Assembly (NCBI GenBank): GCA_002189035.1
Contig: NEEC01000026.1
Span: 310,001-374,000 of the forward strand
Direction: 5' to 3'
Source of the DNA: Utricularia gibba
Lineage: Eukaryota; Streptophyta; Magnoliopsida; Lamiales; Lentibulariaceae
DNA: 64,000 nt
Both the position numbers and the translations under genes were made by a program. Positions within the stretch are counted from its first letter, which is position 1, and every line of letters begins with the position of its first letter. Under the pieces are notes generated by a model. That model did not search any database and had not been told where the DNA came from. It saw only the letters and a list, made by a program, of their open reading frames with translations. Of this stretch, positions 1 through 64,000 are shown one piece after another.

Positions 1-144
1 GTGGTGAGGAAAGAATACAGGCTGGGGGGGAGGGACTTGGAATTGAACCCTTATTATGTTATGATTTCTTCTATTTATAGAAGAGGTCAACCTGTCCGAG
101 TCTTGAATCATGCAGATGTCAGTTGCTTATACCCCATCAAGCGA

Positions 145-1015
145 TCAAAGCTCAGCCTCTTGCCGACTTTGTAGTCGAGATGACCAGGCCCGTCGACTGA
201 TTCGTGGAAACCAATGACCGATGGATCATGTATGTCGATGGATCAACATATAATGGGGCTGGAGGGGGATTGACATCCGTACTCAGGATGGAGGTCATAT
301 TTTTGTGACGTTGAAATTCTCGTTCCCCGCCACCAACAATGTCGCCGAATACGAAACCTTGATTGAAGGGATGAAAATTTCCAAGAAACCTATGACCCCC
401 TACTCGACATTTACACCGACTCACGGCTAGTGCAAGGACAATTTTCGGGTGAGTATGAAACCTATGACCCCCTAATGACTTTGTATTGTACTAGGGTGAA
501 GGAGTTGACGAAAACTTTTAAGGAGTTTACCTTATCGCATGTGGCCCGCGAAGAAAACGGATTCGTGGATAGCCTTGCCCTATTTGTCGCAGGATTTTAG
601 GAGCTAAAAGAATCAAGCGTGACGATTCGGTTGCAGGATCAACCTTCGGTAACTTTGCGGGCAATGAACCATATTACCCAACAACCAGGAAATGACATCT
701 CCCCACAATTGAATCTCCTCGAAGATTGGATGTCGCCTTACGTCCGATATTTCAAAAAACGGAGAAATACCATCTAAAAAATCAGAAGCCCGACAGCTGG
801 AGATTAGGGCAAAGAGATATACACTGGTAGATGGAATTCTTTATCGAAAATCCTTCGATGGACCCCTATTAAGGTGTATCGAGAGAGAATATTCTCAAGA
901 CCTTATAACCGATTTGCATGAAGGAGAGTGTGACAGCCACATCGCAATACGATCCTTGTGCAGGAAAGCTTTGAGAAGCAGATATTATCGGCCGACTATG
1001 AAGGGAGATATAATT
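145..1015 (+). pseudogene. RNase H / integrase N-terminal fragment (gypsy pol)
   Basis: Pieces translate to the same protein as 28985-29870: an RNase H start (MYVDGSTYNGAGGG-like), the NAEYE-like segment, the VREENG-like linker, and then the integrase N-terminal zinc region before it stops. Several in-frame stops and small indels are present, including a stop near 600 and short deletions near 370. It encodes no usable product. The right edge at about 1015 jumps to sequence equivalent to 31410 of copy 2, which marks an internal deletion of roughly 1.5 kb. Confidence 0.8.
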
Positions 1016-1019
1016 CGGG

Positions 1020-3010
1020 GCTTCCCCCAAATTATATGCTCCTCCAAACCCAGGCCCCAGTGATAAGGGTAAGCCCTGGTATAACTCGGGCACCAGTTCC
1101 CCTAAACTGTTTGTGTTAGCCTCGAAAAGCCCTTAAGTACAAACCTTACTACCGAGTCTCGAGACGACATGAGCACCCGAAGCAAATCCGCCCATGATAT
1201 TACAACAATGAGAATTTGGCCAAAAGAGGGCCCATTTGGATTGGGGAAGTTGTTCAACCCATGAGAGGTTCTGATCTACTTCCCTAGCACCGGTTCAGCT
1301 CGCGTAAGGAAAGACTAAGGTAGATAAAGATCGAAAAGCCCAACCAAATGGTTGGCAAAGGGCACACAACCTCCAAGTCATGTGAGCCCACGTGAACCCT
1401 CTAAATCCAAGCCCCGCAATGGGTACACTAAACCGACTTAGGGCTCCCCCGAAATATGTGATATTGAAAATCCAAGCACTAATAACAAGGGTAAGTGATG
1501 AACGTTGGAATGGGTTGCTAAATGTCGTGGTTTAGCACATTCAATGCATCAAAAGAAATTTATAAACCGAGATATTATACTACACAAATCACAAGAAGTA
1601 ATGTAGCGTGGCAAGCAAGGGTCGAATCCACAGGGAATAGTTGCAATTTTCTGAAGTTTAACACATTTACTGGAAACAGGGGGGTTTTCTGGGATTTAAG
1701 TCTAATGCGGGTAAGACGTAAAATAACAGTTACTGGAATAAACGAGTTGTAGTGATGAAGAGGGACTGAAATTAACGTGAAGGTGCATAAAACATAAAAC
1801 AAAAGTAATTTGGCTGGGTTTTACACCAGAGTCTAGCTTCTGTGTCACTCAAGAGAGCCCTTAGGTTTAAACCCAGCTTGGAATGCTTGAAAACAGAGTA
1901 ATAGTTTGCAGAAACAGAGCATGGTTCGCATGAACAGTGAAAGCGCGTTAAACTTAAAGGCATACATGGAAAGCTTAAACAGAAACATGTTTATAAACTA
2001 AGGCAAGGTCTACAACGAGTTTCCCGTTCACAGCAAGGTACCGAAAAGCAGCAGAAAGCATAGAAACGAAAGCTGTAACGATAACAAGTTCTCGCAGAAA
2101 TGGAAGTGTAGAAAATACGCAAATAAAAGTTACAGGATGCTTCTGTGGCTGGAGATCTGCTGGAAATCAAGTTTCTGGGTGGAGAGACGGTGTAAACACG
2201 TAGATCTGGAGGTCGCCGGAGACTTTCGCCGGAGAAACGGAGTTCTCCTTGCTCCCGCTTACTCTTGTTCGCTGCCTGTGCACTCTGCATGCACAGTGTA
2301 CTCTTCTTCTTCTCTCCCTTCCTTTTCCCTTTTGCAGCTCAAAATTAAGGGTAGCATTGTCCTTTCCTCAGTCTTCTAGAAGGGAGATCTCTGCTCCAAA
2401 TCTTATCTTTTCAGAAGGGCGGCTACTTTCGGCGGAAAGTGACTTTTGTACAGCTTTTCTGTCTCCTTTGATTTGTCAACGCGGAAAGTGCGCTGCTACA
2501 GTACTAGCTCTTATCCTGGTAAGACTTAAAACATAGACTAAACAAAATATTAGAGTTTTCGGTTCAATTGTTTCCAATTGAGCATGTTTTCACAATAAAC
2601 ATATTTCAATAGTCTAAATATGCAAAAGAAGACATTTTAGCACCCTAAGCAACATTTAACCCCACAAAACACACTTAAAAACATATATAAAAACACAATA
2701 AAAACGGTGTTATCAGTAAGCCCTGGTACGACTCGGGCACTGGTTCCCCTAAACCGTTCGCGTAAGCCTCGAAAAAGCTCTAAATAAAGATCGTGCTTCC
2801 GAGTCTCGAAATGACAAATGCATCCGAAGCAGATTCGACTATACCCCAAAGGCATGGGTTTTGCTAGAAGAAGGCCTATTCGGATTGAGAAAGTAACTCA
2901 ACCTAAAAGAGGTTCTGAGTCACATCCTTAGCGACAACCGCGCACGCATAAGAAAAGGCTTAAGCAAAAAAGCCTAGCCAAGTGACTAGCAACCTGCACA
3001 ACTTACAAAT
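1020..3010 (+). repeat. Two ~420-bp tandem repeats of the gypsy 3' noncoding region, split by a solo LTR
   Basis: Unit one (about 1020-1440) and unit two (about 1440-1495 plus 2716-3010) share the landmarks GGGCTTCCCCCGAAAT, AAGGGTAAGCCCTGGT and CTCGGGCACC, followed by AAGCCTCGAAAA-type and CGGATTGGG-type segments. The same two units occur in copy 2 at 30985-31770, so the duplication is a property of the element family. The second unit is interrupted exactly at GTAAG by the solo LTR. Confidence 0.75.
1496..2715 (-). mobile_element. Solo LTR (gypsy, family A) with 5-bp TSD GTAAG
   Basis: The 1220-bp block starts TGATGAACG and ends GTGTTATCA, which are inverted TG...CA-type LTR ends. It is flanked by GTAAG at 1491-1495 and 2716-2720. 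The host sequence reads continuously across the site when compared with the equivalent place in copy 2 (about 31052). It is the reverse complement of the block at 37263-38401. No internal region is attached, so it is a solo LTR left by recombination between two LTRs. Confidence 0.92.
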
Positions 3011-3145
3011 CGCAATGATTGACAAGATGCAGAGGCAGTATGCAAAAAACTAAACGAACTGAAGGAAGGGATCCCCAAAATAGAACCTCAAAATATCCAA
3101 AAACCCCGAATCAAGGGCAAAAATATCAGTTTCAGAAAGAGGAAA

Positions 3146-4222
3146 CTAAGGCTTAGGAAGAGGATCAGCTGAGGGGCCGACGTGTCCCTCCATCCTGGCT
3201 CTCAGCTTGGCTTCATTCTCTCGTCCGATCCTAGCCCGAATGAGCCCAATTAGACGTTCCCGATCAGCCTCAAATCCGAATTCAGGAGCAGGGTAAACGT
3301 CTGCGATGACGTCCAGCATATTCTCATCCTTTGTCAAGGAGTTGATCCGGTCGAAACGTGGATCCATGATGATCAGTCCGAACTCCCGGCTGATTTGGCA
3401 CCTTTGCCGATACAGGAGTAGGCCAATCAGGTCTCCCGTCTAGATGTCGGACAGCTTAGAGAAGCAAGCCGAATTAACAAAATTTTCCAAGAGCTCCCGC
3501 CAAGACGCCTCTTGGTTGAGTAGTTCGACCTTTAAGGTCGAAACGTGTTCCTTGCTCTGCTTCAACTCCGCCTCTGCCTCCTCAAACTGCAATTTGAAAC
3601 TTTCCTTCTCAGAGTTGGCATCATCGATCGCCTTCCCCATCTCGTCTACCAAGGTCTGCAACTCCTCTTCCCGATGGGTGTGTTTCGCGAGAATACTCCT
3701 CAACGCGCTCCCTTCCTCTCCCAATGACTTTATCTTGTCATTCTGTGCTGCAACCTGGGCTTGAAGTTGAGAAACTTCCTCCGAAGCAGACCTCATTTCC
3801 TTGGCCATCCCCCATCCAAAGGACAAGGCCTTAGAAAAAGATCATCAAATTAGATATCGGCTATGTACAATCTCGAGAAAGAAGAAGAGTACCTGCCAAA
3901 TTCCCTTGAGTATAATTTCGGGCTGAGCTCCCGAGACATTCGAAGTCGCCTCCTCTAAGGCCCTTTGCAGTTCTGGCAGGAATGAAGACGATGGTAGGGC
4001 GGAATCCTCCCTTAACTCAATCAGAGGAGTAGAGCTCCTTTCTGTGTCATTCGGTGGAGCCAGTATCCCCAAGGGAATTGGCAAACTCAAAGGAGGAAGT
4101 GGGCTCTCACCTAATTCCCAAGGGATTTCAGTATCCTGAGCATGAGAAACCTGATACTCGTCAGGGATCGAGTACCGAATGCGGAGAGAAGGGATGCTCA
4201 ACTCACTCGATCTTCTACCCAT
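3146..4222 (-). pseudogene. Antisense extra gene (aORF) of the gypsy element, copy 1
   Basis: The start MGRRSSEL is at 4222. Exon 1 (4222-3893, 110 codons) ends at a CAG|GT donor, and exon 2 begins at 3829 after a TAAG acceptor. Exon 2 encodes a long coiled coil (heptad-rich E/K/Q segment such as LQAQVAAQNDKIKSL) followed by a conserved block with LIGLLLYRQR and DPRFDRINSL, ending at 3146. A TAG at about 3438-3440 breaks exon 2, while copy 2 keeps a tyrosine codon there. Antisense genes between integrase and 3' LTR are known from Retand/Tat elements. Function is unknown; this belongs to the so-called putative plant transposon protein group. Confidence 0.7.
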
Positions 4223-4706
4223 GTTCAGAAAAACGAAAGAAGGACCAAACCATAGAACAAAGCGGAAACCCGGAGTAGGGAAGAACACAGGAGAAAAAGG
4301 GGGAGCCCAATCAAACCCCAAGAAGTCAAACGGAGAGGATGAAGAACTGATTGATACTTGAAAAATTCGTAGTTCCCGGCGGGATTATGGCGGCGAAGCC
4401 GACGGACGAGTACGACGGAGCACGAACGGCGCTGAAATTTCGGGGAGGAATAGAGGGAGCAAAGGGGAGGAAAGACGGGGAGAGCGCATATTTATAATGG
4501 GGATATTCGGAAGACGAAACAGTGCGTCGTTTGAGATGCCCTAAATGAGCGGGAAAAAGCGTGGCGTGCTCAGGTGGCGACACGTGGTTAGGAAATCGGT
4601 TTGAGGCTCACCCATGGGAAAGTGACATGCCCGAAATCGGCACACAAGTGATTATGATTCACCGATTCTCCTTGAAAAGGTCCATATCAGTAAATCAAAG
4701 GGGCTG

Positions 4707-5222
4707 AATGATGGGGTACAAATCAGATGAGGATAATCGGCCTCTGGAAAGCTGCCAAAAGGTGCTCTAATGGGATAGCGCCAGCCGACAGACCGATATG
4801 TGTTAGAGACACAGTTTGAAAAGCGGCCGAGTTACGGCAGAGCAGGCGACGATTTGCTGAGAAGCCGGATCATAGTACAGGTGCAGAAAGCAACCGGCAA
4901 CCACAAGAGTCAGAATTCGGTCAGATCGATCTTTTCTATAAGTAGGAGAAATTCTAAACGAAAAAAGGGGTTCGATCCTCAAGTTTCCAACTTGTATTTT
5001 CTCCCCTCATCTCTATCTAGTGAAGATTCTCTCCAGCGAGCTTCGATAGCTCCGTGGTTTTCCCATACTTCGGTGATTTCCACATAAAAAGTCTTCACCT
5101 CTCTTTATTTCGATAAACCACGTCAAATCACGCATTCAAACCGTACCCGGATCCGACACATTTGGCCGTTTTCACGAATTAAAAATCGGTTCTAATTCCA
5201 ATGTCGATTTTCACCCTTAACA
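4707..5222 (+). repeat. 3' LTR portion of gypsy copy 1
   Basis: It aligns with 25630-26150 from GATGGGGTACAAATCAGATG through CATCTCTATCTAGTGAAGATT to the terminal AACA. The upstream limit of the LTR is not certain. Beyond 5222 the sequence (5223-5345) resembles 15715-15845, so the element appears to sit in or next to another repeat. Confidence 0.65.
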
Positions 5223-5727
5223 ACACTTCATCTCTAAAAAGATCAAAGTAATATGAAAAATGAAAATTAATTGAAAATAATAAGAAATTGGAGTTTAAAA
5301 TAAATAAAAACAACATTCAAAAATAATGTAAGAATTTGTTTTAGAACAACATTATTTTGAATAGTCCAATCTTCACTTCCACCAAAATCATTGCTAATTT
5401 CTTTAATTTAGATCGACATTATTTTGAAATTTTTCAAAATATATTTTTCTTCCAAAAAAAATGAAATTAATATAATTTATAAAATTCATTAAAAAAATAT
5501 AGGAAAAGTTAAATAAAAAAAGATTCACAATGAGCTAAAAGAGTTAAACCACAAAAAGTTTTAATAAAATTCTATTATATATTAGGTAATATATAAATAT
5601 AAATAACTATAATAAAATATTCATTTTCTATTTCTTTATTTTATAATTAAAAGAAATATATGTTTTTTAACAAAAAATATAATTTAGATTATAAATGAAT
5701 ATAGTTAAATTAATTTCATATTAATTT

Positions 5728-5841
5728 ATTTTGAGTTTTTATAAACGGAGTAATATTCAAAAATTGAGAAAGATATAATTTCATATTAATTTATATCTTT
5801 CTTAATTTTTGAATATTACTCCGTTTATAAAAACTCAAAAT
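5728..5841. repeat. Long near-perfect hairpin (inverted repeat, ~50-bp arms)
   Basis: The left arm begins ATTTTGAGTTTTTATAAACG and the right arm ends CGTTTATAAAAACTCAAAAT. The arms match across about 50 bp with a loop of about 10 bases (TTTCATATTAA-like). No flanking duplication was recognised. It could be a small foldback element or part of one. Confidence 0.85.
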
Positions 5842-6040
5842 ATTCTTTTATTTCAGTAGTTATTTTTGTTTTCATTAGTTATCTTCATGTAATTTTTTTA
5901 TTTATGTATCCTTTATCTTAAAGCATAATTTTTTTTTAATTTTTGAATTCTTCAATTTTAATCATTCTTTTTTTTTCATCTATTTAAAGAGAAATTTTTG
6001 TTGTTTTATTAGAAATACAAATCATTTCATAGCATATAGT

Positions 6041-6446
6041 TAGAGCTGGGCACGGTTACGGGTTGACTCGTGTATCCGGCGGGTCAACCCGTGACGGGTC
6101 CAACCCGTAACCCGTAACCGTCGAAAACGGGTACGGGACGAGTCAGTTGTACATGGGTACGAGTTGACCTGGCGGCTCAGTGTAAATGGCCTAGCATGTA
6201 GTGTATTAAGAAGTATTGGGCTAACTCACAAAAATATAAATACATGGTTAGCCCATAAACTAATTATCAATGAATATATCTAATATTATTAAAATTAAAA
6301 AAAAAATTAATGACACGTGTCAACCCGTGACCCGGGACGGGTCAGCCCATCCAACCCGTCAACTCGTACCCGCCGAGTCAGCCATTTCATTTTTTACCCG
6401 GGGGTTCGACCCGTGACCCGCCGAGTCGGACCCGTGCCCACCTCTA
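6041..6446. mobile_element. hAT-type MITE with 8-bp TSD CATATAGT
   Basis: The 406-bp element has ends TAGAGCTGGGCACGG and CCGTGCCCACCTCTA, a terminal inverted repeat of about 15 bp with one mismatch. It is flanked by CATATAGT at 6033-6040 and 6447-6454. The 8-bp duplication and TAGNG-type ends fit the hAT superfamily. The body is rich in repeated GGGT/ACCC motifs (CGGGT-AACCCGT strings), and it encodes nothing. Confidence 0.92.
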
Positions 6447-7055
6447 CATATAGTATTACTTTGATCGATATATCTTTTGAATCTGTTTTGGAAAAAATAT
6501 TATTACATGTAAATATCACAAATGGTATGCGCTACATTCATTGAAAAATTTGAAAAAGTAAATGATTATAATTCAAAGATTCAATTATGCAGCTTATGTT
6601 TAATTAACTCTAAAGACATGAACATTTGTTTATAATAGAAATGTTAGGTATCTATTTAATTTTCTATTGTATATATTTTAATTAAATGCAAATAGTATAT
6701 TTATATAAATTCGTAATTCAGTCCAAGTGAAATATATTGACAACGAATCATGTTGAAGTATTAGATAAAGTATTAAAAGGAGCCAGACATATTACTTTTA
6801 CAACATTAGAAAATGTATTAATATAATTTAAAAATATATATATATTATCTACATTTAAGAATATATATGCAAATTAGGTATATAAATGTGAACTTTATAA
6901 AAAGTTAATTCATAATTAACTATATGTTTATTAAAAAATTTATTTGAATTTTTAGAAATAATTTACAAACTTTATTAAAAATACTAAGATGAAAAATTGT
7001 AGGAATTTTATTATATTTAAATATTATTTTAGTAATTGATATTTTTGAAAAAATT

Positions 7056-7177
7056 ATAATTTTTCTAAGAAATTGCACGGTCATTTTTCTCAAAAATTTG
7101 AGAAAGAACTCACAATATAATTTTTCTATGAAATCAAACGGTCATTTTTCTCATAAATTTGAGAAAGAAGTCATAAT
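7056..7177. repeat. Two-copy 61-bp tandem repeat
   Basis: Both units start ATAATTTTTCTA and contain CGGTCATTTTTCTCA followed by AATTTGAGAAAGAA; they differ at a few positions. The repeat lies about 190 bp upstream of the uncoupling-protein start codon. Confidence 0.85.
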
Positions 7178-7364
7178 TTAATCCACGGTCAGGATGTCAT
7201 TTCATATGTCTGTGCTTTTGTTGTAATTCTTGCCGTTGGTTACTTTATTATCATTAATTAATTTTATCATTTTTCCGCTGTCAACTAGACAGCTACTGCT
7301 GGGAGTTGGGGTGTGAGCACTCTTGGATAATAAATACTTCTTTTTCTTGTCTTGAATGTCATCA

Positions 7365-10095
7365 ATGGCGGGTTCAACGGAAATCCCCTTCACCGTCAGA
7401 TTCCTCTGCAGTGCTTTCGCTACTTGTTTCGCCGAGGTAGATCTTTCTTCTGCAAGTTTGTGTAAATTCAAATTTTATGGATGATTTATTTGTTTTACGC
7501 CCTTTGGAATGCTTATGCTGAATCATCTCTTTTCTTTTCTTTTTTTGTAATTTCAACCCTTCGCGAGATTATCCGTATTCCTGGCTAGATGAATTGCAAA
7601 CATGATAGCTTTTTTTATGCGTGATCCTCCTTCAAGTAGCTTTTTATTCTGAAACAACTCTGTGGCTGTTGCTCATCTGCAGTTTTAAAGGTGATCACTC
7701 GTAAAGGACGATTTTTTTTCCTTTAATTTACAGTATTCTGTGCCTAATGTACAACGTATCTGGTGGCATATGGCCATAGAGTTTCTTAGACGTCTTTGTA
7801 GATATGCTTGATAACCTGCCAGTGGGAGACTTTCTTCGTAGATTTCTGGCTGCCCCTTACATGATGGCCTTTGTTTCTACAGTTCTGTACCATCCCGTTG
7901 GATGTTGCTAAAGTCAGACTTCAGCTGCAAAAAAGAGTTCTTTCCCTCCATGAAAGTGGTCTGCCAAAGTACAGGGGATTGCTTAGCACAGTCAATACAA
8001 TTGCCAGAGAGGAGGGATTATTTTCCCTATGGAAAGGAATTATTCCTGGTTTACATAGACAATGTCTCTATGGTGGCCTGAGGATTGGATTGTATGAACC
8101 TGTACGTACTGCTTTGAGGGACTTTTATTCGCTATGTAATAAGCTTTTTGAAAGTATTATCTCTCTTTGTCCAGGTCCGAGATTACATATCAGGGAACTA
8201 CTATTTGGGAAGTATTCTTCTCCTAAGTAAAATACTGGCCGGTCTACTTACGGGTATAAGATTAACGAAAAGCTCTTTATGATGTTCTGTTGATTAATGA
8301 AAATTTCTACTTGTATCAAAAAGGTGCTATAGCAATCTTTGTGGCAAATCCAACTGACCTTGTGAAAGTTCGCCTTCAAGCTGATGGAATGTCATCAGTT
8401 GGATTGCAAAGGCGGTACACTGGTGCTTTGGATGCATACCATACCATCGTGAAGCAGGTTGCTGTTGTTATTGTTATTAATTGGATTCATTGAGTTCAGA
8501 AATCTAAGCTCTTGGAATCAACAGGAAGGATTATTTGGATTGTGGACTGGGCTTGGGCCTAACATTGCCAGAAACTCAATCATAAATGCTGCTGAATTGG
8601 CAAGTTACGATCACATCAAGGAGGTGCAAACAATGTTCATAGGATTTTCTCTATGTTGCTCTATTTTGTCATTACCGTTATTACAGTCATCATTTTTCAA
8701 TATATTGGTCCAATGTGTGACTTTGACAAAGTCTGCCTTTTTGTGCAGATGGTTCAAACTATCTTTGGGCTAACAGATGGTATTGTAGTGCATGCGCTAG
8801 CTGGTTTAGGTGCAGGATTCTTTGCAGTGTTTGTTGGCTCCCCTGTTGATGTGGTAGTTCCAAATTATAGGCATTATCTCTGAAATCATTATCTATCCTT
8901 CTATCCTCAGTATGTTTCTAGAATATTGTATGCCTTTTTCATGGGAAATTCTCCTTTTTATGCCAGATCAAATCTAGAATGATGGGAGATTCTGCCTATA
9001 GAGATGCATTAGATTGTTTCTTCAAAACATTAAATACTGAGGCAAGATTTCTTTCTGACCGTTCAGAACAAATCTGTTTAGCCATTTCCATTACTTTCAT
9101 TATTATTGTTTCTGTGTTTAAAAGTTATAGATCCTTTTAATCCAGTTTAAGCATAAGAGACTTCAGCGTAACAATGTTTCCATGATTCCTTCTAAATAAT
9201 ATCTCATTTTTCATATTCATGGGATGTCTCAACATTATTCCCTTCAATCATTGACTCTTCGTTCTAGCAGGGTTTTTTAGCTTTCTACAAAGGCTTCTTT
9301 CCAAATTTCATTCGGCTTGGATTGTGGAATCTTATCATGTTTCTCACTTTCGAACAAGTACGACCACTCATACCCATCCCTTTCCCTTTCAAACAAGTTT
9401 GTAGTTTTGTGATGTGCAGTTGTGTTAAAAATTATCGATGATTAGATGATGGTTCTTGCACCATGATCCCAACTGTTTATTTGTTACTTGGGCAGTTAAA
9501 AAGATACGTCTGGTGATGGCTATCTTTATTTTTTTATGCCGTGTTTCTCCCAATGTGCAACATACTGGATGAACCTCTGGTTCTGCCTCATCTTCATTTA
9601 GCGATTCTGATGACAATAAAATGCATCGGCATACATCCCTCCTCGTTCATCATGCTGATCAATGCCAGGCAGACTGGGAACCTTCATTCTCATAGGTACG
9701 AAAGTGGATGTTAGTATCTTGAAATGTCGAGGAAGTGTGTACTCACTCACACAGAGACACACACACGGACCCACATAAGCAATGTATATTTGTTCACGAG
9801 ATAACCTATAATACATCGAAACAATGTTCAGTGTGCGTTCAGCCAGACTGATCTGAATGTACGAATATTCCAAGTAAACTTATTCCTTCATTCTTTTGCC
9901 AGTTCCTTGTACACAATGATCATGTAATTGATTGGACTTTTGCTATCGTGTGTTTTCATTATAGGCATCATGAACAAGGTTTCCTTGCAGAAGAAACAAA
10001 AATCAGACAAAGCGTTTATTCTTCTCTTCACGAAGATGAATCAAGAAAGCGCACAGAAGAACGCAGTGGTTAGTCCATCACTTCTTGGGAACTAG
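7365..10095 (+). CDS. UCP: Plant mitochondrial uncoupling protein (SLC25 carrier)
   Basis: This is an inner-membrane carrier of the SLC25 family; plant UCPs move protons and C4 dicarboxylates or amino acids. Eight exons are well supported: 7365-7436, 7883-8101, 8175-8253, 8324-8457, 8525-8623, 8749-8853, 8967-9041 and 9271-9357. Phases agree at each junction and give about 290 residues. The three carrier signatures are present: [20 protein letters not shown] and PVDVIKSRMM, the last crossing an intron. So are UCP-typical segments such as [14 protein letters not shown] and [10 protein letters not shown]. The start MAGSTEIPF fits family N-termini. The intron after 9041 uses a GC donor (GAG|GCAAG). 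The last exon is uncertain: 9991-10095 splices in frame after FEQ and ends at TAG, but it overlaps the antisense GIL1-like remnant. Confidence 0.9.
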
Positions 10096-11442
10096 ATACA
10101 CCCTGGCCTTGATGATGGATCCATCGTGGAGCTTGAAACCAAGACTCACTGAAATTCCAACCATCATGGATGCTGCCTCATCAGTAGCAGCCGTCTTGAC
10201 CACGCTCTCCATGCACTGGGAATCAAATTTAGCTCCCTTGCTCACCTCAAAGACACTGGGAGGTGGGTTAAAAGAGAGTGCCAGTAAACTTAGCAATCAA
10301 GTAGCCTTAGCCAAGTCCAAGAACTGGCCATAAATCCTAGTCCTTGGATGGTGGCCATCCAGGACCTGCTGCCTTTGTTCCATTCTCCGAACAGGGCTTT
10401 CTCCATATTGGGGTGCACACTTGAAAGGTACGTCTTGTAGCAGAAGTTTTCAAAGCTGCAACGTAGAAGGATCCCTAGAATCTCAACAGGTCCATATACC
10501 TCATGTCATTGTACTGAGCAAAGCAATCCTGCGGTGTTGATTCGGATGGAGGATGGAGGAGAGACTGTCGTCCATGTAGAACGTCTCGTGATCGAAGTCG
10601 TGGAAGATTTTGGGGTTGATGTAGCACTCCATGGCATATCTGGCGTGGCCGGAACCAAGGTTCCTTGTCGGGTTGATGCTCGTCCCAGACGAGGTGTCTC
10701 GATGCATCGGACTGCTTCTGCTACGTGGCAACGAGCATAGCGCATTAGGGATAATAGCCGGGATGCCAAGGCTTTAGATGCTTCTTTCACTAGGCACGTC
10801 GTCTCTCCAAATAGCACCACCGCCGAAATCAGAGCTGCTAGCACATTTTGAACCAAATCTGAGTAAGTAATACGGTGACTGAAGATTGCACTACAACTAA
10901 AGAAAGAGTTGGAAACCTCTCGCGGTGGAGATGACCTTGAATCGGGGCCTCCCTCCCTTGGACTTGCCGCCGTTGCTACCAAGACACGACACCGTTTTGA
11001 GGTTCTCTCTAAGATTTTCTAGCTCCAGTTTCTTCGCCTTCACCTCTTTTTTCAGTTTCTCGATTGCCTCTTCGTATGGCTCCACCACGTCGCGCAATGT
11101 TGTCGTGCCCAACCCATACATCCCGGAGGGTGCGTCGCGTATCTTTTGCACCTCTCAGGGAGAATGCGCCTCCTGAAGCCCGATGTATGCTCTTTTGAAC
11201 GCCATCGTGGCATCGAAAACCTGACCGAGGAGGAGATGCAACTTTTAAGTTTCCGGCAGAGCCCCCTCCTCGTTCTCATAACTGCCTCGCATAGCATTCG
11301 GGACCAGGTCCTCTTCCTCCTCCTCCATGTCGTCATCCGAGTGATCCAAGAGTTGTGATACGTCGGCGAGGGGATGCAAGAAGCACAAGGCTGTGGCCTG
11401 GTGGATCAGATCTGATAAATTGGAGCATCCAGCAGCATTCAT
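10078..11442 (-). pseudogene. GIL1: GIL1-like (DUF641, IRK-interacting family) pseudogene
   Basis: Pieces in different frames line up in order with the plant GIL1/DUF641 family, which acts in light-dependent gravitropism. In order they are: MNAAGCSNLSDLIHQATA with an acidic stretch; FKRAYIGLQEAHSP; a coiled coil (EEAIEKLKKEVKAKKLELEN); EASKALASRLLSLMR; FDHETFYMDDSLSSIL; QVLDGHHPRTRIYGQFLDLAKA; and the C-terminus [20 protein letters not shown] stop replaces the tryptophan normally following EAHSP, and several frameshifts separate the pieces (after LPET, near 10920, near 10700 and near 10290). The gene is broken, although family members are normally a single long reading frame. Its 3' end is antisense to the last proposed UCP exon. 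Confidence 0.88.
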
Positions 11443-11449
11443 TTTGGAG

Positions 11450-12000
11450 TTGCAGTCTCCCCCACGCCAGATGCCACTATGCCAGCAGTAGAAGAAATGA
11501 ATTATAATAAATATTTTTTTGAAACCTTAAAACATAATTCTAATAAAACGAGGCTCTACCCATCCAAACAACCCACTCCTTGGTTATGATTTGGCTATGG
11601 TAGAAGAATTGAAGTTAACCCAAATAATTAAAATATAAATATTTGTTAATATCAAACTATTTTTTTTAGCCTCATGTAGAGTGACTCATCCATTCTCTCC
11701 TTCCCGACACATGAGTGAATTGGTCAACCCAATGATTCTTCGTTAGAATTCAAAGCTTTTTTTTGTAAGTATCTTCATCATCATATACGATTCATTTTAT
11801 TCAGTATGAATCTTTTTCAAGTACCGGTGCATTCCCTCCAAAACATCCCTGATCAAGTGATAACATTGATTTATATGTTTTGATCGTAACTGAAATGAAA
11901 CAAGATCGATCACATTGTGCCCCCCTCAACCCTTTTGAGATGGATATCACTCTATCTATCACAAAATAATTCATGCTTCCTTTGCTTCACATCAAGTTCT
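11450..12000. other. Intergenic, nothing recognised
   Basis: AT-rich DNA upstream of the GIL1-like remnant. No coding, RNA or repeat structure was recognised. Confidence 0.5.
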
Positions 12001-14480
12001 CGCAAGAACATTTTTATCCACAGTAATTCCTTACAAGCCTCAATAACTATAATATATTCTACTTCTGTTCAAGTAGAGCAACACACTTCTACATTACTGA
12101 CTGACAAGACACATCATCTGTCTATCCTTTCAACATAGCCGCTTGATTTCCAAAGCTTAAATATATGCTTGAAGATGCTCGTAGATGTTTGAAAATCCAT
12201 TTCATCATAGACTAAAGATTTGCTTACAACTTCAACTGCATGAGTGATATATAGTCAGGTTCACACCATCTTATACATCAAATTCCCAATAGCTGATAGA
12301 GTATGGAATGTTTATCATTGCTTTTCATTCTTCCTCGGTTGATGGATATTGTTTCTTGCTTAATTGAAAATGATTAGCAAGATGGCAGCTAGCCGCATTG
12401 ACTTCCTTCATATTGAATCTCTCAACGATCTTCTCAATGTATTAAGTTTTAAACAATCATATCTTCTTGGCATCTCTATCTTTCAGGATTTTCATGTCAA
12501 GAATCTACTTTGCTGATCCCCAAGTCTTTTATCAAGAAATCCTTATTTAACTCTTTGTTCAAGTTTACAATTCTTGAAGTATTCTAATCAAAAATTTGCA
12601 TATCGTCAACATAAAGCAATAGAATTACAAAGTCATAATCGCAAACCTCTCAAAGTACACATAGTGGTCAATGCTCGTCAACTTGAGGCCGTACTTCTCC
12701 ATGACTAAGTCAAAATTTTTGTACCTCTTTCTCAGTGCTTGTTTCAACCTATATATGTTTTTATGCAACTTGCAAATATATCCCTCTTTTCCTTTTTCCA
12801 CAAAGCCTTCTATTATTCCATATAAATCTCTTCCTCTAGATCTCCATGTACAAATGCCATCTTGACATCCATTTTGATGAATCCCAGCAAAATGATGAAG
12901 AGCATTTGAAAAATAATGAGGATATTATACAAGTAAACACTTTGGATAGTAAAATCATTCCGCTAGGACCAATGACAATGAGCAAAAATAAGAAGATTGA
13001 AGCTACACTCAAAGCTTTACTCAATATTATTGGAATTAAACTTGAATTTGAAAACTTGCCATAAAAAAAATCAACTACTTGAAGCTAGATTTATCCTAAA
13101 ACCCAAAACATCTCTTCATTTTTTATATATGTTATTAGATTTGTTAGTCTTTTCTTTTTATTTAGTTTGAGTTTAGTAATGTTAGAGCCCGATTCTAAAG
13201 TATAAATACTCTATAAATGTACTTTATGAATGACCTTTAGCTTATTTCATTAATCTTGTGAAAAATTTCCTCTTTTTTGATTGTTTGAACACTCTTAACT
13301 TATCAAGTTCTTGAGCTTGTAATGTGTAAGTATTATTACTTCTAATTCCTTCTCAATTAAAAGTATAGCTCCTAATTTTTTCTTTTTTATAGTTTGGTTG
13401 CAAGAGATTTACTCTGTTAACGGTAGACTTGGATGAGTTCTTTTCTAAGTACAAATTTCCCCATGTGTGTGAGTTGCTAATCTCTTTAAATTAGAATGTC
13501 ACATCACATTTGCTCAACCTTCATGTTGAGACTACGTGTTAACCCTAATACTCTCCTGATACAAATCATCTTCACAACTAGTGCAAATATCTCATCATAA
13601 TCGATTCCTTTCTGTTGATTGAATCCCTTTACTATCAGCCTAGTCTTGTATTGAGGCTTTAAACTATTTTCAGAATACTTTATTTTGAAAACCCAGTTAT
13701 ATCTTAGTGTTTTTCTGCCTTTTGGAAACTTTATCAACTGAAATGTCTTATTCTCATTGAAAGGTTTCATTTTCTCTTCAATAGTTTTTATCTAGAGAGT
13801 TTTATCTTGGATTTTCATCTTTTTTTGGTAATTCTCAATTCTCCTTCATCAATGTACATAATGAACTTATCTCAAGATAATCTAGTAGGGCACCATACAA
13901 CTTTTCATGATCTTGTGTGCACAAAAAAACCTTCGGTAGAACTTGATGGTTGTTAAACCACATTCTCTCCATTTTTAGCTACCTCTGGTTCCTAATGATC
14001 ACAAGGTTATTCAGACACATGATATTCAGCATCACCTCCTTCATTATCTGGCAATATCATAGGAAGTATCACTCAACATTCATTCAATTTTCATTGCGAC
14101 GAGGGATATCATTCTTGGATTTCAAAATGTCTTTGATGATCTCTTCCTCAACAAAAAGAGCATCTCTACTCATGATTTGATTCTTTGAGATAGGAACATA
14201 AAATCAAAACTCAAACTAATTTTGGAAATAACCAATGAACACATATTCACATGTCTTAGAATCCAACTTCGATCATTCATCCATTGGAATCTGAACGTAT
14301 CCCTTGCAACGAAAACACCTTCAAATAATCATATGAGACCTCCTTTCCAGACCATAAATTTTTTGACACATGATGTCTCAACGACATATATAATGAAAGA
14401 TTCAAAACATGTGTTACCATAAAAGAAAACATCTCACTCTGTCCACAATAAAAGTTTATCTGAAAAATCATTGTAATTAT
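12000..14480 (-). mobile_element. Ty1-copia pol remnant (minus strand)
   Basis: Reading from the right on the minus strand: an integrase C-terminal segment (NLWSGKEVSYDYLKVF, near 14280-14360); the reverse transcriptase start (FQLIKFPKGRKTL, NWVFKIKYSE, RLIVKGFNQQKGIDYDEIFA at 13770-13504); and then, after an inserted LTR, RT continuing with MDVKMAFVHGDLEEEIYM and IYRLKQALRK (12870-12700). Weaker traces of the RNase H side run to about 12000. Many stops and frameshifts are present. It carries no LTRs that could be assigned. Confidence 0.82.
12875..13506. mobile_element. Solo LTR nested in copia RT, TSD CATTT
   Basis: The 632-bp insert runs from TGATGAATCC to GTCACATCA and is flanked by CATTT at 12870-12874 and 13507-13511. 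It splits the copia RT between the codons for QM and DVK. Inside, on the plus strand, the first ~190 bp read like the last residues of a gypsy polyprotein (GPMTMSKNKKIEATL, compare the common GPITRSRAKK motif) and stop at about 13064. A TATA-like ATAAATACTCTATAAATG and U-rich stretch follow. That points to a plus-strand LTR overlapping the end of pol. Confidence 0.82.
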
Positions 14481-14699
14481 CTAAAAAGTCTCAAATCCAA
14501 AAAATAATAAAAATGAGTTATGTCCATACACATTAAACTCTTTGGGAGAACGTGAAATATAAATTTCAAAAACTTGTTCGGATAATCACACAATTTACTT
14601 TTCAAATGTCTCCAAGCATCACAATCTACATGGGACATCTAGATAAGACTTTGATTTTTATCGAGAGACCTCAGTAAGATACAAATCTTCTTTTGATAT

Positions 14700-15850
14700 T
14701 TCTGTTAATATTGATGGTAATTCTACAAGTGTACATAAACCATCGAAGTAATAAAATAAGATCGTATTCACAGGGAATTGTTATTGGAATTTTCTTTTCA
14801 AACAAAGACTAAAAAAAGGACAAAAATAAAAGAAAGATTTGGTTTTAAAAATAAAAAAAAAAATGGCTTTGGATCCAGGACTCACCTTACTTGAAACTCG
14901 CCCTTGCGTGTGTGTAAACCTTGAAGACTGACCTGCTTGCGCAAGCTCTGGGGGTGTTATTCTAAAGTATTGCTACTCGGTGACCGTTATAGCACCGTCC
15001 CTTGTTTTGTGGTACTATGGAATCAACCACGCCACCAAAACCATTTCACCTCTTTTGATAACCCATGTTTTCCCCACACCCAAATCTAACCCCTACACCT
15101 CACACCTCGCAGATAGATTAGATAGAATGTGCCTTGCCAACGATGTCCGATTGAGCCCTTCTCCTTAGGTGCTTGAGGCCAACCTTTGATTCTCTCACAC
15201 TCCCTTCGGCTTATGTGATACTAAAGAACACGTTGATAAAGAAAACGTTGTGAAAAAACAGAATCAAACCTGAATTTAAATGTCGAAAAACATAGTAAAA
15301 CAGTCACACGTGCAGGACTTGCGCAAGCAAGGCTTCACCACAGATCCTCAGCCGCAAGCGCCTACACGCGCAGACTCGACTCTAACATGAAAATAGACAC
15401 AAAAATAGGAAAGATACAAAGGAAAAGTGGTCAAAGACGTTTCTAATGGTTGAGAGGGTGGGGTATTTATAAGATAGTCAATCCAAGTCTTCGTATTGAG
15501 CTTATTTGATGGGCTTGAATAATATCTTCTATCCAAATCTTTTATTCAAATATTTGAAGATCATCTTTATATCTCTATCTTATCCACGAATCTTGGACCA
15601 AATCCTCATCGGTTGACCGAGTCTTGGGTTGAAATTCGTGGCCCATCAAGTCCACAACTTGGTGGGTCTTGATTTCTCCTCAAATTAATCTAAAAGTACC
15701 CTAAAAATCCATAAAATACAATTTCTCTTCAAAAAAATTAAAGTAGTGTGAAAGATGCAAAATCAATTGAGAATAATGAGAAAGCGGGATCTAAAATAAG
15801 TAAAAACAACACTCAAAAGTAGTGTAAGAACATGTTTTGTAACGATACGA
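14700..15850 (-). repeat. Probable LTR-like block (minus)
   Basis: It contains an LTR-end-like phrase (AGATCGTATTCACAGGGAATTG near 14760). Its right part (15715-15845) is repeated at 5223-5345. No pair of ends with a target duplication was found, and the element type is not certain. Confidence 0.4.
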
Positions 15851-16232
15851 AATCAATTATCAATTATCATTCTTATCAATTAATTTGTAAATGATGTAGG
15901 TCGCATTAATGTGGATGGCAGGAGAGCAATTGCAATAACATGAAGGAAGTGATCTCTAAATCTCATAGATTTGTAATAATTCGTACGGGTCAAGTCCAAT
16001 TTCAACCATCAAATATCGATTCGAGTATGGGTAATAAAAATCAGGTCGGAGCCCAAATACCCGTTTCGATCCACATGTCTATCCCCACCCCCACCCTTGG
16101 GGTGTGGACAAATGCGTTGAAATGTTCAGCGAGGGCAAGATGGTCATTTACGCAACACGCATTCCTTTCTTGCCGTTGGGTTGTTTCTTGGCATTCAGAC
16201 GAGACTTCGGATCCCATTTCCTGGAGGAGGAA

Positions 16233-16613
16233 ATGCGGTTCGTCGCTTCCAAACCTTGGGCAGTGCTCGCGATTGCCGCCCTTCTGCTCACCCTTATCCC
16301 GCCCACCGTCCGATCGGAGCCTAATTTCATCAGCTTACCGTCCAATGATCCCGACCACGACGTTTGCGCGAGGAATCCGGAGCCTGATGTCTGCCCCGTG
16401 AAATGCTTCCGGGCGGACCCCGTATGCGGCGAAGACAACGTCACCTATTGGTGCGGCTGCGCCGAGGCTCGATGCGCCGGTGCTCGTGTCATGAAATTGG
16501 GCTTTTGCGAGGTGCGTAACGGTGGCTCGGGGCCGGCCGGTCAAGCCCTTCTCTTGGTCCACATAATTTGGTTGATTTTGCTCGGGGTGTTTGTTTTGTT
16601 TGGGCTTCTTTGA
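16233..16613 (+). CDS. Kazal-type serine protease inhibitor family protein
   Basis: This is a small secreted cysteine-rich protein of a plant family related to Kazal inhibitors. The start at 16233 gives MRFVASKPWAV, then a hydrophobic signal segment (LAIAALLLTLI) and probable cleavage near VRSEP. The cysteine core contains CPVKCFRADPVCGEDNVTYW and CGCAEARCAG, matching the Kazal VCGxDxxTYxxxC signature. The C-terminus is a strong hydrophobic helix ending VLFGLL, suggesting a membrane tail or GPI-type processing. Length is 126 residues, normal for this family. An upstream in-frame ATG at 16104 would add 43 residues but would put the signal segment in the interior, so it was not chosen. No introns. 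Confidence 0.88.
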   Translation: MRFVASKPWAVLAIAALLLTLIPPTVRSEPNFISLPSNDPDHDVCARNPEPDVCPVKCFRADPVCGEDNVTYWCGCAEARCAGARVMKLGFCEVRNGGSGPAGQALLLVHIIWLILLGVFVLFGLL

Positions 16614-16951
16614 CTTGATCGCTTTTCCAATTCCATTGCTTCATCAACTTCAATTTCTATGTTGTTATGCTCATCCTTGTTCACTCGGGTTAAAAGATTG
16701 AATCTTTAGCAAGCCAATTTCCTCAACAATGCGCAGTACTCAGAAAGATTGGATGTTTGAATAAACAACAAACAGCGATGGGTTCTGTAAGCATGATGAT
16801 GAACAGAAGCAAGCGCGCACACACACAAGAACGGGTTCTCCCAAAATGGACACGACTGGTTAAACAAGAAGCTGAGAATGAAGACGAGACCTGAGGATGA
16901 TGACAGTCTAAATGCTTTATCCTTAATCAACCACGACTAGCAGCAGTTGTC

Positions 16952-17699
16952 TTATTCTTCTTCGGCAATAACACCCTTCTCGCTGACATATATACCGTCG
17001 AGGAATTTGCGGATATCCTTGTTCTTCACATGGCATTTCTGTCCACAAAACATACAAGGCATGAATAGCGTGCCTTTTTCATTCAAATTCAGAAGAAAGA
17101 TGATGATATGTTGGTATATAGCATGCCTGGTTGATCAGAGCACAGGATCGAGAGACAAATTCAATGTCGTTCCCATCCAACATCAGCTCATCCTTCACCT
17201 TCTCAGAACGAACCACAGTAACCCCTTCAAGCATATCCACCTTCCTTACCTGATTAAAACAAAAGGAAGGGTTCATGTAATCATAATGCTGTAGCGGAAG
17301 ACAGAAAGCGCAGTGTGCAAATACCCTTTTCTCTCCAAGGAAGTTGCGAATCTCAATAGCCTTGCCATTATTCGTGATGGAAGCGTTGATCGGAAAGTGG
17401 GCATACACAAATCGCATCTTGTAGCGGTAACCCTGTGTCACACCTTTGATGAGATTGGACACGTGGCTGAGAGCGGTGCGAATGGCTGCAGTGGTTTTCC
17501 GGCTTCCGAACCAGGCGTCAACCTTGAGCTTCTTCTTCCCCGTCTCCTCGTCGGTCATCAATTGAAAATCAAGGTTCAGATGCTTGAAATCTCGAGTAAG
17601 CTTCCCCCTGGGCCCTTCCACCTCGATCACCTTGGCTTTAACCTTGATCTTCACGCCCTCAGGTATATCCATCGTGTCCGATGACAGAATCGTCTTCAT
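16952..17699 (-). CDS. RPL9: 60S ribosomal protein L9 (uL6)
   Basis: Cytosolic large-subunit ribosomal protein near the peptidyl-transferase/GTPase side. There are three exons on the minus strand: 17699-17325 (125 codons), 17249-17127 (41 codons) and 17038-16952 (28 codons plus stop), giving 194 residues, the usual length. Family landmarks are [48 protein letters not shown] and the end [15 protein letters not shown]. The second intron has a GC donor (CAG|GCATGC) and a normal AG acceptor. The start [10 protein letters not shown] gives the standard N-terminus. The reading frame is intact. The upstream region carries telo-box and site II motifs, listed separately. Confidence 0.96.
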
Positions 17700-17805
17700 C
17701 TCTTCCCCTGATTTCTCCCGCCGACCGAGGCTGGTGTTGTCGAGCGATGGACGACGGAGGCTCCGCTCCAGGAGAAACAGAACCAAGCGATTATATCCGT
17801 CCCCA

Positions 17806-17856
17806 AAACCCTAGCTTTTGTCTTCATCGGGCCGGCCCGATATGGGCCTGGGCCCA
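17806..17856 (-). promoter_or_regulatory. Telo-box plus site II elements upstream of RPL9
   Basis: AAACCCTAG (17806-17814) is a telo-box-like motif. ATGGGCCTGGGCCC with GGGCCGGCCC (17829-17856) contains TGGGCC site II elements. This pairing is the hallmark of plant ribosomal-protein promoters, where TCP-type factors act. It lies 105-160 bp upstream of the RPL9 start. Confidence 0.75.
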
Positions 17857-18001
17857 GATATTTTACAAACCGAGAGCGGCCCAAATATGACACTCAACTG
17901 GAATCAATTCGAAATTAACAAGCTAAGCTGCTATTTTTTTCCAAAGGAGACAGGGGGATGCAGGTGCAGACATTCCCATCCTCTTGTATTCCTGGTTTGA
18001 T

Positions 18002-18028
18002 GCAGCAGCAGCAGCAGCAGCAGCAGCA
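18002..18028. repeat. (CAG)n microsatellite
   Basis: About eight GCA/CAG units in the spacer between RPL9 and the next minus-strand gene. A second, shorter CAG run lies at about 19178-19196 and a CA run at about 19377-19389. Confidence 0.95.
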
Positions 18029-18256
18029 CCCCCTCATGGCCATCTAGGATGTAGCCTCCACATTTGATTTGAGGTATGAGGTATGATGCAGTAGCACCAG
18101 TTTGTTCAACACATAAACACCACCACACACAAGCTAAGCTAAGCTGAAGCTGCTGGAGATCAGGTTCATAGCTTCCAGTTTCCTGTGAGTCCTTCCTTCG
18201 TACGCCAAAAGCAGGGTCTCAACAAGTGGATACACGAGGCGCAAGTGCAGAGCTTC

Positions 18257-18914
18257 TCACATCAGTGTCATCGCCTTCCTTCCCTTCCCCACATCATCGG
18301 CATTCCGCTTTCTTTTCTTGGTCACCGACATCGGACTCTTCCCCTTCTTCTCCCTCACTCTCCACACATTCTTCTTCCTAAACAGTAATTTTTCAAACTT
18401 CCACACCCCCTTACCGTAACTCGTATCTATGACGGTTACATCCGTTCGAGAAAAACCCGTCAAGCTCGGATCCCGCTCTCCTTCTTCTTCCTCTTCATTT
18501 TCGTAAGTGGCTGGTTGCGGTTTCCCTCCCTTCACTCGGCCGCCGGTATCTTCACTCCGCCACGGCTGCTTCGCCTTCTCCAATGACCCATCCTTGCTCC
18601 CATCACTTGGATCATTCGAAAATGTACAGATTTTAGGGTTTGACTGCTTGCGACACGACTTTTTCAGGTGGCCCGAAGCGACGTTGTTATCCCCGAAATT
18701 GAATAGCTCGTTGAGAACTCCATCCACGGTGCTCCTCAAATCCCCTTGTACATTTCGAGGGGAGGGTAATTGGATTGGCATTTGCATTCGTCCTCGGATG
18801 GTCGTCCTGGGTAGGGCTTTGGAGATCTGCCGCGTCACTCTCCGCGAACCCTCTCGCTGCCCGCAGCCGCTCCAACCATCCGCCGGATTTCCCGATCGAC
18901 ACTCCGCAGGCCAT
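18257..18914 (-). CDS. Conserved plant protein of unknown function (frame break)
   Basis: The start at 18914 (MACGVSIGKSGGWLERLRAA) gives a conserved-looking N-terminus in one frame. From about 18780 the conserved-looking sequence continues in another frame: GDLRSTVDGVLNELFNFGD, a basic segment, an acidic stretch (ENEEEEEGERD), then TDVTVIDTSYGKGVWKFEKL and FRKKNVWRVREKKGKS, and a lysine/arginine-rich tail (TKKRKRNADDVGKGRK, nuclear-signal-like). No intron with proper sites joins the two frames, so a 1-nt indel near 18740-18790 is likely, either a mutation or a sequence error. The C-terminal block resembles uncharacterised plant proteins ending in VIDTS...VWKSEKLVFR. No enzymatic motif was seen. 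Confidence 0.65.
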
Positions 18915-19829
18915 CTCCCCAAGAACAAGAATTGAGTTGCAACTTGAAGAATTAATAATATGCCTTTTGTCAGCCTTATATCCTCTGGCGGCTTCACAAC
19001 AGTGACCTCCTCTTGGCTCCTGCACCGGTTAAGCGGAAACAAATCATACATACATACACGAAAGCAGGATCTCGCATCAAGTGTTCATGGGCGATTCTGT
19101 AGAACTACACCAAGCAAATCTTCAGCGTCGACAAGACACAACACACTTCAGGGGAACCAAACAAAGAAAAGCAACAGATGCAGCAGCAGCAGCAGCCATT
19201 AGCTTTCCAGGAATATGACTCATCAAATGCAGCAGGGGTGTCTACTTGGAGCTTTCCTTGGGCCTAAACCTCAACAACGGTAATCACAAAAGTGTTGCAA
19301 GGGAAGAATGATTGCACCACCTACATTTCCAGACTGATGGTTCTGTCATTTGTGTTGGAAGAGAAGATGAACTGCACACACACACACACAAAAGCAAACA
19401 ACTTCAAGAGTTTTTGGTCTTACTAATTAAACTTCTTAGGACAAGGAAATTGAAACAAGTTTTATGGATATAATAAACTAAACTTAAATCCAAATTTCAA
19501 ACTTCCTAACAAGTAAACTCTCCTTGAGATAACTACTCTATGAAAATTCTTAAGCAGCATAATCATAATTTCGTTGATGGCTTCCAATACTCTTCCTCAA
19601 GTTTGAACCATCCTTCCTTCCAAGTAAACTTCTCAAGTCAACAAGTACCCCACGAGACATAATCCTCGTCAAGATATTATCTAACTAGTCCTATGATGTA
19701 ACGTATTCAAGCTCCACTGCCTTCTCAACAATGCATCCTGTGATCTCAAGATATGTTTGCTTTTTCCATGGAAGATCAGATTCTAAATGGTTATATCTTG
19801 GCCGTTCCTGATTGAGTAGATCCAATATT

Positions 19830-21830
19830 GTCCTAAAAGTTTAGAGCCATCTTGCTTGACAAACACAAAAGTTTGCTGTTATGAACTCTATCTACTTCGC
19901 ACGTGGACATTGCCAAAATTGGCTTCTTCTGAGAACACCAACTAAAAGCTATGATCGAGGAAGAATGCAAAACAAGATGTACTCTTAGCATCATCCAAGC
20001 TTTCTCCTCAATCATATCACTATAACAAACCAAATCATAATTATCAGAATTTAGAAACCAATGATCAAAACTTACCATTTCCTTAATATATCTAAGGATT
20101 CTTTTCACTGCTATTATGGAACTTTCACCAAGCCTACTGCATAAGAGTATCAAGCCTTGTACTAGTAATATACCTTACACTTTCAACTAAACTCTTGAAG
20201 AGAGTTGGATTCAATTTTCCACTTGAATAATTTAAACATAGTTTTCTTCCATTAACTGCTAGAGTATCAATTTGCTTACAATGCTTCATTCCAAACCTTT
20301 CTAAAAGATCTTCAGCATATTTCTTTTTGAGAAATAAAGATGCCATCCTCCATTTTACGTACTTGAATACCAAGATGATGGCTCATGAGTCCAAGATCAC
20401 TCATTTCAAATTCTACTTTTATTGGTTGCTTAAATTTTTTAAAGTCAGCAAGCTTAGTTCTAGTGAAGAACAAGTCATCCACATAAAAGCATAATAAAAG
20501 AACATCTCCAAATTGATTAATTCTTGCCTATATACCATGTTCATGAAAATACCTCAGAAAACCATTTCTAATAAAATATTGATGAATTCTTGCTTTAATT
20601 TGTAGAGGAATTTGTTAAGTCTCAATACTTTGTCTCTGTGTTCCTCATTGACATACCCATGTGACTGTTGTGAGACAAAGTCTTACTAGATGCTTTTCTG
20701 TAGATGAGATATGTCTGTCGAGCAAACACCCTGCTAATAGTAAAAAAATATAGGTATTCTAGCAAAAAAAATTACAAACTACAGGTATTTTGATAAAAGT
20801 AAAAAAAAAAAACAGGTAACTTGACGAAAAATTTTATCTGACACGCGCATTTCAATAAAAAAGCCATTAATAACTAGTTTTTTTTTATACTTTTCAATAT
20901 CATAGTGGGCATCTTTTTTGATCCTATATACACATTTTTAATCCAATGACATTCGTAGTTCCATGTTCATCAACAAACTGCTAGGTAGAATTCTTCTGGA
21001 TGGCATTGATTTTTTAGTTTATAGTCCTCTTCCATTAATCAATGTGAACATCTTCAAATCTTAATATTTTAGATTTTGCAAACAAGCAACAGCGAGAAAA
21101 AGTAAGGACTTCACTTAAATTTGCTTTAGGTGAGTGAATACCATTTCTAGTCCAAAGCGTTGGTAGATCAATGAAAAAAGTTATCAAAATATCTTGGTTG
21201 TCTTCTTACATGAATCACCTTATTAGATTGCGAAAGATCTATGTTATCAGATTGTTGTTACTGACTTCAATGATTGTTTTTTTCATCATCAAAATATACA
21301 TATCCTCCAATAGTTGTTGGAATCATTCCAATTCCAAACTTCTAAATTGTCAAACTCAACATCCCTGTTTATCATAACTTTATCTTCTACTCGATCAAAG
21401 AGTTTGTACCCTTTTGAAGAAGAATCATAACCAATAAATACAAAATTCTTAGAAAGAGCATCCAACTTCCATCTGGTTTTCTAGGAGTATGAGCATATGC
21501 CGTGCATCCAAAGATTCTCATATGAGAAACATGAGGCCTCTTGAGAAGTTTGACCACCTGCACTATTTGTGTAAAATTTGTTCAATAAATATATTGCACG
21601 AGTAGCAACCTTTGCTCAAAATTGTTTGGATAAGTACAAAACGCTTGCTCCCTATTAAGTACCATTCTATTCCTCATTTCTACGACATTATTTTGATAAG
21701 GAGTACGAGAAATTGTGAAAGACCTACTCATGCCAAACCTTTTACTGAATTCCATGAAATTATTAGGAGTTAATTCTTCTTCTTTGTCTAAATGCAGAGC
21801 TTTAATCTTCATTCTACTTGATGCTTAGTG
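19830..21830 (-). mobile_element. Ty1-copia pol remnant (minus strand), second copy
   Basis: On the minus strand: an integrase core fragment (GMSRSFTISRTPYQNNVVE at about 21740-21680, the place of the PQQNGVAERKNR motif); RT pieces (YAEDLLERFGMKHCK at about 20310-20270); and RNase H (AVKRILRYIKEMVSFD and SIIAFSWCSQKKPILAMSTCE, 20120-19890). Stops are frequent. No LTR ends were recognised. 20700-21100 is low-complexity and unclear. Confidence 0.8.
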
Positions 21831-21999
21831 ATGATTTGAAATCTTTTAAAAGCATCAAACCTCAGATTTCCTTGAGAAAACATAAATCCAGCACTTCTGA
21901 GCTATGATAAATGATATATGCTTTCCCATCATATTAGTATATCAAAAGAATCATCATCATTATCTTCAACAATATGTGAGATTCCACAAAATATATTTT

Positions 22000-23030
22000 C
22001 CATTTGAGTTAGAGGATTGAGAGAAGGAACTATGTTTGCTTTGAATTAACGTAATAAGATTAATTGTATAAGAACATGAAGAAGAAGACGAAGACATAAA
22101 AACACTCAAAAAGCATATCAATTTTTTTAATAAAGCACATCAATCACTAAATAAAAGAAAGCACATCACTGAAACATAAAACCTCACTTCAATACCTTCA
22201 AATGGAATACAAATACATAAATAAGGGCTAGAACTACTTGAAAATATTTTACACTTAGGAGACTGTCACCAATCAAACAATAAAAAGGGATCAAGTGTTA
22301 TTTTGCTTCTAAAAGTTTGCAGCTAGAACAAATGTTATTTTCTAGTGTTATTTCACTTTGAATTAAAATCTTGACTAGTTTTTGGATTAAAAAAAAGCAA
22401 TAAACCTTTTGCTAGTTTTGCAAGTCAACGATGACCTAACGAATCCATCATCCACTTAGGAAGGGTTGACCCATGGGTCCAACCCATTCATATAAGTCGA
22501 GTCCGCTATGCTCATTGCCACCAGAAACACCATGACACTCAAATTAGAGAGTTCAAATAATTGCGAAATATTTAAAACAATTTTAATATCTGGAAAGTAT
22601 TATAATTATTTGATTCAAATTCTTCCATTGTTATTGTTCCTCAAAGTACATAATATTAGTTTTAATTTCAACTTACTACTATATAATTTAAAAGTATGAT
22701 ACAAACTTAAAATGATAAAAAATAAACCTTTAACTATTTGTTTCTTTGAAATCTAATCAATTCAATAAAACCACATAAATATTTAGTTCGAAAGGAAATC
22801 ACCAATCGCAAATACATTGAATTAAACCCGTGGTGATCATCCTACCCCGCTTGCTCTTCTACCTCCTCTATTGATAAATGAAATATTTTGTGTGCATCGT
22901 AAATATGCAAATTTTCGTATCAAATAAATTTATAAATCTAATTCACAACCAATCATACGAAAAATATGAACATAATAGATCAGGATCGAACATAAGGAGT
23001 TATGTGTCTGTTATGTGAAGATTCATGCAT
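22000..23030. other. Intergenic, nothing recognised
   Basis: AT-rich DNA without recognisable genes. A short GGGT/ACCC stretch near 22465-22495 resembles the inside of the MITE at 6041-6446, but no ends were found. Confidence 0.45.
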
Positions 23031-23038
23031 ACTGTTTT

Positions 23039-24013
23039 TGTCATGGTTGGAAAATTTAGTCTAAGCTAAAAGTAAGACAAGTTTATGATAAAATGCAATA
23101 AGAAATAACAAGTAGATTTGACTACTAACTAGAATAAGATAATGCAATGTATTGAAACTTCTAGAAGTAACATGATAATTACTATACTTAACCACCCAAC
23201 TTAATAGTCATTCATCCAATAATACAAGGATTCAAGTCTACTCAAAGCCTTGATTTTCCTAACTTTTGGTTGACTTCTAGTTAGGTTATTTATGATGAAC
23301 ATGATCACTTCCCCTTCCTGCGTCTACCTTGGTTTGATAAGGAAATTACATGTAATAATCATGTACACCCCCTTCTACCCCAGAACATTACATGTATTCA
23401 GCCATTCATGCTGAAATAAAAGGTAACATGTTCATAGCATAGCACCCAAAACATGATAGTGTCAAAGTGCAACAACAAGGAAAGAAACATAAACAAAAAC
23501 AAAAATCGTAAATAGTTTGCATGAAAAGCTAGAACTATTCATGACTAGAAATAGTATTCCCAATAAACAAAAAAAAAGTTCAAAGATAAACTTGGATCAT
23601 GGTTTATTCTTCTTCGTCCTCCATGTTTTTGCTATGATTCCCTACTACAGAAGTCTATGGCGTATTGTTCAAAGTGTAGAGATATTTTTCTCTTTTTTCA
23701 TTATGCCAAAAATCTACTTTTCTTCTACATTTAGATTTGATCTCTTCTATTTTTAGCTTTTGTCCCTACATCCTGCCACTTTACTGTTCTCTTTCAGTTC
23801 TTTGGGATTTGAGCTGCTAAAATGTATTGCATTGCTCAAGAGAATGATTAGAATTAAGATTAAGATTAAATCTATGATTTAGTCCCAATTAGGAATAAAA
23901 GACGCAAATAGTGGTGCTAGTCACAAAAACATAGAAATACAATAAAATCCAAGTTTTGTAGCAAAATATTAATTATTTTTCTATCATTAAACACTCAAAA
24001 ATATGTGTTTTCA
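23039..24013 (-). repeat. Putative LTR, minus strand
   Basis: On the minus strand the block begins TGAAAACACATATTTTTGAG and may end AACCATGACA. Its part at 23600-24010 is related to 51240-51705 (shared: CTGCCACTTTACTGTTC / CTGCCACTACACTGTTC, TTTGGGATTT, ATTGCTCA, TTTAGTCCCAA, AATATGTGTT). Two copies in unrelated surroundings indicate a dispersed element. No target duplication was found. Confidence 0.45.
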
Positions 24014-24019
24014 TCTATC

Positions 24020-25625
24020 TATAAAACTAAATGCGTGTGAGGATTTTCTGATTTTAAATAGGGAGAAAGGGATTAATTAAAAATTTAGTTGGAGAAATTG
24101 AGTTAGAAAGAAAATGAACGTGAACGATTCAAAAAGTACATATGACAGGCTTTTTATGAAATGCATGGAGATGTGACACCTAGCATTTTAACAGACATTT
24201 CGTGTAGTTCATAAGATGTAAATATAGATTTTCTAACATTTGGAATCAGTATGCATGGAAGGAACCTCCATATAGCAACTGGGAAATCCAATAGGTGAGT
24301 CGTATGCATCGTTTTGGGAGGAATTTTCTTGTGATCACATGGAGTCTCATAAAAATAGTAGAAATTTTCAAAAGTGAAGCTAAGACATAGGGGAGCGATT
24401 AGATACTACTTTGGTCAAATCAGGTGAAAGAGTAAGCCGATGATGGGTTCTGAACTACTTTTTATGTTATTTTTGTGATTTTGTGTTATGATTGTGTATT
24501 GCATGTTTATGAATTTTTCAATTACATCTAGAGGGCAATTTGGATTTCGGATAAATATGATTTTGGTAGGATTTTTGTCATCTTTCATTTGCAAAAAAAA
24601 GGAACTTTCAAATTTGAAGCTAGAAACAGGAAGCTATGCATTTTATCTCAAAACTATTCAAATTGCTTTGACATTCAAAGACTGTTCGAAGTTCATAATT
24701 AAAAAAATTTATAACTTAATGGTGGATGATCGAATTTCCATGATTCTTGTTTCTATAACCCTATTCTTTGGGATTCAAATAAAAATGATCTCATGATTTT
24801 TTTGGTTAAGTTTAAAACTTCCAAAACATATAATGGTTTAAGAGACTATGAAATCTAAAGTTATATCTGAGTTGTATTGTATTGAAATAGAAAACTGTAG
24901 GGGAGTTGTGGATGCACACTTCTTGATTTTAGGCATGTCTATGACAACCCTACAATGAAGTTTTAGCCACATAATGGATTAGGAAGGAATTGAAAAGGAA
25001 AAATAAAAAAGTTGGGCTTTTGTAACCTTGGACGAGGGGGTTGCCCCTCTTGCGGAGTTCATGAGAGTTTTTCCAAATGAAAATATTGTGTTTGGTTCCC
25101 AAGATTGCCAAGTTGAGGGATCCAAACACAAGGGGGCACAACATGCATGTAAATGGTTACATAGAAAACGACTCCTACTTATTTCTTATGTGATTCCTTA
25201 GGTGTTTAATTGAATGACTGTTGCTTTTTGCATTTTGAGCTTTATGTGATAAATCAATGCCTTGCCTGCTATAGACATTTTAGATTTTGAAAAGTGGAGG
25301 AGGGCTATGATCCATAGTTAGAAGAAGCTTAGTCTGGTTGTCATCTCTTTTGGAGAGGTTTGCTTATAAGTCTTAGGTTATCATGTCAACAACTTGGTTT
25401 TCTTTCTCCTAGTTGATAACTACTGTATTTTTGCTTGAGGATGTAGATGTGGTCATTTGGAAGTGGTTGTAATGCTTGTGTTTGTATATTTATGGTTATA
25501 ATAGTTCTTGGTAAGTTTAGAGATAGAAGAATGTCATAATATAAAAAAGTAAATTTATGCTCCATTAGGAATTAGAAGGTAAAAGTGGTCTTGTGTCCTC
25601 TTCTCTTATGGATAGGCATGGCATC
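24020..25625. other. Intergenic, nothing recognised
   Basis: No coding or RNA gene was seen. A short imperfect palindrome (GTGTTTGGTTCCC ... GGGATCCAAACAC) lies at about 25089-25131. Confidence 0.45.
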
Positions 25626-25629
25626 ATGG

Positions 25630-26150
25630 TTGATGGGGTACAAATCAGATGCGGTTAATCGGTCCCTGAAAAGCTACCAAAAGATGCTTTGATGGGATAG
25701 TGCCGGCCGATAGACTGAAAAGCTACCAAAAGATGCTACCAAAAGATGCTACCAAAAGATGCTTTGACAACAGCGGCCGTATTGCACAGTCTGAAAAGTG
25801 GCCGAATTACAGCAGAGCAAGCAGCGATCATCTGAAAAGTAGGATCACAGTGAAGGCACAGAAAGCAACCAACATCTACAAAATTCTGAATAGAAAGTGG
25901 TTCGTCTCTAAGCTCCCCAACCTGTATCTTTCCCCACCATCTCCGTCTAGTGAAGATTTTTCCGGCGAGCTCCGACAGCTCCGTAGTTTTTCCATTCTCC
26001 GACGATTTCCATGTATCAATCTCCACCCACCTTCATTTCTGCTAAACGAACCAAGCGAAACACCAAAAACTTAACCAGATGTGGCACATCCGGCTGCACT
26101 CATAACCCAAAAATTGGCCTCCTCTCAGATACCGATTTTCGCCCTCAACA
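25630..26150 (+). repeat. 5' LTR (partial) of gypsy copy 2, with inner short repeats
   Basis: Matches 4707-5222 and ends CCCTCAACA at 26150. It contains a local triplication of a ~14-bp unit (GATGCTACCAAAA-like) at 25725-25770 that copy 1 lacks. The sequence after the end, TTTTGGTGTCCACCATGGGG, looks like the usual plant gypsy primer-binding region. Confidence 0.72.
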
Positions 26151-26159
26151 TTTTGGTGT

Positions 26160-27185
26160 CCACCATGGGGCAAGATCTATTGTCCCACTCGAGAAATCAA
26201 CAGAAGAGAGCTTGAAATCTTATCGGGAGTTGGTGTTGCTCTTCACTACCCAATATGTTGTCAACATCAAAGCCCCACCTTCAAAGGCAACGTTGTACTC
26301 TATTCGGTATGACCACCGAAAAGAGAGCTTGAGAAGATTCATCGACCGATTAAACTGCTTAGCGCATGATGTTTAGTTAGATTTGAAGGAGAGAGTGGAA
26401 ATAATGAAGCGAGCCCTAGGAACGTAGAAACTGGGATAGAGTCTGTCTAAGTCCCCACCAAAGAACCTTGGGGAATTACTGAGAAAGATCATGAAATACA
26501 TCCGAGTTGATGACGACCTCAGAGTCGAAATAAAAAGCCGCATAGAAATCCAGCCGATCTCACAGCAAGAAGTGCAGCCCAACAGGGTCCCCCGACTGAT
26601 AAGCGCCACGAGTGTATCAGGTGGAACCGACCAGAACAGACACCTATTGTGAGATAAACAAGACAACAGGACACGACGCTATCGACTGCCGGGTGATGAA
26701 AAGGATGATTGAGCAATATCATGCTGACGGTGGGATGAATGGTACAACACAAAATCCGCAGGAAGGGCGGAACGAAAAAGGGGACTTAATGAACACACGG
26801 GGAACGAAGGTAGCCGATATCTGAAATTCCCCTCAAGATCAACAGGGGGAGTCCTGCGCGTCAGCAGATGCCTGGACCCCGAAAGGGAACGAGACTGACC
26901 GGAAAGTTCAAGAAACGTCAGCCGGGCATAAGGTAGTCTCCCCTATGTCCGGGAAATCCATATGGTATTCGAAGGGACCGAAATCGATGAATCCGCAAAG
27001 GCAAGGAAAAGATATTTGGAGGAGGCTAGAAGGGGAGAAGTCTTTGAAATCGGGAAAGGTCAGATTGAGAAAATCGCTTGGGAAGAGGAGGAGATCAAAT
27101 TCTGTGAAAGAGATGTTCCCGTCGGCCCAGCCACACGAAATGAACCTTTGGTGGTAGCGGGATATGCGGAAGCACCAAGGTAAGA
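26160..27185 (+). pseudogene. gag remnant of gypsy copy 2
   Basis: Frames contain a retrotransposon-gag-like segment (SLKSYRELVLLFTTQYV, then DHRKESLRRFIDRLN at 26220-26370). A later part has a CEINKTTGHDAIDCRVMK knuckle-like motif (about 26640-26700). Stops at about 26376, 26430 and elsewhere break it. Confidence 0.7.
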
Positions 27186-27700
27186 AGGATTATCATCGAT
27201 CAGGGATCCTTCTGCAATATCATGAAGAAAGAAGCTGCCGAGTTACTTGCATCATCTAAGGAGGGGGATATCCATCTAACCCGCATGGAGTTGTACGCAT
27301 TTGATCAACGGGCCGTGCAGACAGTCGGAAAAATAACCCTGCAGGCCGAAACCGGACCGAAAGACTGGAGTTCTTGATATTGGACTCGAAGGTCTCATAT
27401 AACATCATTCTTGGCCAACCCGGCATCAACCAATTCGGTATGTAACCCTCAACGATGCATTTGAGAGTTAAGTTTCCAACACCAAGGGGCATTTGTACAC
27501 TGGATATCGACCAACCAGCCGCCCAATCCTGTTATGTGTCTTCTTGCTGAGATCCCTGCGCGAAGAAACCAAGAATAATGATGGTGGAAAAGGAACCCGA
27601 GAACCTCCCATGTGAGCAATGGAACCGGTGAGGTACAAGTCACTACAGTTAGTACCAGGAGATGTATAGAAGATGACCCACATTGACTCTAACCAAAATA
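27185..27700 (+). pseudogene. Aspartic protease region of gypsy copy 2
   Basis: The frame after 27185 includes IIIDQGSFCNIM, placed like the VDxGSSADIL active-site motif of Tat-lineage proteases, then KEGDIHLTRMELYAFD. The aspartate is retained, but the reading frame is broken several times before 27700. Confidence 0.55.
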
Positions 27701-29640
27701 CCGAATTTTAGGAGAGGTTAGTGGAACTTCTAAGAAAGAATGTTGATGTCTTTGCCTGGACTACTGTAGACTTTGTAGGTATCAGCTGAGCTATCACCGA
27801 ACATCATACTGGTACTTACCCGGGGGTGAAGCCTATTCGACAAAAGCAACAACATTTTTCTGAAGAAAAGTGTCGGATCATTAAAGAGAAAACGAGAGAG
27901 CTACTGGAAGCTGTATACGTGAAGGAGATTCAGTACTCCGAATGGGTAGCCAACCCTGTCATCGTCCCAAAGCCCGGGGGAAAATGGAGAATGTTTGTTG
28001 ACTTCACCGACCTCAACGCATGCTATGAGAGGGATCCTTACCCTTGTTGAAGATTGATAAGCTGGTAGATGCCATTGTTGGATCCCGATTTCTGAGCACC
28101 ATTGTTGTAGAGAAGGACCAGCCGAAAACCACCTTCTACACAAAGGACGGGGTTTACTGCTATGTTGCGATGCCCTTCAGTTTGAAGAATGTTAGGGCTA
28201 CTTATCAGAGATTGGTGAACAAAATCTTTTCTTGTGAAATAAGCACTTCTATGGAGGTGTATCTAGACGATATGATCATAAAATCCATGAATGAAGAAGA
28301 TCATTTGGAGTATTTGAACTCTTGTTTCTCTATGTCGGTCATATGGATTAAAACTCAACCCGCTGTAATGTTGCTTCGGGGGTACAAAGCGGAAAATTCC
28401 TTGGGCATTATGTATCGGAGAGAGGGATCGAAGCTGATCTTGCGAAGATTAAGGCAATATGTGAGATGCAATCCCCAAGAACAATCAAGGAGTATCAGAG
28501 CCTCACAGGTAAATTGGGTGCTCTCAACCGATTCATATCTCGGTCGGTAGATAAGTCAGCATCCTTCTTCAAGGCCCTTCGAAAGGGAAATACTATGGAA
28601 TGGAACGAGGATTGTCAGACTGTTTTCAAAAAGCTCAAGGAGTACCTTTCATCGCCTCCACTTCTGGTGGCCCCAAAGGAAGGGGAGCCCTTGGGGCTTT
28701 ACCTATCTATATCAATCATTGCAGTCAGTGCAATCTTGACAACTATCTCTGGGGAAAAAAACCTGCCGGTGTATTATGTGAGCAAGGTTCTGCTACCAGC
28801 CGAAAGCCAGTACACAGTGACAGAGAAATTCATGTTGGCTCTAAAAATGGTGGCCACCAAGCTGAAATCATATTTCCAAGATCGGAGCCTCTGAAGAATA
28901 TCTTGTCTTGACCCGAAATTTCCAAAAGGGTCACCAAATGGGCGGTCGAATTAAGCACAGTGGATATCGAATTCAAGTTGAGAACGGCTATCAAAGCCCA
29001 GCCTCTTGCCGATTTTTTGGTCGAGATGACTCAGCCAACCTGACCGATTTGTGGAAACCAATGACCGATGGGCCATGTATGTTGATGGCTCGACATACAA
29101 TGGGGCTGGAGGAGGAATCGACATTAGAACTCGGGATGGGGAACACATCTATATCACGGTGAAATTCTCATTGCCCGCTACCAATAATATCGCCGAGTAT
29201 GAAGCCTTGATCGAAGGGTTGAAGGTGGCCAAGGAACTTGGAGTTGCAGAAGTCGATGCACACACCGATTAACGACTAGTGCAAGGACAATTTTCTAGCG
29301 AGTATGAAACTCACGATCCATTAATGGCTTTATATAGCATGAAGGTAAAGGAGTTGGTGAAGACCTTCAAGGAATTTACTTTATCACACGTGGCATGTGA
29401 AGAAAATGGGCCCGTGGATAGCCTTGCCTGATTTGTCGCGAGATTTCAGGAATTAAAGGAAGGGAATGTGACGATTCGATTGCAGGATCAGCCCTCGGTA
29501 ATATTACGGGCAATAAACCATATCACCCAACGACCGGCAAATGATATCTCTCTGCAACTAAATCCCCTTGAAGATTTGACGACGCCCTATATTCGGCATC
29601 TGCAGAGTGGAGAAATGCTATCTAATAAATCGGAGGCATG
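27700..29640 (+). pseudogene. Reverse transcriptase / RNase H remnant of gypsy copy 2
   Basis: RT motifs are EWVANPVIVPKPGGKWRMFV (27940-28000), FYTKDGVYCYVAMPFSLKNV and the catalytic VYLDDMIIKS (about 28255-28290). The segment normally containing DAYSGYHQI is missing. Downstream, connection and RNase H parts follow: ALNRFISRSVDKSASFFKAL, PVYYVSKVLLPAESQY, MYVDGSTYNGAGGGIDI and NNIAEYEALIEGLK (29070-29230). Stops occur at about 28049, 29271 and 29430, with frame changes near 28400. Confidence 0.88.
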
Positions 29641-29644
29641 AAAA

Positions 29645-30802
29645 TTGGAGATTAGAGCAAAGAGGTACACATTGGTGGACGGAATTCCTTATCGAAGATC
29701 TTTTGAGGGACCTCTACTGAGGTGCATTGGAAAAGAGCAATCTCAAGACCTCATAACTGATTTGCATGATGGGGAATGTGGCAGTCATGTTTGGATACGA
29801 TCATTGTGCAGAAAGGCAATGAGAAGCGGATACTATTGGCCAACTATGAAGCAAGATATTGCTGAAGTGGTGAGGAAGTGCAAGGTATGTCACTATCATG
29901 CGAGTATACCAAGACAACCGGTAAACAACCTAACCACTCTTCCACTCTCATGCCCGTTTGATCACTGGGGGCTGGATATCATGGGGCCCTTCCCCCAAAC
30001 CTTCAGCCAACAAAAATTCGTTATCATGGGGATTGAATACTTCTCCAAATGGGTAGAAGCGGAAGCCGTGGCGAAAATTTCAGAGGAAACTGTTATATTA
30101 TTTCTATGGAAAAACGTCTTCATCCGATTTGGGAAACCCCGAGAGCTTGTAACCGGCAACAGAACCTAGTTTGCTGAAGGGAGGATGGATGCTTTTCTAG
30201 ACAAGTATTCAATCAAGCACAACTTCACTTCGGTCTATCATCCTCAGAGCAATGGCCTCACGGAGGTAACAAACCGAATTCTCAGACAAGGTATGAAAAC
30301 CAAACTTGAGGATTTTGGAGGGTCATGGGCAGACCGGTTGGATGAGGTGCTATGGTCATATCGCACCACCCCTCAAACCACTATGGAAGAATCCCCATTC
30401 TTATTGGTTTATGGATCAGAAGCAATATGCCCAATTGAATTAATGCTGAAAAGCCACAAGGTGGAACACTATAATGAAGAGGAAAATGCAGATCTACGAA
30501 AACTGGAGCTGGGACTGTTGGAGGAAAAAAGACAGAGTATTTATAGCCGACTAGGGGCTTGTCAAAGAAGAACGGAAAAGAATTACAACAAGTCTATATC
30601 CCTAAGAGAATTCTTGGAAGGAGACTTGGTGCTCCAAAGCATCCAACCACAAAGACATGTGGGAAAATTAGACCGCAATTGGGAAGGCCCTTATCGGATT
30701 TCAAGGGTAATCGGAAAAGGAGCGTATCGCCTACAACGGCCAGATGACGTGGAATTTCCAAGGTCATGGAATGCATCACATCTGAGGAAATACTCCCCCT
30801 AG
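29645..30802 (+). pseudogene. Integrase remnant of gypsy copy 2
   Basis: The zinc-binding region (CRKAMRSGYYWPTMKQDI, then CKVCHYHAS) is followed by the core WGLDIMGPFP (first Asp), then LVTGNRT where the second catalytic Asp has become Gly, an in-frame TAG at 30169, and NGLTEVTNRIL (Glu kept). The C-terminal part (VYGSEAICPIEL, NWEGPYRISRVIGKGAYRLQ) ends ASHLRKYSP with a stop at 30802. It is the best preserved part of the element, but not functional. Confidence 0.9.
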
Positions 30803-30984
30803 TTGGCCAAATATCAATCCCAATTACAAATCCTTACAGGACACGGTATTCTCTTCATCAAAACACTCAAGTGGCTACATATTCCTCCGAAGTGAAGATG
30901 AATTAACAACATCGTAAGCCTTGGCCGAGTTATGTAAGCCCAGGCAAACCCTTCTGATCTAAGCCTCGCAAAGGGCACAGCAAG

Positions 30985-31770
30985 CTAACTAGGGGCTTCC
31001 ACCGAAATGTGAGATCCTCAAAACCCAGGCTCCAGTGACAAGGGTAAGCCCTGGTAAACTCGGGCACCAGTTTTCCTAAAATCGCACGCATAAGCCTCGA
31101 AACAGCCCTTAAGTACATAACTTACTGCCGAATCTTGAGTCGGCAAGAGCACCCAAAGCAAATTCGTCTATGCTTTTAAAATAATGGGATTTCGGCTAGA
31201 AGAGGGCCCACTCGGATTGGGAAAGTTCGACCCATGAGGGGTTTCGATCTACTTCCCTAGCAGCAATTCAGCTCGCGTAAGGAAAGACTAAGGCAAATAA
31301 AAGTCGAAAAGCCCAACCAAACGGTTTGCAACAGACATACGACTTCCAAGTCATGAAAGCCCACGCAAACCTTCCAAATCTAAAGCTCGCAATGGGCTCC
31401 GCAAACCAACTCAGGGCTTCCCCCGAAATGTGAGATCCTCAAAACCCAGGCTCCAGTGACAAGGGTTAGCCCTGGTACAACTCGGGCACCGATTTCCCTA
31501 AAACCGTTCGTGTAAGACCCGAAAAACACAGATATGACTATGTCCTGAAAGCATATATCTGGCCAAGAGAGGGCCTATTTGAATTGGGGAAGTAAATCAG
31601 CCTAAGAGAGGTTCTGAGTTACAACCGTAGCAGCGAGTTGCACGTGCAAGAGAATACTTAGGCAAAGAGCCCAACCCAATGGTTGGCAAACACACAACTT
31701 TCAAATCGGGAAAGGTAATCAAGCCAATATAAGATGGGGAAATTCTCCCAAAAATCGAATAAAGTCAAGC
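30985..31770 (+). repeat. Two ~420-bp tandem repeats, 3' noncoding region of gypsy copy 2
   Basis: GGGCTTCC-CCGAAATGTGAG ATCCTCAAAACCCAGGCTCC recurs at about 30985 and 31408, followed in both by AGTGACAAGGGT(A/T)AGCCCTGGT and CTCGGGCACC. The same pair is present in copy 1 at 1020-3010. Confidence 0.85.
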
Positions 31771-31879
31771 CCCCAAATCGGGGCAATTGCAAGCCGTTTA
31801 AACCCCAAATCGGGGACAACAATGCTAGTTCCAGAAGAGCAAAGGAAAAGGAAAAAATTAAAGTTTAGGAGAAGGAGAG

Positions 31880-34062
31880 GGATCAATACGGGGACCGACA
31901 GAGGGCTGACGTGCCCTCTAGCCTCGCTTGCAGCTTGGCCTTGTTTTTCCGCTAGATCCTTGCTCGAATCAATGCTATTAGACCATCTTGATCTGCCTCA
32001 ACCCGAATTCCGGGGCTTGATACACGTCCACGATAACATCTAGCATATTTTCATCCTTGGCCAAGGGTTGATCCTGTTGAAGCGCGGATCGGTGATTGAT
32101 AGCCTGCATTCCCGGCTGAACTGGCGCCTTTGCCGATACAGGAGTAGGCCGATAAGGTCCCCCAAGTATATGTCGGATAACTCAGAGAAGAGGGCCGAAT
32201 TCACAAAGTTGTCCAAAAATCCTCGCCGAGATGCTTCTTGTTCAAGCAATTCAGCCTCCAGGGCCGCAACGCGATCTCCAACCTACTTTAGTTCCGCCTC
32301 TATTTCCTCGAACCTTACTCTGAAGCCTTCTCTTTCTGATTTGGCATCATCAACTGCTTTTCCCATTTCTTGGACCGCGTTCCGCAACTCTTCCTCTTGA
32401 CGAGTACGCTTTCCCAGAACCGTCCTAAGTGAACTCCCCTCCTCCTCCAGCAGCTTCGTCTTGGTGTTTTGAGCCGCCACCTAGGTCTAAAGCCGGGAGA
32501 CTATCTCTGAGTGGGATCCCATCTCCTTGGCCATTCCCCATACGAAAGTCAAAGCCTGAGAAAAGACTATTAAGTTAAGAATCGACTATGTATGGCACTA
32601 AGAAGGAAGAAGACGAATACCTGCCAAATTCCCTTAAGCAGAATTTCCGACTGAACATCCGGAAGACTCGGCATGGCTTCCTCTAGCATTCTCCTTAATT
32701 TGGCCGGAACCAAAGATAGAGGAAGTGCCGGATCGCCCCTTACCTTTATTGGAGCAGAATCCCTTCATGTCTCATTTGGGGAGCTGATTTGTCCAAAAAA
32801 AGTCCCGTACCGAAAACCGGGACTTCGTCTGGATCAGGCGAAGGAGAAAGTTTCTCCTTTCCCTTTCCGGTAGATGGAGGAGTCGGCTCCCAAGTCCCGG
32901 AGACTTCTACTACTTGATCCTCCTCTGAGGAGTGATCAGCAGCATTTGGTTGAGCCTCTGGTGAACCAGCCTAAATGAAGAATTGAAAGGGGTCAGAATT
33001 GGGAATCTACTATAATCGATAAATAAAAGGCAGACCTGCACAAGAGGGGTCACCTCGGGTTCCTGCATCCTCTACATCTCGGCAGAGAAGCGGGCCATCA
33101 CCGAGTCTTCCAAGGCGTTCCTTCGGGCCATCTCTTCAGCTGCAGACAAAAACCGGGAGAATAGTAAGATGCAACACAAGTCTTGAAACTCAGGAAAGTA
33201 GAACCTAACTACCTCTTTGTTTCTTAGAGTTTTTTATGGGCAAGCGCCTTAACCCTCTTCTTTTTCTTAGAGACCGCGGGTTGAGCGGTTGGGGGAATCA
33301 GAGATGAAACAGAAATGAGGGGGAGACTCAGAGAAGGGTTGGAAGGAGGATTCTGTAAACCGGGACCTTCAGAAGGCACGATGTCGGGCCAATGGGGATC
33401 GCGAGAACGACCGATAATACCTGACCTCTTCAGCGATTCACTGGAGAACATCAAGGCACGAGATTCATACCGGATAGAACCTCAACTAAGCCTTTCATAT
33501 AGGACTTCACGGGATTCGGAAGAGGACCGATATGTGCCAAAAAGCTTCACTCTAAAGGGTGTTGGGGGATTAACCGAGAAGTTCCACTGAAAACCTGAAG
33601 GGGGTGCCACCTAGAAGAAAGAAGACCACAAATCGTGGTGGGTATTAGGGGCTTTCACGATGAAGTGAGGATTATCCTCAAATCGGCAGAACTAAAAGTG
33701 AGATCGGCCATCCATGGGGGACTTCGCTTTGCGAACAACTATCTTGAAATGGTGAAGAAAATCTACTAAGGTCATAGCCGGATCCATACCAGCCGAATAG
33801 AATAAAAAGGTAGTAAAAAAAAAGATGGAGTTCGGGGAAAGGCAATAAAGCGGTATCGCAAAAGTATGGAGAAAGCGGACTATCAAAGGATGGAGGGGAA
33901 AGCGTAAACCGCTTTCGAAGTAAGCTAGGGGAATCGGCAGACTAGGAGGAAGCAGACCCTCACCTAACTTGATATCCTGGGCATGACAAACTTGGTACTC
34001 ATCAGGGATCGAATACCGAATTCGAAGAGAAGGAATGTTAACTCGCTAGATCTCCTACCCAT
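31880..34062 (-). pseudogene. Antisense extra gene (aORF) of gypsy copy 2
   Basis: The start MGRRSSEL is at 34062, but a frameshift follows within ~10 codons relative to copy 1. A middle part absent from copy 1 reads MDPAMTLVDFLHHFKIVVRK and, in another frame, RDPHWPDIVPSEGPG and a basic patch SKKKKRVKALAHKK (33454-33224). The coiled coil (QNTKTKLLEEEGSSLRTVLG, 32480-32283) and the conserved end LSDIYLGDLIGLLLYRQRRQ (32240-32100) follow. Here the codon that is a stop in copy 1 is intact. Function is unknown. Confidence 0.65.
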
Positions 34063-34099
34063 TTTCCGAAGGATGAAAGAGAAACCTACCCAGGCGCAA

Positions 34100-34960
34100 A
34101 GCGTAACCAGGAATGTGAGGAGTTAGGAGAAGAAGAGAGAGTCTGGAAACCTTAGAACTTGAATGAAAAACAGTTTCCATTCTAGCCATAGTAGCAAAAA
34201 CTTCATCAAAATCAATCCCTTCCTTTTTCTTATATCCTTTAGAAACTAGACGTGCCTTAAATATCTCAATTTCGTCACCATCTTTGTTTTCAATTTTGAA
34301 AACCCATTTCACTCCTATAATTGTTTTTAAGGAGGTTTTTCACCAATTTCCAAGTATCATTGCTTTTGATTAATTCAATTTCTTCAATCGTAGTCTTTCT
34401 CCACTTTAGATTAGAGACTACCTTAAAACTCAAAGGCTCAGTTTCTGCAATCAAACAAAATATGAAAAAAAAATATTCACTTTGTGTAGAAATTCTTCAC
34501 AAATTCCCATGATTAGTGAATTTGATAAATCAATGACAATCATTAAAATGTCTCGGATGATGTACTCAATTCTCCTAGAAACTTGTATTGATTATTAATT
34601 CCATTAGTATCAAGAGGCTCTTCTTATTGTGTCCCAAAGCATTCATCATCAATATACGAGTATGCATGACCACTTCTTGAAGCATCTTTCCAATCCCATG
34701 TTGATGCTTCATTGAAAGTAATTTTCATGTTGATAATTACCTTCCCAATAAGTAGATTGAACACCCTATATGCCTTAGAGTTTTGATCGTATCTAATAAA
34801 CACCATCTTTTGTGTTTTATCATTAAGCTTTGTTCTTAGTTCATCATGATCGTATCAAAACCTTATATGCCACGTCCAAGCTTTAGCTCCGTAATAAGTC
34901 TACAAACATATGGGAGTAGCATGATTAATAGTGATAAAAAAACATTTGATTCACAATCAG
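34100..34960 (-). mobile_element. Ty1-copia fragment (minus strand), third copy
   Basis: Copia RT start [36 protein letters not shown] (34312-34190), preceded upstream by the integrase C-terminal FIRYDQNSKAYRVFN and TFNEASTWDW (34800-34690). It joins gypsy copy 2 just past its antisense gene start. It is truncated and contains frame breaks. Confidence 0.8.
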
Positions 34961-35169
34961 TTCCACAATCGCAATGACTTTCTTCTTTTCATCTTGTACT
35001 TCCAACTTGTTGTTTCTCAAATACATATCGAAACCCCTCTCAAAGAGTTGTCCTAAACTCAAATTATTGCATCTCACTCTTGGAATGAACAACAAACTAG
35101 AACTGATTTTGTGGTTTCCATCACTGAAGTAGAATAAGATATCACCTTTCCCCTTTCACTATGTAATTG

Positions 35170-35781
35170 TTGCTTTTGCATATTTAGTTGGTAAAGATGT
35201 GTTTATTATGAAAATACGCTCAATTAGAAAAAATTAGGCCAAAAACTCTAATATTCCCTCTAGTTTATGTTTAGGTATTAATAAGAATATTGGGGATGTA
35301 CTTTCCATGTTGAGAAGTAAAAGGGGGCAGAAAAACTGAGAAAAAGTACCTTTTAGTCAAAATAAGTTAACTTCTAGAAAGAAATGATATGGAGTAGAGA
35401 TTTGCCTTCCAGAACACCATAGAATAGACGGAGATAACCTTCTTTTGAGTGGGAAAGAAAAGAAGGAATGAGAAAGAATAGAAAACCCAAGTCAAGGAGA
35501 ACAATGGTTTTTTGATGATAGCTCTGGACAACTTTGAAATCCACACACACAGACCAGGTTTTTCACCCAAACTCTTAGATTGATTAGATCTATGACTAAT
35601 TGCAATCGATTAACACTCTGTTTTTGCTTTCCGTTTCATTGTTTCAGGCCAACGTGTTTCTGTATTCTCTATATTTTCCTTTTGACTCTTGTGTTCAGTT
35701 GTGAACGAGAAACTTTCCGTAGACAATATTTTAGTTTATGCACTTGTTTCTGCCTGAGTTCTTTGATTCCTAGCTATTGAG
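35170..35781 (+). repeat. Truncated LTR of family A
   Basis: A diverged, shorter relative of the solo LTR at 37263-38401. Both share a GCATATTTAG...TGTGTTTATT start region, AAAACTCTAATATT, AAAGGGGGCAGAAAAACTGAG-like, GATATGGAGTAGAGAT-like and CAGTTGTGAACGAGAAACT-like segments in order. It lacks both natural ends. Confidence 0.75.
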
Positions 35782-37262
35782 CGTCATTTTCTTACTATTT
35801 TTTAGGTCATTTTCAATGTTTAAGTGTAATTAGAATTGTCAAATTGTAGGTCTATAATATAAGTTTTAAGTTTTATCTAGATTAGGGTAATTATCTTAAT
35901 TTATGTGTTTTATCAAATGTTTTTGTCTAGTTTTGTTTAAGTATTATTAAGAGCGAATACATGGCAGGAAGTGTGAGAAAGAGAGTATCACATGGCGACA
36001 AAAAAGGTCTTTCCGAATTGAATTTTCCTTGAATTTTGAAAGACTGTAGATGCACAATGACGAGCCTTGATGTGTGGTACATGAAAGTCTCTGACAGATG
36101 AAATCATTAGCATATCAACGTCAAAGCAGGAGCTTCCTTGCAAGTCATTCATGTCCAACAAGATTAGAAGAACACAAAAACTAAGACATAATTAGTTAAG
36201 TTTCAATTCACACTTGGATTCGAACTTAATTTGAGTTTTAGTTTAGACTTAAGTTTATCTCTAGAACCTTGTTCTTGTTTTCCTTAATTCGTATGGCCGT
36301 TCACAGCTAGAAACTTTTGTTTCTGGGTTGGAGACTCCTAGTTCTACGTTTTGTTAGTTGATCTCCATTTCTTCTTTGAATCTAATCAGGTTGCATATGT
36401 TTCATGATTAGCTGATAATTACCTGTGACTTTTGAAGAGCAACAAGATGGAAAGCACCAACTCATGCCCTATTTGTTCGAGAGATAACGTTTTCTCTTTG
36501 GCTGTACCTCAAGATCAATGGACATATAGTGAACTCGTATCTTGACTCATTGAGTCATTGGCAACACTCGAGCACACGTGTGCAATTCAATTGGTAGGGT
36601 ATGATGAAAGGGCCTCTTACCTTCCCGTTCGTCTAAGGGGAGCAACATCGGTCTGTTCCCGTACCTTCTTACAAGAGAGTGTAATGGAGGGTAAGCAATT
36701 TCTTATTACTATAAGGGAGTGCAAGAGAGTGAACTTGAAAAGATCAGAGAAGAGTGGAGACGCAACAAATGTAGCTAGACATGATTCCAATTCCAAGAAC
36801 GTTCTCTTTATTTATGGTTCATCACTTAAGTTCACTTTCGTTGTTTGTTTTACATTCCCTTTACTCAAGCTTCATCTTTCTCACACCTTTTACTTTACAA
36901 ACCCATTTACAAATCATGATAGTTGCATTCAGTGTAACTTCACCCTTTGCTTGAAAAGCAACTCCTTGTGTACTATGCATTTTTTGTTTTACGAGTTTTA
37001 AAAAACTTTAAAATTTGTTGTGAAAACAGCATGTATCAAATTTTTGGTGTTGTGTTCGGGGAGTTAAATTTTTTTTGTATAAGGTTGAAGTCTTACCAAG
37101 AAGTTGTATATCCTTTAGACCAAGAGGTCGAAAGAACCATTCTTGTCAAAAAGAGGGAGCAAACATCAAGTTCGACCATTAGGGATATTATGGCAGCCCA
37201 TGTACCCGTTGGAGTACCAGTTACGCCTAAGACCCTAGGAGAACAGCCCCAATGGAAACTGC

Positions 37263-38401
37263 TGATAACACTGTTTTTATTGTGTTTTTATATATGTTTT
37301 TAAGTGTATTTTGTAAGGTTAAATGTTTCTTAGGGTGCTAAAATATCTTCTTTTGCGTATTTAGACTGTTGAAATGTGTTTATTGTGAAAACATGCACAA
37401 TTGGCATCAATTGTGCCGAAAACTCTAATATTTCGTCTAGTCTGTGTTTTAAGTCTTACCAGAGTAAGAGCTAGTACTGTAGCAGCGCACTTTCCGCGTT
37501 AACAAGTCAGAAGGGACAGAAAAGCTGAGCAAAAGCCACTTTCCGCCGAATGTAGCCACCCTTCTAAAGAGATAAGATATGGAGCAGAGATCTCCCTTCT
37601 AGAAGCCTAAGGAAAAGAGCCTACACTATGCACGCAGAGTGCACAGATAACGAACAGGAGCGAGCGGGAGCAAGGAGAACTTTGTTTCTCCGGGAAACGT
37701 CTCCGGCGACTTCTAGATCTATACTTTTACACCGTCTTTCCGCCTAGAAACTTGATTTCCAACAAATCTCCAGCCCACATAAGCAGCCTGACTCTTTTAT
37801 TTACAGATTTCTGCACTTCCATTTCTGCGTGAACTTGCTACTGTTATTGTCGTCGTTTTTATGCTTTCTGTTGTATTTCGGCACCCTGTTGTGAACGGAA
37901 AACTATTTGTAGACCTTGTTTTAGCTTATAAACATGTTTCTGTTTAAGCTTTTCACGTTTACTTTTAAGCTTTATATGCACACATACTCTGTTTTTGCAC
38001 ACTCTTACTCTGTTTTTAAGCGTTTCAAAGCTGGGTTTAAGCCTATGGGCTCTCTTGAGTGACACAAGAGCCAGACCCTGGTGTAAAACCCAACCAAATT
38101 AGTTTTAGTTTATGTTTTCTGCATCTTCACGTTAACTTCAGTCCCTTTTTAACCCTGCAACTCGTTTATTCCAGTCATTGTTATTTTAGATCTTACCCAC
38201 GTTAGAACTAAACCCCAGATAACCCCCTGTTTTTAGTAAATGTGATAAACTTTAGGAAATTGAACCCATTCCCTATGGATTCGACCCTTATTGATTAATT
38301 CTTGTGATTTTCATAGTAGAATAGCCAGGTTTATAAATTTCTTTTGATGCGTTGAATGTGCTAGACTGCAACATTTAGCAACCCCATTACAACGTTCATC
38401 A
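37263..38401 (+). mobile_element. Solo LTR (gypsy, family A) with 5-bp TSD ACTGC
   Basis: The 1139-bp LTR starts TGATAACACTG and ends CGTTCATCA, flanked by ACTGC at 37258-37262 and 38402-38406. It interrupts Athila-like gag. It is the same family as 1496-2715 in the opposite orientation. Confidence 0.93.
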
Positions 38402-39185
38402 ACTGCCCAGTATTACCTCTCATTAACTATGGACCAACATTACGGACCACCAAGGAAGAAATCACTGCAAATCATTATGACTGTCCCTTATGCATCATCT
38501 TTGATGTAGAAGAAGAGTATGTGCTATGCCCTTACTTCTTCTAGATGCTTTTGAAGTTTTCTAGAAGGGAAAATGATGACCCTAACCACCATCTTCATGA
38601 GATGCATCAACTGAGTGTTTCCCTTCAACTTTATCGAACAAGCTTTGGAGTGGCTTTATGGACTTCCCCCATCATCTATTGCCACATTGGAGTAGATGGT
38701 TTAAAAATTCTTGGATCGTGTTGCGCCACTAAGAAGAGCATAGTTGGAAGTAGAGCCTTGACAACCATGATGCAAAGAAAAGGAAAAAAACTCACAAGAG
38801 TATTATGATTGTTTCAATTGAATCTGCAACTCCTACCCTTAGTATGGACTCAATGAAGCCCAGATTATTATTATTATCCGAGGATAGATGGATGTCTCTT
38901 GTAATGGATTATTATTAGAGAACCGTCATAGTGCTGATGCTCGAAGACTGATTGAACAAATGGTTGCAAACTTCTATTCTATAGCCAACCATTATGACAA
39001 CTCCTACAGACCATCTGGAGGAAATGTTGGAATAGCGAAAGTGGTCTATGAAGTAGACAACTCAGAAGTATTGGCTCAACTTACAGTAATGAGTGACACG
39101 TTGAAGTTTGGTCTTCAAGCTTTCTTCAAACAAAAGGAAGAATATCAAGGAGCGTCACGTTTCATGCCATCTCATGTTGATCCTG

Positions 39186-39480
39186 TTGGGTTTCTCATAG
39201 ACATCGTATGTCAAAAAAGCAGCGGAATTTAAAAATTTTTAAGAAACCCCAAATGCAGATCTTAGAATACGGTATACGTCAGATAAAGAGACACTGCAAA
39301 TACCTTTCAGTGCACTCCGTTGTTCACCAACCACCAATAGCATATGGCCTCTATGGTATCCACACGTGAAGCACTCCATCGATAATCTTCTCTAGGCTAT
39401 AGAATGTTGGTCGATCTCCTCAGGTACTAGTGGAGAAAATCGCCCCCTTGCGGATCAATCTCACAAAGAACCAAGGAGGG
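39186..39480 (-). repeat. Truncated copia LTR piece
   Basis: It begins TGTTGGGTTTCTCATAGAC like the end (minus) of the copia LTR at 54366-55817 and follows it for about 290 bp, then returns to Athila-like gag at about 39486. The rest of the LTR is missing. Confidence 0.8.
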
Positions 39481-39962
39481 ACATGTAACTATGGAAATTA
39501 TCACATGCCTTGAAGAGACCATCCTAGTTTTCGTTGGAGACAGCTAGTACCTCATGGTCAAGCACCATCATCAAGGAACCCACCTAGCATACCTTAGAAG
39601 ACTATCACTAAACCACCTCAACCACTATAGATAACTCGACCTCTAGAGCAATATATGATTCCATACCAATCAAACCATAGTTTGGAGGCCATGGTGAATC
39701 CCTTGCTGAAAGCACCTCCAAGATGCATGTTGAGCAGAAGGATATGAAGGGTCTAATCACAAGTATTCAAGGCCAGATTACTCAGGTAGCACAAGCAATG
39801 AATTGTTTGGAAACGAGAGAAGGATTGCCATTACACCCAGTGCAAAATCCAGAGCATATCAACGTCATTTTCATGGAGAAGTGGAACGGATCTACTAGAC
39901 CCTTACCCATGATTCACAAACAAGTTGGATAGATTCGAAGAGAAGGAGTTGGAGGTCATAGA

Positions 39963-41762
39963 TGTTAGTGTATATGTTTTAGAGACAATCAACTCATTGG
40001 CAAATCTTATCTTATGATATTTACTTTGAATTGTGATCAAATTTATATCATTGATAAAATTCTCTACTTGATCTATGTGCTATAGAAATTATGATAAGAT
40101 CATAATATGAGATTCTTCAAGCACTCATGCTCAAGTCAAAAACTCCCTAGCTAGAGTGTTTGTGAAATGAAGATATCACAAATACGGATAAGCTAGCACA
40201 CATTGAGTTCCCTAAACTATTTACGCAATGGTTCTCACAATTGATGTAATGAGATTACTAGAACCTATGTGTGGGTGTCGATTAGAGAATCAATTCACTG
40301 GATGACTCATCTTCGAGATGCTACTATGGGAAGCTAACCCAGTGTTAGTAGCAAGATCTCGAATATGAAAGCCGTGCAAGTAAGCTTAGACTTGAGGTCA
40401 ACAAAGTTATCTTGATCTTAAGCTCACATTTTCGCTCATTACTAATGGGAGCCTAACCATGGCTTGCCTAGTATGGATGGGTAGGTATGTGACTCCTTAA
40501 GGTTGGAGTAGTTGATTGATCAATAAAGGATTCATCACTCATGTTAGCGATGAGATCATATCTCAAGTAATTGCATCAAAGCCTAACAGTAAGTCCTGGG
40601 CCCAGGGTAATGACACTCGAATTGTTTGAGTAGGTCATTGAGTGTTAGTGCTTGAATGCAATTATAAGTTCGATACATCAGAAAGACACACACCCATGTT
40701 CTGGTACCGAATGAGATATAAGTATGATGAAAGCTATTCATTGCATGGTGGCTGGTCATGGAAAGGCTCAATCAGCTCACCTGATTATTCTTTAATCTTG
40801 GGATCATGATATGTTGCTAGACATCACTCATGATCGATAATGATGGATTTGATTAATTAAGAGTTAATTAATAAATCTATTATTACGGTTTTGATTGAAG
40901 AAGCCTATAGGGTCACACACAATAGTGGAGTTACTCAACGATATAAAATAGAATGACACAATTACATGAGATGTAATTGGTAAAGTGGATAAATTAAATT
41001 GAGAATTATTTTGAGATAATATTGATTAAACTCAAAATAAAAGATCATATATAGATAAGATTTGGAACATATACATATCTCCACAAGATAAGATCTTTAT
41101 GGAGATATGATTTGATATGTTACCATATATCTATCAAAAGATTCAGATTTTTAGAGAGGCCTCGAAGGTCTTCGTGCTCTCTGAGACTGATCCACAAGGA
41201 GGCGTTTTTTCTCTACTAGCATCTGAGAAATTCGACCAGCATTCAAGAGCCTTGAGAAGGTTATCGACGAAGTGCTCCACGTGTGGATACCATAGAGGTC
41301 GTCTGCTATTGGCGGTTGGTGAACAATGGAGTCATCTGAAAGGTACTTTGAACATCCATATGTCTGATGTATACTGTATTCCAAGATCTGCGTTGGGGGT
41401 TTCTCAAAATTTTTAAAATTCCACTGCTTTTGAGACATACGATGTCTACGAGAAACCCAACAGTGGTATCAGAGCAAGGTTACGGAATACGTGTATACGT
41501 TAGAATCTTTGCTGATTTTACGAGATGTTCTCGTATGTTGCCTTGTCGGTGACACGTTATAATCCTTGCTGATTTTTCGAGATGTTCTCGTATGTTGCCT
41601 TGCCGGCGATCATGATAATAGCATGTGATGCACGAAACCCAACAATAGACAGTTATTTTGATGTGTCGACGAAGAGATCGTTTGTGAGAATCTAGATGGC
41701 TCACTAGTCCAGAGCAATGATGTTTTGAAGCCATATGAAGATGCTAAGGAGAAGGTGTTAAG
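39963..41762 (+). mobile_element. Copia LTR with tRNA-Met primer site and 5' leader
   Basis: The LTR runs 39963-41462 (1500 bp), TGTTAGTGTATATG to AGAAACCCAACA. Directly after it comes TGGTATCAGAGC (41464-41475), the classic copia primer-binding site complementary to initiator tRNA-Met. The leader contains a ~60-bp unit twice (about 41503-41625), each with a CGAGATGTTCTCG palindrome. At 41763 an Athila-like LTR begins, so the copia element is cut. No 3' LTR is joined to it here. The LTR at 54366-55817 is its reverse-complement relative. Confidence 0.88.
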
Positions 41763-43290
41763 TGTCATTTTCTAAGTGTTTATTGTGTGTTATTACGTGT
41801 TAATTAGGTATTAAGTTGCCCAAATTAGGAGTTATATTTATAAGTATTTGATTTTATTAGTAAATTCCTATTTTTGTATTTTGTACATATTTTATTATCC
41901 TTTTTCATACACTTTCACCTAAAATGTCAGGAGGCAGGCTTGGAGTGTTGTAGAAGATTTGCAGGAGTTTAGACATTGATGTTTCGTGCCTTGCAAACAA
42001 CTTTAATCATTTGTTGGTGGAAGATTGAGATTTGTTAGGACCCCTGACTTACGACATGTCAGAGTCTGTAGAAATGATTGAGCACTTGCACACATGGAAA
42101 AGTTAGTGGCGAACAGACAAAAAAAATGATGGAAGTGGAGCAGAGGAAGTTAATGCATGTGAGAAGTGAATTAAAACTAACTTGGAACAATTTGGGAAAG
42201 ATCTAGAACTTTTGGTTCTTTCTCTCCACCATAGGAGGAAGAACACTTTAGCTTTCCATTTAGTTTTCCATTTTCATGACTATTCGTGGCTAAGGCCTTT
42301 TAGTTTCTGGAAATAGATGAAGTTTACTTCAACGTCTTGAGCATTAAAGCCAACTGGTCATTGGCAATAGCTGGGCACACACATAGAATTCGGTTTTGAA
42401 GGCGAGTGACGGCAATCCAACAAGGAAGCACATAAGGCTATTCCCGTGTTTCCTTGTCAATTAGAGTGTAAAAGAGAGTAGGCTAATTCTTGCTCCTATA
42501 ACTAGTTATTCGGAAGGAATCTGTGAAGGTTGAGGCGAGGATAGAAAAAAGGAGGAAGTGTAATCCATTTCTTAGGAATTCCATCCTTATTCAAGCTCCA
42601 TTACTTACGTTGTATCTTTTATTTCTGTACTTCAAAAACCCCCTTTTACAAACCCGTGACAATTTGTAAAAGTTTCCTACAAAACACTTTCCGAAAAACT
42701 CAACTCCCCGAAATCGACATTTGTGCTACGCTTTTTTGTATTTTTACATTTTTCTAAATTAAAATTTGTTGAATAAATGATAAGCAACAAATTTTTGGCA
42801 CCATTGCTGAGGAGTTGTGTATTTTTGTATTTAGTGTTGCATATAGTTTTTCTTTTTCTTTTCTTTTTCTTCCTTTCTTCTTGTTTTTCTTTTGTTTCAT
42901 TTTGGCTGCTATTTCTCTCTATTTTGATGCATTCAGCTCCATCGAAGGGCCATTGAAGCTTGAGATCATACCAAAATTTCTTGTGTCCATTAGATCTAGA
43001 GATTGAGTACACATTTCTGGCGAAAAAGACAGAATTAACTTCCAATTCATTTACTGCCCGAAGAAATGGTTGCTCAAAGACCTACTGGAGTCCTCATGGT
43101 TCACGAAGAATAGGAGCAACAACATCCTCAAATTTTTCAGTCCTATCGATCGTTGATCATGGCCAAGAACTACGAACCTTTAAAGAATAAATCACCGCCA
43201 ACCATGCTCACCGACCACTTTGTATCATCTTTGATGCAAAAGAGGACTTTGAACTTATCCATATATATTCCAGACACTTTGAATAAATCA
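41763..43290 (+). mobile_element. Athila-like gypsy fragment B (5' LTR, PBS, gag start)
   Basis: The LTR starts about TGTCATTTTCTAAG (41763) and ends AAGCAACA (42789). The primer site TGGCACCATTGCTGAGGA (42796-42813) differs from the tRNA-Asp-complementary Athila site at four positions. A gag-start-like region (PLDLEIEYTFLAKKTELT, about 42970-43035) parallels fragment A (PLDQEVERTILVKKREQT at 37113). It ends where the 5S-like tandem unit starts. Confidence 0.7.
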
Positions 43291-43519
43291 ACCGTGATGT
43301 GGATGGTCCGTTGGGGCAGCGCGTCGTGACGAGGACGTAGAAATTGCAACTTTTGATCGCTACATTCATGTGAGGGAGTCTCCAAGGTACGAGGCGTATT
43401 TAGAAATAAGGAACTGAAAAAATTAGCATGCTACATGAGCTCAACGGATTTTCATGTGGCCTCGATCCTCACGTCGCTCCTTGCACATACGCAACCAAAT
43501 GGTGTGTTATGTAAAAATA

Positions 43520-43614
43520 GGGATGCAACATGAGGACTTTCTAAGTGTCATCCATCCTAGTACTAATGTAGGCCAACCATGCTTGACTTCATTAGTGATG
43601 GTATGATCACATCC
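43520..43614 (-). pseudogene. 5S rRNA pseudogene, copy 1
   Basis: The minus strand begins GGATGTGATCATACCATCAC and ends with the typical 5S 3' half (AGTACTAGGATGGATGACAC ... GTTGCATCCC). It is about 95 nt against the normal ~119. The stretch between GCACTAA-like and AAGTCAAGC, about 24 nt including CGGATCCCATCAGAACTCC, is missing. Confidence 0.85.
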
Positions 43615-44032
43615 AAGCAGTGTTACATGACCAAATAAGCCATATGTCATGCTCCTCGATCCGGAATGCATAACTTTCAAATCGCTTTGATCGACGTGGC
43701 GCACAGCGTATCGTTTCGAAACTCTCTCCATGCCTGACACATGAATACATACTTTGACGGTCGTGCGACAATGTTTCAGCATTCGAAATGCAGCGGTGAT
43801 ATGCATGGTCCGTCGGGGCAGCTCATTGTGTCGAAGACGTAGAAGTTGCAACTTTTGATTGCTACGTTCATGTGGGGGAGTCTCCAAGGTACAAGGGGCA
43901 TGTAGGCATAGAGAACTGAAAAAAATCGGCATGCTACATGAGCTCGACAAATTTTCACGTGGTGCAGATGCTCACATCGCTCCTTGCACATTCGCAATCA
44001 AATGGCGTGTTCAATAAAATCATAGAAAAAAA

Positions 44033-44127
44033 GGGATGCAACATGAGGACTTTCTAGCGGTCACCCATCTTAGTACTAACGTAGGACAACCAAGCTTGAC
44101 TTCATTGGTGCTGGTATGATCATGTCC
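44033..44127 (-). pseudogene. 5S rRNA pseudogene, copy 2
   Basis: The minus strand runs GGACATGATCATACCAGCAC to GTCCTCATGTTGCATCCC, with AGTACTAAGATGGGTGACCG in the middle. It has the same ~24-nt internal deletion as copy 1, so the deletion predates the duplication. The internal promoter is damaged by point changes (AAGCTTGGTTG in place of AAGCGTGCTTGG). Confidence 0.87.
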
Positions 44128-44279
44128 GAGCGGTGTTACACGACCAAATAAGCCATACGTCGTGCTGCTTGGTCCGGAAGGCATAACTTTCAAACCGCTT
44201 TGATCCACGTGGTGCACATCATATCGTTTCGAAGCTCTCTTCGTGCCCGACACATGGATATGGAAATATGCGCGTCGTG

Positions 44280-44490
44280 ATAGCCTTAGTTCAAGCTTTG
44301 AATAGTTTTGAGCTCTTATACGCATCATTCCTTAACTCGTCCAATTCTGAAAGATGAAGCTTCCTATGACCAGCACTAAGGTTCTTGTCCAAGTTCAACT
44401 TCTTCACAGCCCACCAAACCTTGTGCTGAGGAGGTGCTGGTAATCTACAAGGCTTCCCATACACCAACCAAAATGGTGAGGTGCAAATGG
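44280..44490 (-). pseudogene. Athila-like integrase C-terminal fragment
   Basis: The minus strand reads LVYGKPCRLPAPPQHKVWWA, VKKLNLDKNLSAGHRKLHLS and ELDELRNDAYKSSKLFKA, matching the conserved VYGKACHLPVELEHKAYW...ELDELRLDAYE region of Athila integrase. It is isolated from any other integrase part. Confidence 0.82.
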
Positions 44491-45160
44491 GAGTAAGTAA
44501 TTAAGTTAGTTACAAAAACTTAAAACATTCATTAATTGAAAAGAAAGTAAAGATTGTTCTAATGATCGTTTTCTATTGTCCACTGTCCATAACAGTAGCA
44601 GTGAATTGGGTCTTGGTGCTATTCTTTAGATTGGAGGGTCTCTTCTATGAGAATCCCTTCTTCCTTTTTCAGGTTCAGTGTTCATGGTGTTAGAGGAGCC
44701 CTCGTGTGCATGCTGTTGGAGTTCTCTCTCGATTATCTCCCCTTCGAAAAATATCTCCCCTCCTTTACTCCAATGCACTGTTCCTGACACTAGCACTATT
44801 TTCGGCCTAAATTCACAAACTGCAGGTGATAGAACAGTGCTCTTTGTTTCTCTTCGGATGTTGCTGCTAATCATCCTTCTCAACTTAATTAAACATTAAT
44901 AACGAAGTTGGTGGACTAAATCAAAGGATTTAGTCCACTTTTAAACATAAACACAAAATTAACATAAGCAACACATAAAACATGAAAAAGCACACAAACT
45001 TAACCTAAACCAAAGTAAAACATAACAATTTTGCATTATAAAATGCAAAGAAAACATGTGTCATCAACACTACAAGCAAGGCTTAATAAGTCTAAAATTC
45101 TTTTATTTCAATATGTTTTATATAATATAATTTTTCCATGTCAAGGATAAGACAGACTAG
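44490..45160. other. Intergenic, nothing recognised
   Basis: No gene or repeat was recognised here with confidence. A minus-strand reading frame at 44883-44626 has no recognisable similarity. Confidence 0.4.
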
Positions 45161-45167
45161 ATTCGAT

Positions 45168-45355
45168 CTATTTCTTTACTTCCCATGAATCATATCTTTG
45201 GAACAATAGGGACATAATTTTCTTAATTCTAATTGAACCGGTGTATTATGCTGGTTCTTTTGAGTAATATATCTGGAAATACCTGTTGATACCTTCTTAA
45301 GACCATTTCAAAAACAACCGGTACATTCCAAAATTACTGTTACTTAGACATCTTT
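45168..45355 (-). pseudogene. rpl33: rpl33 (plastid ribosomal protein L33), nuclear copy
   Basis: VTVILECTGC near the start and [14 protein letters not shown] before the stop at 45168 match plastid L33, including the cysteine pairs. The first codons are lost, DVR has become DV-stop, and frame breaks occur in the middle. Not functional. Confidence 0.88.
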
Positions 45356-45801
45356 TTTTTTTCTAGGAATGAAAAAACTTTTAATTTTTTATTTACTCAA
45401 TCCGTCTGATTCAAAACGAAGAAAGAAAATAAACAAACTAAAAATACAACTATAAAATAAATAATCAATAAAGCAGCAAAAAAGCCATAAGAGATAGTGT
45501 AGTAAATAAAAAAAAGTAAGAAATAAAAAAATAAACAATGATTTCGAGACTCTATTTCAACATGACAAGCGGTATTTGAGTTAAAGATCTTCTCGTCTTG
45601 ACCTAAATCTTCATTTTACTACGCTACCCACACATTGGTACTATTCCGTTAGTTAATTGAATTTGAACCTAAGTTTAGCAGATGTTGTATCCACTTTTCT
45701 CTTTTTTCCCTTTTATTTTTTTAAAAAAGAAAAGTGGGTAGGATTAATCAGAGATATTTCATTGTATCTCTAATCCTCTTCATTGCTTTCAATAAAAATA
45801 A

Positions 45802-45936
45802 CTAGAATGAAAAAAAGGGAAATGTCAATGCATCCGGGAAAAAATGATTAATCTTTATCAATAGCTCGGCTAACAACATGAACCATAGCGTACTTAGTAT
45901 TGGGGCCACACAGAGATATGTTTTTAGGTCTCGCAT
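45802..45936 (-). CDS. psaJ: psaJ (photosystem I subunit IX), nuclear copy with intact frame
   Basis: [20 protein letters not shown] ... [13 protein letters not shown], 44 residues, the normal psaJ length. Several substitutions (for example [12 protein letters not shown] for the usual GxLAGLLIEINR region) show long residence in the nucleus. The frame is open, but there is no nuclear promoter or transit peptide, so expression is unlikely. Confidence 0.88.
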
Positions 45937-46208
45937 CGAAAAACCTCCTTTTTTACGTATTATAACACATAAAGAAAACGTATATATGATCAGATGCATA
46001 TGCACTTAAAGGTCACCTAAAGTTTGACACGGAATACTGAATGAAATGTACAATGATCCATAATTTTTTTTCTTATTAGTATATTTAAATAAAACCAAAA
46101 AGATTAACGAGACTAAAAAATTTTCTCTATCCATCCTTTCTCAATCGAGTAAATAGGAATGTGGAAAATAAGACAGGAATTCTCTAAATGACACTGTAGA
46201 CCAATTAA

Positions 46209-46281
46209 AGGGATGTGGCACAGTTTGGTTGCCCGTTTGTTTTGAGTACAAAATGTGACATGTTCAAATCATGTCATCCCT
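46209..46281 (+). tRNA. trnP-UGG: Plastid-derived trnP-UGG (degenerate)
   Basis: AGGGATGTGGCACAGTTTGG at the 5' side, anticodon region TTTTGAGTACAA, and TTCAAATCATGTCATCCCT at the 3' side align with plastid tRNA-Pro. Changes in the D arm (GCACAG, GGTTGCCC) and T arm (ACATGTTCAAATCATGT) weaken pairing. Probably not functional. Confidence 0.87.
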
Positions 46282-46423
46282 ACCTATTGCTGCCCTTTTG
46301 GAAAATAGAGTAAGATCTATTCAAATTGCGCGAACTCATTAAACTATCGAATACAAGGGATTCACTTAAGAAAAAGAATAATTTTCTTTTTTCTTTACAG
46401 CCTTTTCTATTCTGATAAAAAAC

Positions 46424-46497
46424 ACGCTCATGGTTCAGTTCGGTAGAACGTGGGTCTCCAAACCCGATGTCTTAGGTTCAAATCCTACAGAGCATGA
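46424..46497 (+). tRNA. trnW-CCA: Plastid-derived trnW-CCA (degenerate)
   Basis: GTTCAGTTCGGTAGAACGTG, GGGTCTCCAAACCC and TAGGTTCAAATCCTACAGAG match plastid tRNA-Trp. One A is missing from the anticodon loop, and the acceptor stem has changes (ACGCTCA / AGCATG). The CCA anticodon is still readable. Confidence 0.9.
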
Positions 46498-46625
46498 TCT
46501 TTTCGTCATAGATTCATTGAGACCGAAATGCATTTAGTAACTTGCACTACAATTAAAATTTTCGCTCCTATGGATTAAAGAAAAGAAGAGTCCAAAGAAA
46601 AATAATAAATACAAATTTTAATTAA

Positions 46626-46739
46626 TCAAAAGTTCAATTGATCACCATGTCTGTATTGTAAATATGCAGTTAAGAATAATCCATCCAAAATAATACGAAT
46701 TAGACCTAACATGATTTCAAATAGAAAAACTTCAAAAAA
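46626..46739 (-). pseudogene. petG: petG (cytochrome b6f subunit V), nuclear copy
   Basis: The frame (I/F)[34 protein letters not shown] and the stop align over the full 37 residues with plastid PetG. The ATG is replaced, and there are substitutions in the membrane helix. Confidence 0.88.
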
Positions 46740-46999
46740 TTTTATTTTTTAAAACGGAGAAAAAAGGCAATTTTTCGGAAAATAGAAATAATCCATTGAT
46801 GTATTCTAGAACACTACTTAATTTTGATTAATAAGAACACTTTTCAAAATGCATGAAAAGGCGGGTCAATTTGAGAAATGGCCATCTCTCTCCTCGTAAA
46901 TTTGAGAGATGGCCATCCCGTAAAAGCTCTTTGAAAAATGGTCATACTGAAAATGGCCAATTAGAAGAAAATCAATATTCACCTAAATACATTGACACG

Positions 47000-47621
47000 T
47001 CATTGTATTTTGGTGAAATACTGGATTTCTTTTAATTGGCTATTTTCAAAGAAATCTAATTTATTAAACCATCTATCTAATTACATAGTATTCTACATAG
47101 TAATATAAATATGTGATGATAACTAATGAATTCTCTAATAATTGCAGAGCGCAAAAGATAATCATGCCCTTCTGTAGTTAATATACATATATATATCTAT
47201 ATAAACATTTGTGTTATCAAATTATACAATGCAAACAATTTCTTTTATTTAAACTATATAAATATATTACATAATTTACATATCACAAGGTAAATCCATT
47301 TTTGTATATGAAATGAATGGTCCTGAACAAATTGAGGTACTTTTTGCCAATTTTAATTTTCAATTCCAGTCTATACCACACACTTCAGGAAACGCAGTAA
47401 TCTGGAAGAGTTTTATAGCTTATGCATGGAGATCAGCTCCAAGTGTCTCGACATTTCTTAATTCCCTATGCAGCGCTCGAAAAAAAAACATGACTATTAT
47501 AATTTTCATTTCTGCACTCTTCAAGAACAACCATAATTTGGAAAAGTGATACAGTTTCAACATAAAAAGGAAGACATCACTAACCAAGCATTGCTTCGAT
47601 CGAAACCATAATTAATACAAG
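47000..47621 (+). repeat. Left terminal inverted repeat of the MULE
   Basis: Begins about TTGACACGTCATTGTATTTTG and continues through GGTGAAATACTGGATTTC, CATCTATCTAATTACATAG, GCATGGAGATCAGCTCCA and GAAACCATAATTAATACAAG. It is the reverse complement of 56954-57572 with scattered differences. Confidence 0.88.
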
Positions 47622-49157
47622 AAGTTAATATAGATGAAGTAATATCTTTTGTGTAAAATGTAAAGCATGTTTCCGGATTTAGAAGCGATTTCTTTGGTGA
47701 GTCATCAATCAACAATGTATTCATTATATTGTAACGATAGTTGAACATTGTACCATCATCCCAAATATGTCGTAGGTCTTTAAATTTGATGGTGCTGAAG
47801 CTCCCGTCAATGCATATTCTGGTGTCATTACATTGACTTATCCCCAAAAAAATACAAGCTTTCGATGACTGCAATTTGCCATAATATAGTCGATTATTTT
47901 ATGTACGAGTGCACTACAGAGAAATAAAGTAATGAATATTTTAAAGTAATAGAAGGAAGGAGTACAAAGTTATGAGCATATGAACTTACTCTCTCCGTGA
48001 GGACCAAAATGCAACATCGAATGTTTCCATGTACCAATCTAGAAATTTGATACAATTTGGTCTGAGATAAACTACAATGAAAAACATACATCATTATTAT
48101 ACATATAATTAGAGTAGATCAATTTATTATGCTACTTACTTGCTCGATACTCAATGATGCAATTTGGTCTTCCAGCCGCTCGTCCTTTGTCCATAAACAC
48201 GACATCAGCAAGTACACCATTAACATCAAGGATGATCGATTTCATAGGTGTTGCAGCATCGATATCTTGAGGAATGAACGTCGGGTGTCTTGTTTCATAT
48301 TGGTAGATAGTGTCCCTTAGTTATGCAATTTCATTTCTAGTTGCTTCGAGCTCCAAACGCATCTAGATAATATCATTGTCATTCATTGTTGAGGGGCAGA
48401 CGAACCGACTGTCTTTTCCTCCTGTTCTTCTGGTCGAGTATGCATCTTACGAGGAGTGCCACACCATATATGGATTGATCCTCTAAGATTTGCAACGAGT
48501 GGCTCAATATCTACCCATCACATATCTTTTGCTACTACCAATGTTCCAAGACACTCTTTGTGCTCTTCATCCAATGGTTGCACACCTTACAATATACAAT
48601 ATACACATTCATTAATAGAAAATAAGAGAAAATTAATCAAATCACAAGATATTTACCAAAAAATAATCTTACAATTGGTCTTCCAATATTTGATTAGGTC
48701 GATAATTGCCTAGGTATCCTAATCATCAAATCTTCGAGTAGAGTAATTCATACGAAACTAGTCCACCAATCTCCATATGAGTCTTGTAAACCTGTGACAA
48801 TTTTAATTTTTGCCTTGGATGATATTGTAAAGTGATTCTTGTGGGCAACTTTGGAACACTTTACAATGCCAAACAATGCACTAACACTAAGCATAACTTC
48901 ATAAATGTAATAATATTACTGATGGAAGGTAGTGTTAAATGAGATAGTGAAACATGCACTAAACGAAGTACCGATTGGATAAAATGATGAATTGGTAATC
49001 TCAACCCACATTTGAAATGTTCGATACTCACAGCAAAAGCACAATCTCCAACATGCTTGGGTGATTCATCTGAAATTTGTTCTCCATCTTCCTTGTCTGA
49101 TATTACTAAATTTTCTGGCACCATATATCGCTGTTTGATTTTTTCTCCAATAGTCAT
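47557..49157 (-). pseudogene. Chimeric gene: gypsy-type transposon domain plus captured FCP1-like phosphatase
   Basis: On the minus strand, the start MTIGEKIKQRYMVPENLVIS at 49157 leads to FKCGLRLPIHHFIQSVL and, near 48830-48740, ISSKAKIKIVTGLQDSYGDWW. Both resemble plant putative gypsy-type transposase proteins. After a MNDNDII and coiled RLELEATRNEIA region (48388-48320) comes a HAD/FCP1-like domain: SIILDVNGVLADVVF (48243-48200), RPNCIKFLDWYMETFDVAFW and SSR (about 48050-48000), then ACIFLGISQCNDTRICIDGS, IKFKDLRHIWDDG and MNTLLIDDSPKKSLLNP (47855-47690). These fit, in order, the plant FCP1/NIF-like family (LDVNGLL, RPF...WSSR, NTLLLDDSPYKALLNP). There are two in-frame stops before the DVN motif and exon joins that do not splice cleanly. 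Probably a decayed captured host gene. Confidence 0.75.
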
Positions 49158-49639
49158 CTATTATACGAATGGTATAAATGTAAATATATAACATCAATAC
49201 TATGCATAAACTAACATATTAATCCACAAAAACATGAACATACAAATTGATATAATAAAAAAAGGTCAATTGGATATAGACATTCACTTCAAAAAGTAAC
49301 AATAATATTTTGTGTAATTTAATTAGAAAAGTGGCTCGGATTTGATGAAAATACCTGAATTAAATTCGTAAACTCACAAAAATGCATTGTATACAAGATA
49401 AAGATAATATAAATAATAAGGGTGAATTTAATACCTTGATAGAATTTGTAGAAATAGCCTAAAGAAAATTAAGATAGGGAAACCCTTTTATACCATGGTG
49501 AAGATGAAGAAAAAGAAGAGAAGAGGGGACCGAAGAAGAGAAATACAGTGGAAGAGAGAAAGAAGCGAGAGGTTGTAGGAACATTTAATAGGGTAGGTGT
49601 GTTTTACTTATGTTTAATGAATAAAAAAATTAATTTATG

Positions 49640-49945
49640 CTTGGAATCCTAGACGTTGCTTGTTACACACAAGTGATGCCTAGAGATATTTGGGCGTCAC
49701 CTATTGCACATAAGTGGCGTCCAAGGCTACTATTCAGATGCTATTAATGACAGATACACAATGTAAGCAGCAATCCAGGATATCTTGACGTCACTTATAT
49801 GACATAAACAGGGCCCTGGATGTCTATGAACGCTGCTTGTATGTACAATGCCCATGGCTGTCTGGGCATTGCTTGTGACATATAAGCAGTGCCCAAGATG
49901 TTGTGGACATTGCTTGGTACATATAAGAAGCGCCCAGATAATAGC
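49640..49945. repeat. Array of imperfect palindromes (GGGC-TTGCTT / AAGCAG-GCCC)
   Basis: The motif T(G/A)GGC(A/G)(T)TGCTTGT...ACATAAGCAG(T/C)GCCCA occurs several times, the clearest being GGGCATTGCTTGTGACATAT followed by AAGCAGTGCCC at 49862-49893. Units of about 36-40 bp are joined by AAGATGT or GGATGTCT linkers. It lies between the chimeric gene and the MULE transposase, upstream of the former. Confidence 0.7.
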
Positions 49946-49947
49946 CA

Positions 49948-50165
49948 TGTTTGGTTTTGCCTAGTACTTATAATTCACATCCAAGTCTCATTGTAAAAAT
50001 GAAAAATAGAATTGTGTTGTCTATTCGTACTAAGTTTGATATGATTTTATGACATTACTCCAGAATAATGAATCCACTCATGCTAGACATATAGGTTACA
50101 TAGAAATGTTCATTTTTTATGTCTAGAAAAAAAACTCTTTACCCTATCAAACATAGATTTTTTAC
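49948..50165. mobile_element. Possible small MITE
   Basis: GCCATGTTTGGTTTTGCC at the left and CCCTATCAAACATAGATT at the right form a weak inverted pair (C-ATGTTTG). No clear target duplication was seen. Confidence 0.3.
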
Positions 50166-50239
50166 CGTGCTCGATTGATGCGGTAGAGAAACTGGTCTCA
50201 TAGCTAGCATAGTCCCATCGTACAGTGGGACAATGTACC

Positions 50240-53200
50240 GATGATTTCAATAGCTCATCTTTTTTACCTCAGTCCAGTTGAGATGATGTGTGAAATGATG
50301 CCCGATATGTAGAGTGTGGATATTCTTGGCTAGATTCTGTTGCAAGATTCTGATCACGTCGGCCTCTGGTTCGTGTAGATTTTTGTGCTTGGTAATCCAT
50401 TGGCATTGCAAATCGAGTTGATCAAGGCCTGCCTCCACATACTTCCTTTTTCCAGGCAGGATCATGCACTAATGAAAATGACGTCGGTGGCCATTTATCT
50501 TCTGATCCTAGTGGTTGAAATTGCCTAATCTAGTGATCAAGATGTAACATCAAATTGATGACATCCCTGTGATCAATGTTCACCATTCGTCATGCCTATA
50601 CACATTGAATTACAAGTAAAAAGGATATACATATGAGTATATATAATGAAAGTAGTTGATCATAAATACCTGTTCTGCATGAGAACACGGTATGCCGAAA
50701 TTCTGCCACTTTCTACACTCACATGTGCCTTGAGCAACCATGACAATGAGTTTCTTTTGTTTTCCATTTTTCCTGCGTGTAGTAATCAAAATCTTTTTTG
50801 TGCATAATCAACTACCTTTATTGATGCATGAAGAATTGGTTTATCCCAACACGCATATAGCTTGTGCGATTGATCAACAAAACCAATGTGTCGATACATT
50901 TTTATATCTTGTTGAGAAGTAGTGCTCACATTGTACAAACGTTGCCTATATATATAAAAACCAAAATAAGATATGTAAATGCAACTTTTTATATTTTTCT
51001 AGTATTGTCTCACTCACCTGTGCCAATGCGCATTGGGGTAGATGTCTTGCTCTCTTTAATATTCCATTCATACCTTGATATTCCATTCATAGCTAAGTGT
51101 TTAGCCACTCATGAAAAGGGAAAGCAAAACGTTTTTATAGCATATCCTAAGCAATATTCTGGTTTCAAAGTTAAACAACAAGCAATGTATAACATAAATA
51201 GAAAAGACAAATTGTTCAAGCAGTAAATCTAAAACTAGTCTTAGCTAGGAACAGTATGTATCAAGAACGAAAGTAAATCTTCAAAGAAAACTTGTTCTTT
51301 AGGGTCGTCATCCCCTTCTTCTTCTACCCCATAAAAATCTCTAGAAAACATGTCGTGAGTATTCAATGGGGGAGATCTATCTTCTCTCTCTACTTTTTCC
51401 CCTTTTTGTCCAAAATCTCCCTTTTTCTTCTTCCTTGGATTTTGTATATACTTCTTTTCAGACTTCTGCCTCATCCTCTGCCACTACACTGTTCATATTC
51501 GGCTCCTTGGGATTTATGTTGCGACCTGCACTACATTGCTCAAAAAAAAATATTAGAGTAGATTTAGTCCCAACTAAGACTAAAATGACATGACTACGGT
51601 ACTATATGCAAAAATATGGAACTAAGTAGTAAAACTGGATTTTTGTAGCACAATATGAGTAATTTCCATGTACTCCATCACAAAAAAATATGTGTTATCA
51701 TACCTTCAACATGATTTGTTGTTAGCATACCATACCTATATGATAGTTATTGTTGTCGGTCAAAATTGCATGGTTAATATGTAACTACTAGTAAACATGC
51801 CTTACTCCTCCATTGTGCGACAATGTTAATGATTTAGGTTGTAACTTATTTAAATAATCCCATGCTTTTGGATGAATTGTATAAATTTCTCCCATGCACA
51901 ACCTCCATTTACTTACCGACGTTGCATACATGGCTTTCATAAATAGTTGCCTCATCTGTGGATATTTTCCATATTTTTCAAGAAAATTAGATTGTAAATG
52001 ACATATGCAATGACGATGTAAAACTCCATATTTAGACATGAATGCTCTTACTTTGGATGCTCCGTTCTCTATAGAAGGATATCGATCTGATATAACACAA
52101 CATGCTCTATTACCAAAAACATGTTGCTTCAATAGTTGAATAAACCAACACCAAGATTCATCATTTTCACATTCCACAACTGCAAAGGCGATGGGCAGAA
52201 GAAGACTAGAGGCATCCTTAGTTACAGCAATCAATAGCTTGTGAGAATATTGTGAATAGAGATGAGTAGCATCCATAGTGATTACCGGTTGACACCAACG
52301 GAATGCCTGAATACATTTTCCAAAAGACCAAAAACATACTGTAATATCTTTGTGTCACTAATTTTTGGATGCCTGTGTTGGTACCCTACAACAAAGGAAG
52401 GAGGCATACAGATGACTCCCATGTCCCATAAACAACTTCATATCCTTTTTGCAAGTTGTACCATGCTCGATAATATGAGATATCCTGATTTCTCTTTAAT
52501 CACCTGTTGAATAACTTTGTCTTTGGTACCAATATCGACTTCAAGAAAAGGTCTTGTGCATTCCGTGATGTATAATGAAGTAATATTTCGTTGGGATAAT
52601 GATTGTGATCCAAGACTTGTACAGGTGTGTGGCTCCTCAATACCTGTTATTTTCCAAATTGCATCACGTGTAAAATATGCACAACGAATCCTCCATTTTC
52701 ATCCCTTCTCCTTCATCTTATAGCAATGATATTCAACATACATCTCCTATTGCACTTTATATGATTTAAATTCACGATCAATTTTGAGACTGTATTCCAC
52801 AACATCATCATTGAAGGCCTCCTTTGATGAAAATTCTTGATATTTAAAGAATGGATAGGGCACTAAGCTAATGGGATCTAAGATTTCTCCAGAATGTTGA
52901 TCTTCATCTAGTATGGCATTTCTTATAAATGCAGGAGGTGCCTAAAGTGTATCATCAATATTAATTGTAGAATTATGTTCCCCTTCTTCTTATTCATTTA
53001 TCTCCTCACCTTCATCGATAGGCTCATTGCCTTGTATATCATAGTCGCTATCGCAGTCTTGCAAATCATCACGTAGAATGTCATTGGTCGCCAATTCATC
53101 ATGAATATCATCCTCGTGTAAATCAACATCACACCCCATATTTCGCACTTCCTTTGGAACTTGATCCATGAAAACATCAAATCCCATCTGTACATGGGTC

Positions 53201-53400
53201 GGATTGAAAGTATACAATAAATCATAATCGGAGGTAATACCTAGAATTCGTGTACACCTAGAAGACGAGTCATAAAATTGAACTCTTATTTGGATATCAA
53301 AATGTGTCGGATCTACATCACATACTGAACATAATTCATCTCGTAGACAATTCAACGACATCATACTATCGAAGCTTCAAATGTAGAGTGGTGGCATATC
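50240..53400 (-). pseudogene. MULE transposase (MURA-type) with SWIM zinc motif
   Basis: The minus-strand start region MMSLNCLRDELCSVCDVDPT at 53364 and acidic N-terminal part end in a stop at 52990. Then comes the zinc/DNA-binding region with IWKITGIEEPHTCTSLGSQS (52660-52600). The catalytic core follows: RWCQPVITMDATHLYSQYSH, LLLPIAFAVVECENDESWCW, CVISDRYPSI and HRHCICHLQSNFLEKYGKYP, stop at 51788. The SWIM motif CECRKWQNFGIPCSHA is at about 50735-50675. Two catalytic aspartates (MDATH, ISDRY) are visible. In-frame stops and an inserted repeat (51240-51705) between core and SWIM show the gene is dead, though its layout is that of a typical autonomous MULE. Confidence 0.88.
51240..51705 (-). 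repeat. Dispersed repeat inside the MULE transposase region
   Basis: Related to 23600-24010. On the minus strand its outer end reads TGATAACACATATTTTTTTG, LTR-like. It sits between the transposase core and the SWIM exon. Its other end is not resolved. Confidence 0.45.
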
Positions 53401-53899
53401 ATATGCTCTATAATCTTTGGGATACACAATCATATTATCTCCGTAAAAGATTTGACAATGATGGTTGTTGGATCCATCTTCTAACCTCCCAGAACGAAAA
53501 GGAACTTTGGAATGAAATGAGACGAATGACAATGTGTGTGTCCATGATTCATAGAGGAATAATGCATTTGTGATGATGGGTAGCACATGTTATGTTACGT
53601 AGGGTAGTGATATTAAGTCATTTGGTGTATTTTTTAATGCGTGGTGCCTATGCTTTATCTTTACTTTACTTCACTTTTTTCTTTATATAACATCATAGTT
53701 TCAAATAACTGATGACATGGTCAATGATGTACACTACATTCTATATTGTCAAAGAACATCTTTGAGTATTACTTAGATGAATATTTTTTGTATAACATGT
53801 TCTAAACAATGAAAATTGATGTGTTTAAGTGCTCTTACATATGCATAACTGCTTAGAGAGAAAATGATTGGAATCACATAGGTAATATGTTCATTTATC

Positions 53900-56280
53900 A
53901 TCATGTATTCATTGCCATAAAATGATTGGAATCACATGTGCAAAGGCTAAACAAGTGAAATACGGGAGTGTACACGGAAGCCATCGGATCTTAAGAGTGC
54001 ATCATTTAGCACCCAACTATATGTAGCAGACCCCTCCCACTCAGCAAGCACATATATAAATTTCATGTTTTCATCACATACACTCAACACGTTGGTGGAT
54101 ATCACACCCTTTCGATTTCTGTACCTTGCAGCTTTACATTTCTTGACCCATATACCGATCTATGTACCATCTATGGCCCCAACACAATTCTACAAATGCA
54201 CAATCAATTTTACATATATTCTTAAAAACATGTAAGAAAGGTGTATCTACCTTGAAGTGCTTGAACTTTCCTTCGGATGCACGTTCCCAAGCAACTTCTA
54301 GGGTCTCTAAGAGTACCTCATGAAGGCAAAGGACTGCATGCAACACCTTTTGAAAGCACCAAGACTGTTGGGTCTCTCGTAGACATTGTATGTCTCAAAA
54401 GCAGCGAATTTTAAAATTTTTGAGAAACCCCAAACGCAGATCTTGGAATACGGTATACATCAGACGAAGGGATGTTCAAAATACCTTTCAAATGACTTCG
54501 TTGTTCATCAACCACCAATAGCAGACGGCCTCTATGGTATCCACATGTGGAGCACTCCGTCGATAACCTTCTCAAGGCTCTTGAATGCTGGTCGAATTTC
54601 TCAAGTGCTAGTAGAGAAAAATGCCTCCTTGTGGATCAGTCTCAAAGAGCACGAAGACCCTTTGGAGCAAATCTCAAGGTCTAAATCTTTTTTATAGATA
54701 TTTTGTGACATATCAAATCATATCTATATGAGATCTTTTATTTTGAGTTTAATTAATATTAATCTCAAAATAACTCTCTATTTAATTTATCCACCTTACC
54801 AATTACATCTCATGTAATTGTGTCATTCTATTTTATATCGATAAGTGACTCCACTGTTGTGTGTGACCCTATAGGTTTCTTCAATCAAGGCCGTAATAAT
54901 GGATTTATTAATTAACTCTAAATTAATCAAATCCATCATTATCGATCATGAATGATGTCTAGCAACATATCATGATCCCCAAGATTAAAGAATAATCACG
55001 TGAACTGATTGAGCCCTTCTATGACAGCCACCATGCAATGAACAGCTTTCATCATACTTATATTTCATTCGATATCAGAACATGGGTGTGTGTCTTTCTG
55101 ATATATCGAACTTATAATTGCATTCAAGCACTAACACTCAATGACCTACTCAAACAATTCGAGTGTCATTACCCTAGGCCCAGGACTTACTGTTAGGCTT
55201 TGATGCAATTACTTGAGATATGATCTCATCGCTAACATGAGTGATGAATCCTTTATTGATCAATCAACTATCTCCAACCTTAAGGAGTCACATACCTACC
55301 CATCCATACTAGGCAAGCCATGGTTAGGCTCCCATTAATAATGAGCGAAAATGTGAGCTTAAGATCAAGATAACTTTGTTGACCTTAGGTCTAAGCTTAC
55401 TTGCACGGCTTTCATATTCGAGATCTTGCTACTAACACTGGGTTAGCTTCCCATAGTAGCATCTCGAAGATGAGTCATCCAGTGAATTGATTCTCTAATC
55501 GACACCCACACATAGGTTCTAGTAATCTCATTACATCAATTGTGAGAACCATTGCGTAAATAGTTTAGGGAACTCAATGTGTGCTAGCTTATCCGTATTT
55601 GTGATATCTTCATTTCACAAACACTCTAGCTAGGGAGTTTTTGACTTGAGCATGAGTGCTTGAAGAATCTCACATTATGATCTCATCATAATTTCTATAG
55701 CACATAGATCAAGTAGAGAATTTTATCAATGATATAAATTTGATCACAATTCAAAGTAAATATCATAAGATAAGATCTGCCAATGAGTTGATTGTCTCTA
55801 GAACATATACACTAACAAAGACATAGTCTTGGTGCTCCACCTATAAACATGCTTCTGCACCCGAATTTTTTTATGGTGACCTAATATTTCTAAAAACATG
55901 CAAACCATCTCCATAACTATAACATATTTTCCAGCCTTTAAACTAGAATGATTTTCTAACAGACTGCATAAAATACAGAAGGCATCTCAGCTGATTCTCA
56001 AGTTCTCAATGGATGCGATGTTCACATCACTTACCAACCTACTAATATACTCAACTTGTTTAGTAATCTTGTCTGTAAGGGAATACCTGTGTCTCACCCT
56101 ATATCCCCTACGGTAATTTTTCCAATATAAGTATATTAACACATCCATCCCAACCAAGTATTTGGTTAATACTACCACATCCGCACTCAAGATGACATGA
56201 CCTCCATGGAAAAATCCATGTCCCCTCAACAATAGCAAAAATCGAGCAAAATAAATCCACACACACATAGCACAACTAAT
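53900..56280 (-). pseudogene. PIF/Harbinger (ALP1-like) transposase, split by a copia solo LTR
   Basis: The minus strand reads KITKQVEYISRLVSDVNIAS, then FCILCSLLENHSSLKAGKYV and CMFLEILGHHKKIRVQKHVY (56080-55830). After the inserted LTR come VLHAVLCLHEVLLETLEVAW (54340-54280), an intron, NCVGAIDGT (54190-54160), RYRNRKGVISTNVLSVCDEN and FIYVLAEWEGSATYSWVLND (54130-53990). This is the order of PIF-type transposases. The first Asp (AIDGT) is kept, but the second, normally in EGSAxDSRVL, is replaced (ATYSWVL). Stops occur before FCILC and after AFMRYS-like frames. Inactive. Confidence 0.87.
54366..55817 (-). mobile_element. Copia solo LTR with 5-bp TSD AAGAC
   Basis: 1452 bp from TGTTGGGTCTCTCGTAGAC to ACATATACACTAACA, flanked by AAGAC at 54361-54365 and 55818-55822. 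It is the reverse complement of the LTR at 39963-41462 over its whole length. It interrupts the PIF transposase gene, so it is younger than that gene. Confidence 0.95.
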
Positions 56281-56479
56281 TTTGAAATTGGAAAATCACA
56301 TAACACACCCACTATGCGGTGCTGTCGTGGACAAACTCACTAAGAACAAAAAACACACTTACCGGAAGACCCACCCTTTGCGCTCAAATTGCACGTGATG
56401 CCGCCGGCAATTCATGAACCTTGCGTCTAGTTTGTAGATTTGTATTCAAATTTGGATGACGTGAGGGTAAAATTGGAAG

Positions 56480-56675
56480 CGAAGAGCCTTGTTTAGCTAA
56501 ATCAACCACCCCCCATGAGTTTAGCTAAACCCAGCTCGATGGGTTCCTGTCGGGTATATAGGCACCTAGCGGGTTTATTTTTATCCGCCTGAAACCCACG
56601 AACCAAACGTGGATTTATGTCTAAATCCACGCCACAACCCACCTAAACCACCCAACCAAATGCACCCTAAAGGAA
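56480..56675. repeat. Possible PIF/Harbinger element end
   Basis: CACCCAACCAAATGCACCC followed by TAA (about 56655-56672) looks like a PIF-type terminal repeat (GGGTGCATTTGGTTGGGT reversed) next to a 3-bp TAA target. The inner part repeats GGTTTAGCTAAAC-like strings. The matching left end was not found. Confidence 0.4.
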
Positions 56676-56679
56676 AAAG

Positions 56680-58510
56680 AGGGGCAGATCTTTACATACA
56701 AGACAATACTTTATGAGTTGAATGTGCCTCTGAAATGATTCCAATTCCAATACAAGTAGTGTATCTTGAAGAACAAGCATCTCATTATAGGAGTGGAGGA
56801 AGTAGAAAGGGAAAGGAAAAGACGTGCTAGGATGATGGGTGATACATGGTTTTTATGTGGCACTTTTGGTTGTATCAATTATTAGAAGTGACTAATGTTT
56901 GTGATATTTGCATTGTTTTATGACTTTGTTTGAAGTAGACATTTAGTGGTTTTCTTGTATTAACTATGGTTTCAATTGAAGCAATGCTTGATTAGTGATG
57001 TCTTCCTTTTTATGTTGAAACTGTATCACTCTTCCAAATTATGTTTGTTCTTGAAGAGTGCAGAAATGAAAATTGTAATAGTCATATTTTTTTTTCCGAG
57101 CGCTGTGTAGGGAATTAAGTGACGCCTAGACATCTGGAGTTGATCTCCATGCATAGATTGTAAAACTCTTCCGGATTACTACATTTCTTGAAGTGTGTGG
57201 AATAGACTTGAATTGAAAATCAAAATTGGAAAAAAAGTACCTCACTTTATTCAAGACCATTCATTTCATATACAATAATGGATTTACTCTTTGATATGTA
57301 AATTATGTACATATATTTATATAGTTTAATTAAAAGAAATTGTTTGCATTATATAATTAATTACACAAATGTTTATATAGATATATATATGTATATTAAT
57401 TACAAGAGGGCATGATTATCTTTTGTGCTCTGTAATTATTAGAGAATTCATTAGTTATCATTACATATTTATATTATTATGTAGAATACTATGTAATTAG
57501 ATAGATGAATTAATAAATTAGATTTATACTAAAAATGGCCAATTAAAAAAAATTCAGTATTTCACCTAAATACTTGTCAGAATGCATGAAAAGGCTGATT
57601 ATTTTTGAAATTGGATACAAGTGGGAGATCACCAAAAAAAGTCGTGTGATGGACGAGGTAGTGATGAAAATGGGCCCCAGGATCCCAAGACCAAAAGGCC
57701 ACCCCTCACCCTGGCCTCCCTTGGACTAGGCGGGGGCTACACGTGTCAAGTCGTGGGCAGTTGCAGTTAGGTTCAAGCCGGCTGGTGGGTGGTTGGTCGT
57801 TCCAACTGGTTCATGTCTTCTTTTATCACGCCAGCGCCTTGCACGTGGAGCCATGTGTTGCCCTCCCTGAGTCCGGCTGGGCTGGGCTGGGCTCCTCCAG
57901 CGCTCGCCATGGACATGGAATCCTTCCCTTTCTATCTCCGATTCAGGCAAGGACAGGACAGGACAGGACCCTCTCCTCTCCTGGGAGTTTCTTTTGTGTG
58001 TGTGTGTGTGCGTGTGGAAGGAAGGATTCGCTACTCGCGAGGATCAAATCCATCAACGAATTAAAGCAGGGGGGTGGTTATTCAAAACCATTACTTCCCC
58101 AATTATTAAAAATTCAAAAATAGCTGGATTCAAAGAAGCCATCAATGCGCGGCTGCGGAGCGAGAGAACATCCTTTGCACAAATTTCAGGTAATACTTCT
58201 TCCTCTCCCTCGGTTCGGCTCGGCTCGGCTCGGCAAGGGAGGACAAACCCCAACACCTTTCCTAACAATCGCGGGGCTCCTCTGTCAACACAGTCCTGCG
58301 TTGAACGCTGCCTCTTTTGCACACTCGGGGATGACCGCAACCCTGGCTTCAGCGTGATGCCAAGTCCAGATTCAGGCGAAAGTGCTCCTGGGTTTCTATT
58401 TTGGGAGTGGAAGGTGGGGGGCTTGGCTTCTGTTTCACTTAGATCTGATCCCATGCGTCTATTCTGCTTATTGTGATTGATCGGACACTGGATTCGAATT
58501 TCCGCACAAG
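56680..58510. other. MULE right end and CRK upstream region
   Basis: It includes the right TIR up to 57572 and, from about 57600, GC-richer unique DNA that is the promoter and 5' leader region of the kinase gene, with a TG microsatellite at about 57993-58015. No clear TATA box or leader intron boundaries could be fixed. Confidence 0.5.
56954..57572 (-). repeat. Right terminal inverted repeat of the MULE
   Basis: CTTGTATTAACTATGGTTTC through GCAATGCTTGATTAGTGATG, TGGAGTTGATCTCCATGCAT and CTATGTAATTAGATAGATG to CAGTATTTCACCTAAATAC. It pairs with the left repeat over about 620 bp, long for a terminal repeat but normal for MULEs. Confidence 0.88.
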
Positions 58511-58512
58511 TA

Positions 58513-61320
58513 ATGGGGCATTGTTGCAGCAAGACCGTCGCCGTTTCCGTCGACAAGGATGACTTCAACTCCGCCGCACCTCCCGACAACTGGCGCCCTC
58601 AGGCCCCGGCATCGGGATCGCGTACCCCATCAGCCTCCGGCAATGGCGCTGCCCCAACCCCACCCCATTACTTCACTTCAAGCCCCTTCCAAAGCCCTTA
58701 CCCCACTGGTGTTGCTCCCTCGCCATCGCCATCGAGGACTCCGGGAAGAAAATTCCGATGGCCCTTGCCGCCGCCTTCTCCTGCGAAGCCCATTATGTCG
58801 GCTCTTATGAAACGGCAACAAGCTTCGCAGCCCACGAAGCCCATACCTGAGGAGGCCCCGGCGTCGACAGTTTTGAGCCAAGTAACCAACAGCTTGATAA
58901 GACCTTTGGGTATTCGAAGACCTTCGGGGCAAAGTACGAACTTGGAAAAGAAGTGGGTCGTGGGCATTTTGGGCATACTTGTTTCGCCAAAGTGAAAAAA
59001 GGGGAGCTCAAGAATCAGCCAGTCGCTGTGAAGATAATTTCCAAGGCTAAGGCGAGCGATGAGTTTGCTTTGCTATTTCTTGTTACTCTTTGATGAAAGA
59101 AGAATGCCTTTTCATGTCTCAATTCTTCTGCAGATGACAACAGCAATAGCCATAGAGGATGTAAGGAGGGAGATTAAGATACTGAAAGCACTCTCTGGAC
59201 ATAAAAGTCTCGTAAAATTTTATGACGCGTTTGAAGATGCAACCAGCGTCTTTGTAGTAATGGAGTAAGAAATGCGCTCATGATCCTTTCTTCCCAAAAG
59301 CTTCCTAAGTTCAGTTTTGATCTACCGAAGAGTAATCACCATAAGGTAGGATTTTTTCTTTAATGGGCTTGTCATATCGTTATTTCAACAGATTATGTGA
59401 AGGGGGAGAACTGCTGGATAGGATTTTAGCAAGGTAATAACAATGAATTGCCTATCATTCCTTAGATACACAATCACTTAATAATTGAGTTTCATTTCTT
59501 CTTGTTTCATCGGTCCAGAGGTGGAAGATATGCAGAAGAGGATGCTAAGATTATAGTTGTGCAGATGCTAAGCGTAGTAGCTTTTTGTCACCTTCAAGGT
59601 GTTGTGCACAGGGATCTAAAACCGGAGGTATCAACCACTTCATGTGAATGCCAAAATGAGTTGAATACGAAAGACCTCACCAAATTCGCTTTTTGTTTGA
59701 TTCTCTTGCAGAACTTTTTGTTTGCTACAAAGGATGAAGATTCTCCCATGAAGGTCATAGATTTTGGTCTATCCGATTTCATCCGGCCAGGTGAATGTCC
59801 ATCTTCGTCACTTGATTGGAGCATTTGAGCTGGGTACAAGTTCATTGGAACTCCTGGCACGCTATGGTTATGTTGTGCGAGCTTATGATACTAAACAGAT
59901 TCTTCTTTGTCAGTCGATGCTGGTTATAGCTCATGTATTCCTAGCACAACTGCTGGTTTATTGTTGCAGATGAACGTCTAAACGATATTGTTGGCAGTGC
60001 ATACTACGTAGCACCTGAAGTGCTCCATAGATCATACAGCACTGAAGCAGATATTTGGAGCATTGGTGTGATTACATATATTCTATTGTGTGGAAGCAGA
60101 CCTTTTTGGGCACGCACAGAATCAGGAATTTTTCGCTCTGTTCTGAGAGCTGATCCCAACTTCTACGACCCACCATGGCCCTCCGTATCATCTGAAGCGA
60201 AAGATTTTGTTAAAAGACTTCTGAATAGGGATCACAGGAAAAGAATGACAGCCGCACAGGCGTTGAGTAAGTTTCTGATTAATGCCTTGTTTGAAGGTGG
60301 AAACTCCTAGAAGTAGCTCCTTCTCATCCATCATTATTTCCGTTTCCATGGTGATCCCGTTAATCTGTGGCATCCCCTGTTTATCTCAGCTCATCCATGG
60401 TTAAGGGATCTGAACTGCAGTGTTCCTTTGGACATCATGATCTACAGATCAGTGAAGTCATATATTCGAGCCTCACCTTTAAAACGTGCTGCTCTAAAAG
60501 TAAGCAGTATCACTGACAAAGTATGCTTGGTAGTACTTTGAAAGTTACTTTCTGAAATGCATGTGTTAGCAGGCACTTTCCAAGGCTTTAACTGAAGATG
60601 AGCTGTGTTACCTCCGGGCTCAGTTCGAGATGTTGGAGCCGACAGATGGCCGAGTCTCCATCGACAACTTTCGGATGGTGTGTGCCTGTGCTACTTTTTT
60701 GGCATTCTAACCATTTACTTTGTTCCTAACAAACACCATCATCTATGCCTCTGCCGGGGGACTCCCAGGCGCTTTCGAAAAATGCTACGGATGCCATGAG
60801 AGAATCAAGAGTTGCTGATATTCTCAACATGGTACTGCAACTCTCTTACTAATTGTTAATGGAGGTCTTGCCGTCGGGAGATTCATTTCTACTGATCTTA
60901 ACGAGTGCGCTTTTGTTGTGGAACTGAAGATGGAACCTCTGTCCCATAGAGTGATGGATTTCGAAGAGTTTTGCGCTGCGACAACTAGTCCCATCAGCTT
61001 GAGGCCCTCGAAAGATGGGGAGACATTGCAAGCGTAGCATTTCAGATCTTTGAAAGAGAAGGCAATCGTATCATTTCTGTTGAGGAATTGGCACAGGTCA
61101 GTGAACTCTATTTTCCTCCAGACAACAGCTCTCGTTTTGCATCAGAAAACTCTCACCAGCGTCTGAGATCCCGTTTCAGGAACTGAATTTGGGTCTAACG
61201 GCATACTCCCTGCTCAAGGATTGGATTAGACCATCAGATGGCCGACTCAGTTTCCTCGGTTTCACCAAGTTCTTGCATGGGGTAACCATTCGCAATGCGA
61301 ATACGAGAAATCGGCATTGA
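58513..61320 (+). CDS. CRK: CDPK-related protein kinase (CRK), two apparent 1-nt deletions
   Basis: Ser/Thr kinase with degenerate EF-hands. The start MGHCCSKT gives an N-myristoylation/palmitoylation site, followed by a Pro/Ser-rich leader. Exons: 58513-59051, 59134-59264, 59392-59433, 59519-59627, 59712-59790, 59970-60266, 60390-60499, 60573-60677, 60769-60831, 60930-61096, 61180-61320. Motifs include the Gly loop [18 protein letters not shown], the catalytic [32 protein letters not shown], then RMTAAQAL and C-terminal [27 protein letters not shown] and [10 protein letters not shown]. The frame is lost at about 58895 (expected SLDK reads SLIR) and about 60994 (expected SPxQLEALER); each is repaired by one extra base. 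Expected size is about 594 residues. The first intron uses a GC donor (AAG|GCGAGC). Confidence 0.88.
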
Positions 61321-61747
61321 ACACAGACAGATCCTATCCCATTCTTTAGGTGACAAAAAGCTCAAGTATTTCTAGTGGCGCCTAGTTTTGAAACTTCCCA
61401 GTTTCTGTGAAGCATTTGTTGTCTCTTGGGAGGTTCTAATGAGATGATGATGAAGATGAAACCACGCATACGGATTTCTAACCTTTTTTAACTCGGCTCT
61501 TCTCTCGAAACTGGTCTTTTCTTTTTCCTTCAACGGCGATCTGGTCAAGATCTGTAACGAGTACTGCAAGCATTCCATTGTTGACTCAAAATAAAGCATC
61601 ACAGAATCTCAAATGGATAACATGCCAAGAACATCCCAAGCCATTCAGGTTTCAACGGTAGACGGATAAAAACCACGAGCAACAAGACAATGAAACTAGG
61701 GTACAGTCTCATACTGAGGATGAATGGCCACAAAAGGTAAGTGGTTT

Positions 61748-62664
61748 CTACTCTGCCTTCTCCTTGGTGTAGCGCCGGACAACAAAAGCCAGTCCTAAGA
61801 TCAAGAGAGGCACAAGGAACTGCAAAATCTTTATAACAAACTCTGGAGTCTTATCTGGGTTATAATTCGCTTGTTTTGGAGGCACATAAGCACGTTTCAG
61901 TGGCACAGTCGTTGAGTCAATCTCGCCAATGTAATATTTTGCCATCATATCCCTTGCCGAAGCACTGTGGCCAACGTCCTCAAAGTCATCGGTTGCATCC
62001 TTTCCTGCACAATGCAATCATATTTGAGGACGCCAGATAGTATGCGTATACTCCTTTTAACAAGAGATGAAAATAGACCGGTGTTAGTTACCAGTGGCGG
62101 AGAGCAAGACTTCATCTCCTCCAGGATGATCTTCCATGAATGAGGTAACATCATAAACCTAAAGGCAGGATTCATCTCACAAAATGATGCAACAATAACA
62201 CCTTCCACTTTTTCAGGGAAAACCAAATACTCGAAAACCCAATGTGTCATTTCCAATACTCGAGATGAATGAATCATAATCCAGCAGCACTTAAGAATTT
62301 CATTGGCGAACACCAGACATCAAACCAGTACACGAAATCCAAGCTCTACACAAGAAATAGTGCATAAAAGGGGAAAAAAGAATCCAGAATACACAAAGCC
62401 GGCGATGGACAAGCAGGATCACAAGCCAACGAACTTACAGATACCCAAAATTCACTTTACACGCAATGCACCCACTAAAGATGAGATATTCCAAATGAAC
62501 AAGCGAAGTCAGCAGAGCAGCCACTTTCCGAAAATTAGGAGGAAAACAAAAAGGGGAAAACCAAAAAGGTTTCTTACCTTTCCACCTATAATCAGCCAAC
62601 AATCCTTACTCTTGTTGTGCGTCGCCACATCCTGGAAAGAGTGCACTTTCGGATCTGAAGCCAT
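61748..62664 (-). CDS. CB5: Cytochrome b5 (tail-anchored, ER type)
   Basis: Electron carrier for fatty-acid desaturases and P450s at the ER membrane. Three exons on minus: 62664-62578, 62158-62092, 62004-61748; 136 residues, in frame at every junction with GT-AG introns. The haem-binding HPGG is present (His40, EDHPGGDEV), with the second haem His64 in DVGHSASARDMM. The C-terminal helix (FLVPLLILGLAFVV) and basic tail RRYTKEKAE fit a tail anchor. Start MASDPKVHSFQDVATHNK is the family standard. Intact. Confidence 0.96.
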
Positions 62665-62863
62665 CGCCTTCCGCTAGGCTACAGAGAGCAATAAACGAAT
62701 TGATGATCCGGATCAAAAAGGAATGAATCGGTTAGTCCACATAGAAGAGTCACAAAGGAACAAAATCGATCGCGAATAACAGTGAGCAGCAGGAGATTCA
62801 GCGTCTCGCTCACCGAATCACAACTCCCGAGGAAGCAGATGAGGACTGACGGCGTGAGCGCGT

Positions 62864-62981
62864 GGGGATGGGAATTGGCTTCCTCCCACACTTATTTATA
62901 ATAAACCCAAGCGAGGGTCACGCTGAATTAAATACCCAATATTATTTCTGCAGATTTTAGATGGGGGATGGGAATTGGCTT
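62864..62981. repeat. 18-bp direct repeat, 100 bp apart
   Basis: GGGGATGGGAATTGGCTT occurs at 62864-62881 and again at 62964-62981 between the cytochrome b5 start and the AAA-ATPase exon. Confidence 0.9.
62893..62900 (-). promoter_or_regulatory. Possible TATA box of the cytochrome b5 gene
   Basis: TATAAATA on the minus strand about 230 bp upstream of the start codon, inside the interval between the two 18-bp direct repeats at 62864 and 62964. Position fits a TATA box with a ~200-nt leader. Confidence 0.45.
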
Positions 62982-63268
62982 TCAGAATCTTGGGTTTATC
63001 CTTTGTAGTTGTTGCTGGTCATTGCCTTCAGAATTTTTTTTTTTAATGCTTTAAGTCCCTCCCTGGTTTTGGATGCCGGTGACTTTAGTTGTGAAGGAAT
63101 TGGTTTGTTTATAGGAAAGATTAGATTTATTTGGACAGAAACAAGTCAAAACCGATTGAAATATTTCAATGATTCCGTTGGGAGTGCCTTCAGTTTGAAT
63201 TTTTTTTTGTTTTTTGTTTCTTGGCATATAAGTTGCAACTCATTTCAATGCTGTAATAACTTGCACAG

Positions 63269-64000
63269 GATATTGTTGCGTGTGACGTTGTTAATCCAGA
63301 CCACATAGATGTGAACTTTGATGCCATTGGTGGATTGGACGCTATTAAGCAAGAACTCTATGAATTGGTTATACTTCCCTTGAGACGACCTGAGCTATTT
63401 TCCCGTGGGAAGCTTCTCAGTCCACAGAAAGGCGTTCTACTGTATGGACCACCTGGCACAGGGAAGACAATGCTTGCCAAAGCAATAGCCAAAGAGTCTG
63501 AAGCCGTTTTTATCAATGTCAGGGTGTCTAGTTTGATGAGCAAATGGTTTGGCGACGCACAAAAGTTGGGTAAGTAGGCTGCCTGGTATATAAGTCAAGG
63601 TTCCCTGCTAAATAATTATTATGGATGGCCGTCGCTCTTAATTATAGCAAGTATTATTGTGTATGCTCAAAAATGCCCACTAGGCTCCCTAGTGTTTCCC
63701 ACATTATACTCTGCTCTATCTTTAGTAGAAACTTGTTCCGCTTGTTTTTATTTTATGAAGACGTATAGGGCATTAATGTTGCTGAATTGTGCGGCTTTTG
63801 AATGTCTCCCTCTCTTGAGATTTTGAAGTTTTCTAACTGTCTCACCCTTTTCCTTTTCTGGTGGAATTTCATGCACTTGCAGTGAATGCTGTTTTCAGTT
63901 TGGCGTACAAACTCCAGCCGTCTATTATTTTTATTGATGAAGTAGATAGCTTTTTAGGCCAGCGAAGGTCTTATGAACATGAAGCGATGACTAGCATGAA
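63269..64000 (+). CDS. MSP1: Msp1/ATAD1-type AAA ATPase (partial, runs off window)
   Basis: Outer-mitochondrial-membrane translocase that extracts mislocalised tail-anchored proteins (family knowledge). Exons seen: 63269-63569 and 63883-64000 (window end). Sequence: [30 protein letters not shown], Walker [20 protein letters not shown], then Walker [16 protein letters not shown]. Exon 63269 starts exactly where plant homologues continue after an N-terminal exon with the membrane helix. No such exon was found between 62690 and 63268, so either it is absent, replaced, or unrecognised. The rest lies beyond 64000. Confidence 0.9.

Follow-up and report, generated by a model that had tools for sequence, protein, structure and literature searches.

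A transposon gene that fuses a Transposase_28 (T28) domain to an FCP1-like domain, here called T28-FCP, is a regular accessory gene of both MULEs and hAT elements in Utricularia gibba. The two halves form one gene, which recurs across the genome, is associated with both kinds of transposase and is under purifying selection; arrays of palindromic sites lie near its T28 part. T28-FCP looks like a self-serving transposon regulator, not a scrap of a stolen host gene. The copy from which the analysis starts lies at 47557-49157 (minus strand) in the window, by which we mean the whole 64,000-nucleotide stretch of U. gibba DNA analysed. That copy, now decayed, derives from a genuine transposon gene in which a coiled-coil-like linker connects T28 with an FCP1/UBLCP1-like HAD domain.

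The window element and its T28-FCP gene

The window gene sits in a degraded MULE of approximately 46864-57588, with TIRs of about 620 bp (Table 1). The two TIRs (47005-47623 and 56952-57573) align over 622 nt with 90% identity, and the right arm has no counterpart to the distal 140 bp of the left one. The left end, at about 46864 and starting with GGGTCAATTTGAGAAATGGCC, is placed by means of other copies, which align from query position 24-29. The target-site duplications of MULEs usually measure 8-11 bp, a length exceeded by the 15-bp direct repeat that is the candidate here; for the C413 copy, the candidate duplication matches at 7 of 9 positions, as judged by eye. A three-exon transposase gene and the T28-FCP gene lie between the TIRs in the same orientation. 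The PF10551 domain, together with long TIRs whose ends match those of other copies, identifies the element as a MULE. It does not fit the definition of a Pack-MULE, a non-autonomous element with a host-gene fragment and no transposase, as a transposase is present in the window element and also in L045, L046, L049, L052 and L053.

Table 1. Features of the window MULE, its T28-FCP gene and the neighbouring palindromic sites (positions in the window).
Feature	Position	Strand	Remarks
Left TIR	46864-47623	+	aligned core 47005-47623; starts GGGTCAATTTGAGAAATGGCCATC
Right TIR	56952-57573	-	distal end missing
15-bp direct repeat AATGCATGAAAAGGC	46849-46863	+	second copy 57583-57597; candidate target-site duplication; by eye
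Transposase, N-terminal exon	52990-53376	-	conserved with the transposases of L042, L046, L049 and L051
Transposase, middle exon	52438-52698	-	
Transposase, catalytic exon (PF10551)	51788-52354	-	E 1.4e-13
Transposase_28 (PF04195/TRP28) exon with start codon	48861-49157	-	premature stop
Coiled-coil-like linker	48282-48362	-	MRLELEATRNEIA, stop, LRDTIYQYETRHP; heptads by eye
FCP1-like exon, HAD motif I	48138-48245	-	ILDVNGVLAD, D-x-N
FCP1-like exon, motif II	47989-48069	-	FWSSR
FCP1-like exon, motif III/IV	47674-47912	-	KFKDL; NTLLIDDSPKKSLLNP; frameshift at about 47836-47840
Apparent gene 3' end, TIR sequence	47557-47623	-	
Four 29-bp palindromic sites, GGCRYYGC-N13-GCRRYGCC	49652-49934		one exact, three with 2-3 mismatches

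The T28 exon matches the PF04195 profile with E 2.4e-7 (31.3 bits; cut-off 26.2), and the joined FCP exons match PF03031 (NIF) with E 2.3e-7 (31.0 bits; cut-off 21.8). Taken individually, each of the FCP exons falls under the PF03031 cut-off, and the genome-wide scan with this profile therefore missed the window locus; as the exons of the module are short, such a scan is unsuited to the purpose, and copies were counted by DNA and protein searches. The linker region has counterparts in L046 (LEEARKEVDQLKKTIYQYETRYP) and in L055. In the window copy, the T28 exon is interrupted by a stop after codon 98 and the linker by another, and the motif III/IV exon has a frameshift; the copy lacks the normal last exon (NNAMLPYTY...FLEGL..DDV in the L046 version), and is thus a pseudogene whose 3' end is cut at the TIR.

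The first-pass annotation of this DNA had described a gene inside the inverted repeats of a MULE that starts with transposon protein motifs and continues into an FCP1/NIF-like HAD phosphatase, and all of this is borne out by the matches given above, with the three phosphatase motifs that it quoted present in the order stated. Its picture, in which a transposon gene neighbours a captured phosphatase, is correct in that both domains lie in a TIR-bounded MULE, but the two are one fused gene, because in L056 (C402:1345500-1354999) a single frame of 181 aa runs from the C-terminal part of T28 through the linker to HAD motif I. It had also taken the T28 motifs as a sign of a gypsy-type element; they are no such mark here, since T28 is known as an accessory domain from Retand LTR elements (PMC11963269) and is now found in MULE and hAT elements as well.

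Several other repeats were observed in and around the element. A dispersed 1.5-kb repeat forms an inverted pair (39963-41464 / 54364-55817, 91.5%, with a partial third copy at 39183-39475) that is easy to confuse with the MULE TIRs; it was rejected as the TIR pair of the element, one of its arms lying inside the element defined by 47005 and 57573 and the other outside. Nested in the window MULE are this inner arm (54364-55817) and a repeat of about 608 bp (approximately 51093-51700) that has at least 30 copies of about 79-89% identity. The latter resembles a short MULE-type element, because it is absent from the related C4 element (L051) and is flanked by a 9-bp duplication, TCATACCTT, recognised by eye. 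Just outside the MULE, an AT-rich region at about 45.1-46.8 kb resembles inserted organelle DNA and holds two tRNA-like sequences (46209-46284 and 46423-46497), a Ser TGA and one without an assigned type. There is also a tandem duplication of about 470 bp (43285-43747 / 43786-44260, 82.5%) reminiscent of 5S rRNA, for which a comparison of the 43.3-44.3 kb repeat with Rfam gave no match.

Recurrence beside two kinds of transposase, and selection

In the U. gibba genome (100.09 Mb, 516 contigs), the DNA of the window gene has 44 matches, the longer ones 66-85% identical and many of them extending across both halves of the gene. Among the 129 genomic Transposase_28 matches, 53 have an FCP-like match downstream on the same strand, mostly at a distance of 1.0-1.5 kb (modal bin 1.0-1.25 kb). 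The gene order transposase - T28 - FCP is found in L045, L046, L049 and L053; in L052 the order is the same, and the first FCP exon is the only one found. Inverted repeats were found in L046, L052 and L053, with the module inside them in L046 and L053, and TIRs bound the C413 copy at both ends (3479-3494 kb); L043, with the gene and TIR remnants and no transposase, resembles a short derivative element. All copies that we read closely contain stops or frameshifts, with no intact protein among them; many keep long open frames, for example of 239, 340 and 232 aa.

Nine FCP loci have a MULE transposase upstream of them on the same strand, compared with a mean of 1.5 and a maximum of 6 when the transposase positions were randomly shifted. 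The hAT dimerisation domain PF05699 is placed likewise at 12 FCP loci, in most cases 2.4-3.6 kb away (null mean 1.4, maximum 7, in 1000 trials); both associations are well over chance. The hAT-linked loci are among the more distant T28-FCP loci. At L055 and L056, hAT domains (dimerisation or RNase-H) lie near the T28-FCP module, an assignment to hAT that reflects domain proximity; neither locus has a MULE match within 8 kb of its T28 domain, and no obvious long inverted repeats were found at the ends of their 9.5-kb pieces.

Two further arrangements deserve mention. At least six hAT-type loci carry an extra T28 match about 1.3-2.4 kb past the FCP domain, always on the same strand (e.g. L056, 6850-7194); at several of the hAT loci it is 2.3-2.4 kb downstream. 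At three T28-FCP or FCP loci (C244:738.7-743.7 kb, C244:1114-1119 kb and C414:307-312 kb), the MULE arrangement is divergent: 4.7-4.9 kb upstream, the transposase occupies the opposite strand.

Between MULE lineages, dN/dS of the FCP part is 0.10-0.29 (dS about 0.9-2.2), with every bootstrap confidence interval below 1, and a similar depth yields 0.12-0.30 for the transposase; the FCP part is thus under purifying selection as strong as that on the transposase. For T28 the ratio is about 0.2-0.35 in most pairs, leaving out the C413 value, a seeming artefact in which the T28 matches of two pieces were merged. Among young copies dN/dS climbs to 0.4-0.8, as would be expected from the decay of dead copies. 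The low ratios between lineages and the rise in young copies therefore indicate that the gene is selected in active elements and decays after insertion.

In a tree of FCP domains with the host DLNGLL-type gene L014 as outgroup, the window-type MULE domains form one group (split support 0.98), while the other side (support 0.90) holds the hAT loci, L059 (a MULE with divergent gene order) and two unassigned loci. The transposon FCP sequences are deeply diverged among themselves and from L014. We read the tree as suggesting that T28-FCP may have been exchanged between transposon superfamilies, a suggestion and not a firmer statement because the FCP alignment is short. The nearest solved structure is that of the CTD phosphatase UBLCP1 (PDB 3shq, E 5.2e-9 across the HAD domain), and against PF03031 L057 scores 48.0 bits and L060 18.3 bits, the latter under the cut-off. 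In nearly all copies, as in the host relative L014, motif I reads D-x-N and not D-x-D-x-(T/V), which makes hydrolysis by the phosphatase part doubtful.

These data bear on three other explanations of the gene. It might belong to MULEs only, the hAT copies having inserted beside it and the resulting composites having been duplicated, and here the fact that the hAT link is one of domain proximity would fit, as would five more hAT matches that lie downstream of the module in opposite orientation. Such an indirect link is nonetheless quite unlikely, considering the 12 same-strand upstream cases and their distances against the null, the hAT domains of L055 and L056 with no MULE match close by, and the separate tree branches on which the FCP domains of hAT loci sit. 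The module might instead be a host FCP1-like gene transduplicated into a MULE in Pack-MULE style and amplified as functionless cargo. Gene capture is common in MULEs (PMC6446971), the host has in L014 a gene of this FCP subtype with the DLNGLL motif, and the window copy and the other copies examined are pseudogenes; passive cargo would, however, not show the between-lineage dN/dS signature of the FCP part, and neither the presence of the same fusion beside two transposase superfamilies nor the wide divergence of the FCPs from one another and from the host gene agrees with it, so that we regard this reading as quite unlikely too. The first-pass annotation had proposed searching for other MULE copies with the same module, and these do recur, TIR-bounded ones included; a reading as captured cargo of one MULE is too narrow, and one as passive cargo is not supported, given dozens of copies, some beside hAT genes, and selection matching that on the transposase. 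Finally, the fusion might be carried by a domesticated host gene family with which transposons only hitchhike. The long open frames kept in many copies could be seen in this light, but the copies are dispersed, several lie in TIR-bounded elements with transposase genes and many have stops, and we give this explanation hardly any weight.

Palindrome arrays near T28 genes

The palindromic sites of the window form two pairs with a spacing of about 41 bp and lie upstream of the gene, 0.5-0.8 kb before its start codon; Tandem Repeats Finder did not report this array, probably because its units are too diverged. The overall form of the palindromes is 28-29 bp, GGCRYYGC-N12/13-GCRRYGCC. Arrays are present in the window, in L042, L046, L049, L051, L052 and L054, and at the hAT locus L055 (8 of the loci examined), where eleven sites about 56 bp apart have the same geometry as those of the MULEs. 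L056, the other hAT locus, has a diverged variant of the motif (CCAGGCACCCA), and no clear array was found in L044, L045, L047, L048 and L050. The array lies between the transposase and T28 in L046, L049, L051, L052 and L054, and upstream of the transposase in L042. In the MULE L051 (4498-4690, 5256-5438), which has no FCP part, a palindrome array occurs together with a T28 gene in divergent orientation; this suggests that the array accompanies T28 rather than the phosphatase.

Exact sites are rare. The MULE-type pattern occurs eight times in the genome, one of these being the window site at 49864-49894, and six of the eight lie 0.7-0.9 kb from a T28 domain; the hAT-type pattern occurs six times, and for five of these sites a T28 or FCP match lies no more than 2.3 kb away. 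The 2-kb flanks of such matches make up 0.85% of the genome. As the patterns were designed from L046 and L051 (MULE) and from L055 (hAT), this association is partly circular, and independent exact support is smaller, consisting of the MULE L054 and three hAT-type loci, which may be copies of one family. In addition, when half-site profiles of MULE and hAT arrays were made without recourse to the motif, with the two dyads of a tandem array kept apart, their registers coincided (p 0.0025, in one of 8 comparisons). Palindromes also occur within the TIRs or subterminal inverted repeats of L046, L052 and L054, and the window TIRs contain degenerate ones at 47450 and 57099.

Possible function and comparison with known systems

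We put at about an even chance the proposal that T28-FCP is a selected accessory protein which would regulate its own element through the palindromes, much as VANC does. The protein would dimerise through the coiled-coil linker, which fits a palindromic site, and its T28 part would bind the dyad-symmetric sites beside the gene and, in some families, those in the element's own TIRs. At these sites the FCP1-like part might then work on a phosphorylated target, for instance the CTD of RNA polymerase II; alternatively, as the general-acid Asp is replaced by Asn, it might hold a phosphorylated partner without cleaving it. The element would thereby be transcribed or desilenced, the anti-silencing role being one that we infer from VANC and the VANDAL MULEs. 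A broader version is possible, although we lean against it: T28-FCP may be a sequence-specific anti-silencing or activating module common to MULE and hAT elements, with a shared palindrome code and a T28 reader that is also found in Retand. If this were true, T28-FCP would amount to a counter-defence against host silencing that can be carried between transposon types.

The strongest competitor, on account of the palindromes located in TIRs, is a cofactor in transposition itself. T28-FCP might bind palindromes in the TIRs or subterminal regions and aid transposase assembly, or regulate cutting by (de)phosphorylation, like a helper of the mudrB/TnpA type. The palindromes so placed in L046, L052 and L054 would fit, as would the degenerate ones in the window TIRs and the company that the gene keeps with a transposase in the same orientation. 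In L046, L052 and L054, given these positions, the transposase itself could be the ligand. The densest arrays, however, lie between genes, 0.7-0.9 kb from the T28 domain, and not at the termini; moreover, one helper serving the unrelated transposases of MULEs and hAT elements is less likely than a role in transcription or chromatin. We thus consider a cofactor unlikely.

Parts of such a system are already known, namely enzyme domains in MULE accessory genes, T28 in Retand elements and the pairing of a transposon-derived domain with a phosphatase. In the literature searched, mostly without subscription papers, we found no T28-FCP fusion and none shared by MULE and hAT elements, in agreement with the first-pass statement that no described MULE family was known to carry this phosphatase. 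UBLCP1 matches the HAD domain, and the host protein of L014, one of the plant DLNGLL FCP1-like proteins, shares D-x-N in motif I as well as WSSR; UBLCP1 differs in its full D-x-D motif, and no T28 domain is reported for these proteins. In Retand LTR elements, T28/TRP28 is an accessory domain with predicted DNA binding, encoded near tandem arrays, and the role of the protein is given as unknown (PMC11963269). These antisense ORFs (PMC11963269, PMC6317226) thus resemble T28-FCP in their domain, their accessory status and the tandem repeats often near them, while they belong to LTR retrotransposons, and PMC11963269 mentions no phosphatase, MULE or hAT element. The KIU/ULP1 MULEs (Kaonashi and relatives, PMC13317346) likewise have a host-type enzyme domain in a conserved accessory gene; their enzyme is a ULP1 protease, in contrast to the FCP1-like HAD domain fused to T28. 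In MAIL3 and MAIN/MAIL1-PP7L (PMC7156037), a transposon-derived domain is paired or fused with a phosphatase and affects transposon expression, but these are host genes that silence transposons, and they combine PMD with a PP7-type PPP phosphatase.

The closest functional model is VANC of the Arabidopsis VANDAL MULEs (PMC5735166, PMC10398659), an accessory gene that, like T28-FCP, lies beside the transposase. VANC removes silencing and binds to short motifs repeated in tandem in the noncoding parts of the element that encodes it (PMC5735166). The palindromes described here are candidate targets of the same kind, arrayed in noncoding parts of the element, with a motif that varies by family. VANC differs in having DUF1985/DUF287 (searches with E limits of 1 or 0.1 gave PF04195 alone for the T28 exons, and no DUF1985 homology) and in its motif YAGTATTAY, which is arrayed in one orientation and is not palindromic. 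VANDALs are, in addition, non-TIR MULEs, described with no mention of hAT elements, and their anti-silencing is demonstrated, where that of T28-FCP is deduced. To the question of which counter-measures against silencing plant transposons possess besides those of VANDALs, the U. gibba genome contributes a T28 protein under selection that has a candidate effector domain as its fusion partner, along with candidate target arrays. Its recurrence in MULE and hAT elements would show that an accessory gene can pass between superfamilies that have no transposase in common.
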